Shown: positions 1-53,092, numbered from the stretch's first letter. The stretch: DNA of 53,092 bases from Candidatus Pacearchaeota archaeon (GCA_016866995.1 VGKQ01000005.1:1-53092); one strand, 5' to 3'. The notes: a model not told the origin generated them from the letters alone. A program made the numbers and translations.

Positions 1-63
1 CTGTTCTCTCTTATCGCCCTCCTTTACGATCCATTTTATCTTTTTGGTATTTAGCTTTTTCAT
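1..63 (-). CDS. Partial CDS at window edge, N-terminus MKKLNTKKIKWIVKEGDKREQ; resembles the start of archaeal HTH transposase/integrase-like proteins
   Basis: Reverse complement of 1-63 starts with ATG and is open to the window edge; Lys-rich HTH-like start. Family call is tentative because only 21 aa are visible. Confidence 0.4.
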   Translation of the reverse strand, partial: MKKLNTKKIKWIVKEGDKREQ

Positions 64-134
64 AAGCTCTTCTTGTTTATTAGAGCTTATGTGTGTTATC
101 GAGGTAACATTATTTCTGGATAACACACATAGCT
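62..134. repeat. Two overlapping inverted repeats (potential alternative hairpins)
   Basis: ataagctct (62-70) pairs with agagcttat (82-90); agcttatgtgtgttatc (84-100) pairs with gataacacacatagct (119-134) with one bulge. Confidence 0.8.
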
Positions 135-149
135 CCAGCATCAGATAAG

Positions 150-158
150 TTTATAAAT
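150..158 (+). promoter_or_regulatory. Archaeal TATA-like box (tttataaat) upstream of the radical SAM gene
   Basis: AT box ending about 20 nt before the ATG at 179, consistent with a leaderless archaeal transcript. Confidence 0.45.
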
Positions 159-178
159 CTTCATTTTTATTAATAAAA

Positions 179-1267
179 ATGATAGATTTAAATGATTTAA
201 AGAGATGGTCATATGAATTAAGATTTGATAATTCTGGAACTCTTACAAAAAGGGCTATTTCTAAAATAAAAAAATTTATTGCAATCCAAAGTTTTAAGCA
301 ATTAGGCAAAAACATTCTTTACCCAGATACTATAGGTATTGAATTGACAAATAGATGCAATTTAAGATGCATTGAATGCGCAAGAAACTATTGGGATGCT
401 CAAAAAAACAAATTTGGGGATATGTCTTTTGATTTTTTTGTAGATAAGGTAGAACCAATATTACACAAGGGTATGAATGTTCAAATTAATGGATATGGAG
501 AATCTTTGCTAAATAAAGATATATTCAAGATTTTAGATCGATGCAACAAAAAGGGTTGCTTCGTACAATTATATACTAATGGTTCTTTATTTACTCCAGA
601 AAATATTAAAAAATTAATGAGAGTAGATCAGATAGTTTTTTCTATAGACGGAATTGAGAGTTGCAAGAAAATAAGAGGGGTATCTTCTGAAAAAATATTT
701 GATAATATTCGACAGATTAATAAGATAAAAGCAAAGAAAAATCTCCTGTCTCCTACAATAGCCATAAATTTTTGTGCTATGAGAGATAATATTAAGGAAT
801 TACCCGGGCTTGTAAAGATAGCATCCACCCTAAAAATTGATTATTTCTCGGTAAGGCACCTAAATATTTATTCAAAAAATCTAATTTCACAGAGTTTACA
901 ACATAAAGATAATCTTCGGCTTGCTGAAAGGTACTTTAAAAAAGCTCAAGATATAGCAAAAAGAAATAAGCTTATTTTAAGTATTCCCCCGCTAGAAAAT
1001 AAATTTCTTTCTTGCACTAATCCATTCAATGTGGTCTGGATTAAATGGAATGGGGATGTAATTCCTTGTTGTTTAGGCATCGTTCATGAAAAAAATACAA
1101 TTAGTGTTGGTAATCTAAATAAATCTAGCTTTGATGAGATTTGGAATAATAATATGATTAATCATATAAGAAGAAGCTTGCTTGATAATAAAAATTTTCA
1201 TCCATATTGTGAGACTTGCCCTGAAAGATACTGTTGTCTTGAGTTTAATATACGGCACCTTAAATGA
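179..1267 (+). CDS. Radical SAM/SPASM domain protein
   Basis: CNLRCIECA (CX3CX2C) and C-terminal SPASM-like Cys cluster (IPCC...CETCPERYCC). Confidence 0.85.
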   Translation: MIDLNDLKRWSYELRFDNSGTLTKRAISKIKKFIAIQSFKQLGKNILYPDTIGIELTNRCNLRCIECARNYWDAQKNKFGDMSFDFFVDKVEPILHKGMNVQINGYGESLLNKDIFKILDRCNKKGCFVQLYTNGSLFTPENIKKLMRVDQIVFSIDGIESCKKIRGVSSEKIFDNIRQINKIKAKKNLLSPTIAINFCAMRDNIKELPGLVKIASTLKIDYFSVRHLNIYSKNLISQSLQHKDNLRLAERYFKKAQDIAKRNKLILSIPPLENKFLSCTNPFNVVWIKWNGDVIPCCLGIVHEKNTISVGNLNKSSFDEIWNNNMINHIRRSLLDNKNFHPYCETCPERYCCLEFNIRHLK

Positions 1268-1415
1268 ATTATTTATATGCTTGTCAATTACAGCATCAAA
1301 CTCATGGTTTTTCCTGACATACTCATGCCCGTTTTTTCCAAGCTTTTCCCATTTATCATCTTTTAGCAGTATCGTCGCAGTTAGTTTATTTATGCATTTT
1401 TCTATGAATTTTATC
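1262..1415 (-). pseudogene. Remnant of a GT4 glycosyltransferase C-terminus
   Basis: Minus-strand translation IKFIEKCINKLTATILLKDDKWEKLGKNGHEYVRKNHEFDAVIDKHINNSF matches the typical GT4 C-terminal pattern; no N-terminal part present. Confidence 0.6.
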
Positions 1416-1527
1416 TAATCGCATTTTATATATTAATATAACCTTTCTGTTGAATATTAATAACAGAGTATTTCTTAATAGAATCTAATATCATTAATCT
1501 TATAAATGATATTTTTTATCCTGTTAT

Positions 1528-2664
1528 ATGAAGCATCTCTGCATAATTGAGCTAATGCCTATTCCCCAGACAATAGGAGGAGTTCCTACTCATATTCTTG
1601 AATTATCAAAAGCTCTTGCAAGAAAAGGCTGGAAAGTTTCAATAATTTCATCAAGAACAAGAGAAAAAAACAAGTTTAGAATTAAAGGAGTTGATTTTTA
1701 TCATACTGGAATTAATCACAGGAAAATTGAAGATTTTAAAGGACTCTGGAAGCCTGTTTATTTATTCTGGAGATTTTTCTTTGAGATTTTTTTTGTTCTT
1801 GACTTAATAAGATTAATTAGAAAGCTAAATCCAGATATAATAAATTCAGAGGGCTTGATTACTCATGCAATTCCTGCTGTTTTCTCAGGAAAAAGATTTG
1901 TCTGCACTGCCCATGGAATTCATTCAGATGGTTTCAGAAAACTTTACAAATTAAAGGGGCAGAATATATTTAGCATAATATTCTCTTCATTATACTACCC
2001 GCTTGAAGCTCTTTCTGCATCAAGGGCAGAAAGAGTTATCTGCCTCGGAAAAGATACTTTTGAATTTTACAGCAAGTTTGGAAAATGTATAATAATTCCA
2101 AACGGAATAGATGCAGAAAAATTCAAATTTAAAAAAGCAAGAAGAGGAAATAATTTGGTTTTTGTAGGCAGATTTACTCAGCAAAAAGCTCCTGATAAAT
2201 TAATTAGAGCGATGTCTTCTCTTCCAGAATATAATTTAGATATTATTGGCCTTGGCCCGCTGCAGGAAGAAGTGGAAAGATTATGCAGCGAGAGAAAAAA
2301 CTGCAGGATTCTTGGATATAAAACACAGGAACAGCTTCCTCAAATATTAAATAAAAAAAATTTTATTGTCATTCCTTCTGAGTTTGAGGGCCTGCCTATA
2401 GCAATGCTTGAGGCAATGGCTTGCGGATGCATTCCAATTGCAACAAAAGTTGGTGATATTGCAGATGTTATAAAAGATGGAAAGAATGGCTTTTTGCTTG
2501 AAAACAACAAGCCAGAAACAATTGTAAGAAAAATAAAATCAATAAAATCCAATCTTGAGGGAATAAGAAAAAATTCAGTCAAAACAGCTCTTGAATATTC
2601 ATGGGATAAAATTTCAGACAGATTTATAAATGTTTATGAAGAGGCAATAAATAATAAAAAATAA
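1528..2664 (+). CDS. Glycosyltransferase family 4
   Basis: GGVPTHILELSKAL N-terminus, PNGID, EGLPIAMLEAMACG. Confidence 0.9.
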   Translation: MKHLCIIELMPIPQTIGGVPTHILELSKALARKGWKVSIISSRTREKNKFRIKGVDFYHTGINHRKIEDFKGLWKPVYLFWRFFFEIFFVLDLIRLIRKLNPDIINSEGLITHAIPAVFSGKRFVCTAHGIHSDGFRKLYKLKGQNIFSIIFSSLYYPLEALSASRAERVICLGKDTFEFYSKFGKCIIIPNGIDAEKFKFKKARRGNNLVFVGRFTQQKAPDKLIRAMSSLPEYNLDIIGLGPLQEEVERLCSERKNCRILGYKTQEQLPQILNKKNFIVIPSEFEGLPIAMLEAMACGCIPIATKVGDIADVIKDGKNGFLLENNKPETIVRKIKSIKSNLEGIRKNSVKTALEYSWDKISDRFINVYEEAINNKK

Positions 2665-2679
2665 TCAATTAAATTATAG

Positions 2680-2795
2680 ACAAATCACACAAACCCAAAC
2701 CTTCGGTTTGGGCACGCTCATCACGAGCAATTTGGCGAGGCAAATATTTGTGCTTATATCGAGCCAGATTGCGAGCCGAGCGTGGTGTGATTTGT
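2680..2795. repeat. Three-way-junction palindromic element
   Basis: Outer stem acaaatcacac (2680-2690)/gtgtgatttgt (2785-2795); hairpin cccaaacc-ttc-ggtttggg (2694-2712); second arm cacgctc (2713-2719)/gagcgtg (2778-2784) with inner stem caatttggc (2728-2736)/gccagattg (2763-2771). Confidence 0.8.
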
Positions 2796-2810
2796 GAAAT
2801 AAAAAATAAA

Positions 2811-4001
2811 ATGAATAAAAAATTGAAAATAGGCTTTCTTATAACTTATTTTTATCCATTTACAGGAGGAGCAGAATCTAACTGCCTGAATCTTGCCATT
2901 GAGCTTGTAAAAAAAGGGCACGAAATTCATATATTCACAAGCGACAGGAAAAATAACAAGATTATTGAAAATCTAAAAGAAGAGTATAAAGGAATAAAAA
3001 TTCACAGATACAGGACGTGGTTTAGATACAAATACTATTTTGCCTTTTATCCTTCAATTGTTGATATTCTTAGATATAATCTTGACATTCTTCATGTGCA
3101 TACTTTTGGAATTCCCCAGCAGGATTTAGTTATTTTGCTTGAAAAATTAAAAGGAACAAAGCTTGTCTGCACGCCACATGGCCCTTTTATGGCTTTAAAT
3201 GAATCAAGCTATTCAAAATCCGCGCTAATCTTAAAAAAAATCTACATGCCGCTTATAAAATTTGTAAACAAACGCTTTGATAGAGTTATAATGGTTAATC
3301 CTTATCAATATAGCTGGATGAAAAATTTTGGAGTTAAAAAAGAGCAGATAATTTTTGTGCCGAATGGAATACAAAAATCAACATTTAAAAAAATAAGCTT
3401 GAAAAAAATAAAGCAAGTGCAAAAAAAATACAAGCTAGAAGGAAAATTTATAATATCTTATCTTGGCAGAATTCAAAAATATAAAGGACTGGATCAGATA
3501 ATAAAAATAATGCCTAATTTGTTAAAAGTCAAAAAAAACATTGTTTTTCTTGTGATTGGCGAAGATGCAGGAGACTTGTTAAGGCTTCAAGAGATTATAA
3601 AAAAGCTCAAGATAGAAAATGTAATTTTTACAGGCAAAATTCCAGAGGACGAAAGAGAAGACATTCTTGCCTTGCTTGATATTTCAGAAATATTTGTCTT
3701 TCCAAGCGAGTGGGAGGCATTTGGCATAAGTTTAATTGAGGCAATGGCGCGAGAAAATGCAGTTATATCAACAGACACAGAAGGAAGCAAGTTTCTTGTT
3801 TCAAAAGAAAATGGATTTTTGTACAAGTTTAATAATTTAAAAAACCTTGAGAAATATATTAAAATCCTGCTGACAAATGACAAATTAAGGAGAAAAATGC
3901 AGAAAGAAAACCTTAAAAAAGCCCAAGCTTTCCTCTGGGAAAAGATTGCCGTCAAGTTAGAAAAAGTTTATGAGGAATTAAATAATAACCAAAGTTTTTA
4001 A
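2811..4001 (+). CDS. Glycosyltransferase family 4
   Basis: FYPFTGGAESNCLNLAIELVKKGHEIHIFTSD, VPNGI, EWEAFGISLIEAMA; start moved from ORF start 2748 to MNKKLKIGF at 2811. Confidence 0.9.
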   Translation: MNKKLKIGFLITYFYPFTGGAESNCLNLAIELVKKGHEIHIFTSDRKNNKIIENLKEEYKGIKIHRYRTWFRYKYYFAFYPSIVDILRYNLDILHVHTFGIPQQDLVILLEKLKGTKLVCTPHGPFMALNESSYSKSALILKKIYMPLIKFVNKRFDRVIMVNPYQYSWMKNFGVKKEQIIFVPNGIQKSTFKKISLKKIKQVQKKYKLEGKFIISYLGRIQKYKGLDQIIKIMPNLLKVKKNIVFLVIGEDAGDLLRLQEIIKKLKIENVIFTGKIPEDEREDILALLDISEIFVFPSEWEAFGISLIEAMARENAVISTDTEGSKFLVSKENGFLYKFNNLKNLEKYIKILLTNDKLRRKMQKENLKKAQAFLWEKIAVKLEKVYEELNNNQSF

Positions 4002-4023
4002 ACACCACACATAATAAGATAAT

Positions 4024-5475
4024 ATGCCAAAAAAAATTCTTGTTGTAAATCTTGGAAGTAAAAAAGGAGAAACAGTCTCAAAAGATGTGCTTTATGGTGC
4101 ATGGTGCAGGGGCAGAAAAGTGGGATTAATGGAATATCCTCCGCTTCCATTGCTTTATATAAATACGCTTCTGAATAAAAATGGATTTGAAACAGTATTT
4201 CTTGATGCGCAAGGCGAGAAAATAAGCCATTCCCAATTATTCAAGAAATTTGACTGGAAAAAAATAGATTATATTATTACTCAGACTGCAACAATGACTT
4301 TTAATGATGATATTGAATTGATGTCTGAAATAAAAAAGAAAAATCCTCAACTAAAAATAATTGTTTTTGGTTCTCATGTTACTTTTTTGCCTCAAAAAAG
4401 CTTGGAAAACAATGTGATTGATTTTGTTGTCAGAAGAGAGCCGGAATTTCCAATATTAAATCTAATTAAAGTGCTTAATTCAAAAAAAGATTTTAGCAGA
4501 ATAAAAGGAATAGCATTCAAAAAAGGGAAAAAATATATAATAAATCCTTTTGATGAGCATATGGACTTGAGTCAGCTGCCTTATCCTGACAGAGAGCCTA
4601 TATTTCATATAAATTATTACAATCCGCTTGTAAAATATAAAAACTGGACTACTGTGGAAACAACACGCGGATGCCCTTCAAAATGCACTTTCTGCACTGC
4701 TCCTTATTTTTTTGGAATAAAAATAAGAAGAAGAAGTAATGATTCAATACTTGAAGAATTAAAATATCTGAAAAAAAGAGGATATCAAGAAGTCTGGTTC
4801 AGGGATGAAATTTTTACTTTTGACAGGGAAAGAGTAAGAGAAATCTGCACAAGAATGATTAATGATAAATTAAAATTAAAATGGATATGCAATGGAAAAA
4901 TTGGTATGCTTGATAAAGAGACAATGATGCTGATGAAAAAAGCAGGTTGCAGGGTAATATTATTTGGAGTGGAATCCGGAGATCAGAAAATTTTGAATAA
5001 TATTAAGAAAGGTATAACCCTTGAAAAAGTAAGAGAAACTTTTAAATGGGCAAAGGAAGCAAAAATTGAAACCCATGCCCATTTTATGATAGGAAATCCC
5101 GGAGATAACAGGGAAACAGTCGAGAAAACAATCAAATTTGCAAAAGAAATAGATCCAGACACTGTTGCTTTTGGAATACTCACTGTTTATCCTGGTACAG
5201 AATTATTTGACACATTAAAAGGCAAGTTGAAAGATTATGATGGCACTCAGGCGAATATTGAGGTTCTTCATATAAAAAGTTTCAACAATGAGATGTTTAC
5301 TGATTTGTCTGCAGCAGAAATAGAAGAATATCTTATAAAAGCATATCAGTCTTTTTACATGAGGCCCAGATATATTATTAAGCAATTTTTTGGAATACGC
5401 TCTGTCAAGGAAGCTTATTCTCTGTTTAAATCAGGAATTGCAGTTTTCCTTTTAGTTTTACAGGGAAAAAATTAA
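4024..5475 (+). CDS. B12-binding-domain radical SAM protein
   Basis: TTRGCPSKCTFC (CX3CX2C) with N-terminal B12-like domain; ESGDQKILNNIKKG. Confidence 0.88.
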   Translation: MPKKILVVNLGSKKGETVSKDVLYGAWCRGRKVGLMEYPPLPLLYINTLLNKNGFETVFLDAQGEKISHSQLFKKFDWKKIDYIITQTATMTFNDDIELMSEIKKKNPQLKIIVFGSHVTFLPQKSLENNVIDFVVRREPEFPILNLIKVLNSKKDFSRIKGIAFKKGKKYIINPFDEHMDLSQLPYPDREPIFHINYYNPLVKYKNWTTVETTRGCPSKCTFCTAPYFFGIKIRRRSNDSILEELKYLKKRGYQEVWFRDEIFTFDRERVREICTRMINDKLKLKWICNGKIGMLDKETMMLMKKAGCRVILFGVESGDQKILNNIKKGITLEKVRETFKWAKEAKIETHAHFMIGNPGDNRETVEKTIKFAKEIDPDTVAFGILTVYPGTELFDTLKGKLKDYDGTQANIEVLHIKSFNNEMFTDLSAAEIEEYLIKAYQSFYMRPRYIIKQFFGIRSVKEAYSLFKSGIAVFLLVLQGKN

Positions 5476-5476
5476 T

Positions 5477-6184
5477 ATGAAATATTCTATAGTGCTGCCA
5501 GCATATAATGAGCAAAAAAGAATTGGAATTTTTTTAGAAGAGCTAATACTATTTTGCAGGAAAAAATTGAAAGATTTTGAAATCATTATTGTTAATGATG
5601 GAAGCACAGATAATACTCTTGATGTTTTGAAAAAATACAGAAAAAAAATCAAGATTATTTCATATTCAATAAACAAAGGAAAAGGATATGCTGTTAAAAC
5701 CGGAATGCTTGCTGCAAAAGGCGACAAAATTGTTTTTTTGGACTCAGATGGAGCATATCCTCCAGAAAACATTTTAAAGATATTTTCCGCTCTTGAAAAT
5801 TATGATGTTGCAGCAGGCACAAAGCGCTCAAAAGATTCAAGATGGTACTCTTCCGAGCCTTTTCTGAGAAAATTAATGAGCTTTGTTTATAATGCATTTA
5901 TTATTATGCTTTTCAGAGAGAGAATTTGGGATGCTGGCTGCGGGATAAAAGGATTCAGGAAAAATGCTGCCAGATATCTTGCTTCAAATCTCATTTCAGC
6001 AGGATGGACTTTTGATGTGGAATTAATGGTAAGAGCTTACAGAAAAAAATATAAGATAAAAAGGATTCCTGTCAGTCTCTATTCAGTTAAAGGCTCAAAG
6101 CTGAAAATTGTAGACCCTTTGAAAATGACCTTGAACATAATAAAATTAAAATATCTTCTTGATATAAAAAATGGCAGAATTTAA
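5477..6184 (+). CDS. GT2 family glycosyltransferase (dolichyl-phosphate sugar transferase-like)
   Basis: YSIVLPAYNEQKRI, IVNDGSTDNT, FLDSDGAYPP. Confidence 0.88.
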   Translation: MKYSIVLPAYNEQKRIGIFLEELILFCRKKLKDFEIIIVNDGSTDNTLDVLKKYRKKIKIISYSINKGKGYAVKTGMLAAKGDKIVFLDSDGAYPPENILKIFSALENYDVAAGTKRSKDSRWYSSEPFLRKLMSFVYNAFIIMLFRERIWDAGCGIKGFRKNAARYLASNLISAGWTFDVELMVRAYRKKYKIKRIPVSLYSVKGSKLKIVDPLKMTLNIIKLKYLLDIKNGRI

Positions 6185-7658
6185 TTTTTCCCGCGAAAAT
6201 ACTTTACTTGTAATATTATTTATAATTTATCTTGCAATTTCATTCATTATTGGATTTTCACATCCGTTTTTGCTTGATGAAGGATTATATGCGCAATTTT
6301 CAAAGGCAGTAGCAGAGAACAAGCTAAATGAAGTTGTGTCAAGCATGGGAAGCTCAATGGGCCATCCTCCTCTTAATATTTTTATCAATGCTTTTTTCAT
6401 CAAGCTTTTTGGATATTCAGAGTTTTCAATGAGAATTCTTGTTATTCTTTCAGTAATAATCTTGTTTCCAGCATCATACTTCCTTGCGCGCCAGATTGGA
6501 TTTAGCAAAATAATCTCAGGCTTCTTTGCATTTCTTCTTTCATTATCTTTTCCTATTCTGAAACTGGCGCATTTTGCAATGACAGATGTGCCCGCTTTGC
6601 TTTTTATGTTATTAAGCTTTCTTTTCTTTTTAAAATACGAAAAAAACAAAAACTACTTGCTGCTTGGAGCATTATTCTGCATAATAGGATTTTTTTTCAA
6701 GCAGTATGTAATTGCCACTTCAATTTTAATCCCATATTTTTTTATAAAACAAAGAAAATTTAACTGGCAGATTATTGCTTCATGTTTGATTATTGCAATT
6801 CCATTATTTTCATGGCTGCTGTTCAACTCACATTTTTACGGCTCTTCAAAACTAGTTTCCTCTTATATAGAGCTTCAGTTTAATCCTTTAATCATGTTAA
6901 AAAAATTTGCATGGCTTCTATATATTCTTGGATTTTTTACATTTCCTTTTCTTCCATTTTTTATATCAAAAAAATCATTTAAATATTCCTGGCTTCTTAT
7001 TCTCCTTATCCCTCTTGCATTTATCTCTATAGAATTTCTTGGCTCTTCTGCAAATCCGGGCGGATACTCAATTCATGGAAGGATTCCTCTTTTTTATCAT
7101 ATTCTTCCATGGAAAATCTATCTTGCTCTTTGTTTTATCTTTTTTATTAGCCTTCTTCTGTTTATTTCAAAGCTTAATTTTTTCAGAAACAAGGAGATTT
7201 TTCTTGTTCTTGCTTCTTTTCTGATTATTTTATCATTCAGCTACAAGGCATCAGGAGGAATTTCAATAGTTGATATAAGGCACACAATTTTTCTTCTTCC
7301 TTTTATTCTGCTTCTTGCATTCAGGTTTGTAAAAATAAATTTTTATTTTTTCTTGATGTCAGCAGGAATCATAATTTATTCTGCTCTCTGGACACTCGCA
7401 CTTATTGCAACAGCAAATTCAGGATATAATGCTTCAATGTTTATTAATCAGAATATTTCCTCTGCGTTTTATGCAATGCCCCCCCTGCTTTACACAAACA
7501 ATATAAGCGTAAAAAATATTTCAGATGCAGAATACATCGTGACAGGCGAGGGCTTTTCAAGTTACAATTTGCTTGAAAACTGCACAATAATAAAAAATTT
7601 TGATTCCAAGCTTTTTGGATTTACAATAGCAAAAAGGTTTATATGTAAAAGACAATAA
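6171..7658 (+). CDS. Multi-pass membrane glycosyltransferase (GT39/ArnT/PMT-like)
   Basis: HPFLLDEGLYAQFSKAVAENK plus HPPL; many TM segments. Confidence 0.75.
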   Translation: MAEFNFSRENTLLVILFIIYLAISFIIGFSHPFLLDEGLYAQFSKAVAENKLNEVVSSMGSSMGHPPLNIFINAFFIKLFGYSEFSMRILVILSVIILFPASYFLARQIGFSKIISGFFAFLLSLSFPILKLAHFAMTDVPALLFMLLSFLFFLKYEKNKNYLLLGALFCIIGFFFKQYVIATSILIPYFFIKQRKFNWQIIASCLIIAIPLFSWLLFNSHFYGSSKLVSSYIELQFNPLIMLKKFAWLLYILGFFTFPFLPFFISKKSFKYSWLLILLIPLAFISIEFLGSSANPGGYSIHGRIPLFYHILPWKIYLALCFIFFISLLLFISKLNFFRNKEIFLVLASFLIILSFSYKASGGISIVDIRHTIFLLPFILLLAFRFVKINFYFFLMSAGIIIYSALWTLALIATANSGYNASMFINQNISSAFYAMPPLLYTNNISVKNISDAEYIVTGEGFSSYNLLENCTIIKNFDSKLFGFTIAKRFICKRQ

Positions 7659-8365
7659 TGATAAATATGGAAACCTCTAAACTTAGCAAAATTTGGAACA
7701 AGCATGCAAATCAAGAAAAAAGCAAAAACTATGATTTCAGCCTTAAAAATATAAAAAAATCAGATGATTTCAATACTCAATGGCTTCTTAAACTTTCAAG
7801 GCAAAAAAAAGGAAAAAAGCTTCTTGATGCTGGCTGTGGAATTGGTTATTTTGTTACAATGGCAAGAAATCTAGGATTAAAAGCAGAAGGCATAGATATT
7901 TCTCCTGAAGCAGTAAAAATAGCAAAAAAAAGAGGAGAAAAAGTAATTCTAGGAGATTTGAGAAAAATGTCATTCAAAAGCAGAAGCTTTGACATTGTTC
8001 TTGCAGAAGGCTCAATTGAGCATTTCCCAGAAACAGAGAAGGCAATGAGTGAAATATCTAGAATTCTCAAGAAAAATGGCATTTTTATTGGAAATGTTCC
8101 CAATAAATTTACAATATTCACTATAACCAAGATTATCCAGCAGATATTTGGGATTTGGAAATGCGGTTATGAAAAATCATTCACAAAATCAAGAATAAAA
8201 AATCTCCTTGAAAAAGATTTTAGGACAATTGAGATGAAAAAATCAAAAATAGCAATTGGAACTCAGCATCCAATACTAACAAGAATAATTAGGGAAATTG
8301 ACTCTTTTTTAATGCTTTTTGGATTAGGAGGAGCTCATCATTATTTTTATTGTATAAAAAAGTAA
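7658..8365 (+). CDS. Class I SAM-dependent methyltransferase
   Basis: KKLLDAGCGIGYFVTMARNLGLKAEGIDISPEAV. Confidence 0.85.
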   Translation: MINMETSKLSKIWNKHANQEKSKNYDFSLKNIKKSDDFNTQWLLKLSRQKKGKKLLDAGCGIGYFVTMARNLGLKAEGIDISPEAVKIAKKRGEKVILGDLRKMSFKSRSFDIVLAEGSIEHFPETEKAMSEISRILKKNGIFIGNVPNKFTIFTITKIIQQIFGIWKCGYEKSFTKSRIKNLLEKDFRTIEMKKSKIAIGTQHPILTRIIREIDSFLMLFGLGGAHHYFYCIKK

Positions 8366-8445
8366 AAATAAACAAAAAATACCAAAATGAAAAAATTAAA
8401 AATAAATTATATGCAAGAAACTATAAATGTCTTGCTGGATAAAAT

Positions 8446-9594
8446 ATGAAAATAGCATTCGTGACAGAATTTTACAAGCCAGCAATAGGCGGAGTCACAA
8501 AAATGGTTGAAGAAATTGGGACAAGGCTGGCAAAACACGGGCATGAGGTTCATATATTCTGCTCAGACTGGGACAAAGAAAAAAGAATTAAGAAAAAAGA
8601 AGAAATTATTGATGGCATTCATATTCACAGATGCTTTCATATTGCAAGATTTGTGAATTTTATAACTCTCTGGCCCTCCATTTTTTTCCGGCTGTTAAAA
8701 GAAGATTTTGATATTATTCATACTCAGGAAACAGGGCATCCCCACGTATTTCTTGCAGCTCTGGCTGCGAAAATATCAGGAGCAAAACATTTTCATACTA
8801 CCCATTGTCCATGGACATCAAGCTTCCGCTCATTATTTGGCAGGATAATACTTCCTATAGATTATCATGTTTTTATGAGAATATCATATGCTCTTTCTGA
8901 CAAAATTATAGCAATAACTCCCTGGGAGCTTGATTTTATTAAAAAATACGGAGGAAAAAAAGAAAAAATAGAAATAATTCCTAATGGAGTTGATAATCTT
9001 CTCTTCAAAAAATTGAAAAATGATTTCAAAAAAAGAAATAAAATTAATGGAAAAATGGTTTTATATTTTGGCAGATTAAATATTACAAAAGGCCCTGACA
9101 AGTTTGTTCTTGCAGCCCGCGAGATATTGAAGCAAAGAAGAGACATATTTTTTGTAATTCGCGGGCCTGATGAAGGCATGAGAGAAACAGTGAGAAAAAT
9201 GATTGAAAATGAAAAAAATATTCTCTTGCTATCTGAAACTCGCGACAAGGAGGAAGTTGCAAAGACATATCAAGCAGCAGATATATTTGTTCTGCCAAGT
9301 TTTAGGGAGGGGCTTCCATTAACATTATTTGAGGCAATGGCTTGCGGTCTGCCAATAGTTGCATCTCCTGTCAATGGAGTTCCATACGAAATGAACAAAG
9401 AAAATGGATTTTTTGTGAATTATGGAGATATAAAAAAATTGAAAGAAAAAATAATTTTTCTTATTGATAATCCAAAAATTGCAGGAAAATTATCTGAAAA
9501 TAATGTAAAAAAAGCTAAAAATTATACTTGGGATGCGATAGCAAAAAAATATCTAAGATTATACAATGAAACAAGACAAGAAATCAGAGATTGA
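8446..9594 (+). CDS. Glycosyltransferase family 4
   Basis: YKPAIGGVTKMVEEIGTRLAKHGHEVHIFCSD, EIIPNGVD, REGLPLTLFEAMACGLP. Confidence 0.92.
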   Translation: MKIAFVTEFYKPAIGGVTKMVEEIGTRLAKHGHEVHIFCSDWDKEKRIKKKEEIIDGIHIHRCFHIARFVNFITLWPSIFFRLLKEDFDIIHTQETGHPHVFLAALAAKISGAKHFHTTHCPWTSSFRSLFGRIILPIDYHVFMRISYALSDKIIAITPWELDFIKKYGGKKEKIEIIPNGVDNLLFKKLKNDFKKRNKINGKMVLYFGRLNITKGPDKFVLAAREILKQRRDIFFVIRGPDEGMRETVRKMIENEKNILLLSETRDKEEVAKTYQAADIFVLPSFREGLPLTLFEAMACGLPIVASPVNGVPYEMNKENGFFVNYGDIKKLKEKIIFLIDNPKIAGKLSENNVKKAKNYTWDAIAKKYLRLYNETRQEIRD

Positions 9595-10195
9595 ATTAAC
9601 ACAACGCGGCCTGAGTCTAGATGAAGCTGTAAAAATAGAGAAAAATATGGCAAAAAACTTCGAAAATTTTGATCTATACTTCAATCTTTTTCAGGAAAAG
9701 ATTTATCCTAGAAAAAAAGACAAGATTATTGATGTTTGCTGCGGCGGCGGATATTTTACATCTCTTATTCATAAAAAACATAAAAACATTTCCGGCTTTG
9801 ACTTATCTCCATTCTCAATTAAAATAGCAAGAACAGCATTTCCAAAAATAAAATTCTTTGTTTCAGATGCAGAAAAAATAAATCTTCCTTCAAGCTCACA
9901 GGACATAATTTTTGTCTCGAACGCTCTTCATCATTTTCCAGACTTGACAAAAGTATCAAAAGAATTTTCAAGAATTTTAAAGAAAAATGGAAAAGTTTTT
10001 GCAATTGAGCCCAATTTATACAATCCTATAACAATTTTCAGAGAATTTATTGGAAAAATAAAAGGAGAAAAATCAAAAAATGAATATCCTCTTTCATCCA
10101 GCAGAGTAAAAAAAGCATTTTCAAAATACTTTAATGTCAAGATATCTTATTTTAGGCTTTTTACAAAACTTGTAATAGTCATGGAGAAAAAATAG
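9566..10195 (+). CDS. Class I SAM-dependent methyltransferase
   Basis: DKIIDVCCGGGYFTSLI, FDLSPFSI, SNALHHFPD. Confidence 0.85.
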   Translation: MKQDKKSEIELTQRGLSLDEAVKIEKNMAKNFENFDLYFNLFQEKIYPRKKDKIIDVCCGGGYFTSLIHKKHKNISGFDLSPFSIKIARTAFPKIKFFVSDAEKINLPSSSQDIIFVSNALHHFPDLTKVSKEFSRILKKNGKVFAIEPNLYNPITIFREFIGKIKGEKSKNEYPLSSSRVKKAFSKYFNVKISYFRLFTKLVIVMEKK

Positions 10196-10862
10196 CATCA
10201 TCCTTCTCATTACTCCAATAAAATCCCTCTTTTCTGAGCATGCACGCAAGGCATTTCCCGCAGTGAATATTTTTTACATAGCACGAGTGAGTATTTTTAA
10301 AATTAACTCCAAGCTTTTTCCCAAGCAAAATAATGTCTTCCTTGTCCATACTTATCAATGGAGCAATAATTTTTCCCTTGAAATTTCCCAATTTTCCAAG
10401 CTTGTTCATTTCAAAAACAAATTCCTTTGTTGTGTCAGGATAGCTTTCTCTTCCCTCATTCTTAAACCCGAGAAAAATATCATAAATTTTTTTTTCTTTG
10501 ATAAACATTGACTCGGCAAGGGCAAGTGCATACACAATAAAAACAGTGTTCCTGCATGGCACATAATACTTCGTGCTTTCTTTTCTTGTATCTTTTAGCT
10601 CTTTCCTTCCAATTTTCTTGATTTTTCCGGGCTTATTTATCAAAGAACCTGAGATTTTTCCCAGCCATTTTAAATTAATTTCAAAAAATTCTGCCCCAAC
10701 CTTTCTTGCTGTTTTTCTTGAGCATTCTCTTTCTCTTTTCACTGATTTTTGATTATAATTAAAAAATAAAATTATAATTTTCCTGTATTTTTTCTTTTTA
10801 ACATAGTAAGCAGTTGTTACAGAATCTATTCCGCCAGAGCACAAAACAATTGCATTTTTCAT
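10179..10862 (-). CDS. queC: 7-cyano-7-deazaguanine synthase family (QueC)
   Basis: AIVLCSGGIDSVTTAYY PP-loop and C-terminal Cys motif CYVKNIHCGKCLACMLR. Confidence 0.85.
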   Translation of the reverse strand: MKNAIVLCSGGIDSVTTAYYVKKKKYRKIIILFFNYNQKSVKRERECSRKTARKVGAEFFEINLKWLGKISGSLINKPGKIKKIGRKELKDTRKESTKYYVPCRNTVFIVYALALAESMFIKEKKIYDIFLGFKNEGRESYPDTTKEFVFEMNKLGKLGNFKGKIIAPLISMDKEDIILLGKKLGVNFKNTHSCYVKNIHCGKCLACMLRKEGFYWSNEKDDAIFSP

Positions 10863-10912
10863 ATATATTCTATTTTCACAATGTTTATAAGTTTATTTTT
10901 TCTAGTCAAGGC

Positions 10913-11107
10913 ATGAAGAAAAAAGCCAGCGAGTTAAGAAAAGGAGACAAAATTATTATAGGAAGCGAGATTCTTGTGATAGAAACAATAGAAGTGTCTG
11001 GAATAGGCAAACAAGGAGTTCAGAAATGCAGGATAGAAGCAAAAAAGCCAGATGGGGAAAAAATAGTTCTTGTACGTCCTTCTGATTATCCATTAGAAAT
11101 AAAATAA
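10913..11107 (+). CDS. Single-domain translation factor IF5A/EF-P N-terminal (KOW-like) protein
   Basis: 64 aa MKKKASELRKGDKIIIGSEILVIETIEVSGIGKQGVQKCRIEAKKPDGEKIVLVRPSDYPLEIK; resembles aIF5A domain I; no second OB domain. Confidence 0.6.
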   Translation: MKKKASELRKGDKIIIGSEILVIETIEVSGIGKQGVQKCRIEAKKPDGEKIVLVRPSDYPLEIK

Positions 11108-11133
11108 TAAAATAATAAAATAATAAAATAAAA

Positions 11134-12033
11134 GTGATAGATATAATAATAACATCATATAACGAGCCCAAGTCAACTTTAAGAGCAGTAAATGCTTTTC
11201 TGAAGCAGAAAATTAAAAATTTTAGGATAACTGTTGTTGACCCTTTTCCAGAGGTTGAAAAATTTCTAAAAAAGAATATTAAAAGCAAAAATTTTATCTT
11301 TTTTCTAGACCCTGGAGAAGGAAAAAGCTATGCCCTCAATCTCCTATTTCAGGAATACTCTTCTGAAAATAAAGATGATATTTTTATCATGACAGACGGG
11401 GATGTTTATGTTTCTGACAATTCTGTTTCTGAAATCCTTAAAGCTTTTAAAGACAAGGAAATCGGATGTGTGACAGGAAAGCCGGTTTCTATCGACTCTA
11501 GAAATTCAAAGTATGGATTATGGGCGCAGACTGCTTTTGCAGGGATAGACAAGACGCGAAAAAGATTATCAAGAGAAAAAAAGTTTTTTGAATGTTCAGG
11601 ATACTTGTTTGCAATTCGCAAATCAGTAATTTTAGATTTTCCTCTCGAGACATCAGAAGACAGCATTATTCCTTTTTTATTCTGGAAAAAAGGATATAAA
11701 ATTTTCTATGCAGAAAAAGCAGAAGTTTATGTTAAAAATCCTGACAATTGGGGAGACTGGCTTGCTCAAAAAGTAAGAAATATCAAGGCTCACGAAAATC
11801 TTAATAAAATTGCCCCTGACATGCCCAGAACAAAATCATTTTGGAATGAAATTAAGGAAGGTGCTTTTTTTGCAATAAAGCAGCCAAGAAATTTCCGTGA
11901 GTTTATATGGACTCTTGAGCTATACTTTGCAAGATTATATCTTTATATGAAGGCTTTTCGAGAGTTGAGAAACAAGAAATATGCAGACGGGTGGAGAGAA
12001 ACCAAAATTGAGTCAACTAAGACTCTTGACTAG
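11134..12033 (+). CDS. GT2 family glycosyltransferase (GTG start)
   Basis: IDIIITSYNEPKSTLRAVNAFLKQ, FIMTDGDVYVSDNS. Confidence 0.85.
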   Translation: MIDIIITSYNEPKSTLRAVNAFLKQKIKNFRITVVDPFPEVEKFLKKNIKSKNFIFFLDPGEGKSYALNLLFQEYSSENKDDIFIMTDGDVYVSDNSVSEILKAFKDKEIGCVTGKPVSIDSRNSKYGLWAQTAFAGIDKTRKRLSREKKFFECSGYLFAIRKSVILDFPLETSEDSIIPFLFWKKGYKIFYAEKAEVYVKNPDNWGDWLAQKVRNIKAHENLNKIAPDMPRTKSFWNEIKEGAFFAIKQPRNFREFIWTLELYFARLYLYMKAFRELRNKKYADGWRETKIESTKTLD

Positions 12034-12060
12034 CTTATCTTTTAGCAATTTTTCAAAACT

Positions 12061-12810
12061 TTACTTTATTGATAATGTGGACCATAAAACTCTGAAATAG
12101 TTTTTATAACTCTCTGCTAGGTTCTTATCAATTATTCTTATTGCAAAAGGAAACTCTTTATACCAAAAAATTATAACAATTCTGTCTCCATAAATCCAAT
12201 TTGATGCAGGGGATTCGTAAGTTGCAGGCATATATCTCACACGAGTATATCTCATTCTTGAAAATTGTTCTCCTCTTTTTATGCCCTCTTCTGTTCTTAC
12301 ACACATAACATTTAATTTTATCCTCATTTTCTGCCTTTCTTTCTCAAAAGAATGTACTTTAAATCCTAATATTTCTGGCCCTTTTCCAGGAACATTAAAG
12401 GCAAACCATTCTTTTTTCTGTCTTAAGACATCATTTAATATAGTCTTTATCCCTTCTCTCCCCTCTAAAATCTCTACTACAGGCTTCTTCTCTTTGGGTT
12501 TATGGAGTTTTATGAGTTCTGGAAGAATAGATGAAAAATTTTTCTCCTTTTCCTTGAGTATGGAAAGAATTTTTATTGGTTCTATTGCTCTGTAATATCT
12601 TAGATTATTCTTCAAAATATAAGAAACCATTCCCTTTTTTTCAAGATCAGACATTATTGTATACAATAAACTACGATTAATGCCTGTTTTTTTAGCAATC
12701 TCTGAAACAAGAGAATCCCCCATTTCCAACAAGGCAAGATATACTTTTGTTTCTTTTTCATTTAATCCAATTTCTTTTAATTTTTCAATTTCCATAACAA
12801 TTACAGACAA
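12061..12810 (-). CDS. TrmB family transcriptional regulator
   Basis: IGLNEKETKVYLALLEMGDSLVSEIAKKTGINRSLLYTIMSDLEKKG. Confidence 0.88.
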   Translation of the reverse strand: MSVIVMEIEKLKEIGLNEKETKVYLALLEMGDSLVSEIAKKTGINRSLLYTIMSDLEKKGMVSYILKNNLRYYRAIEPIKILSILKEKEKNFSSILPELIKLHKPKEKKPVVEILEGREGIKTILNDVLRQKKEWFAFNVPGKGPEILGFKVHSFEKERQKMRIKLNVMCVRTEEGIKRGEQFSRMRYTRVRYMPATYESPASNWIYGDRIVIIFWYKEFPFAIRIIDKNLAESYKNYFRVLWSTLSIK

Positions 12811-12826
12811 TTCATGTTTTTAAATG

Positions 12827-12849
12827 TTGTTGTTAATTATAAACAACAA
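12827..12849. promoter_or_regulatory. Palindromic operator candidate between trmB-like gene and radical SAM gene
   Basis: ttgttgtt-aattata-aacaacaa: perfect 8-bp arms, 7-nt spacer, just upstream of the regulator. Confidence 0.55.
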
Positions 12850-12895
12850 AGATTTATAGAGCAACTATGTATGGATAATGTAGGGGTGATAGCAC

Positions 12896-12915
12896 CTCAG
12901 AAGTTTAATTCTGAG
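12896..12915 (+). promoter_or_regulatory. 5' leader hairpin before the radical SAM gene
   Basis: ctcagaa-gtttaa-ttctgag, perfect 7-bp stem, about 10 nt before the ATG at 12926. Confidence 0.5.
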
Positions 12916-12925
12916 TAAATTGAAA

Positions 12926-14425
12926 ATGAACAAAACAAAATTATTGTTAGTATATCCGGAAGTAGAATGTAGTGTGACTAGTGCACATACATATTCTTTG
13001 CCACTCGGATTAGGCGCAATAGCAACATATTGTAAGGAAAAATTCGGAGATTCATTAGATATAAAAATTTTAGATGGGTCCCTTTTAAATCATGAAGAAC
13101 AATTAAGAGAAACAAAAAGATTTTGCCCCAATATTACAGGAGTTAATCCTACAATAGCTAGTCAAAGAAAAGCATACGAGATTGCTAGGTTAGCAAAAGA
13201 TCTGGGTTCTTTTGTTGTTTTTGGCGGAGTTCATTCTAGTGCTACCTGGGATAATGGCAAGGAAGGAATGTGGATAAATATGCTTACAAACAGAGATTTT
13301 ATTGATGGGGTTGTTCTTCATGAAGGAGAAATTCCAATGTTTGTTATTATAAACAGACTAAGAGAAAGAGGTGTTTTGGAAGATACTTGTTTTGAAGGAA
13401 TTCCTAATTTTGCCTTCAAAGATAATGGCGGAAAAATTCATAAGCCTTCTTTAATACATGTACCTCATTTAAATAATTTACCAGATATAGACTACTCTTT
13501 ATTTGACTTAAAAAGATTCTTTGAACAAACAGAAAGCAGAGGATTTGGGAAAGCAGTCACTTATTATGCTGGAAAAGGATGTGCAAAAAGGGGCGGAAGA
13601 GATTTAAAGAGATTTTATACTTTTGATGAATATAATGCTCTTGTTGCAAGTATGGATATTTGTACTTTCTGCGGAAGAAATGAATTAGGATTCAGGAATA
13701 TGGAAGAAGATAGAGAGGCGAAAGTTTTAAGAGAGCTTCATGATAGATACGGCGCGAGGGGATTCTTTAATGTTCAAGACACTATAAATTTAGGGCATAC
13801 TTTTCCTCTCGGACTAAATGATTCTTGGTTTAGATTATTCATAGGAACAGAAAGCATAACTCCTGAGAATATAGCAAGATTAAAGCAGAGATATGGTCCA
13901 AATCTTATTTTCCAGGCAGGTGTTGAATCTGCAACTCCAGAGATGAGAAATGTTTTTGGAAAGACAGAAATAGATGCAGGAAGTCTAACACAAAGAGTAG
14001 AATTAATGAGGGATGAAGGAGTACAACTTCATGCAAGTTTTATTTTAGGAGGAAGAGGAGAAACCAAAGATTCTATGAGAAGAACAACAGAATCTGCAAG
14101 AAGATTAGCGGAGTACAATAATGTTACTTGGATTTTAATAAGCCCACAACTCATACTGCCTGGTTCTCCTGACTATAAAGCATTCTTGCAAATGCCTAAA
14201 ATGTATAGAAGATATGCCAAAGAAGATCTCATTGATATTCCTCGTATAAATCAAGATTTTTTGGGGCAGTTTAGTCCATCTCTAAGAAGAGGAGATGTTT
14301 TAGAAGAAATAAGACAAACCTTCGAGGATATTGGAACTGAAAGGAAAGATGTAATTCTAGATGTTAAAGGAGTTGTAGGAGATGAAGAGAGTTATATTAA
14401 ACCAAATAGACCCTATGCTAGTTAA
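12926..14425 (+). CDS. B12-binding radical SAM-like protein with atypical Cys motif
   Basis: B12-like N-terminus (VVFGGVHSSATW), GKGC(X26)CTFCGRNELGFRN, downstream ESATPEMR and HASFILGGRGET. Confidence 0.8.
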   Translation: MNKTKLLLVYPEVECSVTSAHTYSLPLGLGAIATYCKEKFGDSLDIKILDGSLLNHEEQLRETKRFCPNITGVNPTIASQRKAYEIARLAKDLGSFVVFGGVHSSATWDNGKEGMWINMLTNRDFIDGVVLHEGEIPMFVIINRLRERGVLEDTCFEGIPNFAFKDNGGKIHKPSLIHVPHLNNLPDIDYSLFDLKRFFEQTESRGFGKAVTYYAGKGCAKRGGRDLKRFYTFDEYNALVASMDICTFCGRNELGFRNMEEDREAKVLRELHDRYGARGFFNVQDTINLGHTFPLGLNDSWFRLFIGTESITPENIARLKQRYGPNLIFQAGVESATPEMRNVFGKTEIDAGSLTQRVELMRDEGVQLHASFILGGRGETKDSMRRTTESARRLAEYNNVTWILISPQLILPGSPDYKAFLQMPKMYRRYAKEDLIDIPRINQDFLGQFSPSLRRGDVLEEIRQTFEDIGTERKDVILDVKGVVGDEESYIKPNRPYAS

Positions 14426-14428
14426 AAA

Positions 14429-14575
14429 ATGAACAACAATAAATTCACAATAACCAAGAAAATTGCAAAACATGGCAGACAAGCTGTAATCATAGTCCCA
14501 ACCATGCTACAGGACAAGCTTTCCCCTGGAAAGCTTGCAGAGATAACAATAGAAGTCTTACAAACTCTTGACTAA
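14429..14575 (+). CDS. Small AbrB/SpoVT-like protein
   Basis: 48 aa MNNNKFTITKKIAKHGRQAVIIVPTMLQDKLSPGKLAEITIEVLQTLD; swapped-hairpin AbrB-like pattern; not in the ORF track. Confidence 0.55.
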   Translation: MNNNKFTITKKIAKHGRQAVIIVPTMLQDKLSPGKLAEITIEVLQTLD

Positions 14576-14980
14576 TTTTTTAATCTCGCTCTCAAGTTCA
14601 TTCAAGCTTGTTGTTATTTTTGTTGTTCCTGCAATAATTGCAGAAATTTCTTCTATGCTTTCTTCTGGCTTTCTGTCTGTTTTTATTGCTATAACCGGGA
14701 TTTTTTTTGAGTAAGCATATCCCATCTCCCATGCTGTTCCTGCCCCAACATTAAACCCATTCAGACTTGCAATTAAAAATTTGCAGTTTTTGAATCCTTT
14801 CAAGTCTCCTCTTGCAATTCTCTTAATATCTTTCATACTTTTCCATAAACCACAATCACGATGAGGCAGGAAAGTTTCTAATCCAAGTTTCTTGCATAAT
14901 TCATCAATTTTCTCAAGAAAATTCCTTTCTTCCTGAGTGCATAATGGCCCTGCAATATATACTCTGAATTTGTTATTCAT
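14558..14980 (-). CDS. Nucleoside 2-deoxyribosyltransferase family protein
   Basis: VYIAGPLCTQEERNF, LPHRD, NGFNVGAGTAWEMGYAYSKKIPVIA. Confidence 0.85.
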   Translation of the reverse strand: MNNKFRVYIAGPLCTQEERNFLEKIDELCKKLGLETFLPHRDCGLWKSMKDIKRIARGDLKGFKNCKFLIASLNGFNVGAGTAWEMGYAYSKKIPVIAIKTDRKPEESIEEISAIIAGTTKITTSLNELESEIKKLVKSL

Positions 14981-15013
14981 AAGCTTTATAATTTAACATA
15001 GTTAATAAGTTTT

Positions 15014-16018
15014 ATGAAAATATTAATCATAAAATTAGGAGCAAAGGGCGATGTTGTTCGGACTCTCTGCATTCTTCCTGCCTTAAAGGAAAAATATCCT
15101 GATTCAGATATTTCTTGGATTACAAAAGAAAATACAGCTGGTTTTCTTCAAGATAATCCATACATCAAAAAAATTTTAACTCCAAATGAAGAAATAAACC
15201 AAAAACCTCTGGTTTTTGATATTTTAATTAATTTTGATATAGATGAAGAAGCCTGCCAGATGGCTGAAAAAATATCAGCAGAAAAAAAACTCGGCTTTTA
15301 TATGAAAGATAATTTTCCTGCTGCTTTTAATCTTGGCGCAGAATATTATCTTAACACTTTATTTGATGATGAGCTTAAAAAATCAAACAAAAAAACATAT
15401 CAGGAAATGATGTTTCAAGCTGCCGAACTGGAATGGAAAAAACAAAAATCAGAAATTTTCTTAAATAAAAAAGACAAAAAATACGCACAGGATTTTCTCA
15501 GGAATAATATGATAAAAGGAAAGATTATTGGAATTCATTTAGGAGCAAGCCCAAGATGGCCGTCAAAAGCATGGCATCCTTCTCAAGTTAAGGAATTTAT
15601 TATCAAATCAAGAAAAAAGGAGTATAATATACTGCTTTTCGGAGGCCCTGATGAAATAAACAGATACAGCAAATTTGCAGAAGAGCTTGGAAATGAAGGA
15701 ATAAAAATTTTTCTTAATAATCCTCAAAACTCAAACAAGGAATTCTCGTCTCTTGTAAATATATGTGATATGATGATATGTTCAGACTCCCTTGCTCTTC
15801 ATGTTGCTCTTGCTTTGAACAAGCCAGTTATAGGACTATTTTTCTGCACATCTCCTGATGAAATTGAAGATTATAATTTGCTGAAAAAATTAGTCTCTCC
15901 TATGCTTAAAGAATTTTTTCCTGAAAAATCAGACTTATATGATGAAAATCTTGTGAAAAGCATTTCTGCCTCCCAAGTATTCAATGAGGCAGAGAAGATA
16001 CTAAATAAAAATAAATAA
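15014..16018 (+). CDS. Glycosyltransferase family 9 (heptosyltransferase-like)
   Basis: IKLGAKGDVVRTLCILPALKEKYP, IGIHLGASPRWPSKAWHPSQ, CDMMICSDSLALHVALALNKPVIGLF. Confidence 0.88.
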   Translation: MKILIIKLGAKGDVVRTLCILPALKEKYPDSDISWITKENTAGFLQDNPYIKKILTPNEEINQKPLVFDILINFDIDEEACQMAEKISAEKKLGFYMKDNFPAAFNLGAEYYLNTLFDDELKKSNKKTYQEMMFQAAELEWKKQKSEIFLNKKDKKYAQDFLRNNMIKGKIIGIHLGASPRWPSKAWHPSQVKEFIIKSRKKEYNILLFGGPDEINRYSKFAEELGNEGIKIFLNNPQNSNKEFSSLVNICDMMICSDSLALHVALALNKPVIGLFFCTSPDEIEDYNLLKKLVSPMLKEFFPEKSDLYDENLVKSISASQVFNEAEKILNKNK

Positions 16019-16019
16019 T

Positions 16020-16421
16020 ATGGAAAAAGTTGTTAACGGAATAATACTTGACAAGAATAAATTTCTTATAATTAAAAGAAAATCAGGATTGCATGCAGGA
16101 AAATGGGCATTTCCAGGAGGAATTTTGGAGAAAGGGGAAAGCGAGGAAGAAGCATTAATCCGCGAGATTAAAGAAGAAGTTAATCTTGATGTAAGAAAAA
16201 TAAAAGAAAAAATAGGCAAATATAATTACAAAAGAGGCAACAAGTTGGTAAAAGGAAATTCATATCTTGTTTTTGTTGATAATTTTAATGTAAAAATAAA
16301 TTCTGAAATTTCTGATTTCGAGTGGGTTTCAATAGAAGAGCTTGAAAAATTTGAGCTTGCTCCTGGAATTGAAGAAGAAGCCATGAAGGCTTTATATGAT
16401 AAAAAAATAAATAAGATATAA
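16020..16421 (+). CDS. NUDIX hydrolase
   Basis: GGILEKGESEEEALIREIKEEVNL (Nudix box). Confidence 0.9.
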   Translation: MEKVVNGIILDKNKFLIIKRKSGLHAGKWAFPGGILEKGESEEEALIREIKEEVNLDVRKIKEKIGKYNYKRGNKLVKGNSYLVFVDNFNVKINSEISDFEWVSIEELEKFELAPGIEEEAMKALYDKKINKI

Positions 16422-16422
16422 A

Positions 16423-16899
16423 ATGGAAAAAATTAAATCAATTTCTGAACTTGCTGAAACAATTCAAGATTTAAAACAGCAAGGCAAAAAAATAGTATGG
16501 ACAAATGGTTGTTTTGATTTGCTTCATGAAGGGCATATTAAATACTTGAAAAAAGCCAAGGAGCAGGGTGATTTTCTTGTTATAGGCTTAAATTCAGATT
16601 TATCAGTAAAAAGGCTTAAAGGAAAGAACAGGCCGGTAATTTCCGAGAAAGCCAGGGCAGAAATTCTTGCGTCTCTTGAATGTGTTGATTTTATAATAAT
16701 TTTTGATGAAGATTCTCCTGCCAAATATTTAAGCATGCTCAAGCCAGATGTTTATGTTAAGGGAGGGGATTATACTATTGATACTATAAATCAAGATGAG
16801 AGAAGGATTATTGAAAATTATGGCGGAAAAATATTTATAACAGGATTAATTGCGGGAATTTCAACATCAAAAATAATAGAAAAAGTAAAAAGCCAATAA
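16423..16899 (+). CDS. RfaE2/HldE-C-like nucleotidyltransferase
   Basis: VWTNGCFDLLHEGHIKYLKKAKEQGDFLVIGLNSD, YVKGGDY. Confidence 0.88.
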   Translation: MEKIKSISELAETIQDLKQQGKKIVWTNGCFDLLHEGHIKYLKKAKEQGDFLVIGLNSDLSVKRLKGKNRPVISEKARAEILASLECVDFIIIFDEDSPAKYLSMLKPDVYVKGGDYTIDTINQDERRIIENYGGKIFITGLIAGISTSKIIEKVKSQ

Positions 16900-16944
16900 A
16901 AATACAAAGCAAAGTAATAAAAACTCATTAATTTTTAAAAAAAG

Positions 16945-18471
16945 ATGAACAAAGAAGAAGCAAAAGAGAAAATAAGAGCGTGGCTTAAAGACAGGCATAA
17001 TCTTGCATTTCTTGCAATTCTTTTATTTGCAGTAATACTCAGATTATATTTTTTCTCTCTTACTATAAACCAGCCATTATGGTGGGACGAGTCTGAATAC
17101 ATGCTAAAGGCAAAAAATATAGCCTTGGGAACTCCAGATACTGGCTGGACACAGCTCCGTCCTTTCTTATTTCCTTATTTCTCTTCAATATTTTTTTATT
17201 TTGGATTTGGCATTGGATTCATAAAATTTATTCTTATATTATTGTCAATAGCAAATATTATTCTAGTTTATGTAGTAGGAAAAAACTTGTTCAGCAAGAA
17301 AGCAGCATTAATCGCAACCTTTCTTTTTTCTGTTTTTTATCTTGACTTGTTCTGGGGAAACAGAATTGGAACAAATTCTCCTGAATTATTTTTCGGCTTG
17401 CTTATTTTCTTCTTTTTTCTTCAATACTGGAAGCATGGAAAAGAAAACTATCTTATTCTTATTTTCCCGCTTACAGCAGTAGGTTATCTTCTGAGATTTA
17501 CCTCTCTTCTTTATCTTCTTATTATAATCTTATTTTTGCTGATTGTAAAAAGAAAAGAAGCATTCAAAATCAAGAAACTAAATTACTCTCTGCTTATTTT
17601 TGTTATTATTGCAATTCCTGTCTTTATTTTTGCTTTTTTAAGCGGAACAAATTTATTTTTGAATCTGCAAAATGCACTGCAGGGAACAACATTATACCGA
17701 GGATTTAGTACAGCAATTCCTGTCACTTTCAAGTATATGAATCTTGTTTTCTTCAGTCTTCAAGGCAAGCCATTCACAGGAATATTTTACTTGTTAAATT
17801 TTCTCTTGTTTGCTCTCTTTATAATTGGCTTGCTTTCATTTTACAAACTTTTTTTAATGCTTGATGATGTATTTTCAGGAGGAAAAAAATACTCAAATTA
17901 CTTGTTAATTTTAATATGGCTGATTATAGCTTTATTATTTTACGGCTCTGTAATTGATATTTTTGATGATAGGTATTTTCTTATGGCGTTTCCAGCAATC
18001 TTTCTTGTTATAGGGTTGGGAGCAGAGAGCATATTTAACATTATAAAAAAATCCAGCAAGTATCTTTCAATTATAGTTATAGTTGCAGTTCTGTTGCTAG
18101 GAGGATATTCTCTTATTTCTCATTCTGATGAAATAGTAAAATTCAAGTTAAATACATATGACAGCCTGAAAACAGCCGGCTTGTGGATAAAAGATAATTC
18201 ATCTCCTGGAGATTTTATAATCAGCTCTGCAGTCCCTCAACTAACTTATTATTCTGAAAGAAGCACTTTTCATTTTAATTCAACTCAACAAGAATTCTAT
18301 AACTTCATTCAAGAAAAAAAGCCAAAATATGTAATTTTAACAGCCTGGGAAAAATCTCCGGATTGGGTTTATAAATGGTATCAAAATAATTCTGATATCG
18401 AGCTAGTTAATGCGTTTGCTTCAAAAGACACAGCACAGCCAACAACAATAATTTACAAATTAAAAATTTAA
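16945..18471 (+). CDS. Multi-pass membrane glycosyltransferase (GT39/PMT-like)
   Basis: NQPLWWDESEYMLKAKNIALG, many TM helices. Confidence 0.78.
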   Translation: MNKEEAKEKIRAWLKDRHNLAFLAILLFAVILRLYFFSLTINQPLWWDESEYMLKAKNIALGTPDTGWTQLRPFLFPYFSSIFFYFGFGIGFIKFILILLSIANIILVYVVGKNLFSKKAALIATFLFSVFYLDLFWGNRIGTNSPELFFGLLIFFFFLQYWKHGKENYLILIFPLTAVGYLLRFTSLLYLLIIILFLLIVKRKEAFKIKKLNYSLLIFVIIAIPVFIFAFLSGTNLFLNLQNALQGTTLYRGFSTAIPVTFKYMNLVFFSLQGKPFTGIFYLLNFLLFALFIIGLLSFYKLFLMLDDVFSGGKKYSNYLLILIWLIIALLFYGSVIDIFDDRYFLMAFPAIFLVIGLGAESIFNIIKKSSKYLSIIVIVAVLLLGGYSLISHSDEIVKFKLNTYDSLKTAGLWIKDNSSPGDFIISSAVPQLTYYSERSTFHFNSTQQEFYNFIQEKKPKYVILTAWEKSPDWVYKWYQNNSDIELVNAFASKDTAQPTTIIYKLKI

Positions 18472-18488
18472 GATAAAAAATCAAAAAA

Positions 18489-19946
18489 ATGAATAATAAT
18501 AAAATGAAGATACACTTTCTAATTCCCCCGACAAAAGAAAGAAACCCGGACAGGTTATTTGGCTGCAACTACTCTTTTTTTCTTCAGCATAATATATTCA
18601 TCCTTTATCCTGCAACATATCTCAAGAAAAACGGCTTTTCTGTGAAATTTATAGATTGTGTAATTGAGGAAAAAACTTTAAATGAAGCTTTAGAAGAAGA
18701 GGCAGACGTCTATGTTTTTTATTCTGTATTTCTTTCGAGAGAATTAGACTTGAAAACAGCAGACATAATCCAAGAAAAATGGCAGAACAAGCCAATAGTT
18801 TTTATAGGCGCAGACCCTACAATCTATCCTGAAAAATACTGCAATAATAATCGATTTATAGTAAGGGGAGAGCCAGAAGAAACTCTTCTTGCCCTGTGTC
18901 GCGAGTTCTCAAGAAAAAACAAAAATTTTAAAAAAATAAGAGGATTGAGTTTTTTCAATAAAAAAATAATAAACAATCCTCCAAGAAATTATATAAAAAA
19001 CCTTGACAAACTTCCTTTTCCAGACAGAAATCTTATTGCCAAGCCATTTAAGTATTTCAATCCAAAATTCAGGAAGCTTCCTTCAACAACAATGCTTACT
19101 TCAAGAGGTTGCGCATTCAGATGTGAATTCTGCATTCCAAATTCATTAAGTTTTGCAAGAGAAGTTGAATGGAAGAAATATTTTAAGAAAAAACCGCCTG
19201 TTGCAATGAGAACTCCGGAGAATATAATCCAGGAATTTAGATTAATAAAAAATCAGGGTTACAAGTCAGTATTTATAGTCGATGACCAGTTTGTATGGGG
19301 GAAAGAAAGGACAATAAAAATACTTAAAGGAATAAGAAATTTTGGAATAGAAATTTCTCTTCTCGCAAGATGCGACATGCTTTCTGATGAAGATATTGTC
19401 AAAGAAATGGCTTTGTCAAATGTGAAATTTATTGACTTGGGAATAGAATCTTTCAGCCAGGAAATTTTAAAGGATGTAAGAAAAGACTTGGATGTAAAGA
19501 CAATACATAAATGCGTAAATAACTTAAAAAAATATAATATTGAGCCAGAAGTGAATATTGTTCTTGGCTGTTCTCCTCTTGAAACAAAAAAAACAATAAA
19601 AAATACAATTAATGAAGTCAAGAAGATGGATGTTGAGGTTGTTCATGCAACTGTCTGCACTCCTTTCCCCGGAACAGATTTTCGAGAAAGAGCTATAAAA
19701 AATAAATGGACAGAAGACAGGGATTATGTTCCTATTGACCCCGGAGCAGACTCTTTAATAGAATATCCTCATCTCAAAAGAAAAGAGCTTGTAAAATCAG
19801 TAAAATCAGTGTATAGAAAGCATTACTTCTCCCCAAGATACATATTAAAACAGCTTTTAAAAACACGCTCCCTCGCTGAATTAAAAAACAAGGCAAGAGC
19901 CGGATTTGGCATTTTCAAAAATATAATAATTTCAAGGAAAAAATGA
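18489..19946 (+). CDS. B12-binding-domain radical SAM protein
   Basis: TSRGCAFRCEFC, FIGADPTIYPEKYC, FIDLGIESFSQE. Confidence 0.88.
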   Translation: MNNNKMKIHFLIPPTKERNPDRLFGCNYSFFLQHNIFILYPATYLKKNGFSVKFIDCVIEEKTLNEALEEEADVYVFYSVFLSRELDLKTADIIQEKWQNKPIVFIGADPTIYPEKYCNNNRFIVRGEPEETLLALCREFSRKNKNFKKIRGLSFFNKKIINNPPRNYIKNLDKLPFPDRNLIAKPFKYFNPKFRKLPSTTMLTSRGCAFRCEFCIPNSLSFAREVEWKKYFKKKPPVAMRTPENIIQEFRLIKNQGYKSVFIVDDQFVWGKERTIKILKGIRNFGIEISLLARCDMLSDEDIVKEMALSNVKFIDLGIESFSQEILKDVRKDLDVKTIHKCVNNLKKYNIEPEVNIVLGCSPLETKKTIKNTINEVKKMDVEVVHATVCTPFPGTDFRERAIKNKWTEDRDYVPIDPGADSLIEYPHLKRKELVKSVKSVYRKHYFSPRYILKQLLKTRSLAELKNKARAGFGIFKNIIISRKK

Positions 19947-20944
19947 AAAAAAAGCAATTTAGTGTAAGCATAATGATTCCTACTTATAACCGGGCAGAAA
20001 TGCTTGAAAAAGCACTGCTTTCTTTAAATGAGTTAGACTATCCAAAAAACAAGTATGAAGTTATTGTTGTAAATGACGGCTCAACAGATAATACTCAAGA
20101 AATTGTTAAAAAAACAGCAAAAAAAGTTAGCTACAAACTAAGATATCTATTCCAGAAAAATAAGAAGCTTTCTGCAGCAAGAAATCTTGCGATTAAAAAT
20201 TCTAGTAAAGAAATAATGGTTTCTATTGATGATGATATGATATTCCCAAGAACTTGGCTTAAAAAACTTCTCAAGCCTCTTAAAGATGATAAAACGGGCG
20301 CAGTTGGAGGCCCGTCTATCGCTCCTAAATTTGCATCATTTTTTCAGAGGGCAGTTGACCACTGCATGACAACTTCATTTGTTGGAACAGGCGGAATGAT
20401 TGGGACAACAAAAAAAAGTTTTGTAAAATATTATCCAAGAGGAGGCAACATGGCTGTAAAAAAATCTGTTCTTGATAAGGTTGGCTTATTTGATGAAAAA
20501 TTTATTCCAGCAGAGGAAATAGACTTGGACAAAAGAATAGAAAGAGCAGGATATAATCTTGCTCTTGCAAAAGATGCTGTTGTCTGGCACATGCCACGGG
20601 CTTCTTTAAAAGGATTTCTCAAACAGATTTATTCGAGAGGCGTAATGAAAGTTCAGTTTACAAGAAGATATAAGGAATCGTTTGAATTTTTATATTTTGC
20701 TCCAATGATTGGGGTTCTTGGATTGATTTTTATTATTGTATCATCTTTTTTCTCCAAGTTTCTTTTTCACTCATTCCTGTTTCTCATTCTTGTATATCTT
20801 TTAATACTATTCATAGATTCTCTAATTGCATTAAAAAGAATAAAAGATTTCCGCGTTATTTTTATTGTGCCATTTTTGATGTTTCTCCAGCATTTTACAT
20901 ACGGATTAGGAACTCTTGCAGCATTATTCAAGAAGTCGCAATAA
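19943..20944 (+). CDS. GT2 family glycosyltransferase with C-terminal TM segments
   Basis: VSIMIPTYNRAEMLEKAL, VVNDGSTDNT, IDDDM, PRGGNMAVKKSV. Confidence 0.9.
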   Translation: MKKKQFSVSIMIPTYNRAEMLEKALLSLNELDYPKNKYEVIVVNDGSTDNTQEIVKKTAKKVSYKLRYLFQKNKKLSAARNLAIKNSSKEIMVSIDDDMIFPRTWLKKLLKPLKDDKTGAVGGPSIAPKFASFFQRAVDHCMTTSFVGTGGMIGTTKKSFVKYYPRGGNMAVKKSVLDKVGLFDEKFIPAEEIDLDKRIERAGYNLALAKDAVVWHMPRASLKGFLKQIYSRGVMKVQFTRRYKESFEFLYFAPMIGVLGLIFIIVSSFFSKFLFHSFLFLILVYLLILFIDSLIALKRIKDFRVIFIVPFLMFLQHFTYGLGTLAALFKKSQ

Positions 20945-20989
20945 AATTAATCTTATTTAAAATTATTATCTCAACAATATAAATTGATA

Positions 20990-21091
20990 TATAATTAATT
21001 TAAGTGATTAATATGGGTAAATATCACAAATTGTAAATATGAATATCTAAAATATAATAAAAATAATTCTTCAATTGGAATATCTAATTAA
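20990..21091. repeat. 102-bp direct repeat, copy 1
   Basis: tataattaatttaagtgattaatatgggtaaatatcac...ggaatatctaattaa, identical to 27653-27754 on base-by-base reading. Confidence 0.95.
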
Positions 21092-21161
21092 CATCTAAAT
21101 TTATCACTTAACTATTATTTGTATAATGTACTATTAAATTGCAGATAATTACTTTAATCAA

Positions 21162-21851
21162 CTAACTAACAAATCTATACTTAATTAAAGTCCAGATAGC
21201 TTCTACTCCATCTTTCCACTTAATTTTTTTCCCTTCTGCCATTTTTCTAGGGGAATAATAAATTGGAATTTCAAGAATTTTTATGCCTTTTTTGGCAATT
21301 TTTGCAGTAACTTCTGGGCAGAATTCAAATCTCTTGCATTTTAAGTTTAAGTTTTTAATAATATCTGCTTTCATCATCTTATAGCAAGTTGCCTCATCGG
21401 TTATTTTTATTCTATATAAAAGATTTGCAAGCTTGCTGAGAAATACTCCTCCAATATAAAATGAAGTGTAAGAATGCTCGTTTTTTCCCTTTCCAAGATT
21501 TCTTGAGCCATAAACAACTTCTGCTCTTCCTTTTATTATTGGTTCTAAAAGTTTATTATAATCTTCAGGATTATATTCTAAATCAGCATCCTGCACAATT
21601 ACAATATCTCCTGTAATATTTTTCAGGCCAGTACGTATTGCTCTTCCCTTCCCAAGATTTTTGTTTCCCGGATGTCTCACAACCTTTATTCCTTTAATTT
21701 TCTTCAAAATCTCAGAGGTATTATCTTTTGAGCAGTCATCAATCACGACTATTTCTTTTTTTATAGGCAATTTTACTTTTTTCACTTTCTCAATTATTTC
21801 TTTAATAGTTTTTTCTTCATTATATGCTGGAATAATTATACTTAGCTTCAT
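21162..21851 (-). CDS. GT2 family glycosyltransferase
   Basis: LSIIIPAYNEEKTI, VIDDCSKDNT, VQDADLEYNPEDY. Confidence 0.9.
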   Translation of the reverse strand: MKLSIIIPAYNEEKTIKEIIEKVKKVKLPIKKEIVVIDDCSKDNTSEILKKIKGIKVVRHPGNKNLGKGRAIRTGLKNITGDIVIVQDADLEYNPEDYNKLLEPIIKGRAEVVYGSRNLGKGKNEHSYTSFYIGGVFLSKLANLLYRIKITDEATCYKMMKADIIKNLNLKCKRFEFCPEVTAKIAKKGIKILEIPIYYSPRKMAEGKKIKWKDGVEAIWTLIKYRFVS

Positions 21852-21869
21852 TTTTTCTTGGATTTATTT

Positions 21870-23903
21870 TTAATCTTTTTTATTTATTAGAATATACAGC
21901 AAGATAATTGCTGACAAAAATGCAAGTAAAATTGCAAGATACTGGATTGCTCTTGCTGTTTTATATAATAAATTTGATTCTGAAATATCATCAAAGCTTG
22001 CTCCATTATATCCCACTGGATATAAAAAGAAAGTATGAGTTGAATCTGCCATTGCAAGGGTTTGAGGTGCAAGATTCATTGCAGTTTTATAAACTTTGTA
22101 ATAATCTTCTCCATTTCCAGACAAAAGATAAAACTTATTCTGCTCAATATTTTTTATAGTGGCTTTTTCCTGCGAAATGTTTTTAAAATATGCTGTTATA
22201 TCTTCCATGCTCTTGTTAAAATCCGGCTGATTTGCAATTGTCCCCCAACCGCAATCATCCTTTATACATTCAATATAATAAACAGGAATTGTTGTTCTTC
22301 CTTCTAATTTATTTTGCTCCTGTATAAGCAGTGGAAACTGGGCTGATTCAATATAGTGCTTGTCATTAAAAATCCATGTTAAAGTCCCCCGATAAATTCT
22401 TGAATCAACTACAACAAGCGAGCCGTCTTCAATATTATTCTTATAATTAATCATTTGTGCAATAGCTGATTTTCCATAAAAATGACTGCTTATATATGGC
22501 GACTGATATCCGAGGAAAATAAGCGAAAAAACAATCAAGAAAGCAAGGAGATATATTCTTCTTATCTTTATTTTCTCCTGTATTTTTCCCAGTATTTTGT
22601 CAAGCGAGAATGCAGCAGCAGGAACAAGCAAAAGCAGGACAAAAAGATAGTGCTTTGAAAGAAGAATTATTGATGCAAGATAAAAAAATGGAATTCCAAA
22701 CGAAAGAATAAAAAACCAGAAATAATTTCTGCTTTTCTTGAAGATAAAAATCATTCCAATTGCACCAAGAATAAATACAATAAAATCATTATAAAGTATA
22801 TAAGTCAGTGCATAAAGAGAAGAAGGCATCTTGCTCCATGGCAGCTGTTTTGAGTTTCCAATGAAAAAACCGAGATAATCGGGCTTTGCCTTCCATCCAG
22901 CATCCCACGAATAATACTGGGCCGCAGTTTCTTCTCCATAATGAAAAACTCTTGTAAACTGAAAGTCAAGTATTCCTCTTTCCTGATAAAGAAGATAATT
23001 ATGGATAATAGCAGGCAGAAAAAATATTCCTGCTATTATCAGAAAGATCGCTATTTTCTTTAGAAGATTTCTATTTACAAATAAAAAATACCAAAAAATA
23101 ACACTTAATATACTTATTGCGATTGTAATAAAAATACTATTTATTATACAAATGCGGAGAATATTAACCATAGTAAGACCAGCCTCTCCAGAAAGTTTAA
23201 AAAAATAATATCCAATAAAAATTATTAAAGATAAAATAGCAATAATTATAAAAATTCTATAATTCCTGAGGAACCTCTTATTAACACTTACATAATCTTT
23301 TTTCCAGTTATAATACAAGGCATATAAAATCAAAGGAGGCATGAAAAAGAATACATATATTTTTGTTATTATTCCTAATCCAAATATTATTCCGGATAAA
23401 GCAAATAATGATTTTTTCTCTTTTTTCAGGGCACAAACAAAAAAATACATTCCAAATATTATGAAAAAAACAGCCATTGAGTCCATTTCAGCCATCATAT
23501 TCTTTATTGCAAATGCCGAGATTGCAAGCAAAAACGATGAAATAAGAGATATTTTCTCATCAAAAAACTCCCTGCTTAAAAGATATATTGCGAGAATGCT
23601 TAGTGTGCCAAATAAAATTGAACATACTCTTGAAGCAAGCTGCGTTGTCCCCAATATCTTGTAAAAAATATCTGTAATCAAAAACCAAAGTGATGCTGAC
23701 TGGTGATAAGTCTCTAATTTTCCAGAATTCAGGAAATTAATTGCATGGGTTGCAAATACAGTGTCATCTGCAAACATTCCTGTATTAATTGCTGCAATTA
23801 TTCTTAACACCAATCCGATTATAGCTATTGCAATCAAAAACCTGAATTTTTTATCAAACAATTTTTCAATAAGTTTGTCTACAAAACTATCAGTTTCTGC
23901 CAT
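21870..23903 (-). CDS. Multi-pass membrane glycosyltransferase (GT39/PMT-like)
   Basis: NTGMFADDTVFATHAINFLNSGKLETYHQSASLW; repeated TM helices. Confidence 0.75.
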   Translation of the reverse strand: MAETDSFVDKLIEKLFDKKFRFLIAIAIIGLVLRIIAAINTGMFADDTVFATHAINFLNSGKLETYHQSASLWFLITDIFYKILGTTQLASRVCSILFGTLSILAIYLLSREFFDEKISLISSFLLAISAFAIKNMMAEMDSMAVFFIIFGMYFFVCALKKEKKSLFALSGIIFGLGIITKIYVFFFMPPLILYALYYNWKKDYVSVNKRFLRNYRIFIIIAILSLIIFIGYYFFKLSGEAGLTMVNILRICIINSIFITIAISILSVIFWYFLFVNRNLLKKIAIFLIIAGIFFLPAIIHNYLLYQERGILDFQFTRVFHYGEETAAQYYSWDAGWKAKPDYLGFFIGNSKQLPWSKMPSSLYALTYILYNDFIVFILGAIGMIFIFKKSRNYFWFFILSFGIPFFYLASIILLSKHYLFVLLLLVPAAAFSLDKILGKIQEKIKIRRIYLLAFLIVFSLIFLGYQSPYISSHFYGKSAIAQMINYKNNIEDGSLVVVDSRIYRGTLTWIFNDKHYIESAQFPLLIQEQNKLEGRTTIPVYYIECIKDDCGWGTIANQPDFNKSMEDITAYFKNISQEKATIKNIEQNKFYLLSGNGEDYYKVYKTAMNLAPQTLAMADSTHTFFLYPVGYNGASFDDISESNLLYKTARAIQYLAILLAFLSAIILLYILINKKD

Positions 23904-23905
23904 AT

Positions 23906-24496
23906 TTATTTCTCTCCAACAAAAAGATTATTATATCCAAGCTCAAATCTTTCATGTTTAATATTTTTAAATCCTGCCTTTTTTAAATAATATCCTGGCT
24001 CATTGTCAAAATAAGTGTGATGGTCTTTTATCTCGTTGCTGTCTACGAGTTTTAAATTTGCAAGCATGTTTAATACATTCTTAGATTTTTTTGACGGCGT
24101 TGTTATGACAATCTTTCCGTTCTTATTCAGCATTTTATAGCTTTTTTTCAGCAATTCCTTGTAATTTTCTATATGTTCCAGCACTGCCAGCATAGTTATC
24201 ACATCTGCTTTTTTAGAAATTTTTAAATTTTCCAAATCTGCTTTAATAAATATAATATTCTCATAATTCCTTTTTACTTTTTTATCAATGCCTATTCCTT
24301 TTTTAATTCTTTTTCTCATTTTTTTCAAAAAAACCCCCTCTCCGCACCCCATATCAATTAATACTGTATTTTTTGGTATAAACTGGCTGGCTTTTCTTAT
24401 TCTCAGCCACCTAATTATCTTGTCTAATATAGTTTCCCTCATTTTTCCAAAATTATTTCTTTTTTTCATGGTGCTTTTTACTTCACTTTTCTCCAT
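23906..24496 (-). CDS. Class I SAM-dependent methyltransferase
   Basis: TVLIDMGCGEGVFLKKMRKRIKKGIGID, AVLEHIENYKELL. Confidence 0.85.
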   Translation of the reverse strand: MEKSEVKSTMKKRNNFGKMRETILDKIIRWLRIRKASQFIPKNTVLIDMGCGEGVFLKKMRKRIKKGIGIDKKVKRNYENIIFIKADLENLKISKKADVITMLAVLEHIENYKELLKKSYKMLNKNGKIVITTPSKKSKNVLNMLANLKLVDSNEIKDHHTYFDNEPGYYLKKAGFKNIKHERFELGYNNLFVGEK

Positions 24497-25272
24497 AATA
24501 TTCCTATTACTGGTTTTACAGGGCTTATTAATCTTCTGAATTTTGAATTTATAATTCTCAATTGCACTATTGAAAGAAACATCTGCATGCTGGCTTTTCC
24601 AAGCCTGAGCTTGCTTTTCTCAGCATCTGCCCACACAGTCGGAATTTCTTTTATTTTAAATCCTTTTTTTCTCAGCCTGTAAAGCAAGTCAATATCAAAA
24701 GACCACTGGGTTATTCCAAGTTCTGGCAACACGCTTTTTATTGCGTCTTTCCTGAATATTTTTGCCCCGCACTGGGTGTCTGTGTAAGGCATGAAAAACA
24801 TGCTTCTTATGAGAAAATTAAAAACTCTGCTTGCCATAACCCTCAAAAAAGATTGTTTTGGAGTTACAACAGATTTTTTCAGATATCTGCTTGCAATCAC
24901 TCCATCATAATTTTCTATTTTAGATATAAGGTTAAAATACTCTTCTGCAGATGTTGACATATCTGCATCAACAAATCCAATTAAATCCCAGTCTTGTCTG
25001 CATGCTTCTTTAAATCCCTGAATTATTGCAAAACCCTTTCCTCCTTCCTTGAAATTAAGATATTCTATATTCTTGTACTTTCTCCTCACTTTCTTGACAA
25101 TCTCCTCTGTCCTGTCCTGCGTGTTGTTTATAACAACAAGTATCTCAATTTTTCTGATTTTTTTGTTTTTTCTGAGTTTTGAAAATAATTTTCCGTAGCT
25201 TTCCAGAGTTTTTGATATTCTTTGCTCTTCATTATGAGCAGGCATGACTATGCATAAATTTAATCTGTTCAT
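24478..25272 (-). CDS. GT2 family glycosyltransferase (dolichyl-phosphate sugar transferase-like)
   Basis: LCIVMPAHNEEQRI, GFVDADMSTSAEEY, DTQCGAKIFRKDAI. Confidence 0.88.
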   Translation of the reverse strand: MNRLNLCIVMPAHNEEQRISKTLESYGKLFSKLRKNKKIRKIEILVVINNTQDRTEEIVKKVRRKYKNIEYLNFKEGGKGFAIIQGFKEACRQDWDLIGFVDADMSTSAEEYFNLISKIENYDGVIASRYLKKSVVTPKQSFLRVMASRVFNFLIRSMFFMPYTDTQCGAKIFRKDAIKSVLPELGITQWSFDIDLLYRLRKKGFKIKEIPTVWADAEKSKLRLGKASMQMFLSIVQLRIINSKFRRLISPVKPVIGILWRKVK

Positions 25273-25326
25273 TTTATTTAATAAGACAATTTATTTTAGT
25301 TTCCTGCACATTATTTTTATTCATTT

Positions 25327-26553
25327 TCATTTTTTTAATATCCATAAGTTATAAAGCAGCATAAGAAAATTAACTGTAGTTAATGAGATAGAAAATTCTA
25401 CCAAGTTGGAGTTAAAAATTCCAAGCAGTATAAATTCAAGAATAATAAAAATTAACAAGCCATAAGCCGATTTTTTCATCTTATTTACTGAAATATTATA
25501 TAATATTAAAATATATGAAAAAGCAGCAAAAGAAAATCCAAGTCCAAGAATAAACAGCACATTTGAAGCATCAAGATATCTTGTATCAAATAATGAAATG
25601 ACTTTTATCACAAATTCAGGAAAAAAAAGAAAAAATACTAAAGCGGCTATTGAAATAACAGAAGTAAGCAGAATAGATTTTTTGAACAAGCTTGATGTTT
25701 CTGTTTTTCTCTCAAATCTTTCAGAAGATATTGGAAACATTGCTTTTCCTATAGCAAAACTAGCAAAAAGAATTGATTTTGCAATAAGAGAGACGAAAGC
25801 ATATTTTCCAGAAATTTCAGGAGAAAAGAAAAATCTTGCAATTATAACATCTAAACTATAAATTAATATTATTGATGTCATTCCTATTAATACTGGAATA
25901 TTATAAGAAAATATTCCCCCGAAATTTTCTTTTGCTCTTCTGCTTTTTAACACGTCTTTTAAAGAGAAAAAAACTATAAAAAAAGCAGCCATGCTTCCTA
26001 TAATAATGCTTCCAATTGCGCCATACACCTTAAATCCAATTAAAACAAGAATTATTGAAAATACAAATTTAACTACAGACTCAATAACAAGATTTCCCCC
26101 CATTGCAAAAAATTTCTTTTTTCCTTGGAGCACGCCTCTTGCAACAGGAATTGTAAATGAATATACTATAAACAATCCTGTTATAACTAAAAGAGAAACA
26201 GGTATGCCCAGCAGTCCAGAGACAAAAAAAGAAACAATAATAAAAATAAAGAAGATTCCAAGAGAAATTAAAAATCCTTTTTTCATGCTTCTGTAAAAAA
26301 AATCTTTTATTTTTCCTGTTTTTTTCTTTGCATTAAATTTGCTTGTGTATCTCGCAACAACTGTCTGTATTGCCTCGCTTGGAATTCCAAAAATATAAAT
26401 AAAACTCATAAGAACAGCGAATGCACTGAATTCAGCAGGCCCAAGAAGCTTTGCCATTGAAATCTGGAATAAATAGTTGAATATGTTGAATATTCCAAGC
26501 ATTATAATTAAAATCAGGCTTCCTTTTACAAGTTCATCTTTTTTTATATCCAT
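25327..26553 (-). CDS. Oligosaccharide flippase (Wzx/MOP superfamily)
   Basis: LGPAEFSAFAVLMSF, MOP-type TM pattern, DVIIARFFFSPEISGKYAFVSLIAK. Confidence 0.82.
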   Translation of the reverse strand: MDIKKDELVKGSLILIIMLGIFNIFNYLFQISMAKLLGPAEFSAFAVLMSFIYIFGIPSEAIQTVVARYTSKFNAKKKTGKIKDFFYRSMKKGFLISLGIFFIFIIVSFFVSGLLGIPVSLLVITGLFIVYSFTIPVARGVLQGKKKFFAMGGNLVIESVVKFVFSIILVLIGFKVYGAIGSIIIGSMAAFFIVFFSLKDVLKSRRAKENFGGIFSYNIPVLIGMTSIILIYSLDVIIARFFFSPEISGKYAFVSLIAKSILFASFAIGKAMFPISSERFERKTETSSLFKKSILLTSVISIAALVFFLFFPEFVIKVISLFDTRYLDASNVLFILGLGFSFAAFSYILILYNISVNKMKKSAYGLLIFIILEFILLGIFNSNLVEFSISLTTVNFLMLLYNLWILKK

Positions 26554-26554
26554 C

Positions 26555-27562
26555 TTAAAATATTGAATTTTTGAATATCAGAAATCCAAGAATAATTATA
26601 ATTATCTGAAAAATATTTATTGCAGCAACGACATCTTTTTCATAAACTTTTTTCTTGATTTTCTTCAGCAGAAAAATTGCAACATGCTCTAGTCCATACA
26701 TTTTATTATAAGCAAGTTCAAGGCTGTTGTCTTTATTCGGCTTTCCGAATGATTGCTTTTTCAGCCTGCCTCTTGCTTTCAAAACAAGTTCTATTATATA
26801 CGGGATGAAGAAAAATATTGCAATTTTTTCCATATCTCCTAAAATAGCCATAATCGCAATCATTCCTCCGATAGGATAGGTTAGCGTATCTCCTGGAAAT
26901 ACTTTTGCGGGATATTTATTGAATATAAAAAAAGCAGCAAGCGAAAATATTAAGCAAATTCCAATTAATGCCAGCCACGAGTGTCCAGTAAAATAAGCAA
27001 CAATGCTTAGGGCAGAGATAATAAGAATTCCCTGGCTTGCTTCTAATCCATTGTATCCTGCAAGAAAATTAAATGTTGTTGATGCTCCTATAATTCCTAT
27101 TGGAATAATTATAAGCGGATAGATTAATCCAAGATTTGTTCCGTCTAAAAACGGAAGATTTATATGAGAGCTTCCAACATTAATAACCACAAGAGGAATG
27201 GAAGCAAAAAGGCATAATAAAATCCGTGTTCTCTTGCTTAATCCCCCATGCCACCATCCAAGCAAGTCATCTACTAATCCTGTTATTAATAACAAAAGCA
27301 TTGATGTTGTAGTGGCAAGAATTTCAACAACATTCTCGCTTGAATTAAAATAAAATGTTTTTATTGATATATAAATAAATACTGAAAATATAAATCCAAG
27401 AATAACAATTATTCCTCCAGAGCCAGCCACTTTTTCTTTCTTGTATTTGTTCATGTCCTCCCATAACAATCCTATCTGTTTTGCCTTTTTTATCCATCTT
27501 GGAATCATAAAAAATGTTACAAAAAAGCTTGCTATAATGGGGATTAATAATAAAGCATTCAT
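26555..27562 (-). CDS. Glycosyltransferase family 4 phospho-sugar transferase (GPT/MraY/AglH-like)
   Basis: LVDDLLGW, FNFLAGYNGLEA, YPAKVFPGDTLTYPIGG. Confidence 0.87.
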   Translation of the reverse strand: MNALLLIPIIASFFVTFFMIPRWIKKAKQIGLLWEDMNKYKKEKVAGSGGIIVILGFIFSVFIYISIKTFYFNSSENVVEILATTTSMLLLLITGLVDDLLGWWHGGLSKRTRILLCLFASIPLVVINVGSSHINLPFLDGTNLGLIYPLIIIPIGIIGASTTFNFLAGYNGLEASQGILIISALSIVAYFTGHSWLALIGICLIFSLAAFFIFNKYPAKVFPGDTLTYPIGGMIAIMAILGDMEKIAIFFFIPYIIELVLKARGRLKKQSFGKPNKDNSLELAYNKMYGLEHVAIFLLKKIKKKVYEKDVVAAINIFQIIIIILGFLIFKNSIF

Positions 27563-27652
27563 ATGAAAATCAAGCAGAACAGCTTTATAAAATCAACGGA
27601 TTTGTCTTATATTAAACACACACTCTAGCAATTATCTATAATTCATCCTGTT

Positions 27653-27754
27653 TATAATTAATTTAAGTGATTAATATGGGTAAATATCACAAATTGTAAA
27701 TATGAATATCTAAAATATAATAAAAATAATTCTTCAATTGGAATATCTAATTAA
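27653..27754. repeat. 102-bp direct repeat, copy 2
   Basis: Identical to 20990-21091; includes the aglB stop codon (tta 27751-27753). Confidence 0.95.
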
Positions 27755-30477
27755 AATGGCTTGCCTGCATAAAAAAGATTCTGGTTAGAATAAGTATAGC
27801 TTAGATAATCCGGATTTGCCTGCATGTCTTGCGGGAAGCTTATGTTCCAGATTTTTATCGGTCCAAGAATATCATTATTATACAATGCAAAATCTCCAAT
27901 TCCAATGCCTTGCTCTCTCAAATTCTGAATTCTAAGATCGGGCTCATTATGAACAAGATGGAAATATTCCCCCTCCCCAAGAAGATATAATCTTACCCAT
28001 AATGCATTCAGGTTTTTCTCGCTTAAATATAATCCTGCCCCAATATTGCTTATTCCCGTGTTTGTTACTTGTGGCATTATAAATATCCCGCTTGGCAATC
28101 CTGTTTGAAAGTCATAGCTTTTGTTATTGTAAAAAACATATCTCATTGGTATTTTTATATATCTGTTATTATATACAAATAATGCTGTAGGCTGATGAAC
28201 AGCAACACTTCCGTTAATATTTGCAATTGGCAGAAGAATTCCGCCTATTCCTGCTTTTTGTGCAGGCATAATTATCTTTGTTGAATTATCATTCCATATT
28301 ATGTCTGCGTCAGTTGCAACTCCTCCTCTGTAAAGATAAATTGTCTCATTCTTTGTTTCTTGCGTCTGAGTTTCGTCAATTGTAAATGTTCCTATCCACG
28401 AATATCTGTCATAATTTTCATCACTTCCTATGCTTGAATATGCCCCATATTTTCCAATCTCAGTTGAGTCAATAAGAAAGTATGTTGAATTATGAGTATA
28501 CATAAATTCAAGAGCCTCTCGTTCTGTCTTCCCTGTCAGGACATGCCTTCCCATTAGATGATCCCAGTAAGCAATGGCATTTCCTCCATCTAACACAGTT
28601 GCTCTCTCTCCCATTGTCTGCACCCAGTATCCATAATCCCACCAGTGGCTGAATACAGCATCTTTCGGAGTGTTATTTCTAACCCACTCCATTGCTTTTT
28701 GCCACTGGTTGCTGTATATTGATGGAATATAAATCATCGCGCTGTTTTTTGTGACTTGATAATCATAATACATAGTATAAATTGAAGCAATTACAACAAC
28801 AATTGCAACAACCCATGCCAGTACTTTTATTATTTCATCTTCTGCCTTTCTTGCTCTTAAAAAATTGTCTACTATAAAATAACCAATGATAATTGCTGCT
28901 ACAGGAGCTAAAACCATAATTAATCTTATTGCGCTTCTTGCAGCTATAATTGTAAGAAAAAACAGAATAAATATAAGAATATGGTTGAAATCAATGCTTT
29001 TTAATAACTCATTTTGATTTTCTTTTTTATATTTATAATATACATATAGGAAAACAATTCCAAACAAGATTATACCTCCAAAATAAACAAATTTGCTTGT
29101 AAAACTGGCTCCATCAAATACGCTTGAAGAAGAATATCTGCTGAATATCAAACAAAAAAGAAAGATTGTATATGCAACAGTCAAAAGCCATTTTTCATTT
29201 CTCTTTAAATTTCCAACTGTTTCGTAAAACAAAAATATGCTGCCTATAAAAAACAGCCAGAAAAATAATGGAATTCCATAAACAACCGGGCCAAACTCTC
29301 TTGCCCACTCTCCAAAATACGGCTGCCTGTTTTCTGCAACTGTAAAAGAAATTCTGTCTTCATATGGCACTGTTAAATGAGTTATTATATCTCCTACAAC
29401 CCCTGGAACAAAGCCAATTCCAAATTTGATTGAAGCAATTATAATGATAATTATAAAAGCAGAAATAATTGATATAATTTGTTCAGGTAGCTTGATTTTT
29501 TCTTTAATCTTATTAATAAATCCAGTGTCTTTTAATTTTGTTTTAAAAATAATAAAATCAACAATAAGAACAAGCCAAAGGGCAAATGCCATGCTTGTTG
29601 ATGAGCTTGTAACTAGGCTCTGCAGCGTAATTCTTAAAGTAAAAGGAAGAGTAAAAATCATCATTGAAATAAGCCACAAACTGTAAATTACAAGCTCTCT
29701 TTTCCCTGTTTTTCCAAGAATAAATACAAGAAAAACAGAAACACTGAGAATAATAAATATAAACACCCATGCGCCCCATATTAATCCCATTAATGCTGTT
29801 GCTAATCCGGCAAATATGCTGTTAATTATCATTGAGTAAGTTTTTTTCGCCTTCCATGCGCAAAGGAAGAAATAAAATGTTGCAAAGAAAAATGCAAACC
29901 CGGCTGATTCTTTTTCTGGAATTCCTGCTATTGTTCTTGAAAGAAGTGAAGGAAGAATAATCATTAAAGCTGTGGATATAAGAGCAATAATATTTGAGGT
30001 ATTTTTTCCTTTTCCTTCAAATATCTTCCTCACAAGCAGGAAGAAAAATACTGCAGTAAATACAGACATTACAACAGGAAAGATTACTGCAGTATATTCT
30101 ATTGTTGCTTGAGAATTAAACCATTTAACAGGAGTATGAAGCCATGCAATCATATAAGGCAGCAATCTTGTTTCCCCTGCAGTAACATACCCAAAAGGAA
30201 CATATCTCATCATATCATTAATCATCAAGCTTCCTTGTTCAACTATATATTTTGCATACCTAAAGAATAAAAATGGGTCTAAATCTGGCCCAAGCGTCCA
30301 GTTATTTGTAGTTATATCCCACAAACCAGGATGCCCGTTGATAATTCTCATAGGCAGTGTCCTGATATAAACATTAATTGCAATTATAACCCCAAGTATT
30401 AAATAGTAAATCCAGGATATTTTTCCTTTCAAAAAATTTTTCGCCTTAATTTTTCTTTCTTCTATTGTCTCTTCCAT
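27751..30477 (-). CDS. aglB: Oligosaccharyltransferase STT3/AglB
   Basis: WWDYGYW motif in VFSHWWDYGYWVQTMGERATVLDGGN; many N-terminal TM helices. Confidence 0.93.
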   Translation of the reverse strand: MEETIEERKIKAKNFLKGKISWIYYLILGVIIAINVYIRTLPMRIINGHPGLWDITTNNWTLGPDLDPFLFFRYAKYIVEQGSLMINDMMRYVPFGYVTAGETRLLPYMIAWLHTPVKWFNSQATIEYTAVIFPVVMSVFTAVFFFLLVRKIFEGKGKNTSNIIALISTALMIILPSLLSRTIAGIPEKESAGFAFFFATFYFFLCAWKAKKTYSMIINSIFAGLATALMGLIWGAWVFIFIILSVSVFLVFILGKTGKRELVIYSLWLISMMIFTLPFTLRITLQSLVTSSSTSMAFALWLVLIVDFIIFKTKLKDTGFINKIKEKIKLPEQIISIISAFIIIIIIASIKFGIGFVPGVVGDIITHLTVPYEDRISFTVAENRQPYFGEWAREFGPVVYGIPLFFWLFFIGSIFLFYETVGNLKRNEKWLLTVAYTIFLFCLIFSRYSSSSVFDGASFTSKFVYFGGIILFGIVFLYVYYKYKKENQNELLKSIDFNHILIFILFFLTIIAARSAIRLIMVLAPVAAIIIGYFIVDNFLRARKAEDEIIKVLAWVVAIVVVIASIYTMYYDYQVTKNSAMIYIPSIYSNQWQKAMEWVRNNTPKDAVFSHWWDYGYWVQTMGERATVLDGGNAIAYWDHLMGRHVLTGKTEREALEFMYTHNSTYFLIDSTEIGKYGAYSSIGSDENYDRYSWIGTFTIDETQTQETKNETIYLYRGGVATDADIIWNDNSTKIIMPAQKAGIGGILLPIANINGSVAVHQPTALFVYNNRYIKIPMRYVFYNNKSYDFQTGLPSGIFIMPQVTNTGISNIGAGLYLSEKNLNALWVRLYLLGEGEYFHLVHNEPDLRIQNLREQGIGIGDFALYNNDILGPIKIWNISFPQDMQANPDYLSYTYSNQNLFYAGKPF

Positions 30478-30507
30478 ATCAAAAATTCTAAAAGATTTAA
30501 CTTCTTT

Positions 30508-30645
30508 TTATTCATCAAGACTGCTTAGAATTTCATCAGCATTCTGCTCTTTTTCCATTGCTTTTCTGTCGCAGTTAGGGCATTTTATAGGAGCTTTTTC
30601 TCTTTCTATAGCAAACCTGCAGTTTTTGCATACATATCTTGTCAT
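30508..30645 (-). CDS. Small zinc-ribbon protein (45 aa)
   Basis: MTRYVCKNCRFAIEREKAPIKCPNCDRKAMEKEQNADEILSSLDE; two CXXC knuckles; not in the ORF track. Confidence 0.75.
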   Translation of the reverse strand: MTRYVCKNCRFAIEREKAPIKCPNCDRKAMEKEQNADEILSSLDE

Positions 30646-30795
30646 TTTATATCTAAAATATAGGCATATTTAAATTTAATTGCTCTTCAATGATATTAAA
30701 TTTTGCAATTAAATTTACATTGGATAATAAGCAATAAATTATATTAACTATAATTAGTTAAACTGCTGATAATATTTTAGTATAAAATTAAAATA

Positions 30796-31653
30796 TCAGA
30801 ATAATAAAGGAGTTATAAAAACTTCTATTAAGCCAGCTATAAAAAGAACAATTACTGCAAGAATTAGCAAGTTTAATGAATCTTGTAAAATATTCCAGAA
30901 CTTGTCGCTTCTAATATCATGTTTTATTACTGCTATTGAGACAATCCCTCCTGCCAATGCAGCAATAAAATAGGCTGCAATTTCAGGCAAGCCATGAATC
31001 ATAAATCTTGCAATTCCTAAAGGCAGGTCATAGAGATTTGATTTTGAAAATATTCCAACAGCAGCAGCTATGACAGAAGCATTCCATGCAAGAACAAATA
31101 TAGCTCCTGCTCCAAATATAAGAGAAAATACAAGTGTAAAAATAAGAACATAGATATTATTTGCAAAAATCATAAAAAATTTCTCTTTTGCAGTTAAAAA
31201 CGCAGTGGGTGTTGTCTTGCCTTTTACACCATAATCTGCAACACACTCATTGAAATTTGCAGGCCTGTTTATCATGCAGTATGTCTCAATCTGCGCCTTG
31301 AAGCTCATATTTGAAGCAAGCACCATATACCAAAATGAAAATGCTATAATAAAACCGAGAAAGAGAAATAAGAAAGAATAAAGAGCTTTCATATGCTCTT
31401 TTATTATTTTGAACATTCCTTCATACTTAATGTCCTTCTCTTCTTCATTTTTAATTGCATAATACATAAATGGAATAGAAAACATTACTGTAAATGTCAC
31501 GACAAGTATTCCTGAATATTTTGAAAGAACAGCATCGCCAGCAAAAATCCAGTTTACAAGCAAAATAGAAAGTGTTGCATAAAATATCCCTATAAAAAGC
31601 ATTTCCCATGGCTCTCTTTCTGCCTTTCTCGGGCTCAGTATCATTTCTAGCAT
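30796..31653 (-). CDS. Stage II sporulation protein M (SpoIIM) family membrane protein
   Basis: N-terminal MLEMILSPRKAEREPWEMLFIGIFYA, five to six TM helices, GLPEIAAYFIAALAGG. Confidence 0.8.
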   Translation of the reverse strand: MLEMILSPRKAEREPWEMLFIGIFYATLSILLVNWIFAGDAVLSKYSGILVVTFTVMFSIPFMYYAIKNEEEKDIKYEGMFKIIKEHMKALYSFLFLFLGFIIAFSFWYMVLASNMSFKAQIETYCMINRPANFNECVADYGVKGKTTPTAFLTAKEKFFMIFANNIYVLIFTLVFSLIFGAGAIFVLAWNASVIAAAVGIFSKSNLYDLPLGIARFMIHGLPEIAAYFIAALAGGIVSIAVIKHDIRSDKFWNILQDSLNLLILAVIVLFIAGLIEVFITPLLF

Positions 31654-31830
31654 CTTTGTATAAGAAAGCCAGAATATTTAAATTCTACTAATAATCCTTA
31701 ATTATCTTCAATTTATCAATAATTTTTATTTAATTGCAATAAAATTAATGTAATCTCTTAAATAACTTAAATATAAGCTAATAACAGATAATTTAGGAAG
31801 CTTTTTATACAATCTTTTTGTTTTGCTGTT

Positions 31831-32400
31831 ATGAATATAGAAAAATTTAAGCATAAATATTTTGACAAAAAACACTGGCAAAATCATCCAGCAAAATATT
31901 CTGAAGATTTTTCTTGTTTTCTGAAAAGCAAGAATTTTAAGGGAATGGTAGTTGATATTGGATGCGGAAATGGAAGGGATGTTAATTTATTTTCTAAAAA
32001 TGGATTCAGGGTTTTGGGCATAGATAATTCAGAGGAAGAGATTTTATTTGCAAAAAGCAATTTTCCTGATTTGAACTTTGAAGTCCAGAACGCAGAGACT
32101 TTAAATTTCCCAGACAATTCTATTGGCGCATTTTTTATGATTAATGTCATTCATTTTCTAAATCAGAAAAAAGCTTTAAATGAGATATTTAGGGCATTAA
32201 AACCTGGAGGATACTTCTTTGTTCATTTTAACCTATCAGTAATAGATGCAAAAGGAAATATATATTACAGACAGAATACTAAAAGCGTCCTTAATCTTGT
32301 CTCAAAATTTAAAATTATTTCGCAGAAGATTTTTGAGAGAGAAGACAGCAAGCCAATATGCCATAAGCATAAGATACTTGAATTGATATTAACTAAGTAA
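31831..32400 (+). CDS. Class I SAM-dependent methyltransferase
   Basis: VVDIGCGNGRDVNLFSKNGFRVLGIDNSEE. Confidence 0.85.
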   Translation: MNIEKFKHKYFDKKHWQNHPAKYSEDFSCFLKSKNFKGMVVDIGCGNGRDVNLFSKNGFRVLGIDNSEEEILFAKSNFPDLNFEVQNAETLNFPDNSIGAFFMINVIHFLNQKKALNEIFRALKPGGYFFVHFNLSVIDAKGNIYYRQNTKSVLNLVSKFKIISQKIFEREDSKPICHKHKILELILTK

Positions 32401-32431
32401 GATTTTTATAGCACATTAATCTAATTTTATC

Positions 32432-33292
32432 ATGAAAAATAAAAAGAGATTTGACAAGATACTTGAGGATATAAAAAAAATAAAAATTCAGGGAGCCAGA
32501 AATATTGCAAAAGCCGCCCTGTATGCGTGTTCTCTTTCTGATTGTTCTGTTAATCAAGACTCAAGAAAAAAATTAATTAATGCAAGAGTTACAGAGCCAA
32601 TGCTTGTCAATGTTCTTCATAAATATAAAAATCTTGGATATAAAAAAACTCTTGCTCATTTTGATTATGCCCAAGAAAAGATAAATTTGCTAGTTTTAAA
32701 AATAATAAAAAATAATTCAGTTATTTTCACTCACTGCCATTCAACAAATGTCATTTCTAGTTTAATTTATTCAAGAAAAAAAGGAAAGAAGTTTGAAGTT
32801 TATAATACAGAGACAAGGCCATTATTTCAAGGAAGAATGACTGCGAGAGAATTGGAAAAAGCAGGAATAAAAGTCACAATGTTTCTTGACTCTGCAATTG
32901 ACATTGCTCTTGAAAAAAAACAAGGAACAAGAAAAGCAGATATTGTTCTGCTTGGTGCAGATGCCATACTGAAAGAAGGAATAATAAATAAAGTAGGAAG
33001 TGGAATGATAGCCGAGCTTGCAAGTTTTCACAAAATTCCTTTATATATTGTTGCAGATTCCTGGAAATACTCATCTCACCATATTCCAATTGAAGAGAGA
33101 GATTTTCATGAAGCATGGGCAAGAGTTCCCCGGCATATAAGAGTGAGAAATCCTGCTTTCGAGCTGATAGAAAAAAAATATATCAAGAAAATTATATCAG
33201 AGCTTGGAATTTTAAGCTATGATAAATTTTTGAGGAAAATAAAAAATAGAAAGATTTATAAACCTATAAGGGTACATAGTTATCATAAATGA
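32432..33292 (+). CDS. eIF2B-alpha / ribose-1,5-bisphosphate isomerase family protein
   Basis: THCHSTNVISSL, NTETRPLFQGRMTARELEKAGI, DIVLLGADAILKEGIINKVGSG. Confidence 0.88.
   Translation: MKNKKRFDKILEDIKKIKIQGARNIAKAALYACSLSDCSVNQDSRKKLINARVTEPMLVNVLHKYKNLGYKKTLAHFDYAQEKINLLVLKIIKNNSVIFTHCHSTNVISSLIYSRKKGKKFEVYNTETRPLFQGRMTARELEKAGIKVTMFLDSAIDIALEKKQGTRKADIVLLGADAILKEGIINKVGSGMIAELASFHKIPLYIVADSWKYSSHHIPIEERDFHEAWARVPRHIRVRNPAFELIEKKYIKKIISELGILSYDKFLRKIKNRKIYKPIRVHSYHK
33255..33262 (+). promoter_or_regulatory. TATA-like box for the abiE operon, inside the upstream CDS
   Basis: tttataaa about 13 nt before the palindrome at 33275. Confidence 0.45.
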
Positions 33293-33300
33293 TAACTATG
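33275..33300. promoter_or_regulatory. Palindromic operator candidate for AbiEi
   Basis: catagttatca-taaa-tgataactatg, perfect 11-bp arms directly before abiEi. Confidence 0.7.
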
Positions 33301-33319
33301 GTTTATTGAAAGTTAAAAA

Positions 33320-34033
33320 ATGAATAAAATTAGACTAATAAAAGAATTAAGCAGATACCCTGTCTTTAATATTAAAATCTTAAAAGAACTGACAGGGAAG
33401 AGCCGAGAGTATGCCAAATTAATTGCATACAGGCTAAAAAAAGAGAGTCTTATATACGAAATAGAAAGAAACAAATACGCTTCTCAAAAAGACCCTCTAA
33501 TAATGGCAAGTAACATAATTTGGCCATCCTATATTTCTTTATGGTCATCTTTAAGATATTATAATCTAACCGAACAGCTTCCAAAAGATGTTTTTGTGAT
33601 AACAACAAGAGCAAGGAAAAAGAGAATAATAAATCTTGAAAATTCAAGAATAATCTTTATTCGAATAAATCCAAAATATTTTTTTGGGTATAATAAAGAA
33701 ATTTATAATGGATTTGATGTATTTATTGCTGAAAAAGAAAAAGCATTAATCGACTCTGCTTTGTTTAAAAAAATTTCTTTTTCAGAAATTTGTGAAATTG
33801 TTAAGAAAAATAAGGAAAATTTGGATATAGATTTGCTTGCAAAATATTTAATTAAAACTAGAAATAAATCTTTAATAAAAAGATTTGGCTTCTTGCTTGA
33901 AACTATGGGATTTAATTATTATAACAAATTTAAAGCATCAATTAATCATAAATATACTCCATTAGAATATGCTATTAAGGCAAAGGGTGAAAAAATAAAA
34001 AAGTGGAGAATAATCAAAAATGTTGACATATGA
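33320..34033 (+). CDS. AbiEi-family antitoxin/transcriptional regulator
   Basis: N-terminal wHTH (IKELSRYPVFNIKILKELTGKSREYAKLIAYRLKKESLIYEIERNKYA), adjacent to AbiEii. Confidence 0.85.
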   Translation: MNKIRLIKELSRYPVFNIKILKELTGKSREYAKLIAYRLKKESLIYEIERNKYASQKDPLIMASNIIWPSYISLWSSLRYYNLTEQLPKDVFVITTRARKKRIINLENSRIIFIRINPKYFFGYNKEIYNGFDVFIAEKEKALIDSALFKKISFSEICEIVKKNKENLDIDLLAKYLIKTRNKSLIKRFGFLLETMGFNYYNKFKASINHKYTPLEYAIKAKGEKIKKWRIIKNVDI

Positions 34034-34781
34034 CGAACTTGAGAATATAGCAAGACTAAAAAGATTATCTTTAATTAATGCTGAAAAAGATTATCTGCAA
34101 AATCTGATATTATTCAGCATATATTCAATTGCAGGAAAAGAGCTTATTTTCAAAGGAGGAACATGCTTGTATAAAATCTATAAGTTGGACAGATTTTCTG
34201 AAGACTTGGATTTTACTTTGACTGAAAGACTGGACATTAAAAAAATTGCAGAAAAGATAATCTCTGACTTGATGCTTCTTAACATAAAAGGAAAAGTAAA
34301 GGAGATTAAAGAGTATCCAAATGAGATAAATGTAAGACTCTTATTTAACGGCCCTCTTTATAAGGGAAGCAAAGAAACGCAATGCTTTATTCCATTGAAT
34401 ATGAGCATGAAAGAAAATATTTTAACAGAGCCAAAAAGAGAATTTATTGTTTCTTTGTACAAAGAAATTCCTAATTTTTATGTATTTGCAATGTCTGAAG
34501 ATGAAATTTTAGCTGAAAAAATTAGGGCAATAATGTCAAGATTAAAGCCAAGAGATATTTATGACTTGTTTTTTCTCTTGAATAAAGATGCTAAGTTTGA
34601 CATAAATCTTGTAAATAAAAAACTCTCCTTATACCACTTAAAGTTTGACAAAAAAGAATTTATCCACAGAATAGAAAAAATGAGAGGTTTATGGCAGATT
34701 GATTTGAAAAATTTAATATCTTCTGAATTAGAATTTGACAAAGCTAAGAAAATTATTCTTGCCAAAATAAATCAGTTTTGA
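34020..34781 (+). CDS. AbiEii-family nucleotidyltransferase toxin
   Basis: FKGGTCLYKIYKLDRFSEDLDFTL. Confidence 0.9.
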   Translation: MLTYDELENIARLKRLSLINAEKDYLQNLILFSIYSIAGKELIFKGGTCLYKIYKLDRFSEDLDFTLTERLDIKKIAEKIISDLMLLNIKGKVKEIKEYPNEINVRLLFNGPLYKGSKETQCFIPLNMSMKENILTEPKREFIVSLYKEIPNFYVFAMSEDEILAEKIRAIMSRLKPRDIYDLFFLLNKDAKFDINLVNKKLSLYHLKFDKKEFIHRIEKMRGLWQIDLKNLISSELEFDKAKKIILAKINQF

Positions 34782-34809
34782 TGAGTTTTTGAGAAAAGTT
34801 AGGAAATAA
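34777..34809 (+). pseudogene. Displaced C-terminal codons of the eIF2B-like gene (FDEFLRKVRK*)
   Basis: Matches YDKFLRKIKN at the end of 32432-33292; nucleotide similarity tgatgagtttttgagaaaa vs tgataaatttttgaggaaaa. Confidence 0.65.
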
Positions 34810-34812
34810 AAA

Positions 34813-35376
34813 TTAAATTACATCCTGCCAACAAGAATTGGCACAACCATATTTCAAATACTGTTTATAAGACGCTTTTGATGCTGTACCTGTATTCACG
34901 ATAGTAACACAGTCTTTTCCTTTTGTCCCAGAAGCATCACTACAAGTAATTGCACTCCATATATTTGAACTAGGCATCATCCCTTTAAAGTTTCCACTTT
35001 TCAAAGAAGCATCTCTATCTGTAGAACATTTATCAAAGCAAGTTGGATTTATACAATCTGTAAAGCTTCCAGTTTTACACTCTCCAACCCACCCAATTGA
35101 CGCTCCTCTTCCTGAAGAATAGTCTGGCCTACAATTTGGTTGGGGGCAACTTCCAGAAGGGCATTGATTTATGCAACTGAAAAAAGCCGAGTAAATTATA
35201 TCTAATGGATTGCTTTGATTAATTTTACTTGAAGATTTTACATTATTTTCAGGATTGCTTGCAGCTGAAGTGTTTGATGCTGGACTATTAGATTCTTGAT
35301 TGCTTTGTTTATTTCCCAGGAAAATATAACCTGCAATACCTGCAACAACTAATACTGCAATTACTATGATTACCAA
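34813..35376 (-). CDS. Secreted or membrane-anchored Cys-rich protein
   Basis: N-terminal hydrophobic anchor, Ser/Asn linker, about 12 Cys; start probably further upstream with a frameshift (see finding). Confidence 0.65.
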   Translation of the reverse strand: MVIIVIAVLVVAGIAGYIFLGNKQSNQESNSPASNTSAASNPENNVKSSSKINQSNPLDIIYSAFFSCINQCPSGSCPQPNCRPDYSSGRGASIGWVGECKTGSFTDCINPTCFDKCSTDRDASLKSGNFKGMMPSSNIWSAITCSDASGTKGKDCVTIVNTGTASKASYKQYLKYGCANSCWQDVI

Positions 35377-35394
35377 AAAAAGTTTTATTCATTC

Positions 35395-35865
35395 TCATCC
35401 AACATTTATCTGAACTTTTTTTGAAACATCAATTCCCATAGGAACATCCAAAAAAGCTACAACATACCACTTAATCTGGCTGCTCACACCTGAAAGAATT
35501 TGGGCTGATTTAATTATAGTGCCCGCGATTCCTTCCCCAATATCCGACTGAGTTAAAACATTTTTGGGAATTTTTATCTTAAAATTATATGTAAAATTTC
35601 CAGAATAATCTTTTTCTCCGCTTAATGGCTGAACAAAATCAAAAACATACCCCATACTTTTATTAACATTCGTTTTAGAATTAAATAAAGCACTTCCTCC
35701 TATCTTTGTTTCTTTTTTTACTCCAATTAATCTTACTTTAGCTCCTCTTGCATGCACAACTTTTTTAAGAGTGAATACTGCTTTTCCACTAACAGTATCT
35801 CCTGGAGAAAAATCATATTTATCTAGCTGAATATCTACACTCCCTTTTCCAAATGGCCAAAACAT
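35395..35865 (-). CDS. Arrestin-fold/Spo0M-like protein
   Basis: VDIQLDKYDFSPGDTVSGKAVFTLKKVVHARGAKVRLIG. Confidence 0.6.
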   Translation of the reverse strand: MFWPFGKGSVDIQLDKYDFSPGDTVSGKAVFTLKKVVHARGAKVRLIGVKKETKIGGSALFNSKTNVNKSMGYVFDFVQPLSGEKDYSGNFTYNFKIKIPKNVLTQSDIGEGIAGTIIKSAQILSGVSSQIKWYVVAFLDVPMGIDVSKKVQINVG

Positions 35866-35899
35866 AATTTAAAATAGAAAAGTTAATTAATAAATCTTT

Positions 35900-36289
35900 C
35901 TAATTCTTCTCTTTTCTTGCTTCCTCAACTAATTCTGCAAGTTCTGAATTCAAATGCTCAAGATTATGAACAAAATTTTCCTTCAAATCATTCATTTCTT
36001 CAATCTGCTTGTCTATAATCTTGCTTGTTTCTTCAGGAGTTTTTCTTACAACAATCTTGCTTCCCACATTTACAAATAATTTTTCATCATCTATTTTAGT
36101 TTTTATAAACACGCCTCTTCCAAGATTAGCCAGCATTTCCTTATTCTTGCTCTTTTCAATATTTTTGAAGCACGACTTCAAGTTCTCAAGCTCTCCAGTT
36201 TGGCTGTCAATTGTTTCTATCTGCTGCTTTATCTCATTAGATTGCTGTTCAATCAAGCTCAGCTTGAATAATATTTCTTCTTTGCTCAT
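35900..36289 (-). CDS. Prefoldin alpha subunit-like
   Basis: Two coiled-coil segments around a central beta hairpin (ANLGRGVFIKTKIDDEKLFVNVGSKIVVRKTPEET). Confidence 0.8.
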   Translation of the reverse strand: MSKEEILFKLSLIEQQSNEIKQQIETIDSQTGELENLKSCFKNIEKSKNKEMLANLGRGVFIKTKIDDEKLFVNVGSKIVVRKTPEETSKIIDKQIEEMNDLKENFVHNLEHLNSELAELVEEARKEKN

Positions 36290-36426
36290 ATTTTTCTTGT
36301 GTTTATGGAGTATATAAATTATTGCTTCTACTATTAATCTGCAACTTAATTTTTATTCTTACAATTAACCCACAAACAATATTAAACATTTTATCAAAAT
36401 AAGAGTTAATAACAGAAGATTTTGTT

Positions 36427-36957
36427 TTAAGCAACTTTCAAAATCTTCCTGAAAAAAGAGTTGAAAATAATTGAGAGAACAAGGTAAATCCAAACCCATT
36501 TTGGAAATATAAGAAATGTTGAGTTTAACGCAGAGCCTGTGAAATAATCCCCAAACCATCTGAATAAAAGGACAAAAGGAATAAATGTATAAAGCAAAGG
36601 CCTCATTGTATGCTGCATCATTTCAGGCATCTTCTCCATCTGCTTCCTGTTCAGTTCAAGCATTTTTTCAGGCTGGTTTTTTAATTTTTTTATTTCTTCC
36701 TGAATCTGTTTCTGTTCTGCCTTAATCTTCCTTATTGTTTCCTGGTCTGTTGCATATTTTTGTATAATTGTTGTCACAAATGTAAGAAAAGCACACAGCA
36801 GAATAATCCCAAGATAAAAATTCAAGTCAAGAAGCCAGCCGGCACTCGGGTCAAGAATATAATGAACAGAGCTTTTTATTATTGGAATGCTGTTCCACAT
36901 AAATGCAATTCCCAGGCTGAGTGCCATTATCAAGAATAAAATTCCCATTCCTTTCAT
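36427..36957 (-). CDS. EMC3/TMCO1 (DUF106) family membrane protein, YidC/Oxa1 superfamily
   Basis: Hydrophobic N-terminus, coiled-coil KIKAEQKQIQEEIKKLKNQPEKMLELNRKQMEKMPEMMQHTMRPLLYTFIPFVLLFRWFG. Confidence 0.85.
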   Translation of the reverse strand: MKGMGILFLIMALSLGIAFMWNSIPIIKSSVHYILDPSAGWLLDLNFYLGIILLCAFLTFVTTIIQKYATDQETIRKIKAEQKQIQEEIKKLKNQPEKMLELNRKQMEKMPEMMQHTMRPLLYTFIPFVLLFRWFGDYFTGSALNSTFLIFPKWVWIYLVLSIIFNSFFRKILKVA

Positions 36958-37021
36958 AAAAAATAAAAGTGAATTGGGTTTTTAAAGCTTCAGAATTAAA
37001 TCTTTCACTTAAAGTATCACG

Positions 37022-37336
37022 TTAAGGAACAAAAGTTTCTAATTTTCCTGTCTCCTTTTTTTGTATTCCTCTAAGAACTATTGGCTCAACCTCTCGTATT
37101 CCTTTTTCAGTTCCATATAAAAAAACATGAAATAAAACCTTGGTTCCAAGATAATATGGAACTCCATATCTTACAGACTGAGCTGTCACATTTTGTTTGT
37201 GAAAATAATGTAATGTTGAATAATTATCACCTCCTCCCTCCCAAACTTTTTCCACACCTTCTTGAGCTTCAATAAACTCAATTAAACTTACTATTCCAAA
37301 ATTAGTCATTGTTTCAGAAAATATTTGTTTTTTCAT
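37022..37336 (-). CDS. Hypothetical protein H (104 aa), orphan
   Basis: ORF downstream of secY; no recognised motif. Confidence 0.55.
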   Translation of the reverse strand: MKKQIFSETMTNFGIVSLIEFIEAQEGVEKVWEGGGDNYSTLHYFHKQNVTAQSVRYGVPYYLGTKVLFHVFLYGTEKGIREVEPIVLRGIQKKETGKLETFVP

Positions 37337-37407
37337 AAATTTTCGTATCCATGGTATTATTTAAGCATTTGTCTTTTACAAAATATATAACAGAAAAAAA
37401 CAGCAGA

Positions 37408-37541
37408 AGAAATTTACCCCATAAATTTCTTCATCTTGAACTTATCAAAGTGAGAGAGGCAGAAATTTACCCCATAAATTTCTTCATCTTGAACTTATCA
37501 AAGTGAGAGAGGCAGAAATTTACCCCATAAATTTCTTCATC
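37408..37541. repeat. Tandem repeat, 53-bp unit x about 2.5, duplicating the secY 3' end
   Basis: agaaatttaccccataaatttcttcatc appears at 37408, 37461 and 37514. Confidence 0.95.
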
Positions 37542-38914
37542 GCAGGATGCATGTCAACTGCGTGCTGTTGTGATATGGAATTATAATACTGATAAATAAT
37601 CATTACTGCAAGCAGGACAGATGTTCCAGAAACCATTGCCCCAAGCGTATCAGCAAAAGCAGCCAGCAATCCTATTGCAGCCCCTCCCATTACTGTCAGA
37701 GGAACAATATATCTGTCAAGCACAGATTCAAGAATTCTTTCATCTTTTCTGAATCCAGGAATCTGCAAGCCAGAACCAATAATATTCTTGGCTTGTGATG
37801 AAGCATCCATGCCAGATGTTTTCATCCAGAAATATGCAAACAAGCACGAAAATGCCATATAAAACAGAATATGAGTTAATCCCTGGATAATATAAATGCT
37901 TCTTAACCCTCCTTTTATTGCTAGTCCTACAATATTTGTATGTGAAAGCCAGAATGCCAAGCCAGAAACAGCCTGCCCCCCTGAAAAGCTTCCAAGCCAT
38001 GTTGCATGCCCTGCCCAGTTTTCAATTAATCCAGCAAAAAGCTGGAGATTTGCAGCAAGTGCAGCAACAAGTATTACTGGGATTACAGAAGCATAAAAAA
38101 AAGCAAGCGGCCACTTTATTCCATATCCTCTTAGCCTGTCAAATGAAAGAGGCACCTCTATTTTAAGAGATTGAGCATACACAACAAATAAAAATATTAT
38201 TGCTGTAACAAATATTGCAGCAATCGCGCCTGCAGCCCCGGTTATATCCTGGTTTATTATACTCTGAATAAGCGAAAATATTTGCCCCGGGCATGATATA
38301 AAATCAGTGCCAGAAAATTTCAACAGGCAGTTTCCTCCCTGTTGTCCTATAAACTGAAACATTTCTGTAAAAATTCTCCACCCCACCCCCGCAACAATAA
38401 ATAATGAGACGCCCTGCCCAAAACCCCATTTCTGTACAACCTCGTCCATAAATACTATTACTAATCCTCCAAGTATCAGCTGAAATATCACAATTCCTGT
38501 ATACCCCGGAGCAGCCTGCAGCCCTTTCATCAATACATAAATTGCTGCCTCAAAGAGAATAAAAAAGAAAACAAGAAGTTTCTGCAATCCCTGAAAGTAT
38601 TTTTTTCCTTCTTCTGTTTTTGTGTCTATATTAAGAATTTTGCTTCCCACAAGCAATTGAAGTATAATTGATGCCATAACAATGGGCCCTATCCCCAGCG
38701 AGATAATTGAACCAAAATCAGTTCCAAGAATTACTGCAAGATACTGAAACCTTTCAAGCGAGTTTTTTTCCAATCCATATAATGAAATATTTGCAAGAAC
38801 AAAAAATGCAAGCAGAACTATTAAAGTCCATTTTAGCTTTACATTGAAGCTAAGCTTTTTTTCTACAGGCCCTCGGACTTCAGGCAGGTTTTTGAGTATC
38901 TCTTTAAATGCCAT
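37520..38914 (-). CDS. secY: Preprotein translocase subunit SecY
   Basis: ILRNLPEVRGPV-like N-terminus (ILKNLPEVRGPVEKKLSF), ten-TM pattern, GSGLQIPGFRKDERILESVLDRYIVPLTVMGG. Confidence 0.95.
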   Translation of the reverse strand: MAFKEILKNLPEVRGPVEKKLSFNVKLKWTLIVLLAFFVLANISLYGLEKNSLERFQYLAVILGTDFGSIISLGIGPIVMASIILQLLVGSKILNIDTKTEEGKKYFQGLQKLLVFFFILFEAAIYVLMKGLQAAPGYTGIVIFQLILGGLVIVFMDEVVQKWGFGQGVSLFIVAGVGWRIFTEMFQFIGQQGGNCLLKFSGTDFISCPGQIFSLIQSIINQDITGAAGAIAAIFVTAIIFLFVVYAQSLKIEVPLSFDRLRGYGIKWPLAFFYASVIPVILVAALAANLQLFAGLIENWAGHATWLGSFSGGQAVSGLAFWLSHTNIVGLAIKGGLRSIYIIQGLTHILFYMAFSCLFAYFWMKTSGMDASSQAKNIIGSGLQIPGFRKDERILESVLDRYIVPLTVMGGAAIGLLAAFADTLGAMVSGTSVLLAVMIIYQYYNSISQQHAVDMHPAMKKFMG

Positions 38915-39029
38915 GTTTCTAAATAGAAAATCTTGTTTTTAAAGGTTATTAGCATTTAAATTATATAAAATAAACCTTCTAACTTAACAAATTAAGAAAG
39001 TTTTTATATTATTATAAACACTTATTACT

Positions 39030-40271
39030 ATGAAAAACTCAGACAAAAAACTTCTTGCTGTTCTGATAATATGCATTCTTCTCCGCCTTGTAATTTTCTC
39101 CTTCCAGACTCCTTTTAACAATGACAAACACTTTTTAGTTGTCAGTTATATTTTTCAGAATAATGCTCTTCCTTCCCCTTTCCAGTTTGAGGAGGCGCAA
39201 CATCCTCCTTTATATTATATTTTTGCCTCTTTTTTTCTTTTTTTTGGCAGTGCAAAAGCAGTGCAGTTTTTTTCTCTCATCCTTTCAATAGGAGCATTAA
39301 TTGTATTTTTTGTTTTAATAAAAAAGCTTGATATACCTCCAAAAAACAAATTATACTGCCTTTTGTTTGCAGGACTGCTTCCACAGATGATATTCTTCGG
39401 CAATTATATCTCAAATGATTCATTGTCAATTTTTCTTGGCTCTTTGATATTTTTTCAGTCTTACATGTTGATAAAGTCTCAGTCAATTATGAATCATGTG
39501 CTTCTTGCAGTATTTCTCGGGCTTGGAATGCTGACAAAAGCAACTTTTATTTTATTTCTTCCTGTTCTTTTTGTTTTGATTATCTTTATAAACTTCAAAA
39601 ATAATCAAAAAATACTTGTTCCATGCCTGATTTTTCTTGTCATCTCCCTGGCTCTGGGAAGCTATAAGTATGTTAACAATGAAATTTTATATAAAAATCC
39701 ATTTATAAATTATCAGGAGATAAATCCCGGGTGGTTTGCGCCCCACAGAGGCACATACTCTGGCTCAAGTTCATTTTATGATATTAATATTATTAAGCTT
39801 ATAGAAAATCCGTATGTTTCTCTTGAGACAAAACACTCCTATCCCTTGATGCTTTACGGAACTTTCTGGTACCAGTATATCAAAGACTCCAATTTCAACG
39901 GCAAATCTGCAATTTTCAGCTGGCTCGGCTCTCTGATTTATATTTTGGCAATAATTCCAACGATAATTATGATTATTGGATTTTTTAGAATTGCACGAAA
40001 TCCCAGCAAAAATATTTTTGAAACATTATGCCTCCTGCTTTTCCTAACAAATTTATTTTTTATTTTTTATGCTGGAATTAAATATGATGACTGGGCATTT
40101 TTTCAGTCAAGATACTTATTCCAGTCATTTTTTTCAATTTTAATATTTCTTAATTCAGGAATTAATTTTATAAAAAACAGCAAAATCAGAAAACTTGTTT
40201 ATATTTCTCTATGCTCTTTATTTTTTCTTTTTGTAATTTATTTTGCATATGGCATCTATAATCTTTTATAA
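39030..40271 (+). CDS. Multi-pass membrane glycosyltransferase-like protein (PMT/ArnT-like)
   Basis: TPFNNDKHFLVVSYIFQNNALPSPFQFEEAQHPPLYYIFASFF; many TM helices. Confidence 0.7.
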   Translation: MKNSDKKLLAVLIICILLRLVIFSFQTPFNNDKHFLVVSYIFQNNALPSPFQFEEAQHPPLYYIFASFFLFFGSAKAVQFFSLILSIGALIVFFVLIKKLDIPPKNKLYCLLFAGLLPQMIFFGNYISNDSLSIFLGSLIFFQSYMLIKSQSIMNHVLLAVFLGLGMLTKATFILFLPVLFVLIIFINFKNNQKILVPCLIFLVISLALGSYKYVNNEILYKNPFINYQEINPGWFAPHRGTYSGSSSFYDINIIKLIENPYVSLETKHSYPLMLYGTFWYQYIKDSNFNGKSAIFSWLGSLIYILAIIPTIIMIIGFFRIARNPSKNIFETLCLLLFLTNLFFIFYAGIKYDDWAFFQSRYLFQSFFSILIFLNSGINFIKNSKIRKLVYISLCSLFFLFVIYFAYGIYNLL

Positions 40272-40334
40272 TTGGCTCTTTAACAATTATAAACTAAATA
40301 ATATTTTTTCAAATTAGTAACATTAATAGTAGAA

Positions 40335-40796
40335 TTACTTTTTCTGTTTCTCTTTAATCTGTTTTTCTTGTTCTTTATCTTCAGATTTGTTTTGCTTATT
40401 TTCTGAAAGAACAATTTTGCCGCCGGCTTTCTCAATTTTCTCCCGGGCTGATTTTGATGCGGCTTTTGCCTTTACAACAACTTTTCTTTTTATCTCTCCT
40501 TCTCCAAGTATTTTGTAATTCTCAAGATTAATTTCTGTTTCTTTCATTTTTTCAATATCAGAAACATTAATTACATTATTCATTTTTCTTTTTGTTTTTC
40601 TGGATGTAAATCCCTGCTGCCCAAAATATGGATAAAGATGTTTTATAACATAGCTTTTTCTCTGGTCTGCCCTCTTTCCAGTTCCAGACATTCCTTTTCC
40701 TCCACGATTTCCACTTCCTTTATGCTTCTTCATAGCCCACCCGCAAGTTCTTGTTCCTCTTGCTCTTGAAAATTTTCTTCTTTTCTTCAGTTTCAT
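40335..40796 (-). CDS. rpl15: Ribosomal protein uL15
   Basis: SRARGTRTCGWAMKKHKGSGNRGGKGMSGTGKRADQRKS. Confidence 0.93.
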   Translation of the reverse strand: MKLKKRRKFSRARGTRTCGWAMKKHKGSGNRGGKGMSGTGKRADQRKSYVIKHLYPYFGQQGFTSRKTKRKMNNVINVSDIEKMKETEINLENYKILGEGEIKRKVVVKAKAASKSAREKIEKAGGKIVLSENKQNKSEDKEQEKQIKEKQKK

Positions 40797-41209
40797 GTTT
40801 TATCTCCTATATTCATAATATACTCTTTTAATTTAGGATGAAATGATGTTGTAAAATATTTTTCAAGCTCATCTGGCTTAACCCATTTTATTTCCTTGAA
40901 TTTCTCCCTAGCTTTCTCTTTTCCTCCAATAACCTCGCACAAATAATAAATTGCCAGAAAATCTTTTTTTTCAGGATATATTTTTGAAAAAACAGCCCCC
41001 AAATTTTCAACTTCCAGTCCTGTCTTTATTTTAATTTCTTTTTTTAATACTTCCTCGGGCTCTTCTCCTGAATTAACATCCCCTCCTGGAAAGCACCAAG
41101 TTAATTTTTTAATATAAGCATCATTTTCTCTTCTTCCAATTAAAATTTTTCTTGTTTTTGTATCAAAAACTATTCCAAGAACAATAACTTTAAAGTTATT
41201 TTCTGCCAT
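40793..41209 (-). CDS. NUDIX hydrolase within the ribosomal operon
   Basis: GGDVNSGEEPEEVLKKEIKIKTGLE (Nudix-box-like, degenerate REXXEE: KEIKIK). Confidence 0.85.
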   Translation of the reverse strand: MAENNFKVIVLGIVFDTKTRKILIGRRENDAYIKKLTWCFPGGDVNSGEEPEEVLKKEIKIKTGLEVENLGAVFSKIYPEKKDFLAIYYLCEVIGGKEKAREKFKEIKWVKPDELEKYFTTSFHPKLKEYIMNIGDKT

Positions 41210-41210
41210 T

Positions 41211-41633
41211 TTACAGCATCCTCCTTATTAACTCGCAAATTTTTTCCTGATTGTCTCCTAAAACTCCGCGAGGATAGTGCAATTTTGAGTTAATTCCGCC
41301 CCGGGGAGGATGAAGAGAGAAAAAAGGCTTTAATTTAAAATCTTCAAGCTTTTTTTCAGTCTTGCTTTCCAGCATCTCGCTGGCAATTTTCTCAGCATCA
41401 ATTTTAATTTTTTTCCCTGATTTTCCTCTCTTCTTTATCAATTCAATTAAAGTTTCCTTGTCAATCTTGCCATAAGCAACAAAATTTCTAACAACTTCAA
41501 GCATCCCAAGATTTTCTGGCTTTTCAAATAAAAGAACACAAGCAAACTTCTTTCTTAATCTCATCCTGAATAAAGTTTCCTGAACTTCTTTTGGTATTTC
41601 AACCATTCCTGATATTCTTATTACAGCTATCAT
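41211..41633 (-). CDS. rpl30: Ribosomal protein uL30
   Basis: MIAVIRISGMVEIPKEVQETLFRMRLRKKFACVLL; C-term FFSLHPPRGG; start corrected to 41633. Confidence 0.92.
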   Translation of the reverse strand: MIAVIRISGMVEIPKEVQETLFRMRLRKKFACVLLFEKPENLGMLEVVRNFVAYGKIDKETLIELIKKRGKSGKKIKIDAEKIASEMLESKTEKKLEDFKLKPFFSLHPPRGGINSKLHYPRGVLGDNQEKICELIRRML

Positions 41634-41986
41634 TTTATGCTCCTGAAACCATGCCCTTCCCCCCAAGGTATTCCTACTCCTCGGGGGTTATAATCTCTTT
41701 TTATTAATTCCTGCCTAAGTTTCTCTGCCTCTTCTCTGCTGTCAAACCTCGCTGTTAAAATTAATCCCCTTGGTATATAATGATATGCCAATAATCTCCC
41801 ATTATGCTGTTTAATTAATTCTGAAACTTCAGAATTCATAGGATTTGCCTCCTCATAGGAATTAAACAATGAAAGTGTTCCTACTGAGCCAACTACCAAG
41901 GTATCATCTATAAATTTCTTTATTCTGTGCATTAATGTGGCTTCTTTTCTTGGTTTTCCTTTTAGTAATACCCTATATTCAATCAT
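41630..41986 (-). CDS. Hypothetical protein G, orphan between S5 and L30
   Basis: MIEYRVLLKGKPRKEATLMHRIKKFIDD...; ATGA overlap at both ends. Confidence 0.7.
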   Translation of the reverse strand: MIEYRVLLKGKPRKEATLMHRIKKFIDDTLVVGSVGTLSLFNSYEEANPMNSEVSELIKQHNGRLLAYHYIPRGLILTARFDSREEAEKLRQELIKRDYNPRGVGIPWGEGHGFRSIK

Positions 41987-42765
41987 CTTGCTTTTTCTCC
42001 TGCTACTTTTATCTCCATTGTTTTTTTCAAAGCAGAAATGCATGCCTTTGCAAGATTTATTGTTGAGCGAGTTTGCCCGAATGTCTTTCCATAAATATCT
42101 TTTATTCCAGCCAATCTTAAAATTTTCTTGCACTCATCTCCTACTGCAAGCCCTGTTCCCTGAGGAGCAGGAATTAATATAATTTCACTGCTTCCGCACT
42201 TTCCCTCAACTTTAAATGGAATAGAATGCATCTCGTGGCAAGAACAATCAAAACTTCCGCATCCTCTTCTTATTTTAAATATATTCAGCTTGGCATTTCT
42301 GGCTGCCTTGCTTCTTGCAGGCAGTGTTTCTTTTGCCTTTCCCAATCCAATTCCTACATGCCCGTTCTCATCTCCGACAACAGCAAGGCATGCGAATGTA
42401 GGGACATTTCCTTCTGCTGTCTTTTTCTGAGTCTGCCTCCATACTCTTCTTTTTCCTCCCCCAAATTTCCCCTTAGCCTGCCCGATTGCAAGCAAATCTG
42501 AATTCAAATTCAATAGAGAATCAGCAATTTCAGGCTCAAGAATTTTGTATTTTTCAAGAATCTCATCAATGTTTTTTATTTTTTTCTCCTTGACAAGCTT
42601 TCCAATTTTTGTTTTAGGAACCCATTTGTCAAGATTTTCTTCTATTTTCTTTTTTTCAACCATTCTAAGCCTTTCTTTCTCCAGCTCTTCTGCAGACTTT
42701 TTCTCAATCTCCTTGATTTCAGGCGCAATTATTTCAACAATATTCTCTTCTTTTTCCTCATTCAT
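41983..42765 (-). CDS. rps5: Ribosomal protein uS5
   Basis: RRVWRQTQKKTAEGNVPTFACLAVVGDENGHVGIGLGKAKE. Confidence 0.95.
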   Translation of the reverse strand: MNEEKEENIVEIIAPEIKEIEKKSAEELEKERLRMVEKKKIEENLDKWVPKTKIGKLVKEKKIKNIDEILEKYKILEPEIADSLLNLNSDLLAIGQAKGKFGGGKRRVWRQTQKKTAEGNVPTFACLAVVGDENGHVGIGLGKAKETLPARSKAARNAKLNIFKIRRGCGSFDCSCHEMHSIPFKVEGKCGSSEIILIPAPQGTGLAVGDECKKILRLAGIKDIYGKTFGQTRSTINLAKACISALKKTMEIKVAGEKAR

Positions 42766-43246
42766 TTTTTATTTTCTCCTTTATTTTTTCAAAATTTATA
42801 TTCTTCTTTAGATGTCTTCCAGATATTCTGTTTTCATCAGGAAATTCAGCATTATTTGGAATATCTATTCCTGCGTCAATTAATCCTTTCAAGAAAGCGT
42901 AAATTTTTGATTTTTTTGTATTTCTAATCAATCCTATATCTAATGCTGCTTTTATTTTTCCCTCTTTATCAATAATTTTTCTTCCGAGAAGCAAGCCAGT
43001 CAAATAGCAGGCTGGCAGAGATTTCAAGCTTCCTGCTGCTTCTTTTGGCCATCCATATTTCAAAAGTATTCTTGATTCAATTCCTCTTGAAACAAAATCC
43101 TGCGCTTCCTTGCTCTTTACATACTGCCCTATAATATACTTGTTTGTTTTCCTGAATATAATTCTTCCTGCTTCTGATTTTAAAAGCCTCATTCTCTTCT
43201 TATAATCTGTTTTTCCTTCTATTCTTCTTCTTTTGTTTATTTTCAT
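42758..43246 (-). CDS. rpl18: Ribosomal protein uL18
   Basis: RRRIEGKTDYKKRMRLLKSEAGRIIFRKTNKYIIGQYV. Confidence 0.93.
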   Translation of the reverse strand: MKINKRRRIEGKTDYKKRMRLLKSEAGRIIFRKTNKYIIGQYVKSKEAQDFVSRGIESRILLKYGWPKEAAGSLKSLPACYLTGLLLGRKIIDKEGKIKAALDIGLIRNTKKSKIYAFLKGLIDAGIDIPNNAEFPDENRISGRHLKKNINFEKIKEKIKNE

Positions 43247-43286
43247 TTTATATTCCTGCAATTTAATTTTTGCACAAATTTTATTT

Positions 43287-43673
43287 TCATTTTATTATCT
43301 CTTTCATATGAGCCTTGCTTTTAAACACTCTTGCTCTTATCTGCTTTCTTGTTTTTTCATATTTTTTCTTGTCAATTTTCTTTTGCAGTTTCAATTGCCT
43401 TGCGTACTCTCTCAATTTTCTTGTAATTTTTACATAATTTTGCTTCCTGCTTCTTATTTTCTTTTTTATTTTCCCAAAACTCCTTATTTTTCTCTTCTCA
43501 ATTTTTCTCTTCCCTTTATTCTCTTTAATGACTATTGCTCCTGAAGAAACAAGATCACGAATATCTTGCTTTGTTATTGCTTCTTTTATTTCATCAATCC
43601 TGACAAACGCTATCTTGTCTGTTCCAACATTAAATGTTCGTGCTGCCATTGATTTTTTATTTTTTAAGTTCAT
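43287..43673 (-). CDS. rpl19e: Ribosomal protein eL19
   Basis: MNLKNKKSMAARTFNVGTDKIAFVRIDEIKEAITKQDIRDLVSSGAI. Confidence 0.92.
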   Translation of the reverse strand: MNLKNKKSMAARTFNVGTDKIAFVRIDEIKEAITKQDIRDLVSSGAIVIKENKGKRKIEKRKIRSFGKIKKKIRSRKQNYVKITRKLREYARQLKLQKKIDKKKYEKTRKQIRARVFKSKAHMKEIIK

Positions 43674-44007
43674 TTTCATTCCAGTCAATCATTTTTCTTT
43701 TTGCATTTTCAATTGTAAATCCTTTTGGATATCTTCCTTCAAGCTTTTTTATGTTTTCCTCCAGCACATTATCCATATCCCAATTGAAAAAATTGCATAT
43801 CATTGCAGCATACCATAATGTATCTCCTATATTTTCTTTTATTCCTGCTTCTTGATTATTGTCATGGGCAAATGTTTTTTTTATGCAGGAAGCAACATCC
43901 CCTGCTTCTCCTGTTATTCCAAGCCCCCATGTAAGTATTTCTTTTTCTCTAGTTTCAAATTTTTTTGCAGTTTTCCTGCATAATTCCTGATATTCTTTCA
44001 AGTTCAT
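43657..44007 (-). CDS. MazG-like nucleotide pyrophosphohydrolase
   Basis: WGLGITGEAGDVASCIKK...KENIGDTLWYAAMICN (EXXE...D pattern). Confidence 0.85.
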   Translation of the reverse strand: MNLKEYQELCRKTAKKFETREKEILTWGLGITGEAGDVASCIKKTFAHDNNQEAGIKENIGDTLWYAAMICNFFNWDMDNVLEENIKKLEGRYPKGFTIENAKRKMIDWNENELKK

Positions 44008-44008
44008 T

Positions 44009-44359
44009 TTATAACCCTCTTCTACTTAACTTTAAATCTTGCTCATCATAATCTCTAGCCACTCCTTTTTCCCCTGGAGAAAAGCTCACAACATCAACAC
44101 CTATAACTCTTCCCTTTTTCATTTTTAAGACATAATCTATTTCAGTTATAGTTTCATTATTATCTCTTCTTAATGTTTGCACATGTTCTTTTCTTCTAAA
44201 CCGGTATCTTCCTATAACTAACTCTTCTGGGCTATTGCCATAGGGATATTTGGAATTGGCTATTCCTGAAATAATTGCTCCAACTACAAATTGTTCTAAT
44301 CTTGCTTCTTTTCTTAAGTCAATAACAGAATTTCTCGTTCTGTCTAATGTTGCTGTCAT
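44009..44359 (-). CDS. Hypothetical protein F, orphan between L32e and MazG
   Basis: Coupled ORF: ATGA with L32e, TAA-N-ATG with MazG. Confidence 0.65.
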   Translation of the reverse strand: MTATLDRTRNSVIDLRKEARLEQFVVGAIISGIANSKYPYGNSPEELVIGRYRFRRKEHVQTLRRDNNETITEIDYVLKMKKGRVIGVDVVSFSPGEKGVARDYDEQDLKLSRRGL

Positions 44360-44697
44360 TTTTTCCCTCGTAAATTTAATATTTTTACTCCAAGCTCAGA
44401 TGCCTTTTTCTCAATTTCAATTCTTTTCTTTTTCCCGATTTTTCTTACAATTACTTCTTCTCCCTTTTCTGCTTGAAGAAGTTCTTTCAAGTTTGAAACC
44501 AATCTTATCTCCTTGCTTGGAGATTTCATCCCAATTTCCGGGCGAGAAGGATATCCCTTTCTTCTTTCTCTCATTTTTGCATGCCTGCCTCTTGGCTTTC
44601 TCCATTTCTGTTTCTTTTTTCTTCCCCATCCCAGCCTGGAATACTTGTCCCAGTTTCTTCTTATGAATTTTTTTCTTTTCTTATTTTTATTTTCCAT
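44356..44697 (-). CDS. rpl32e: Ribosomal protein eL32
   Basis: KKFIRRNWDKYSRLGWGRKKKQKWRKPRGRHAKMRERRKGYPSRPEIG. Confidence 0.93.
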   Translation of the reverse strand: MENKNKKRKKFIRRNWDKYSRLGWGRKKKQKWRKPRGRHAKMRERRKGYPSRPEIGMKSPSKEIRLVSNLKELLQAEKGEEVIVRKIGKKKRIEIEKKASELGVKILNLRGKK

Positions 44698-44699
44698 TT

Positions 44700-45236
44700 T
44701 TAATATTCAGGTTTCTCAATAATATATATGCCGTCCTGAAAAACCCTCCTGTCCCTGTTATTTATCTTGCAGGAATTTTCTATGTTTGCAGCTGTCTGCC
44801 CGGCTGCCTCATTATTTGAGCTTTCAACAATTATATTTTCCTTGTCAACCTTAACTTCTGCTCCTGAAACTATTTTTGCAACTCTTGGCTTCACCTCTCC
44901 TAAAAAATTCTTGATAATAACTTCATGTTTTGACTTATCTACACTAACATTCATTGGAAAATGGACAGCGCATATTCTTAATTTGTATGAAAAATTTTTT
45001 TCAAATCCAAGAATAATATTTTTTATATGTGCTTTTATTGTCTTGATTAATTTTTTTTCCTTCTTTGTTGCTTTTTTTCCTCCGAGTATAATTAAATTGT
45101 CTTCTTTCTTTGCATCAAAGCCAGAATACTCTCTTTCAGCTTCTTTTCCATTTTTCTTGATTTTTATTATTCCATTTGCTATTTCAACTTCAATTCCTGC
45201 AGGAATTTCAATTTTCTCTATAATTTCTTTTCTCAT
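44700..45236 (-). CDS. rpl6: Ribosomal protein uL6
   Basis: EKIEIPAGIEVEIANGIIKIKKNGKEAEREY; CAVHFPMNVSV; FLGEVKPR. Confidence 0.93.
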   Translation of the reverse strand: MRKEIIEKIEIPAGIEVEIANGIIKIKKNGKEAEREYSGFDAKKEDNLIILGGKKATKKEKKLIKTIKAHIKNIILGFEKNFSYKLRICAVHFPMNVSVDKSKHEVIIKNFLGEVKPRVAKIVSGAEVKVDKENIIVESSNNEAAGQTAANIENSCKINNRDRRVFQDGIYIIEKPEY

Positions 45237-45610
45237 TTTTCACCTCCCTGCCTATGCCTATTATAATCCCCATCATCTTTCATGATAAAATCTAACTCTG
45301 CAATCTGTCTATCTACACGTAATAATGTCCCCCTGACTGCTTTTTCTAAAGCTTCAGGGCTCATTCTGTCCAATTGTTCTTCCAGCAGAACTCTTAAATG
45401 CCCAAGTGCCTGGCCATATGCCATATAACCTGCAAATTGCCTATCTGACATTTCTCCTTGGATAGAACCAGAGCGAATACAGCAATCTCCAATAACTCCT
45501 CTTACAGCACGCATATTTCTGTTTTTAATCCCGGGAATTATCAGAGTTTCATATTTATTCACAAACTCTCCCATAACTTCGCCAGGATTCATTAATACTG
45601 CAGTTTCCAT
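45233..45610 (-). CDS. Hypothetical protein E, orphan between S8 and L6
   Basis: METAVLMNPGEVMGEFVNKYETLIIPG...; starts 1 nt after the S8 stop, ends with ATGA overlap into L6. Confidence 0.65.
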   Translation of the reverse strand: METAVLMNPGEVMGEFVNKYETLIIPGIKNRNMRAVRGVIGDCCIRSGSIQGEMSDRQFAGYMAYGQALGHLRVLLEEQLDRMSPEALEKAVRGTLLRVDRQIAELDFIMKDDGDYNRHRQGGEK

Positions 45611-45611
45611 T

Positions 45612-45983
45612 TTAGTAAAAATAAGCAATCAGGCTTCCTCCTATGTTTTTCTTCAAGCATTCTTCATGAGTCAGTAATCCCTTGCTTGTTGTTATAATCA
45701 AAATTCCAAAATCTCTTGCAGGAAGGTATCTTCTGATATATTTTTCAATTTCCTTGCATGAAATATCAAATCTTGGTTTTATTGCCTTGCACTCGTTTAA
45801 GTTAAATTTTATCTCAAGCTCTCTTCCTTTTTTCTTGAACTCAGCAATATATCCGTGTTTTTTTGCAACTTCCAGTACATTCAGAAGAAGATTTGAGTGC
45901 CTTTTTACAATTATCTCACTCTTTCTTGCTCTCTTTGCATTCATTATCTCATTCAATGTGTCTGCTATGATATCGTGGCTCAT
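45612..45983 (-). CDS. rps8: Ribosomal protein uS8
   Basis: DIIADTLNEIMNAKRARKSEI; RDFGILIITTSKGLLTHEEC. Confidence 0.94.
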   Translation of the reverse strand: MSHDIIADTLNEIMNAKRARKSEIIVKRHSNLLLNVLEVAKKHGYIAEFKKKGRELEIKFNLNECKAIKPRFDISCKEIEKYIRRYLPARDFGILIITTSKGLLTHEECLKKNIGGSLIAYFY

Positions 45984-46249
45984 GTTACTACCTGCAACTT
46001 TTCAGGGCCTTTACCCTCCGGCCTTTTAAAGTTTCTTAAACTTTCATTTATTTTTGTCATTTCTGCAACTGAATCATAACCTCCATAAACTTCTGCTGCA
46101 TTTTTGAATCCCTGAATTAAATAATCTAATGCTAATTTATCTCTTTCTCTTACTCCCCTTGGCCCTCTAACTCTCCAAGTGCAAACATCCAATGCACTAT
46201 CAATTCCTTTTCCAAGATATCTCATCATTGTTATTAATTTGTTTATCAT
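45980..46249 (-). CDS. Hypothetical protein D, orphan between S14 and S8
   Basis: MINKLITMMRYLGKGIDSALDVCTWRVRGPRGV...; ATGA overlap into S8. Confidence 0.6.
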   Translation of the reverse strand: MINKLITMMRYLGKGIDSALDVCTWRVRGPRGVRERDKLALDYLIQGFKNAAEVYGGYDSVAEMTKINESLRNFKRPEGKGPEKLQVVT

Positions 46250-46310
46250 TTTTTATGAATACTTTTTATTTTTATTTCCTAAAATCTTATAATTTACTTT
46301 TATCATCATT

Positions 46311-46541
46311 TTAGCTGTATTTCTTAAACCCAATTTCTTCAGCAATGTCCCTGAAGCACTGCCTGCATAAATTTAATCCATAGCTTGAAATATGCGCTCC
46401 AAACCTTCCGCATCTCTCGCATTTTCTCGCAGCCATTCCAAATTTTCTTTCCTTGGGCTTGTTGTGCTTTAGGAACTTCTGCCATATAATTGGCTTGCTT
46501 TTAAGCTGATTCATAAATTTTTTCCAGTCACTTGCTGTCAT
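46311..46541 (-). CDS. rps14: Ribosomal protein uS14 (zinc-binding type)
   Basis: CERCGRFGAHISSYGLNLCRQCFRDIAEEIGFKKYS. Confidence 0.94.
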   Translation of the reverse strand: MTASDWKKFMNQLKSKPIIWQKFLKHNKPKERKFGMAARKCERCGRFGAHISSYGLNLCRQCFRDIAEEIGFKKYS

Positions 46542-47064
46542 CTTCTTCTATTTTTTTCTCCTTTGTTGTTATTTTAGTTTCATAATTTTTTTTCATATAC
46601 TCAATAATTTCCTCTCTTGAAACATCCTGCCTCTTCGGAATTCCTGATTTTTTTATTTTTCTTCTTTTAACTCTTGCTCCTGTCCTTGTAAAATCAATTG
46701 TAACATTCAAACCGAGAATTCCAATATCTCTCTGGTATTCTGTTCCCGGAATTTCAATATACTCGTGAATGCCGAATGAAAAATGATTTTTTTCTATCTG
46801 GCTTTCTTTTATTTCATTGTTTATTGCAAGAAGAAGTTTTTTCAGAAGTTGCTGAAAATTTTTTCTTATTGTTACTTTGCAGCCGACTTCCAATCCCGGC
46901 CTTACATTAAGCGAAGGAATTCTTTTTTTGCTTTTTATCTTTATTGGCTGCCTTGCTGATATTAATTTGAGAAGCCGCACCCCCTTGTCCAATTTATCCC
47001 CGCTTCCTCCAGCACTTAATACAACTTTCTCAATTCTCACTTCTCTCATCTTATTTTGTTTCAT
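46528..47064 (-). CDS. rpl5: Ribosomal protein uL5
   Basis: MREVRIEKVVLSAGGSGDKLDKGVRLL; FSFGIHEYIEIPGTEYQRDIGILGLNV. Confidence 0.94.
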   Translation of the reverse strand: MKQNKMREVRIEKVVLSAGGSGDKLDKGVRLLKLISARQPIKIKSKKRIPSLNVRPGLEVGCKVTIRKNFQQLLKKLLLAINNEIKESQIEKNHFSFGIHEYIEIPGTEYQRDIGILGLNVTIDFTRTGARVKRRKIKKSGIPKRQDVSREEIIEYMKKNYETKITTKEKKIEEDDSK

Positions 47065-47663
47065 TTTACTGCCATTATGTCATTTAGTTTTAAATTTATC
47101 TTTCCTTCTTTAAGCAAAATGCTTGCGTTTTTTCCTTCAATCTTTTCAACTTCTCCTTCTTCGCCCTTATGCTTTCCGTTAATAATTATAATCTTTGCTC
47201 CTTCTTTTAGCTCTATTTTTTTTATTTTTTCTCCCATTACAACCGAGTCGCCTATTTTAAATTTCTCAGCAGAAATAAAATTTCTTCCATCATTCAAATT
47301 AATCTGTGTTTTCTTTCCAGAAAGAATTTTCTTTCCTATTACTTTCAGGATTTTATCAGAATTTCTTGTTTCTTCAAGTCCGAATTTCTTGTTTTTTAAT
47401 ATAACCTTAAACTTCTCATCTCCAAGCTCAAGAACATCAAAAAGAGAAAGCACAAACTTTTCATCTTTTATAATCTTTCCATTTACCTTGGCTTTTTTGT
47501 CATGAATTATTTCCTTTACTTCTTTTTTGCTTTTTGCCTTTTTCATTACATCTCTGATTAATATCAGCACAGGAATTCCATTTTTTCTGCTTTTGATTAA
47601 AAATTTTGTTCCCTTTCTTGGAATTGGCCAGTTCTTAGGCGCTTGGTTTCTTTTCAGGTGCAT
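47061..47663 (-). CDS. rps4e: Ribosomal protein eS4
   Basis: MHLKRNQAPKNWPIPRKGTKFLIK. Confidence 0.93.
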   Translation of the reverse strand: MHLKRNQAPKNWPIPRKGTKFLIKSRKNGIPVLILIRDVMKKAKSKKEVKEIIHDKKAKVNGKIIKDEKFVLSLFDVLELGDEKFKVILKNKKFGLEETRNSDKILKVIGKKILSGKKTQINLNDGRNFISAEKFKIGDSVVMGEKIKKIELKEGAKIIIINGKHKGEEGEVEKIEGKNASILLKEGKINLKLNDIMAVK

Positions 47664-48033
47664 TTTGCTTTTCCTTGTTTTGTTTTATTTTTCTTTCAAC
47701 AAGCTCAATAATTTGTATTTTGCTTGGATGAAAATAGACATTTACCTTTGTCCCGTCTTTCTTCTGCCTTTGTATCCCCTCAATTGCTATTCTCGTTCTC
47801 TTCAAGTCCACTTTGCTTATTTTTCCTTTTTTCTTCCTGAACTTTCCTCTCATTATGATTACGCTGTCTCCTTTTCTTGCTTCAATATTTCTTCCATGTT
47901 TCTTTCTAAGCTCTTTGCTTAAATTTGCTGACAAAAATTTATACTTAATGTGCAGCGGGGCATTTTCAAAATATTTTCTCTGCTTCCGAGTTTGTCTGCT
48001 TGATTTCCATGCTGTGCTGAATTTTTGTTTCAT
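47635..48033 (-). CDS. rpl24: Ribosomal protein uL24
   Basis: MKQKFSTAWKSSRQTRKQRKYFENAPLHIKYKFLSANLSKELRKKHGRN; RKGDSVIIMRGKFRKKKG. Confidence 0.93.
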   Translation of the reverse strand: MKQKFSTAWKSSRQTRKQRKYFENAPLHIKYKFLSANLSKELRKKHGRNIEARKGDSVIIMRGKFRKKKGKISKVDLKRTRIAIEGIQRQKKDGTKVNVYFHPSKIQIIELVERKIKQNKEKQNAPEKKPSA

Positions 48034-48034
48034 T

Positions 48035-48334
48035 TTATGCTGCAAATAACTCTCTTATTGTTGATTTTCTATTTAATTGTGTTAATCTTACTGCAATTTG
48101 TGTCACTTCTTTTGAACTTTTTTGCGATAAAACTTTAGCAAGAAGCAATAATTCCTGATATTTTGGAGGCATGTATGGAAAATTTCTCATATCATATTCT
48201 TTTTTTTCTTCTATTGCTCTTGCAACATCAACGCAATACCACATAAAATTTCTTTGATTATTATAGTCCAGTCTTGCAAATTCTTTCCCCCCTGTTGCAA
48301 CACATTCTCTTATAAGAAAAGGTCTTTCTATCAT
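48035..48334 (-). CDS. Hypothetical protein C, orphan between L14 and L24
   Basis: MIERPFLIRECVATGGKEFARLDYNNQRNFMWYCVDVARAIEE...; 1-nt spacing on both sides. Confidence 0.65.
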   Translation of the reverse strand: MIERPFLIRECVATGGKEFARLDYNNQRNFMWYCVDVARAIEEKKEYDMRNFPYMPPKYQELLLLAKVLSQKSSKEVTQIAVRLTQLNRKSTIRELFAA

Positions 48335-48335
48335 T

Positions 48336-48737
48336 TTAAACTATAAATTGCGCAAGTTTCGCAACCTCCTTCCATCTTTCCTGAACTTCCCTTGGTATTG
48401 CTCCCTTAACCTGTGTTCCTTTTGGATTTCCTTTCTCATCTTTCAATAATACTGCTGCATTATCTGTAAATGCAATTCTCTCCCCAGTCTTTCTCAAAAA
48501 GGGCTTTTTCTGCCTTATTAAAACTGCATCAAAAACCTTTCCTTTCATTTCAGGGTTTCCTGCCCTTACTGAAACTTTAATCCAGTCTCCAACCTTGGCT
48601 GTAATATATCTTCCTTTTCTCGATTTTCCATGCTTCACTCCGACGATTTTTACAATCCTTGCCCCAGAATTGTCAGAAGCAAGTATATGGCTTCCAATAT
48701 TCAATCCCCTTGTCATTCTTGCTGATACTGCTTTCAT
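48336..48737 (-). CDS. rpl14: Ribosomal protein uL14
   Basis: ASDNSGARIVKIVGVKHGKSRKGRYITAKVGDWIKVSVRAGNPEMKGKVFDAVLIRQKKPFLR. Confidence 0.95.
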   Translation of the reverse strand: MKAVSARMTRGLNIGSHILASDNSGARIVKIVGVKHGKSRKGRYITAKVGDWIKVSVRAGNPEMKGKVFDAVLIRQKKPFLRKTGERIAFTDNAAVLLKDEKGNPKGTQVKGAIPREVQERWKEVAKLAQFIV

Positions 48738-49063
48738 TTTTCTTCCTCCTTATTTTGAGATTTTTTTCTTAAAACTTCCACAAGCACAAAATGTATAATC
48801 TTGCTTAATGGACGGCATTCTCTTACTTGCACATAATCTCCAACTTCAACATTTTCCATGCATTTTGAAACTCGAGCATGAAGGCGTGTTTTCTTTTTCA
48901 TATATCTTTCATATTTTTTTATAAATAATGTTCTTTCAAATTCAATGGCAATTCTCTTTGGAAATTTTCTGATTACATTTCCTGCGAAAACTCTGCCTCT
49001 GGCTGCAAGTTTGCCGTGTATCGGGCACTGTTCATCATCACATTTTTCAATTTTTTCTTTCAT
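48734..49063 (-). CDS. rps17: Ribosomal protein uS17
   Basis: GRVFAGNVIRKFPKRIAIEFERTLFIKKYERYMKKKTRLHARV. Confidence 0.93.
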   Translation of the reverse strand: MKEKIEKCDDEQCPIHGKLAARGRVFAGNVIRKFPKRIAIEFERTLFIKKYERYMKKKTRLHARVSKCMENVEVGDYVQVRECRPLSKIIHFVLVEVLRKKSQNKEEEK

Positions 49064-49074
49064 TTTATATTTTT

Positions 49075-49374
49075 TTATTCAGCTATTGAACTTTCTGGAA
49101 ATCCTAATTCAATTAATAAGGGCTTTATTCTCCTTCTATGATCTCCCTGAAGCTCAATTATGCTATTTTTTACTGTTCCTCCACAAGCAAGCTTCTCTTT
49201 AAGAGTTTTTGCTATTTCTTTTATATTAATGCCTTCTCCAATCCCCGTAACAAGCGTAGTTATTTTTCCAAAAGCTCTTTTCACTGTTTCTATTTTTATT
49301 TTCTGCTCGCTTTTTGCAATTTCCTCGCAAACACATGCCTGCTTTGGCAGTCCGCATTTTGGGCATATTTCCAT
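49075..49374 (-). CDS. Translation initiation factor SUI1/eIF1-like
   Basis: Zn-knuckle CPKCGLPKQACVC plus FGKITTLVTGIGEGINIKEIAKTLKEKLACGGTVKNSIIELQGDHR. Confidence 0.93.
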   Translation of the reverse strand: MEICPKCGLPKQACVCEEIAKSEQKIKIETVKRAFGKITTLVTGIGEGINIKEIAKTLKEKLACGGTVKNSIIELQGDHRRRIKPLLIELGFPESSIAE

Positions 49375-49565
49375 TATTTACCCTCCCTGTTTAATTTAAT
49401 ATTATTTGCAGTTAAAATTCTTGCAATTGATTTTTTAATTTCTTTGGCTTTAATCTTGCTGGCTTTGTTTGCAGTCACATTTTTCTTTATTAATTCGAGT
49501 TTAAGCTCTTTCAATTTTTCTTCTCTTTCTTCTTTGCTCAATTTTTTTATATCTTTATACTTCAT
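49374..49565 (-). CDS. rpl29: Ribosomal protein uL29
   Basis: MKYKDIKKLSKEEREEKLKELKLELIKKN...KEIKKSIARILTANN. Confidence 0.88.
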   Translation of the reverse strand: MKYKDIKKLSKEEREEKLKELKLELIKKNVTANKASKIKAKEIKKSIARILTANNIKLNREGK

Positions 49566-50272
49566 CTTTCTTCCTCTGTATTTAACTCAGACTTGTTTTG
49601 CTTCTTTCCTAAAAGAAGTTTCTTTCTTGTTTTCTTTGGCTTTTCTTCTGTAACAGGCATTTTTAATTGTTTTCTCAGTTCATTATTAACTTCTATCTGG
49701 TCATGAATTTTTGCATCAGGAGGCAGTATCGCTACTTTTACTCCAATAACTCCAAGCATTGTTTTTGCTATTGCTTTTGCCCTGTTTACAATCTTTGCTG
49801 TATCACCTGTTTTTTTCAGATATCCAGAAGCAAACCTCCAGGCTTTTGCTCTCTCGCTTGGGAGCTTTCCACTAAGCCTTATTTCAGCTCCTAAAGCCCC
49901 TGCCCTCATTATTTTGTCAAGCATTTTATATGCTATTATCTTGAACTTTAAGCTTCCAAGCTTTTCAAGCATTAAGGCTATGTCATCTGCAATTGTTTGT
50001 GCGTCAAATTCTGGCTTTATTATTTCCTGAATTTCTATATTTGGATTTTCAAGCTTAAATTTTCTCTTTAATATTCTTGTCAGTTCAATAATTTTTTCTC
50101 CCTTTCTTCCTATAACATATCCAGGAGTGTTTGTTGAAATTATTATTTTCTCGCCCACAGGGGTATATTCTATTCCAACCGTGCTTATCTTTCCCTTTCC
50201 CAAATTTCCCTTAATAAATTCTTTTATATTTAATTCATCTTTCTTTAATTGAACAAATTTTTTCTCTTCCAT
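49562..50272 (-). CDS. rps3: Ribosomal protein uS3
   Basis: KKDELNIKEFIKGNLGKGKISTVGIEYTPVGEKIIISTNTPGYVIGRKGEKI; start corrected to 50272. Confidence 0.94.
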   Translation of the reverse strand: MEEKKFVQLKKDELNIKEFIKGNLGKGKISTVGIEYTPVGEKIIISTNTPGYVIGRKGEKIIELTRILKRKFKLENPNIEIQEIIKPEFDAQTIADDIALMLEKLGSLKFKIIAYKMLDKIMRAGALGAEIRLSGKLPSERAKAWRFASGYLKKTGDTAKIVNRAKAIAKTMLGVIGVKVAILPPDAKIHDQIEVNNELRKQLKMPVTEEKPKKTRKKLLLGKKQNKSELNTEEER

Positions 50273-50273
50273 T

Positions 50274-50837
50274 TTAAATTTGAGCCTCCTGCTTATTTTC
50301 TTGTTTTTTCTCACTAACTTTTCTCTCTTTTGCTTCAAGGTAAACATTTGTCCTCTTGAATCTCTCTCTTCCACCTCTTCTGAACGGGCGGGAGGCATCA
50401 TTTGCAATCGCAAGAGTTATTATTGGATTCTCAATTCCATTCACTTGGGAATTTGCCTGCAAGTTTTTCAGCAGATTAATAAATACCTTGCTTGCATTTA
50501 CAGGATATCTTCCACTCATTATTTTTCCATGCCGATGAGGAATTTCTCCCCTCATTTTTAATGGTTTTTTCATTTTCATTATCAATTCTAATTCAGGAAT
50601 CATTTCTTCTGGATTTTTTCCTCTGATTAAGTCGCATATAGCCATTGAATGCTTCTTTGAGATAGGCAAATCTTTTCCATTGACAACAGCTTTTTCTTTT
50701 TTCACAATTTCTTGTTTCTTTTCTTCTTTTTTTGTTTTCTCTTCTGATTTTATCTCTGATTTTTCTTCAACTTTTGGAGTTTCTTTGTTAATTGGCTCTT
50801 CAATTTTTTTCTCTTCAGTTTTTGCTTCTTTTTTCAT
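50274..50837 (-). CDS. rpl22: Ribosomal protein uL22 with Lys/Glu-rich N-terminal extension
   Basis: LPISKKHSMAICDLIRGKNPEEM; EIPHRHGKIMSGRYPVNASKVFINLL. Confidence 0.92.
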   Translation of the reverse strand: MKKEAKTEEKKIEEPINKETPKVEEKSEIKSEEKTKKEEKKQEIVKKEKAVVNGKDLPISKKHSMAICDLIRGKNPEEMIPELELIMKMKKPLKMRGEIPHRHGKIMSGRYPVNASKVFINLLKNLQANSQVNGIENPIITLAIANDASRPFRRGGRERFKRTNVYLEAKERKVSEKKQENKQEAQI

Positions 50838-50838
50838 T

Positions 50839-51228
50839 TTATTTCACAGACAAAGCTGCAGACGATTTAGTTGCGCCTATTCCTGGAGCTCCGTGCTCAA
50901 CTTTCTTTCTTGTCACGGAAAATTCACCTAATCTATGCCCCAGCATTTCTGGAATAATTTTTATTGAGACAAATTCTTTTCCATTATGGATTCCAATTGT
51001 ATAATTTATCATTCCAGGAACAATTACAAGATTTCTCAGGTGTGTTTTTATCGGCTTGCTTTTCCCCGAATTTTTCCTGCACTTTTCCACAAATTTTTCA
51101 ATAACATCAAAATGCCGAAGAACAAATCTTCTTGAATCAGCCCCAACTAATCTTGCAAATTCTCTTGTATCCAAAGCTTTTAACTCGCTAATATTTTTCC
51201 CGCGATATTTAAATTCTCGAGCTGCCAT
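50839..51228 (-). CDS. rps19: Ribosomal protein uS19
   Basis: IKTHLRNLVIVPGMINYTIGIHNGKEFVSIKIIPEMLGHRLGEFSVTRKKVEHGAPGIGAT. Confidence 0.95.
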   Translation of the reverse strand: MAAREFKYRGKNISELKALDTREFARLVGADSRRFVLRHFDVIEKFVEKCRKNSGKSKPIKTHLRNLVIVPGMINYTIGIHNGKEFVSIKIIPEMLGHRLGEFSVTRKKVEHGAPGIGATKSSAALSVK

Positions 51229-51229
51229 T

Positions 51230-51541
51230 TTATGCTGCTACTCCAAAAGGTAATTTAATATCTGAATAACTTTTCACTTCTAAAATTCCATAACCATATT
51301 CTTCTCCAATTTCACTTGCATGAGCTATTAAATGAGAAACTCTGCTTAAATGTGTGCCCCCAACAATCCAAAAATTATGAGTATCCCCCCTTCCTCCTTT
51401 TCCTATTGGATTTAATGAAATCATTCTTACTGCATAAACTGTTCCTGGCATTTCCTCTAATTTCAAAACAATGTCCCTGCTTAAACAACACGAATTTCTC
51501 ATGCTAAATTCTAATCTTAATTTTTTTCTTCTAATTAACAT
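51230..51541 (-). CDS. Hypothetical protein B, orphan between L2 and S19
   Basis: MLIRRKKLRLEFSMRNSCCLSRDIVLKLEEMPGTVYAV...; start taken at 51541, 1 nt after the L2 stop. Confidence 0.65.
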   Translation of the reverse strand: MLIRRKKLRLEFSMRNSCCLSRDIVLKLEEMPGTVYAVRMISLNPIGKGGRGDTHNFWIVGGTHLSRVSHLIAHASEIGEEYGYGILEVKSYSDIKLPFGVAA

Positions 51542-51542
51542 T

Positions 51543-52235
51543 TTATTTCTTCCTCCTTCCTGTTCTTTTTGGATGAAGATGTCCAACTTTAGCTCCGGGG
51601 GGAGCATTATTCTTTGCAATCTTGCTTTTTATTCTTTTTCCTCTTCCAGAGCCAAAAGGATGGTCAACTACATTCATTTTTACAGCAGAAGTTCTTGGCC
51701 ATAACTTGTTTTTTGCCTTCATCATATGCCATTTTTTCCCTGCTTTTATTATGGGTTTCTCAAGCCTTCCCTGTCCTGCAACAATTCCAATTGTAGCCCT
51801 GCATTTCTCATCAAACCATATTTCCTTTTTGCTTGGCATCATTACTGCAACTCTTCCAGGCATTTTCTTAGTAATTGTAGCAGACAATCCAGAAGCTCTT
51901 ACTAATTTTCCGCCGTCATTTAATTTTGCTTCAATATTATATATGCTTGTTCCTGGAGCAATATCTTTCAATTGCATAATGTTTCCGTTTTCTTGCTTTC
52001 CTGTTTCAATCTCCTGCCCCACAATTGCCCCGTCAAATGCAGGATTATAAAAAATCTTGTTTCCAATTTGAATTTTTGCAAGAGGAGCAGAATGCGCTGG
52101 CGAGTTTATAAGCTCAAGAATTTTTCCTTTTCCTTCTATAATAGGATATCCAATTCTAAATTTGTAAGCCTGCTTTCTGACTCTGTAAGTCAATGAGCCA
52201 TGCCCTCTTGCCTGTTGTATTATTCTTTTTCCCAT
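51543..52235 (-). CDS. rpl2: Ribosomal protein uL2
   Basis: RARGHGSLTYRVRKQAYKFRIGYP; MNVVDHPFGSGRGKR. Confidence 0.96.
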   Translation of the reverse strand: MGKRIIQQARGHGSLTYRVRKQAYKFRIGYPIIEGKGKILELINSPAHSAPLAKIQIGNKIFYNPAFDGAIVGQEIETGKQENGNIMQLKDIAPGTSIYNIEAKLNDGGKLVRASGLSATITKKMPGRVAVMMPSKKEIWFDEKCRATIGIVAGQGRLEKPIIKAGKKWHMMKAKNKLWPRTSAVKMNVVDHPFGSGRGKRIKSKIAKNNAPPGAKVGHLHPKRTGRRKK

Positions 52236-52236
52236 T

Positions 52237-52614
52237 TTATGCCACCGATTTCCTCCCCGCTTTTATTAATTTTCTCTCATAATCTATGAATGTTTTAGTC
52301 ATTTCCTCTCTCCTAATATCAATACAACCCGCTCTTTCAATATCAACAACAGTCAAATATCCTTCTTTTGTTGGAGCAAGATTTTTTAGAACAGTATTTA
52401 ATATCATAATCCTATTTCCATCTAATGGATTTCTATAAGCAAAACTGATTAGGTCTGGCTGTCCTCTTTGGGGCAGTACTCCATCGTGCACCGAGACAAG
52501 CCTAAATACAGGAGTGTCTAAAACTACTACATCATCCTTAACTAAACTAGCAATATCTTCGTTACTTCTTACTGGTTTAAATTCAACTCTCTCTAAATTT
52601 TGAAATATCTTCAT
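52237..52614 (-). CDS. Hypothetical protein A, orphan between L23 and L2
   Basis: MKIFQNLERVEFKPVRSNEDIASLVKDDVVVLDTPVFRLVSVHDG...; 1-nt spacing on both sides. Confidence 0.65.
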   Translation of the reverse strand: MKIFQNLERVEFKPVRSNEDIASLVKDDVVVLDTPVFRLVSVHDGVLPQRGQPDLISFAYRNPLDGNRIMILNTVLKNLAPTKEGYLTVVDIERAGCIDIRREEMTKTFIDYERKLIKAGRKSVA

Positions 52615-52615
52615 C

Positions 52616-52858
52616 TTATATCATCCCAAGTTTAGTTGCAACATCAATTGCAGGATTTTTCTTATCCAGTTTAATATAAACATATTTTTCGTTTTTTCTT
52701 ATCAAAGTTCGAATTTTTTCAACATTAACTTTGAAAGTTTCCTCAAATTCTTTTTTTATCTCAGATTTTCTTGCCTTTCTCTCAACTCTGAAAATTAGAG
52801 TATTCTCTATTTCAATTAATTTCACTGCTTTCTCTGACGTGACTGGTTTTAGTATCAT
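52616..52858 (-). CDS. rpl23: Ribosomal protein uL23
   Basis: ILKPVTSEKAVKLIEIENTLIFRVERKARKSEIKKEFEETFKVNVEKIRTLI. Confidence 0.94.
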   Translation of the reverse strand: MILKPVTSEKAVKLIEIENTLIFRVERKARKSEIKKEFEETFKVNVEKIRTLIRKNEKYVYIKLDKKNPAIDVATKLGMI

Positions 52859-52869
52859 CTTATATATTG

Positions 52870-52938
52870 AACATCAAACTGCAGTCTGATGACTGCACCA
52901 AAGGCAAATTTTCCCGCAGGAAAATTTGGTTTGATGTT
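52870..52938. repeat. Three-way-junction palindromic element between L4 and L23
   Basis: Outer stem aacatcaaac (52870-52879)/gtttgatgtt (52929-52938); hairpin tgcagtc-tgat-gactgca (52880-52897); hairpin caaattttcc-cgca-ggaaaatttg (52905-52928). Confidence 0.88.
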
Positions 52939-52940
52939 GT

Positions 52941-53030
52941 AAATTTAATTATCATTTTTTATATTTTAAATTTAATTATCATTTTTTATATTTTAAATTT
53001 AATTATCATTTTTTATATTTTAAATTTAAT
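52941..53030. repeat. 27-bp tandem repeat, three full copies plus partial
   Basis: aaatttaattatcattttttatatttt at 52941, 52968, 52995, then aaatttaat at 53022. Confidence 0.97.
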
Positions 53031-53031
53031 A

Positions 53032-53092
53032 TTATTTTCTAACTTCTCCTAACTCTTTAATTGCATTTTCAGTATAGCAAGTTAATCTTCCT
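53032..53092 (-). CDS. rpl4: Ribosomal protein uL4, C-terminus only (partial)
   Basis: Minus-strand GRLTCYTENAIKELGEVRK* resembles archaeal L4 C-terminus (GRLTxWTxxAIxxL). Confidence 0.7.
   Translation of the reverse strand, partial: GRLTCYTENAIKELGEVRK

Follow-up and report, generated by a model that had tools for sequence, protein, structure and literature searches.

Seven small orphan genes lie within an otherwise canonical ribosomal-protein operon

The window, that is, the whole 53,092-nt stretch of DNA analysed here, is contig C5 of a draft genome of a Candidatus Pacearchaeota archaeon (1.06 Mb in 70 contigs; labelled G000). It carries a ribosomal-protein (r-protein) operon of the S10-spc type, one of life's most conserved gene orders and a widely used phylogenetic anchor, and the native genes of the operon stand in canonical archaeal order (Table 1). 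The contig ends immediately upstream of L23, and the operon continues at the start of contig C1 with L3, an orphan gene of 104 aa and L4; L3 and L4 were confirmed by Pfam, and the orphan has a -4 overlap on either side. The link between L15 and SecY is interrupted by a PMT-like gene on the opposite strand (39030-40271). An Rfam scan of the window gave no match.

The first-pass annotation had placed orphan genes A-G at seven junctions of this operon, and all seven were confirmed at these sites. They encode proteins of 89-125 aa, and the gene at L3/L4 is an eighth orphan. It had also described nearly every junction as TAA-N-ATG or ATGA; with corrected starts, 13 of the 14 junctions of A-G with native genes are indeed exactly +1 (TAA-N-ATG) or -4 (ATGA), the sole exception being S14/D with 61 nt. 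At this dinucleotide composition, a stop-free run of at least 89 codons has a chance of ~0.001 per run. The orphans other than E and H (A-D, F and G) have a basic pI of 8.8-9.6, and E is acidic (pI 5.7).

Searches with A-H against Pfam, NCBIfam, PHROGs and PADLOC gave chance-level matches at most, and curated families of known ribosomal proteins and assembly factors gave no match. A tblastn search of 35 relatives from the same family and order, a set that included no second genome of the genus of G000, found no homologue of A-H in their r-protein operons. A query of concatenated orphans found nothing in genome_contigs; against order-level genomes the same query was insensitive, missing the genome's own B, C and H, yet it led to relatives of E. 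Common ancestry of A-H was considered and rejected, there being no convincing pairwise similarity among the matches listed.

Table 1. Genes of the locus, with coordinates in the window
Feature	Coordinates	Strand	Position and remarks	Basis
Host operon	40335..52858	-	L23-L2-S19-L22-S3-L29-SUI1-S17-L14-L24-S4e-L5-S14-S8-L6-L32e-L19e-L18-S5-L30-L15; L23 end at 52858, L15 end at 40335	ORF and gene-order analysis
Orphan A (125 aa)	52237..52614	-	L23/L2 junction; beta-rich	no Pfam, PHROG, NCBIfam or PADLOC match
Orphan B (103 aa)	51230..51541	-	L2/S19 junction; start 51541	no family match
Orphan C (99 aa)	48035..48334	-	L14/L24 junction; helix-rich	propensity index
Orphan D (89 aa)	45980..46249	-	S14/S8 junction; helix-rich	propensity index
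Orphan E (125 aa)	45233..45610	-	S8/L6 junction; start 45610; Pacearchaeota family, predicted four-helix bundle	homologues, predicted structure
Orphan F (116 aa)	44009..44359	-	L32e/MazG junction	weak match to the S19/L22 insert of G194
MazG-type nucleotide pyrophosphohydrolase	43657..44007	-	between F and L19e	Pfam, 7.8e-10, 39.3 bits (cut-off 22)
Orphan G (118 aa)	41630..41986	-	S5/L30 junction	no family match
NUDIX hydrolase	40793..41209	-	between L30 and L15	Pfam, 9.7e-16, 58.4 bits (cut-off 21.1)
Orphan H (104 aa)	37022..37336	-	after SecY, gap of 183 nt, uncoupled	native-like composition

Orphans A-G share an arginine-rich composition at host-like GC and codon usage

The ratio K/(K+R) is 0.29-0.50 in A-G compared to 0.71 in the r-proteins, while the 229 genes of at least 200 aa that served as genome reference have a median of 0.74 and a 5th percentile of 0.44. 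Orphans A-H taken together differed from these reference genes in K/(K+R) (p=2e-4) and did not differ in GC (p=0.36). Furthermore, arginine codons are used alike by orphans and host (AGA 0.70 vs 0.71, AGG 0.23 vs 0.19). Thus, the shift from lysine to arginine, present at unchanged GC and codon usage, is a property of the proteins and carries no foreign codon signature, and a foreign origin as judged by codon usage was ruled out. The shift is not peculiar to G000: in 30 of 32 genomes, operon inserts had a lower K/(K+R) than the genome's own r-proteins.

This property does not extend to all the small genes that the first-pass annotation had listed together. MazG (0.79), NUDIX (0.85) and H (0.75) have native-like K/(K+R) values, so the reported arginine-richness and lysine-poorness relative to the neighbouring genes stands for A-G and does not extend to these three. 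Moreover, a MazG gene occupies the same L32e/L19e junction in G158 and the L30/L15 junction in G092, both of other genera, and NUDIX recurs at L30/L15 in G186, G142 and G100. Since they are native-like and recur in other genera, MazG and NUDIX form a class separate from A-G: they are truly present before L19e and L15, as ordinary conserved operon neighbours, but do not belong with the orphans. H is likewise outside the A-G class.

Inserts are widespread in the Pacearchaeota family and differ between close relatives

We listed the ORFs between r-genes in 95 fetched operons of relatives, giving 96 operons in all. Within the Pacearchaeota family, up to 13 inserts of at least 60 aa were found between L23 and L15 (13 in G045, 11 each in G189 and G157, 10 in G047), and about one third of the 96 operons were insert-free. 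No more than 10 of 118 inserts, taken from 16 genomes, matched Pfam and no more than 6 matched PHROGs, and 172 insert ORFs were singletons by phmmer. Other families of the order (15 genomes) contained few inserts, and the recurrent one among them, at SUI1/S17, encodes RNase P p29; this gene, ordinary in archaea, is present there in some outgroup relatives and absent from the operon of G000. Insert-rich genomes are scattered across the r-protein tree. Insert number correlated modestly with genome size (Spearman 0.36, p=0.003), which explains little and led us to reject genome size as the sole driver. Thus, the insert architecture is real, is widespread in the Pacearchaeota family and recurs across many species.

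Gene-order comparison gave a divided answer. The native r-gene order was kept in the 35 relatives from the same family and order, which lack A-G, and many relatives carry inserts of their own that differ from those of G000. E is the only one of A-G that was met again at its own junction, S8/L6, in two further genera, both belonging to the family of G000.

Turnover of the inserts is very fast. In the congeners G146 and G147 the r-proteins are 86% identical, and each operon has three inserts, of which only one is common to both, at 40% identity. This shared insert has dS 1.35, dN 0.62 and a dN/dS of ~0.46 compared to 0.02-0.13 for r-proteins, and a second insert pair has dN 0.71 and dS 0.75, although these ratios are rough because dS is near saturation. 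Overall, constraint on the inserts as judged from synonymous sites is weak to absent.

Orphan E belongs to a protein family found at different junctions

Homologues of E are 21-31% identical; residues F, Y, I, P, R, A, L and Y are invariant, and E itself matches the family profile P..M..FvNkYe..I.P...G....R.... Structure prediction, one of the checks proposed with the original annotation, was applied to E and A: the model of E built from five divergent sequences is a confident four-helix bundle (pLDDT 89, pTM 0.83), and the single-sequence model of A was poor (pLDDT 40) and was set aside. A Foldseek search with the E model found no PDB or viral structure at E<=1e-3, and the E profile gave weak stray matches only against PDB.

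The family occupies S8/L6 in three scattered genera (G000, G145 and G157), S14/S8 in G063 (locus L174), a site beside Alba in G184 and G189, and other places in G052 and G190. In total, the profile matched 8 of 180 genomes of the Pacearchaeota family and none beyond the family in a class-wide sample of 280 genomes; the named records are Pacearchaeota or Nanoarchaeota MAGs, with one labelled 'bacterium'. On the r-protein tree the three S8/L6 carriers are distant lineages, and E at S8/L6 is missing from G003 and G158, which are close to two of these carriers. Thus, E and its kin are a real protein family, and one and the same family is found at different junctions.

Insert junctions retain the signals of translational coupling

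Across the 96 operons, offsets of +1 or -4 were found at 255 of 376 junctions involving inserts (68%) compared to 747 of 1612 native junctions (46%; p=4e-14), an excess which shows that the tight fit of inserts is not due to chance. TAAAATG prevails at both kinds of junction. Furthermore, a Shine-Dalgarno (SD)-like match of at least 4 bases precedes the downstream start at 64% of insert-to-native junctions, compared to 26% of control positions within inserts, and at 48% of native junctions compared to 14% of controls; these percentages are approximate, because start choice was mechanical in the script used. The 3' end of E, for instance, bears GGAGGTGA ahead of the L6 start. The SD-like sequences and offsets at their ends show that inserts keep the signals for coupling.

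Predicted fold class of inserts depends on the junction

Another group of inserts, which we refer to as the beta-type family, has an N-terminal 'L..L..GDVI' and a C-terminal 'Y..R..IL..AGL' motif and comprises 11 members from several genera at the L23/L2, L2/S19 and S5/S3 junctions. Searched against 15 whole genomes, its profile found members in the r-protein operon only, bar one weak partial match in G104, a search that leans towards this operon because the profile was built from members within it. By eye, A and F resemble this 'GDVI...AGL' family (A weakly, though members in relatives occupy A's own junction, L23/L2); with the family profile at E<=0.001, F scored E=0.54, A was not among the matches listed and the alignment matched nothing in G000.

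For 168 inserts, an index of helix versus strand propensity varied with the junction (permutation p=2e-4, the effect being reached in 0 of 5000 permutations), within genomes as well, and the dependence persisted after recognisable homologues were collapsed (median p=0.017). Helical inserts favour S14/S8, S8/L6, S4e/L5 and L6/L32e, and beta inserts favour L23/L2 and L2/S19. These preferences suggest that there may be position-specific lineages of inserts. A pairwise test for hidden homology among inserts at the same junction was not significant (p=0.18), and the claim of such homology was dropped even though fold class depends on junction.

Similar genes occur in other operons for transcription and translation

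In ~400 kb of the G000 genome outside the operon, an arginine-rich small gene was present at 5 of 128 tight junctions, one of which is L3/L4 of the same operon, compared to 7 of 22 here (p=3e-4). Expressed as an odds ratio, arginine-rich inserts are ~11 times more common per junction in this operon than elsewhere among the genome's operons. In insert-rich genomes, similar genes lie between rpoB and rpoA in G000, G092, G145, G157, G047 and G188, around S12/S7 in the str operon of G145, G157 and G188, and at S11/RpoD in G000 and G157, the gene names in these operons being read from sequence, with Pfam confirmation for rpoB and rpoA of G000. Operons for transcription and translation are the preferred sites of these genes.

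Discussion

Our leading explanation, to which we give about an even chance, is that A-G belong to a lineage-specific, fast-turnover repertoire of arginine-rich accessory genes that ride strong housekeeping operons by translational coupling. Promoterless small genes would settle where one gene stops and the next starts in the family's strongest operons (S10-spc, rpoB-rpoA, str and alpha). Each insert would be translated by termination-reinitiation at TAAAATG or ATGA, often with the help of an SD-like sequence that ends the preceding gene, and would deliver ribosomes to the following native gene by the same means. If only those inserts survive that keep the downstream r-protein gene coupled, the exact fit at the junctions is explained. 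Inserts would thereby gain strong constitutive expression with no promoter of their own, diverge rapidly and be lost, and members of a family would reappear at other junctions. We infer that the inserts are expressed, that the coupling works as outlined, that each moves as a unit without a promoter and that the benefit of strong expression is the reason for their location; gain, loss and movement between junctions would likewise account for the distribution of inserts among genomes.

The first-pass annotation had offered two readings of the orphans, as a cassette-like invasion of start/stop junctions or as lineage-specific factors that act on the ribosome. The invasion reading holds in outline: congeners differ in their inserts, families occur at several junctions, coupling is kept and similar genes are found in the RNAP, str and alpha operons. 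Neither an insertion mechanism nor a viral relative was found, so that 'cassette' is a descriptive term only. A rival view, in which the inserts are recent cargo of viruses or mobile elements scattered by a recombination process, would fit their patchy distribution, the presence of one family at several sites, their distinct amino-acid composition and the frequent occurrence of MazG and NUDIX types among phage genes. We consider it quite improbable, however, given that scans of IMG/VR contained no relatives of E or A-D, phage genomes none of A-G, that PHROGs matched at most 6 of 118 inserts, that GC and arginine codon usage equal those of the host and that no viral structure matches E.

The other reading, that inserts are lineage-specific proteins associated with the ribosome or RNAP (assembly factors, chaperones or extra subunits) that are tied to a junction, vertically inherited and fast-diverging, is a credible if somewhat unlikely alternative. 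The arginine-rich enrichment in the translation operon (7/22 vs 5/128) also fits a ribosome-linked function and weighs against our leading explanation, and the presence of inserts in the RNAP, str and alpha operons and the basic pI of A-D, F and G (8.8-9.6) point the same way. Two further results count against the leading explanation and hint at position-specific roles rather than free riding: the beta-type family, at L23/L2, L2/S19 and S5/S3, was confidently found in the r-protein operon only (15 genomes), and helical and beta inserts prefer different junctions. Arguing against factors of the ribosome or RNAP are that about one third of the 96 operons are insert-free, that sister genomes mostly differ in their inserts, that homologues of E lie outside the operon, some of them beside Alba, that hidden homology at the same junction was not significant (p=0.18) and that E is acidic (pI 5.7). 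A bolder idea, which we regard as unlikely, is that the inserts of the whole family form a hypervariable set of small proteins produced in stoichiometry with the ribosome and RNAP. Each junction would then hold a fast-evolving lineage of its own, with helical proteins after S14 and S8 and beta-barrel-like ones around L2, and the inserts may serve as clade-specific accessory or immunity factors under diversifying selection.

The very fast divergence, with dN near dS in one pair (0.71 vs 0.75), and the 172 singletons by phmmer would also be expected if inserts were mostly de novo or near-neutral frames, born in intergenic slack and kept as harmless to coupling. This has a low probability in our judgement: the E and beta-type families are recognisable across genera, five divergent sequences give a confident fold for E, the shared insert has a dN/dS of ~0.46, ORFs of ~100 aa are not expected by chance and the shift in composition is consistent across genomes. 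Although the window is a contig of a 70-contig draft genome, an artefact of assembly, binning or gene calling is hardly conceivable, since the same architecture, with exact in-frame coupling, is seen in tens of independent genomes of the family.

A clade in which unrelated small genes repeatedly fill and vacate the junctions of this operon while gene order and coupling stay intact would be a natural experiment on the entry of new genes into essential operons. The inserts also provide a defined set of candidates for association with the ribosome or RNAP in uncultivated DPANN archaea. Should they bind the ribosome, its composition would be far more variable in these cells than assumed; should they not, core operons would be landing sites for new genes.

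Compared to the canonical archaeal S10-spc operon, the operon described here has the same order from L23 to L15 but holds orphan genes at 7 of its 22 junctions. Lineage-specific hypothetical proteins of archaea and DPANN have been surveyed (PMC9258230) and, as far as the available part of that survey describes them, are likewise small orphans confined to one lineage, whereas those found here are interleaved in a core ribosomal operon, variable between congeners and arginine-rich. Occasional extra ORFs annotated as hypothetical are reported in r-protein clusters of Asgard archaea (PMC10833476); in the available text of that survey these are mostly misannotated r-proteins or annotation errors, and dense, family-wide interleaving is not mentioned. 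The literature searched, which covered few subscription journals, contained no account of dense, coupling-preserving interleaving in r-protein operons. Orphan genes, and now and then a foreign gene within an operon, are familiar, and dense, family-wide, hypervariable interleaving with arginine-rich genes appears, from the papers searched, to be new. Phage morons, or passenger genes, offer a parallel, being accessory genes slotted between conserved ones and variable among close relatives. However, morons usually carry their own promoter and terminator, whereas the inserts described here appear to depend on coupling and sit in a core operon of the cell.

Inserts and rearrangements in the ribosomal operon

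The stretch of contig C1, from the same genome, in which an orphan separates L3 from L4 is the continuation of the window's S10-spc operon. At the L30-L15 junction, ten genomes carry a conserved small acidic protein of ~60 aa that is zinc-ribbon-like, with the motif WECECGxIEYG..PPEEC (loci L110, L111, L115, L116, L118, L122-L124, L132 and L136). Unlike the variable inserts, this one is stable. The SUI1-S17 junction holds the RNase P p29 gene in outgroup families (loci L051, L057, L060 and L063), and none was seen at this junction in the window. Gene order itself also varied: in some g37 genomes the S10-spc order was rearranged, with S3 and L29 moved behind S5 (L137 of G045, L139 of G047 and L145 of G039), and these rearranged operons contained many inserts.

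Features of the operons and of orphans elsewhere
Feature	Location	Size	Remarks
Arg-rich orphan between L3 and L4	L181:837-1151 (C1, own genome)	104 aa	-4 overlap (ATGA) at both ends
PMT_2-like membrane glycosyltransferase	window 39030-40271		opposite strand to operon; breaks it between L15 and SecY
Four consecutive small Arg-rich orphans	L190:10695-12077 (own genome)		joined by -4 overlaps
Arg-rich, Cys-containing orphan between rpoB and rpoA	L192:5319-5522 / L226	67 aa
RNA polymerase A subunit, single protein	L192:1895-5317	1140 aa	Rpb1 domains 1 to 5 all present
rpoB of G047 (a relative), two ORFs	L229:2509-5626	687 + 354 aa	4 nt overlap

Orphans outside the ribosomal operon

The run of four orphans lies distant from translation operons and is followed by a longer coupled ORF. 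At the rpoB-rpoA junction, different orphans occupy the site in other insert-rich relatives. The split point of rpoB in G047 falls within the Rpb2 domain 6 region. A' and A'' are apparently fused in the RNA polymerase A subunit, in contrast to many archaea, in which the two are split.
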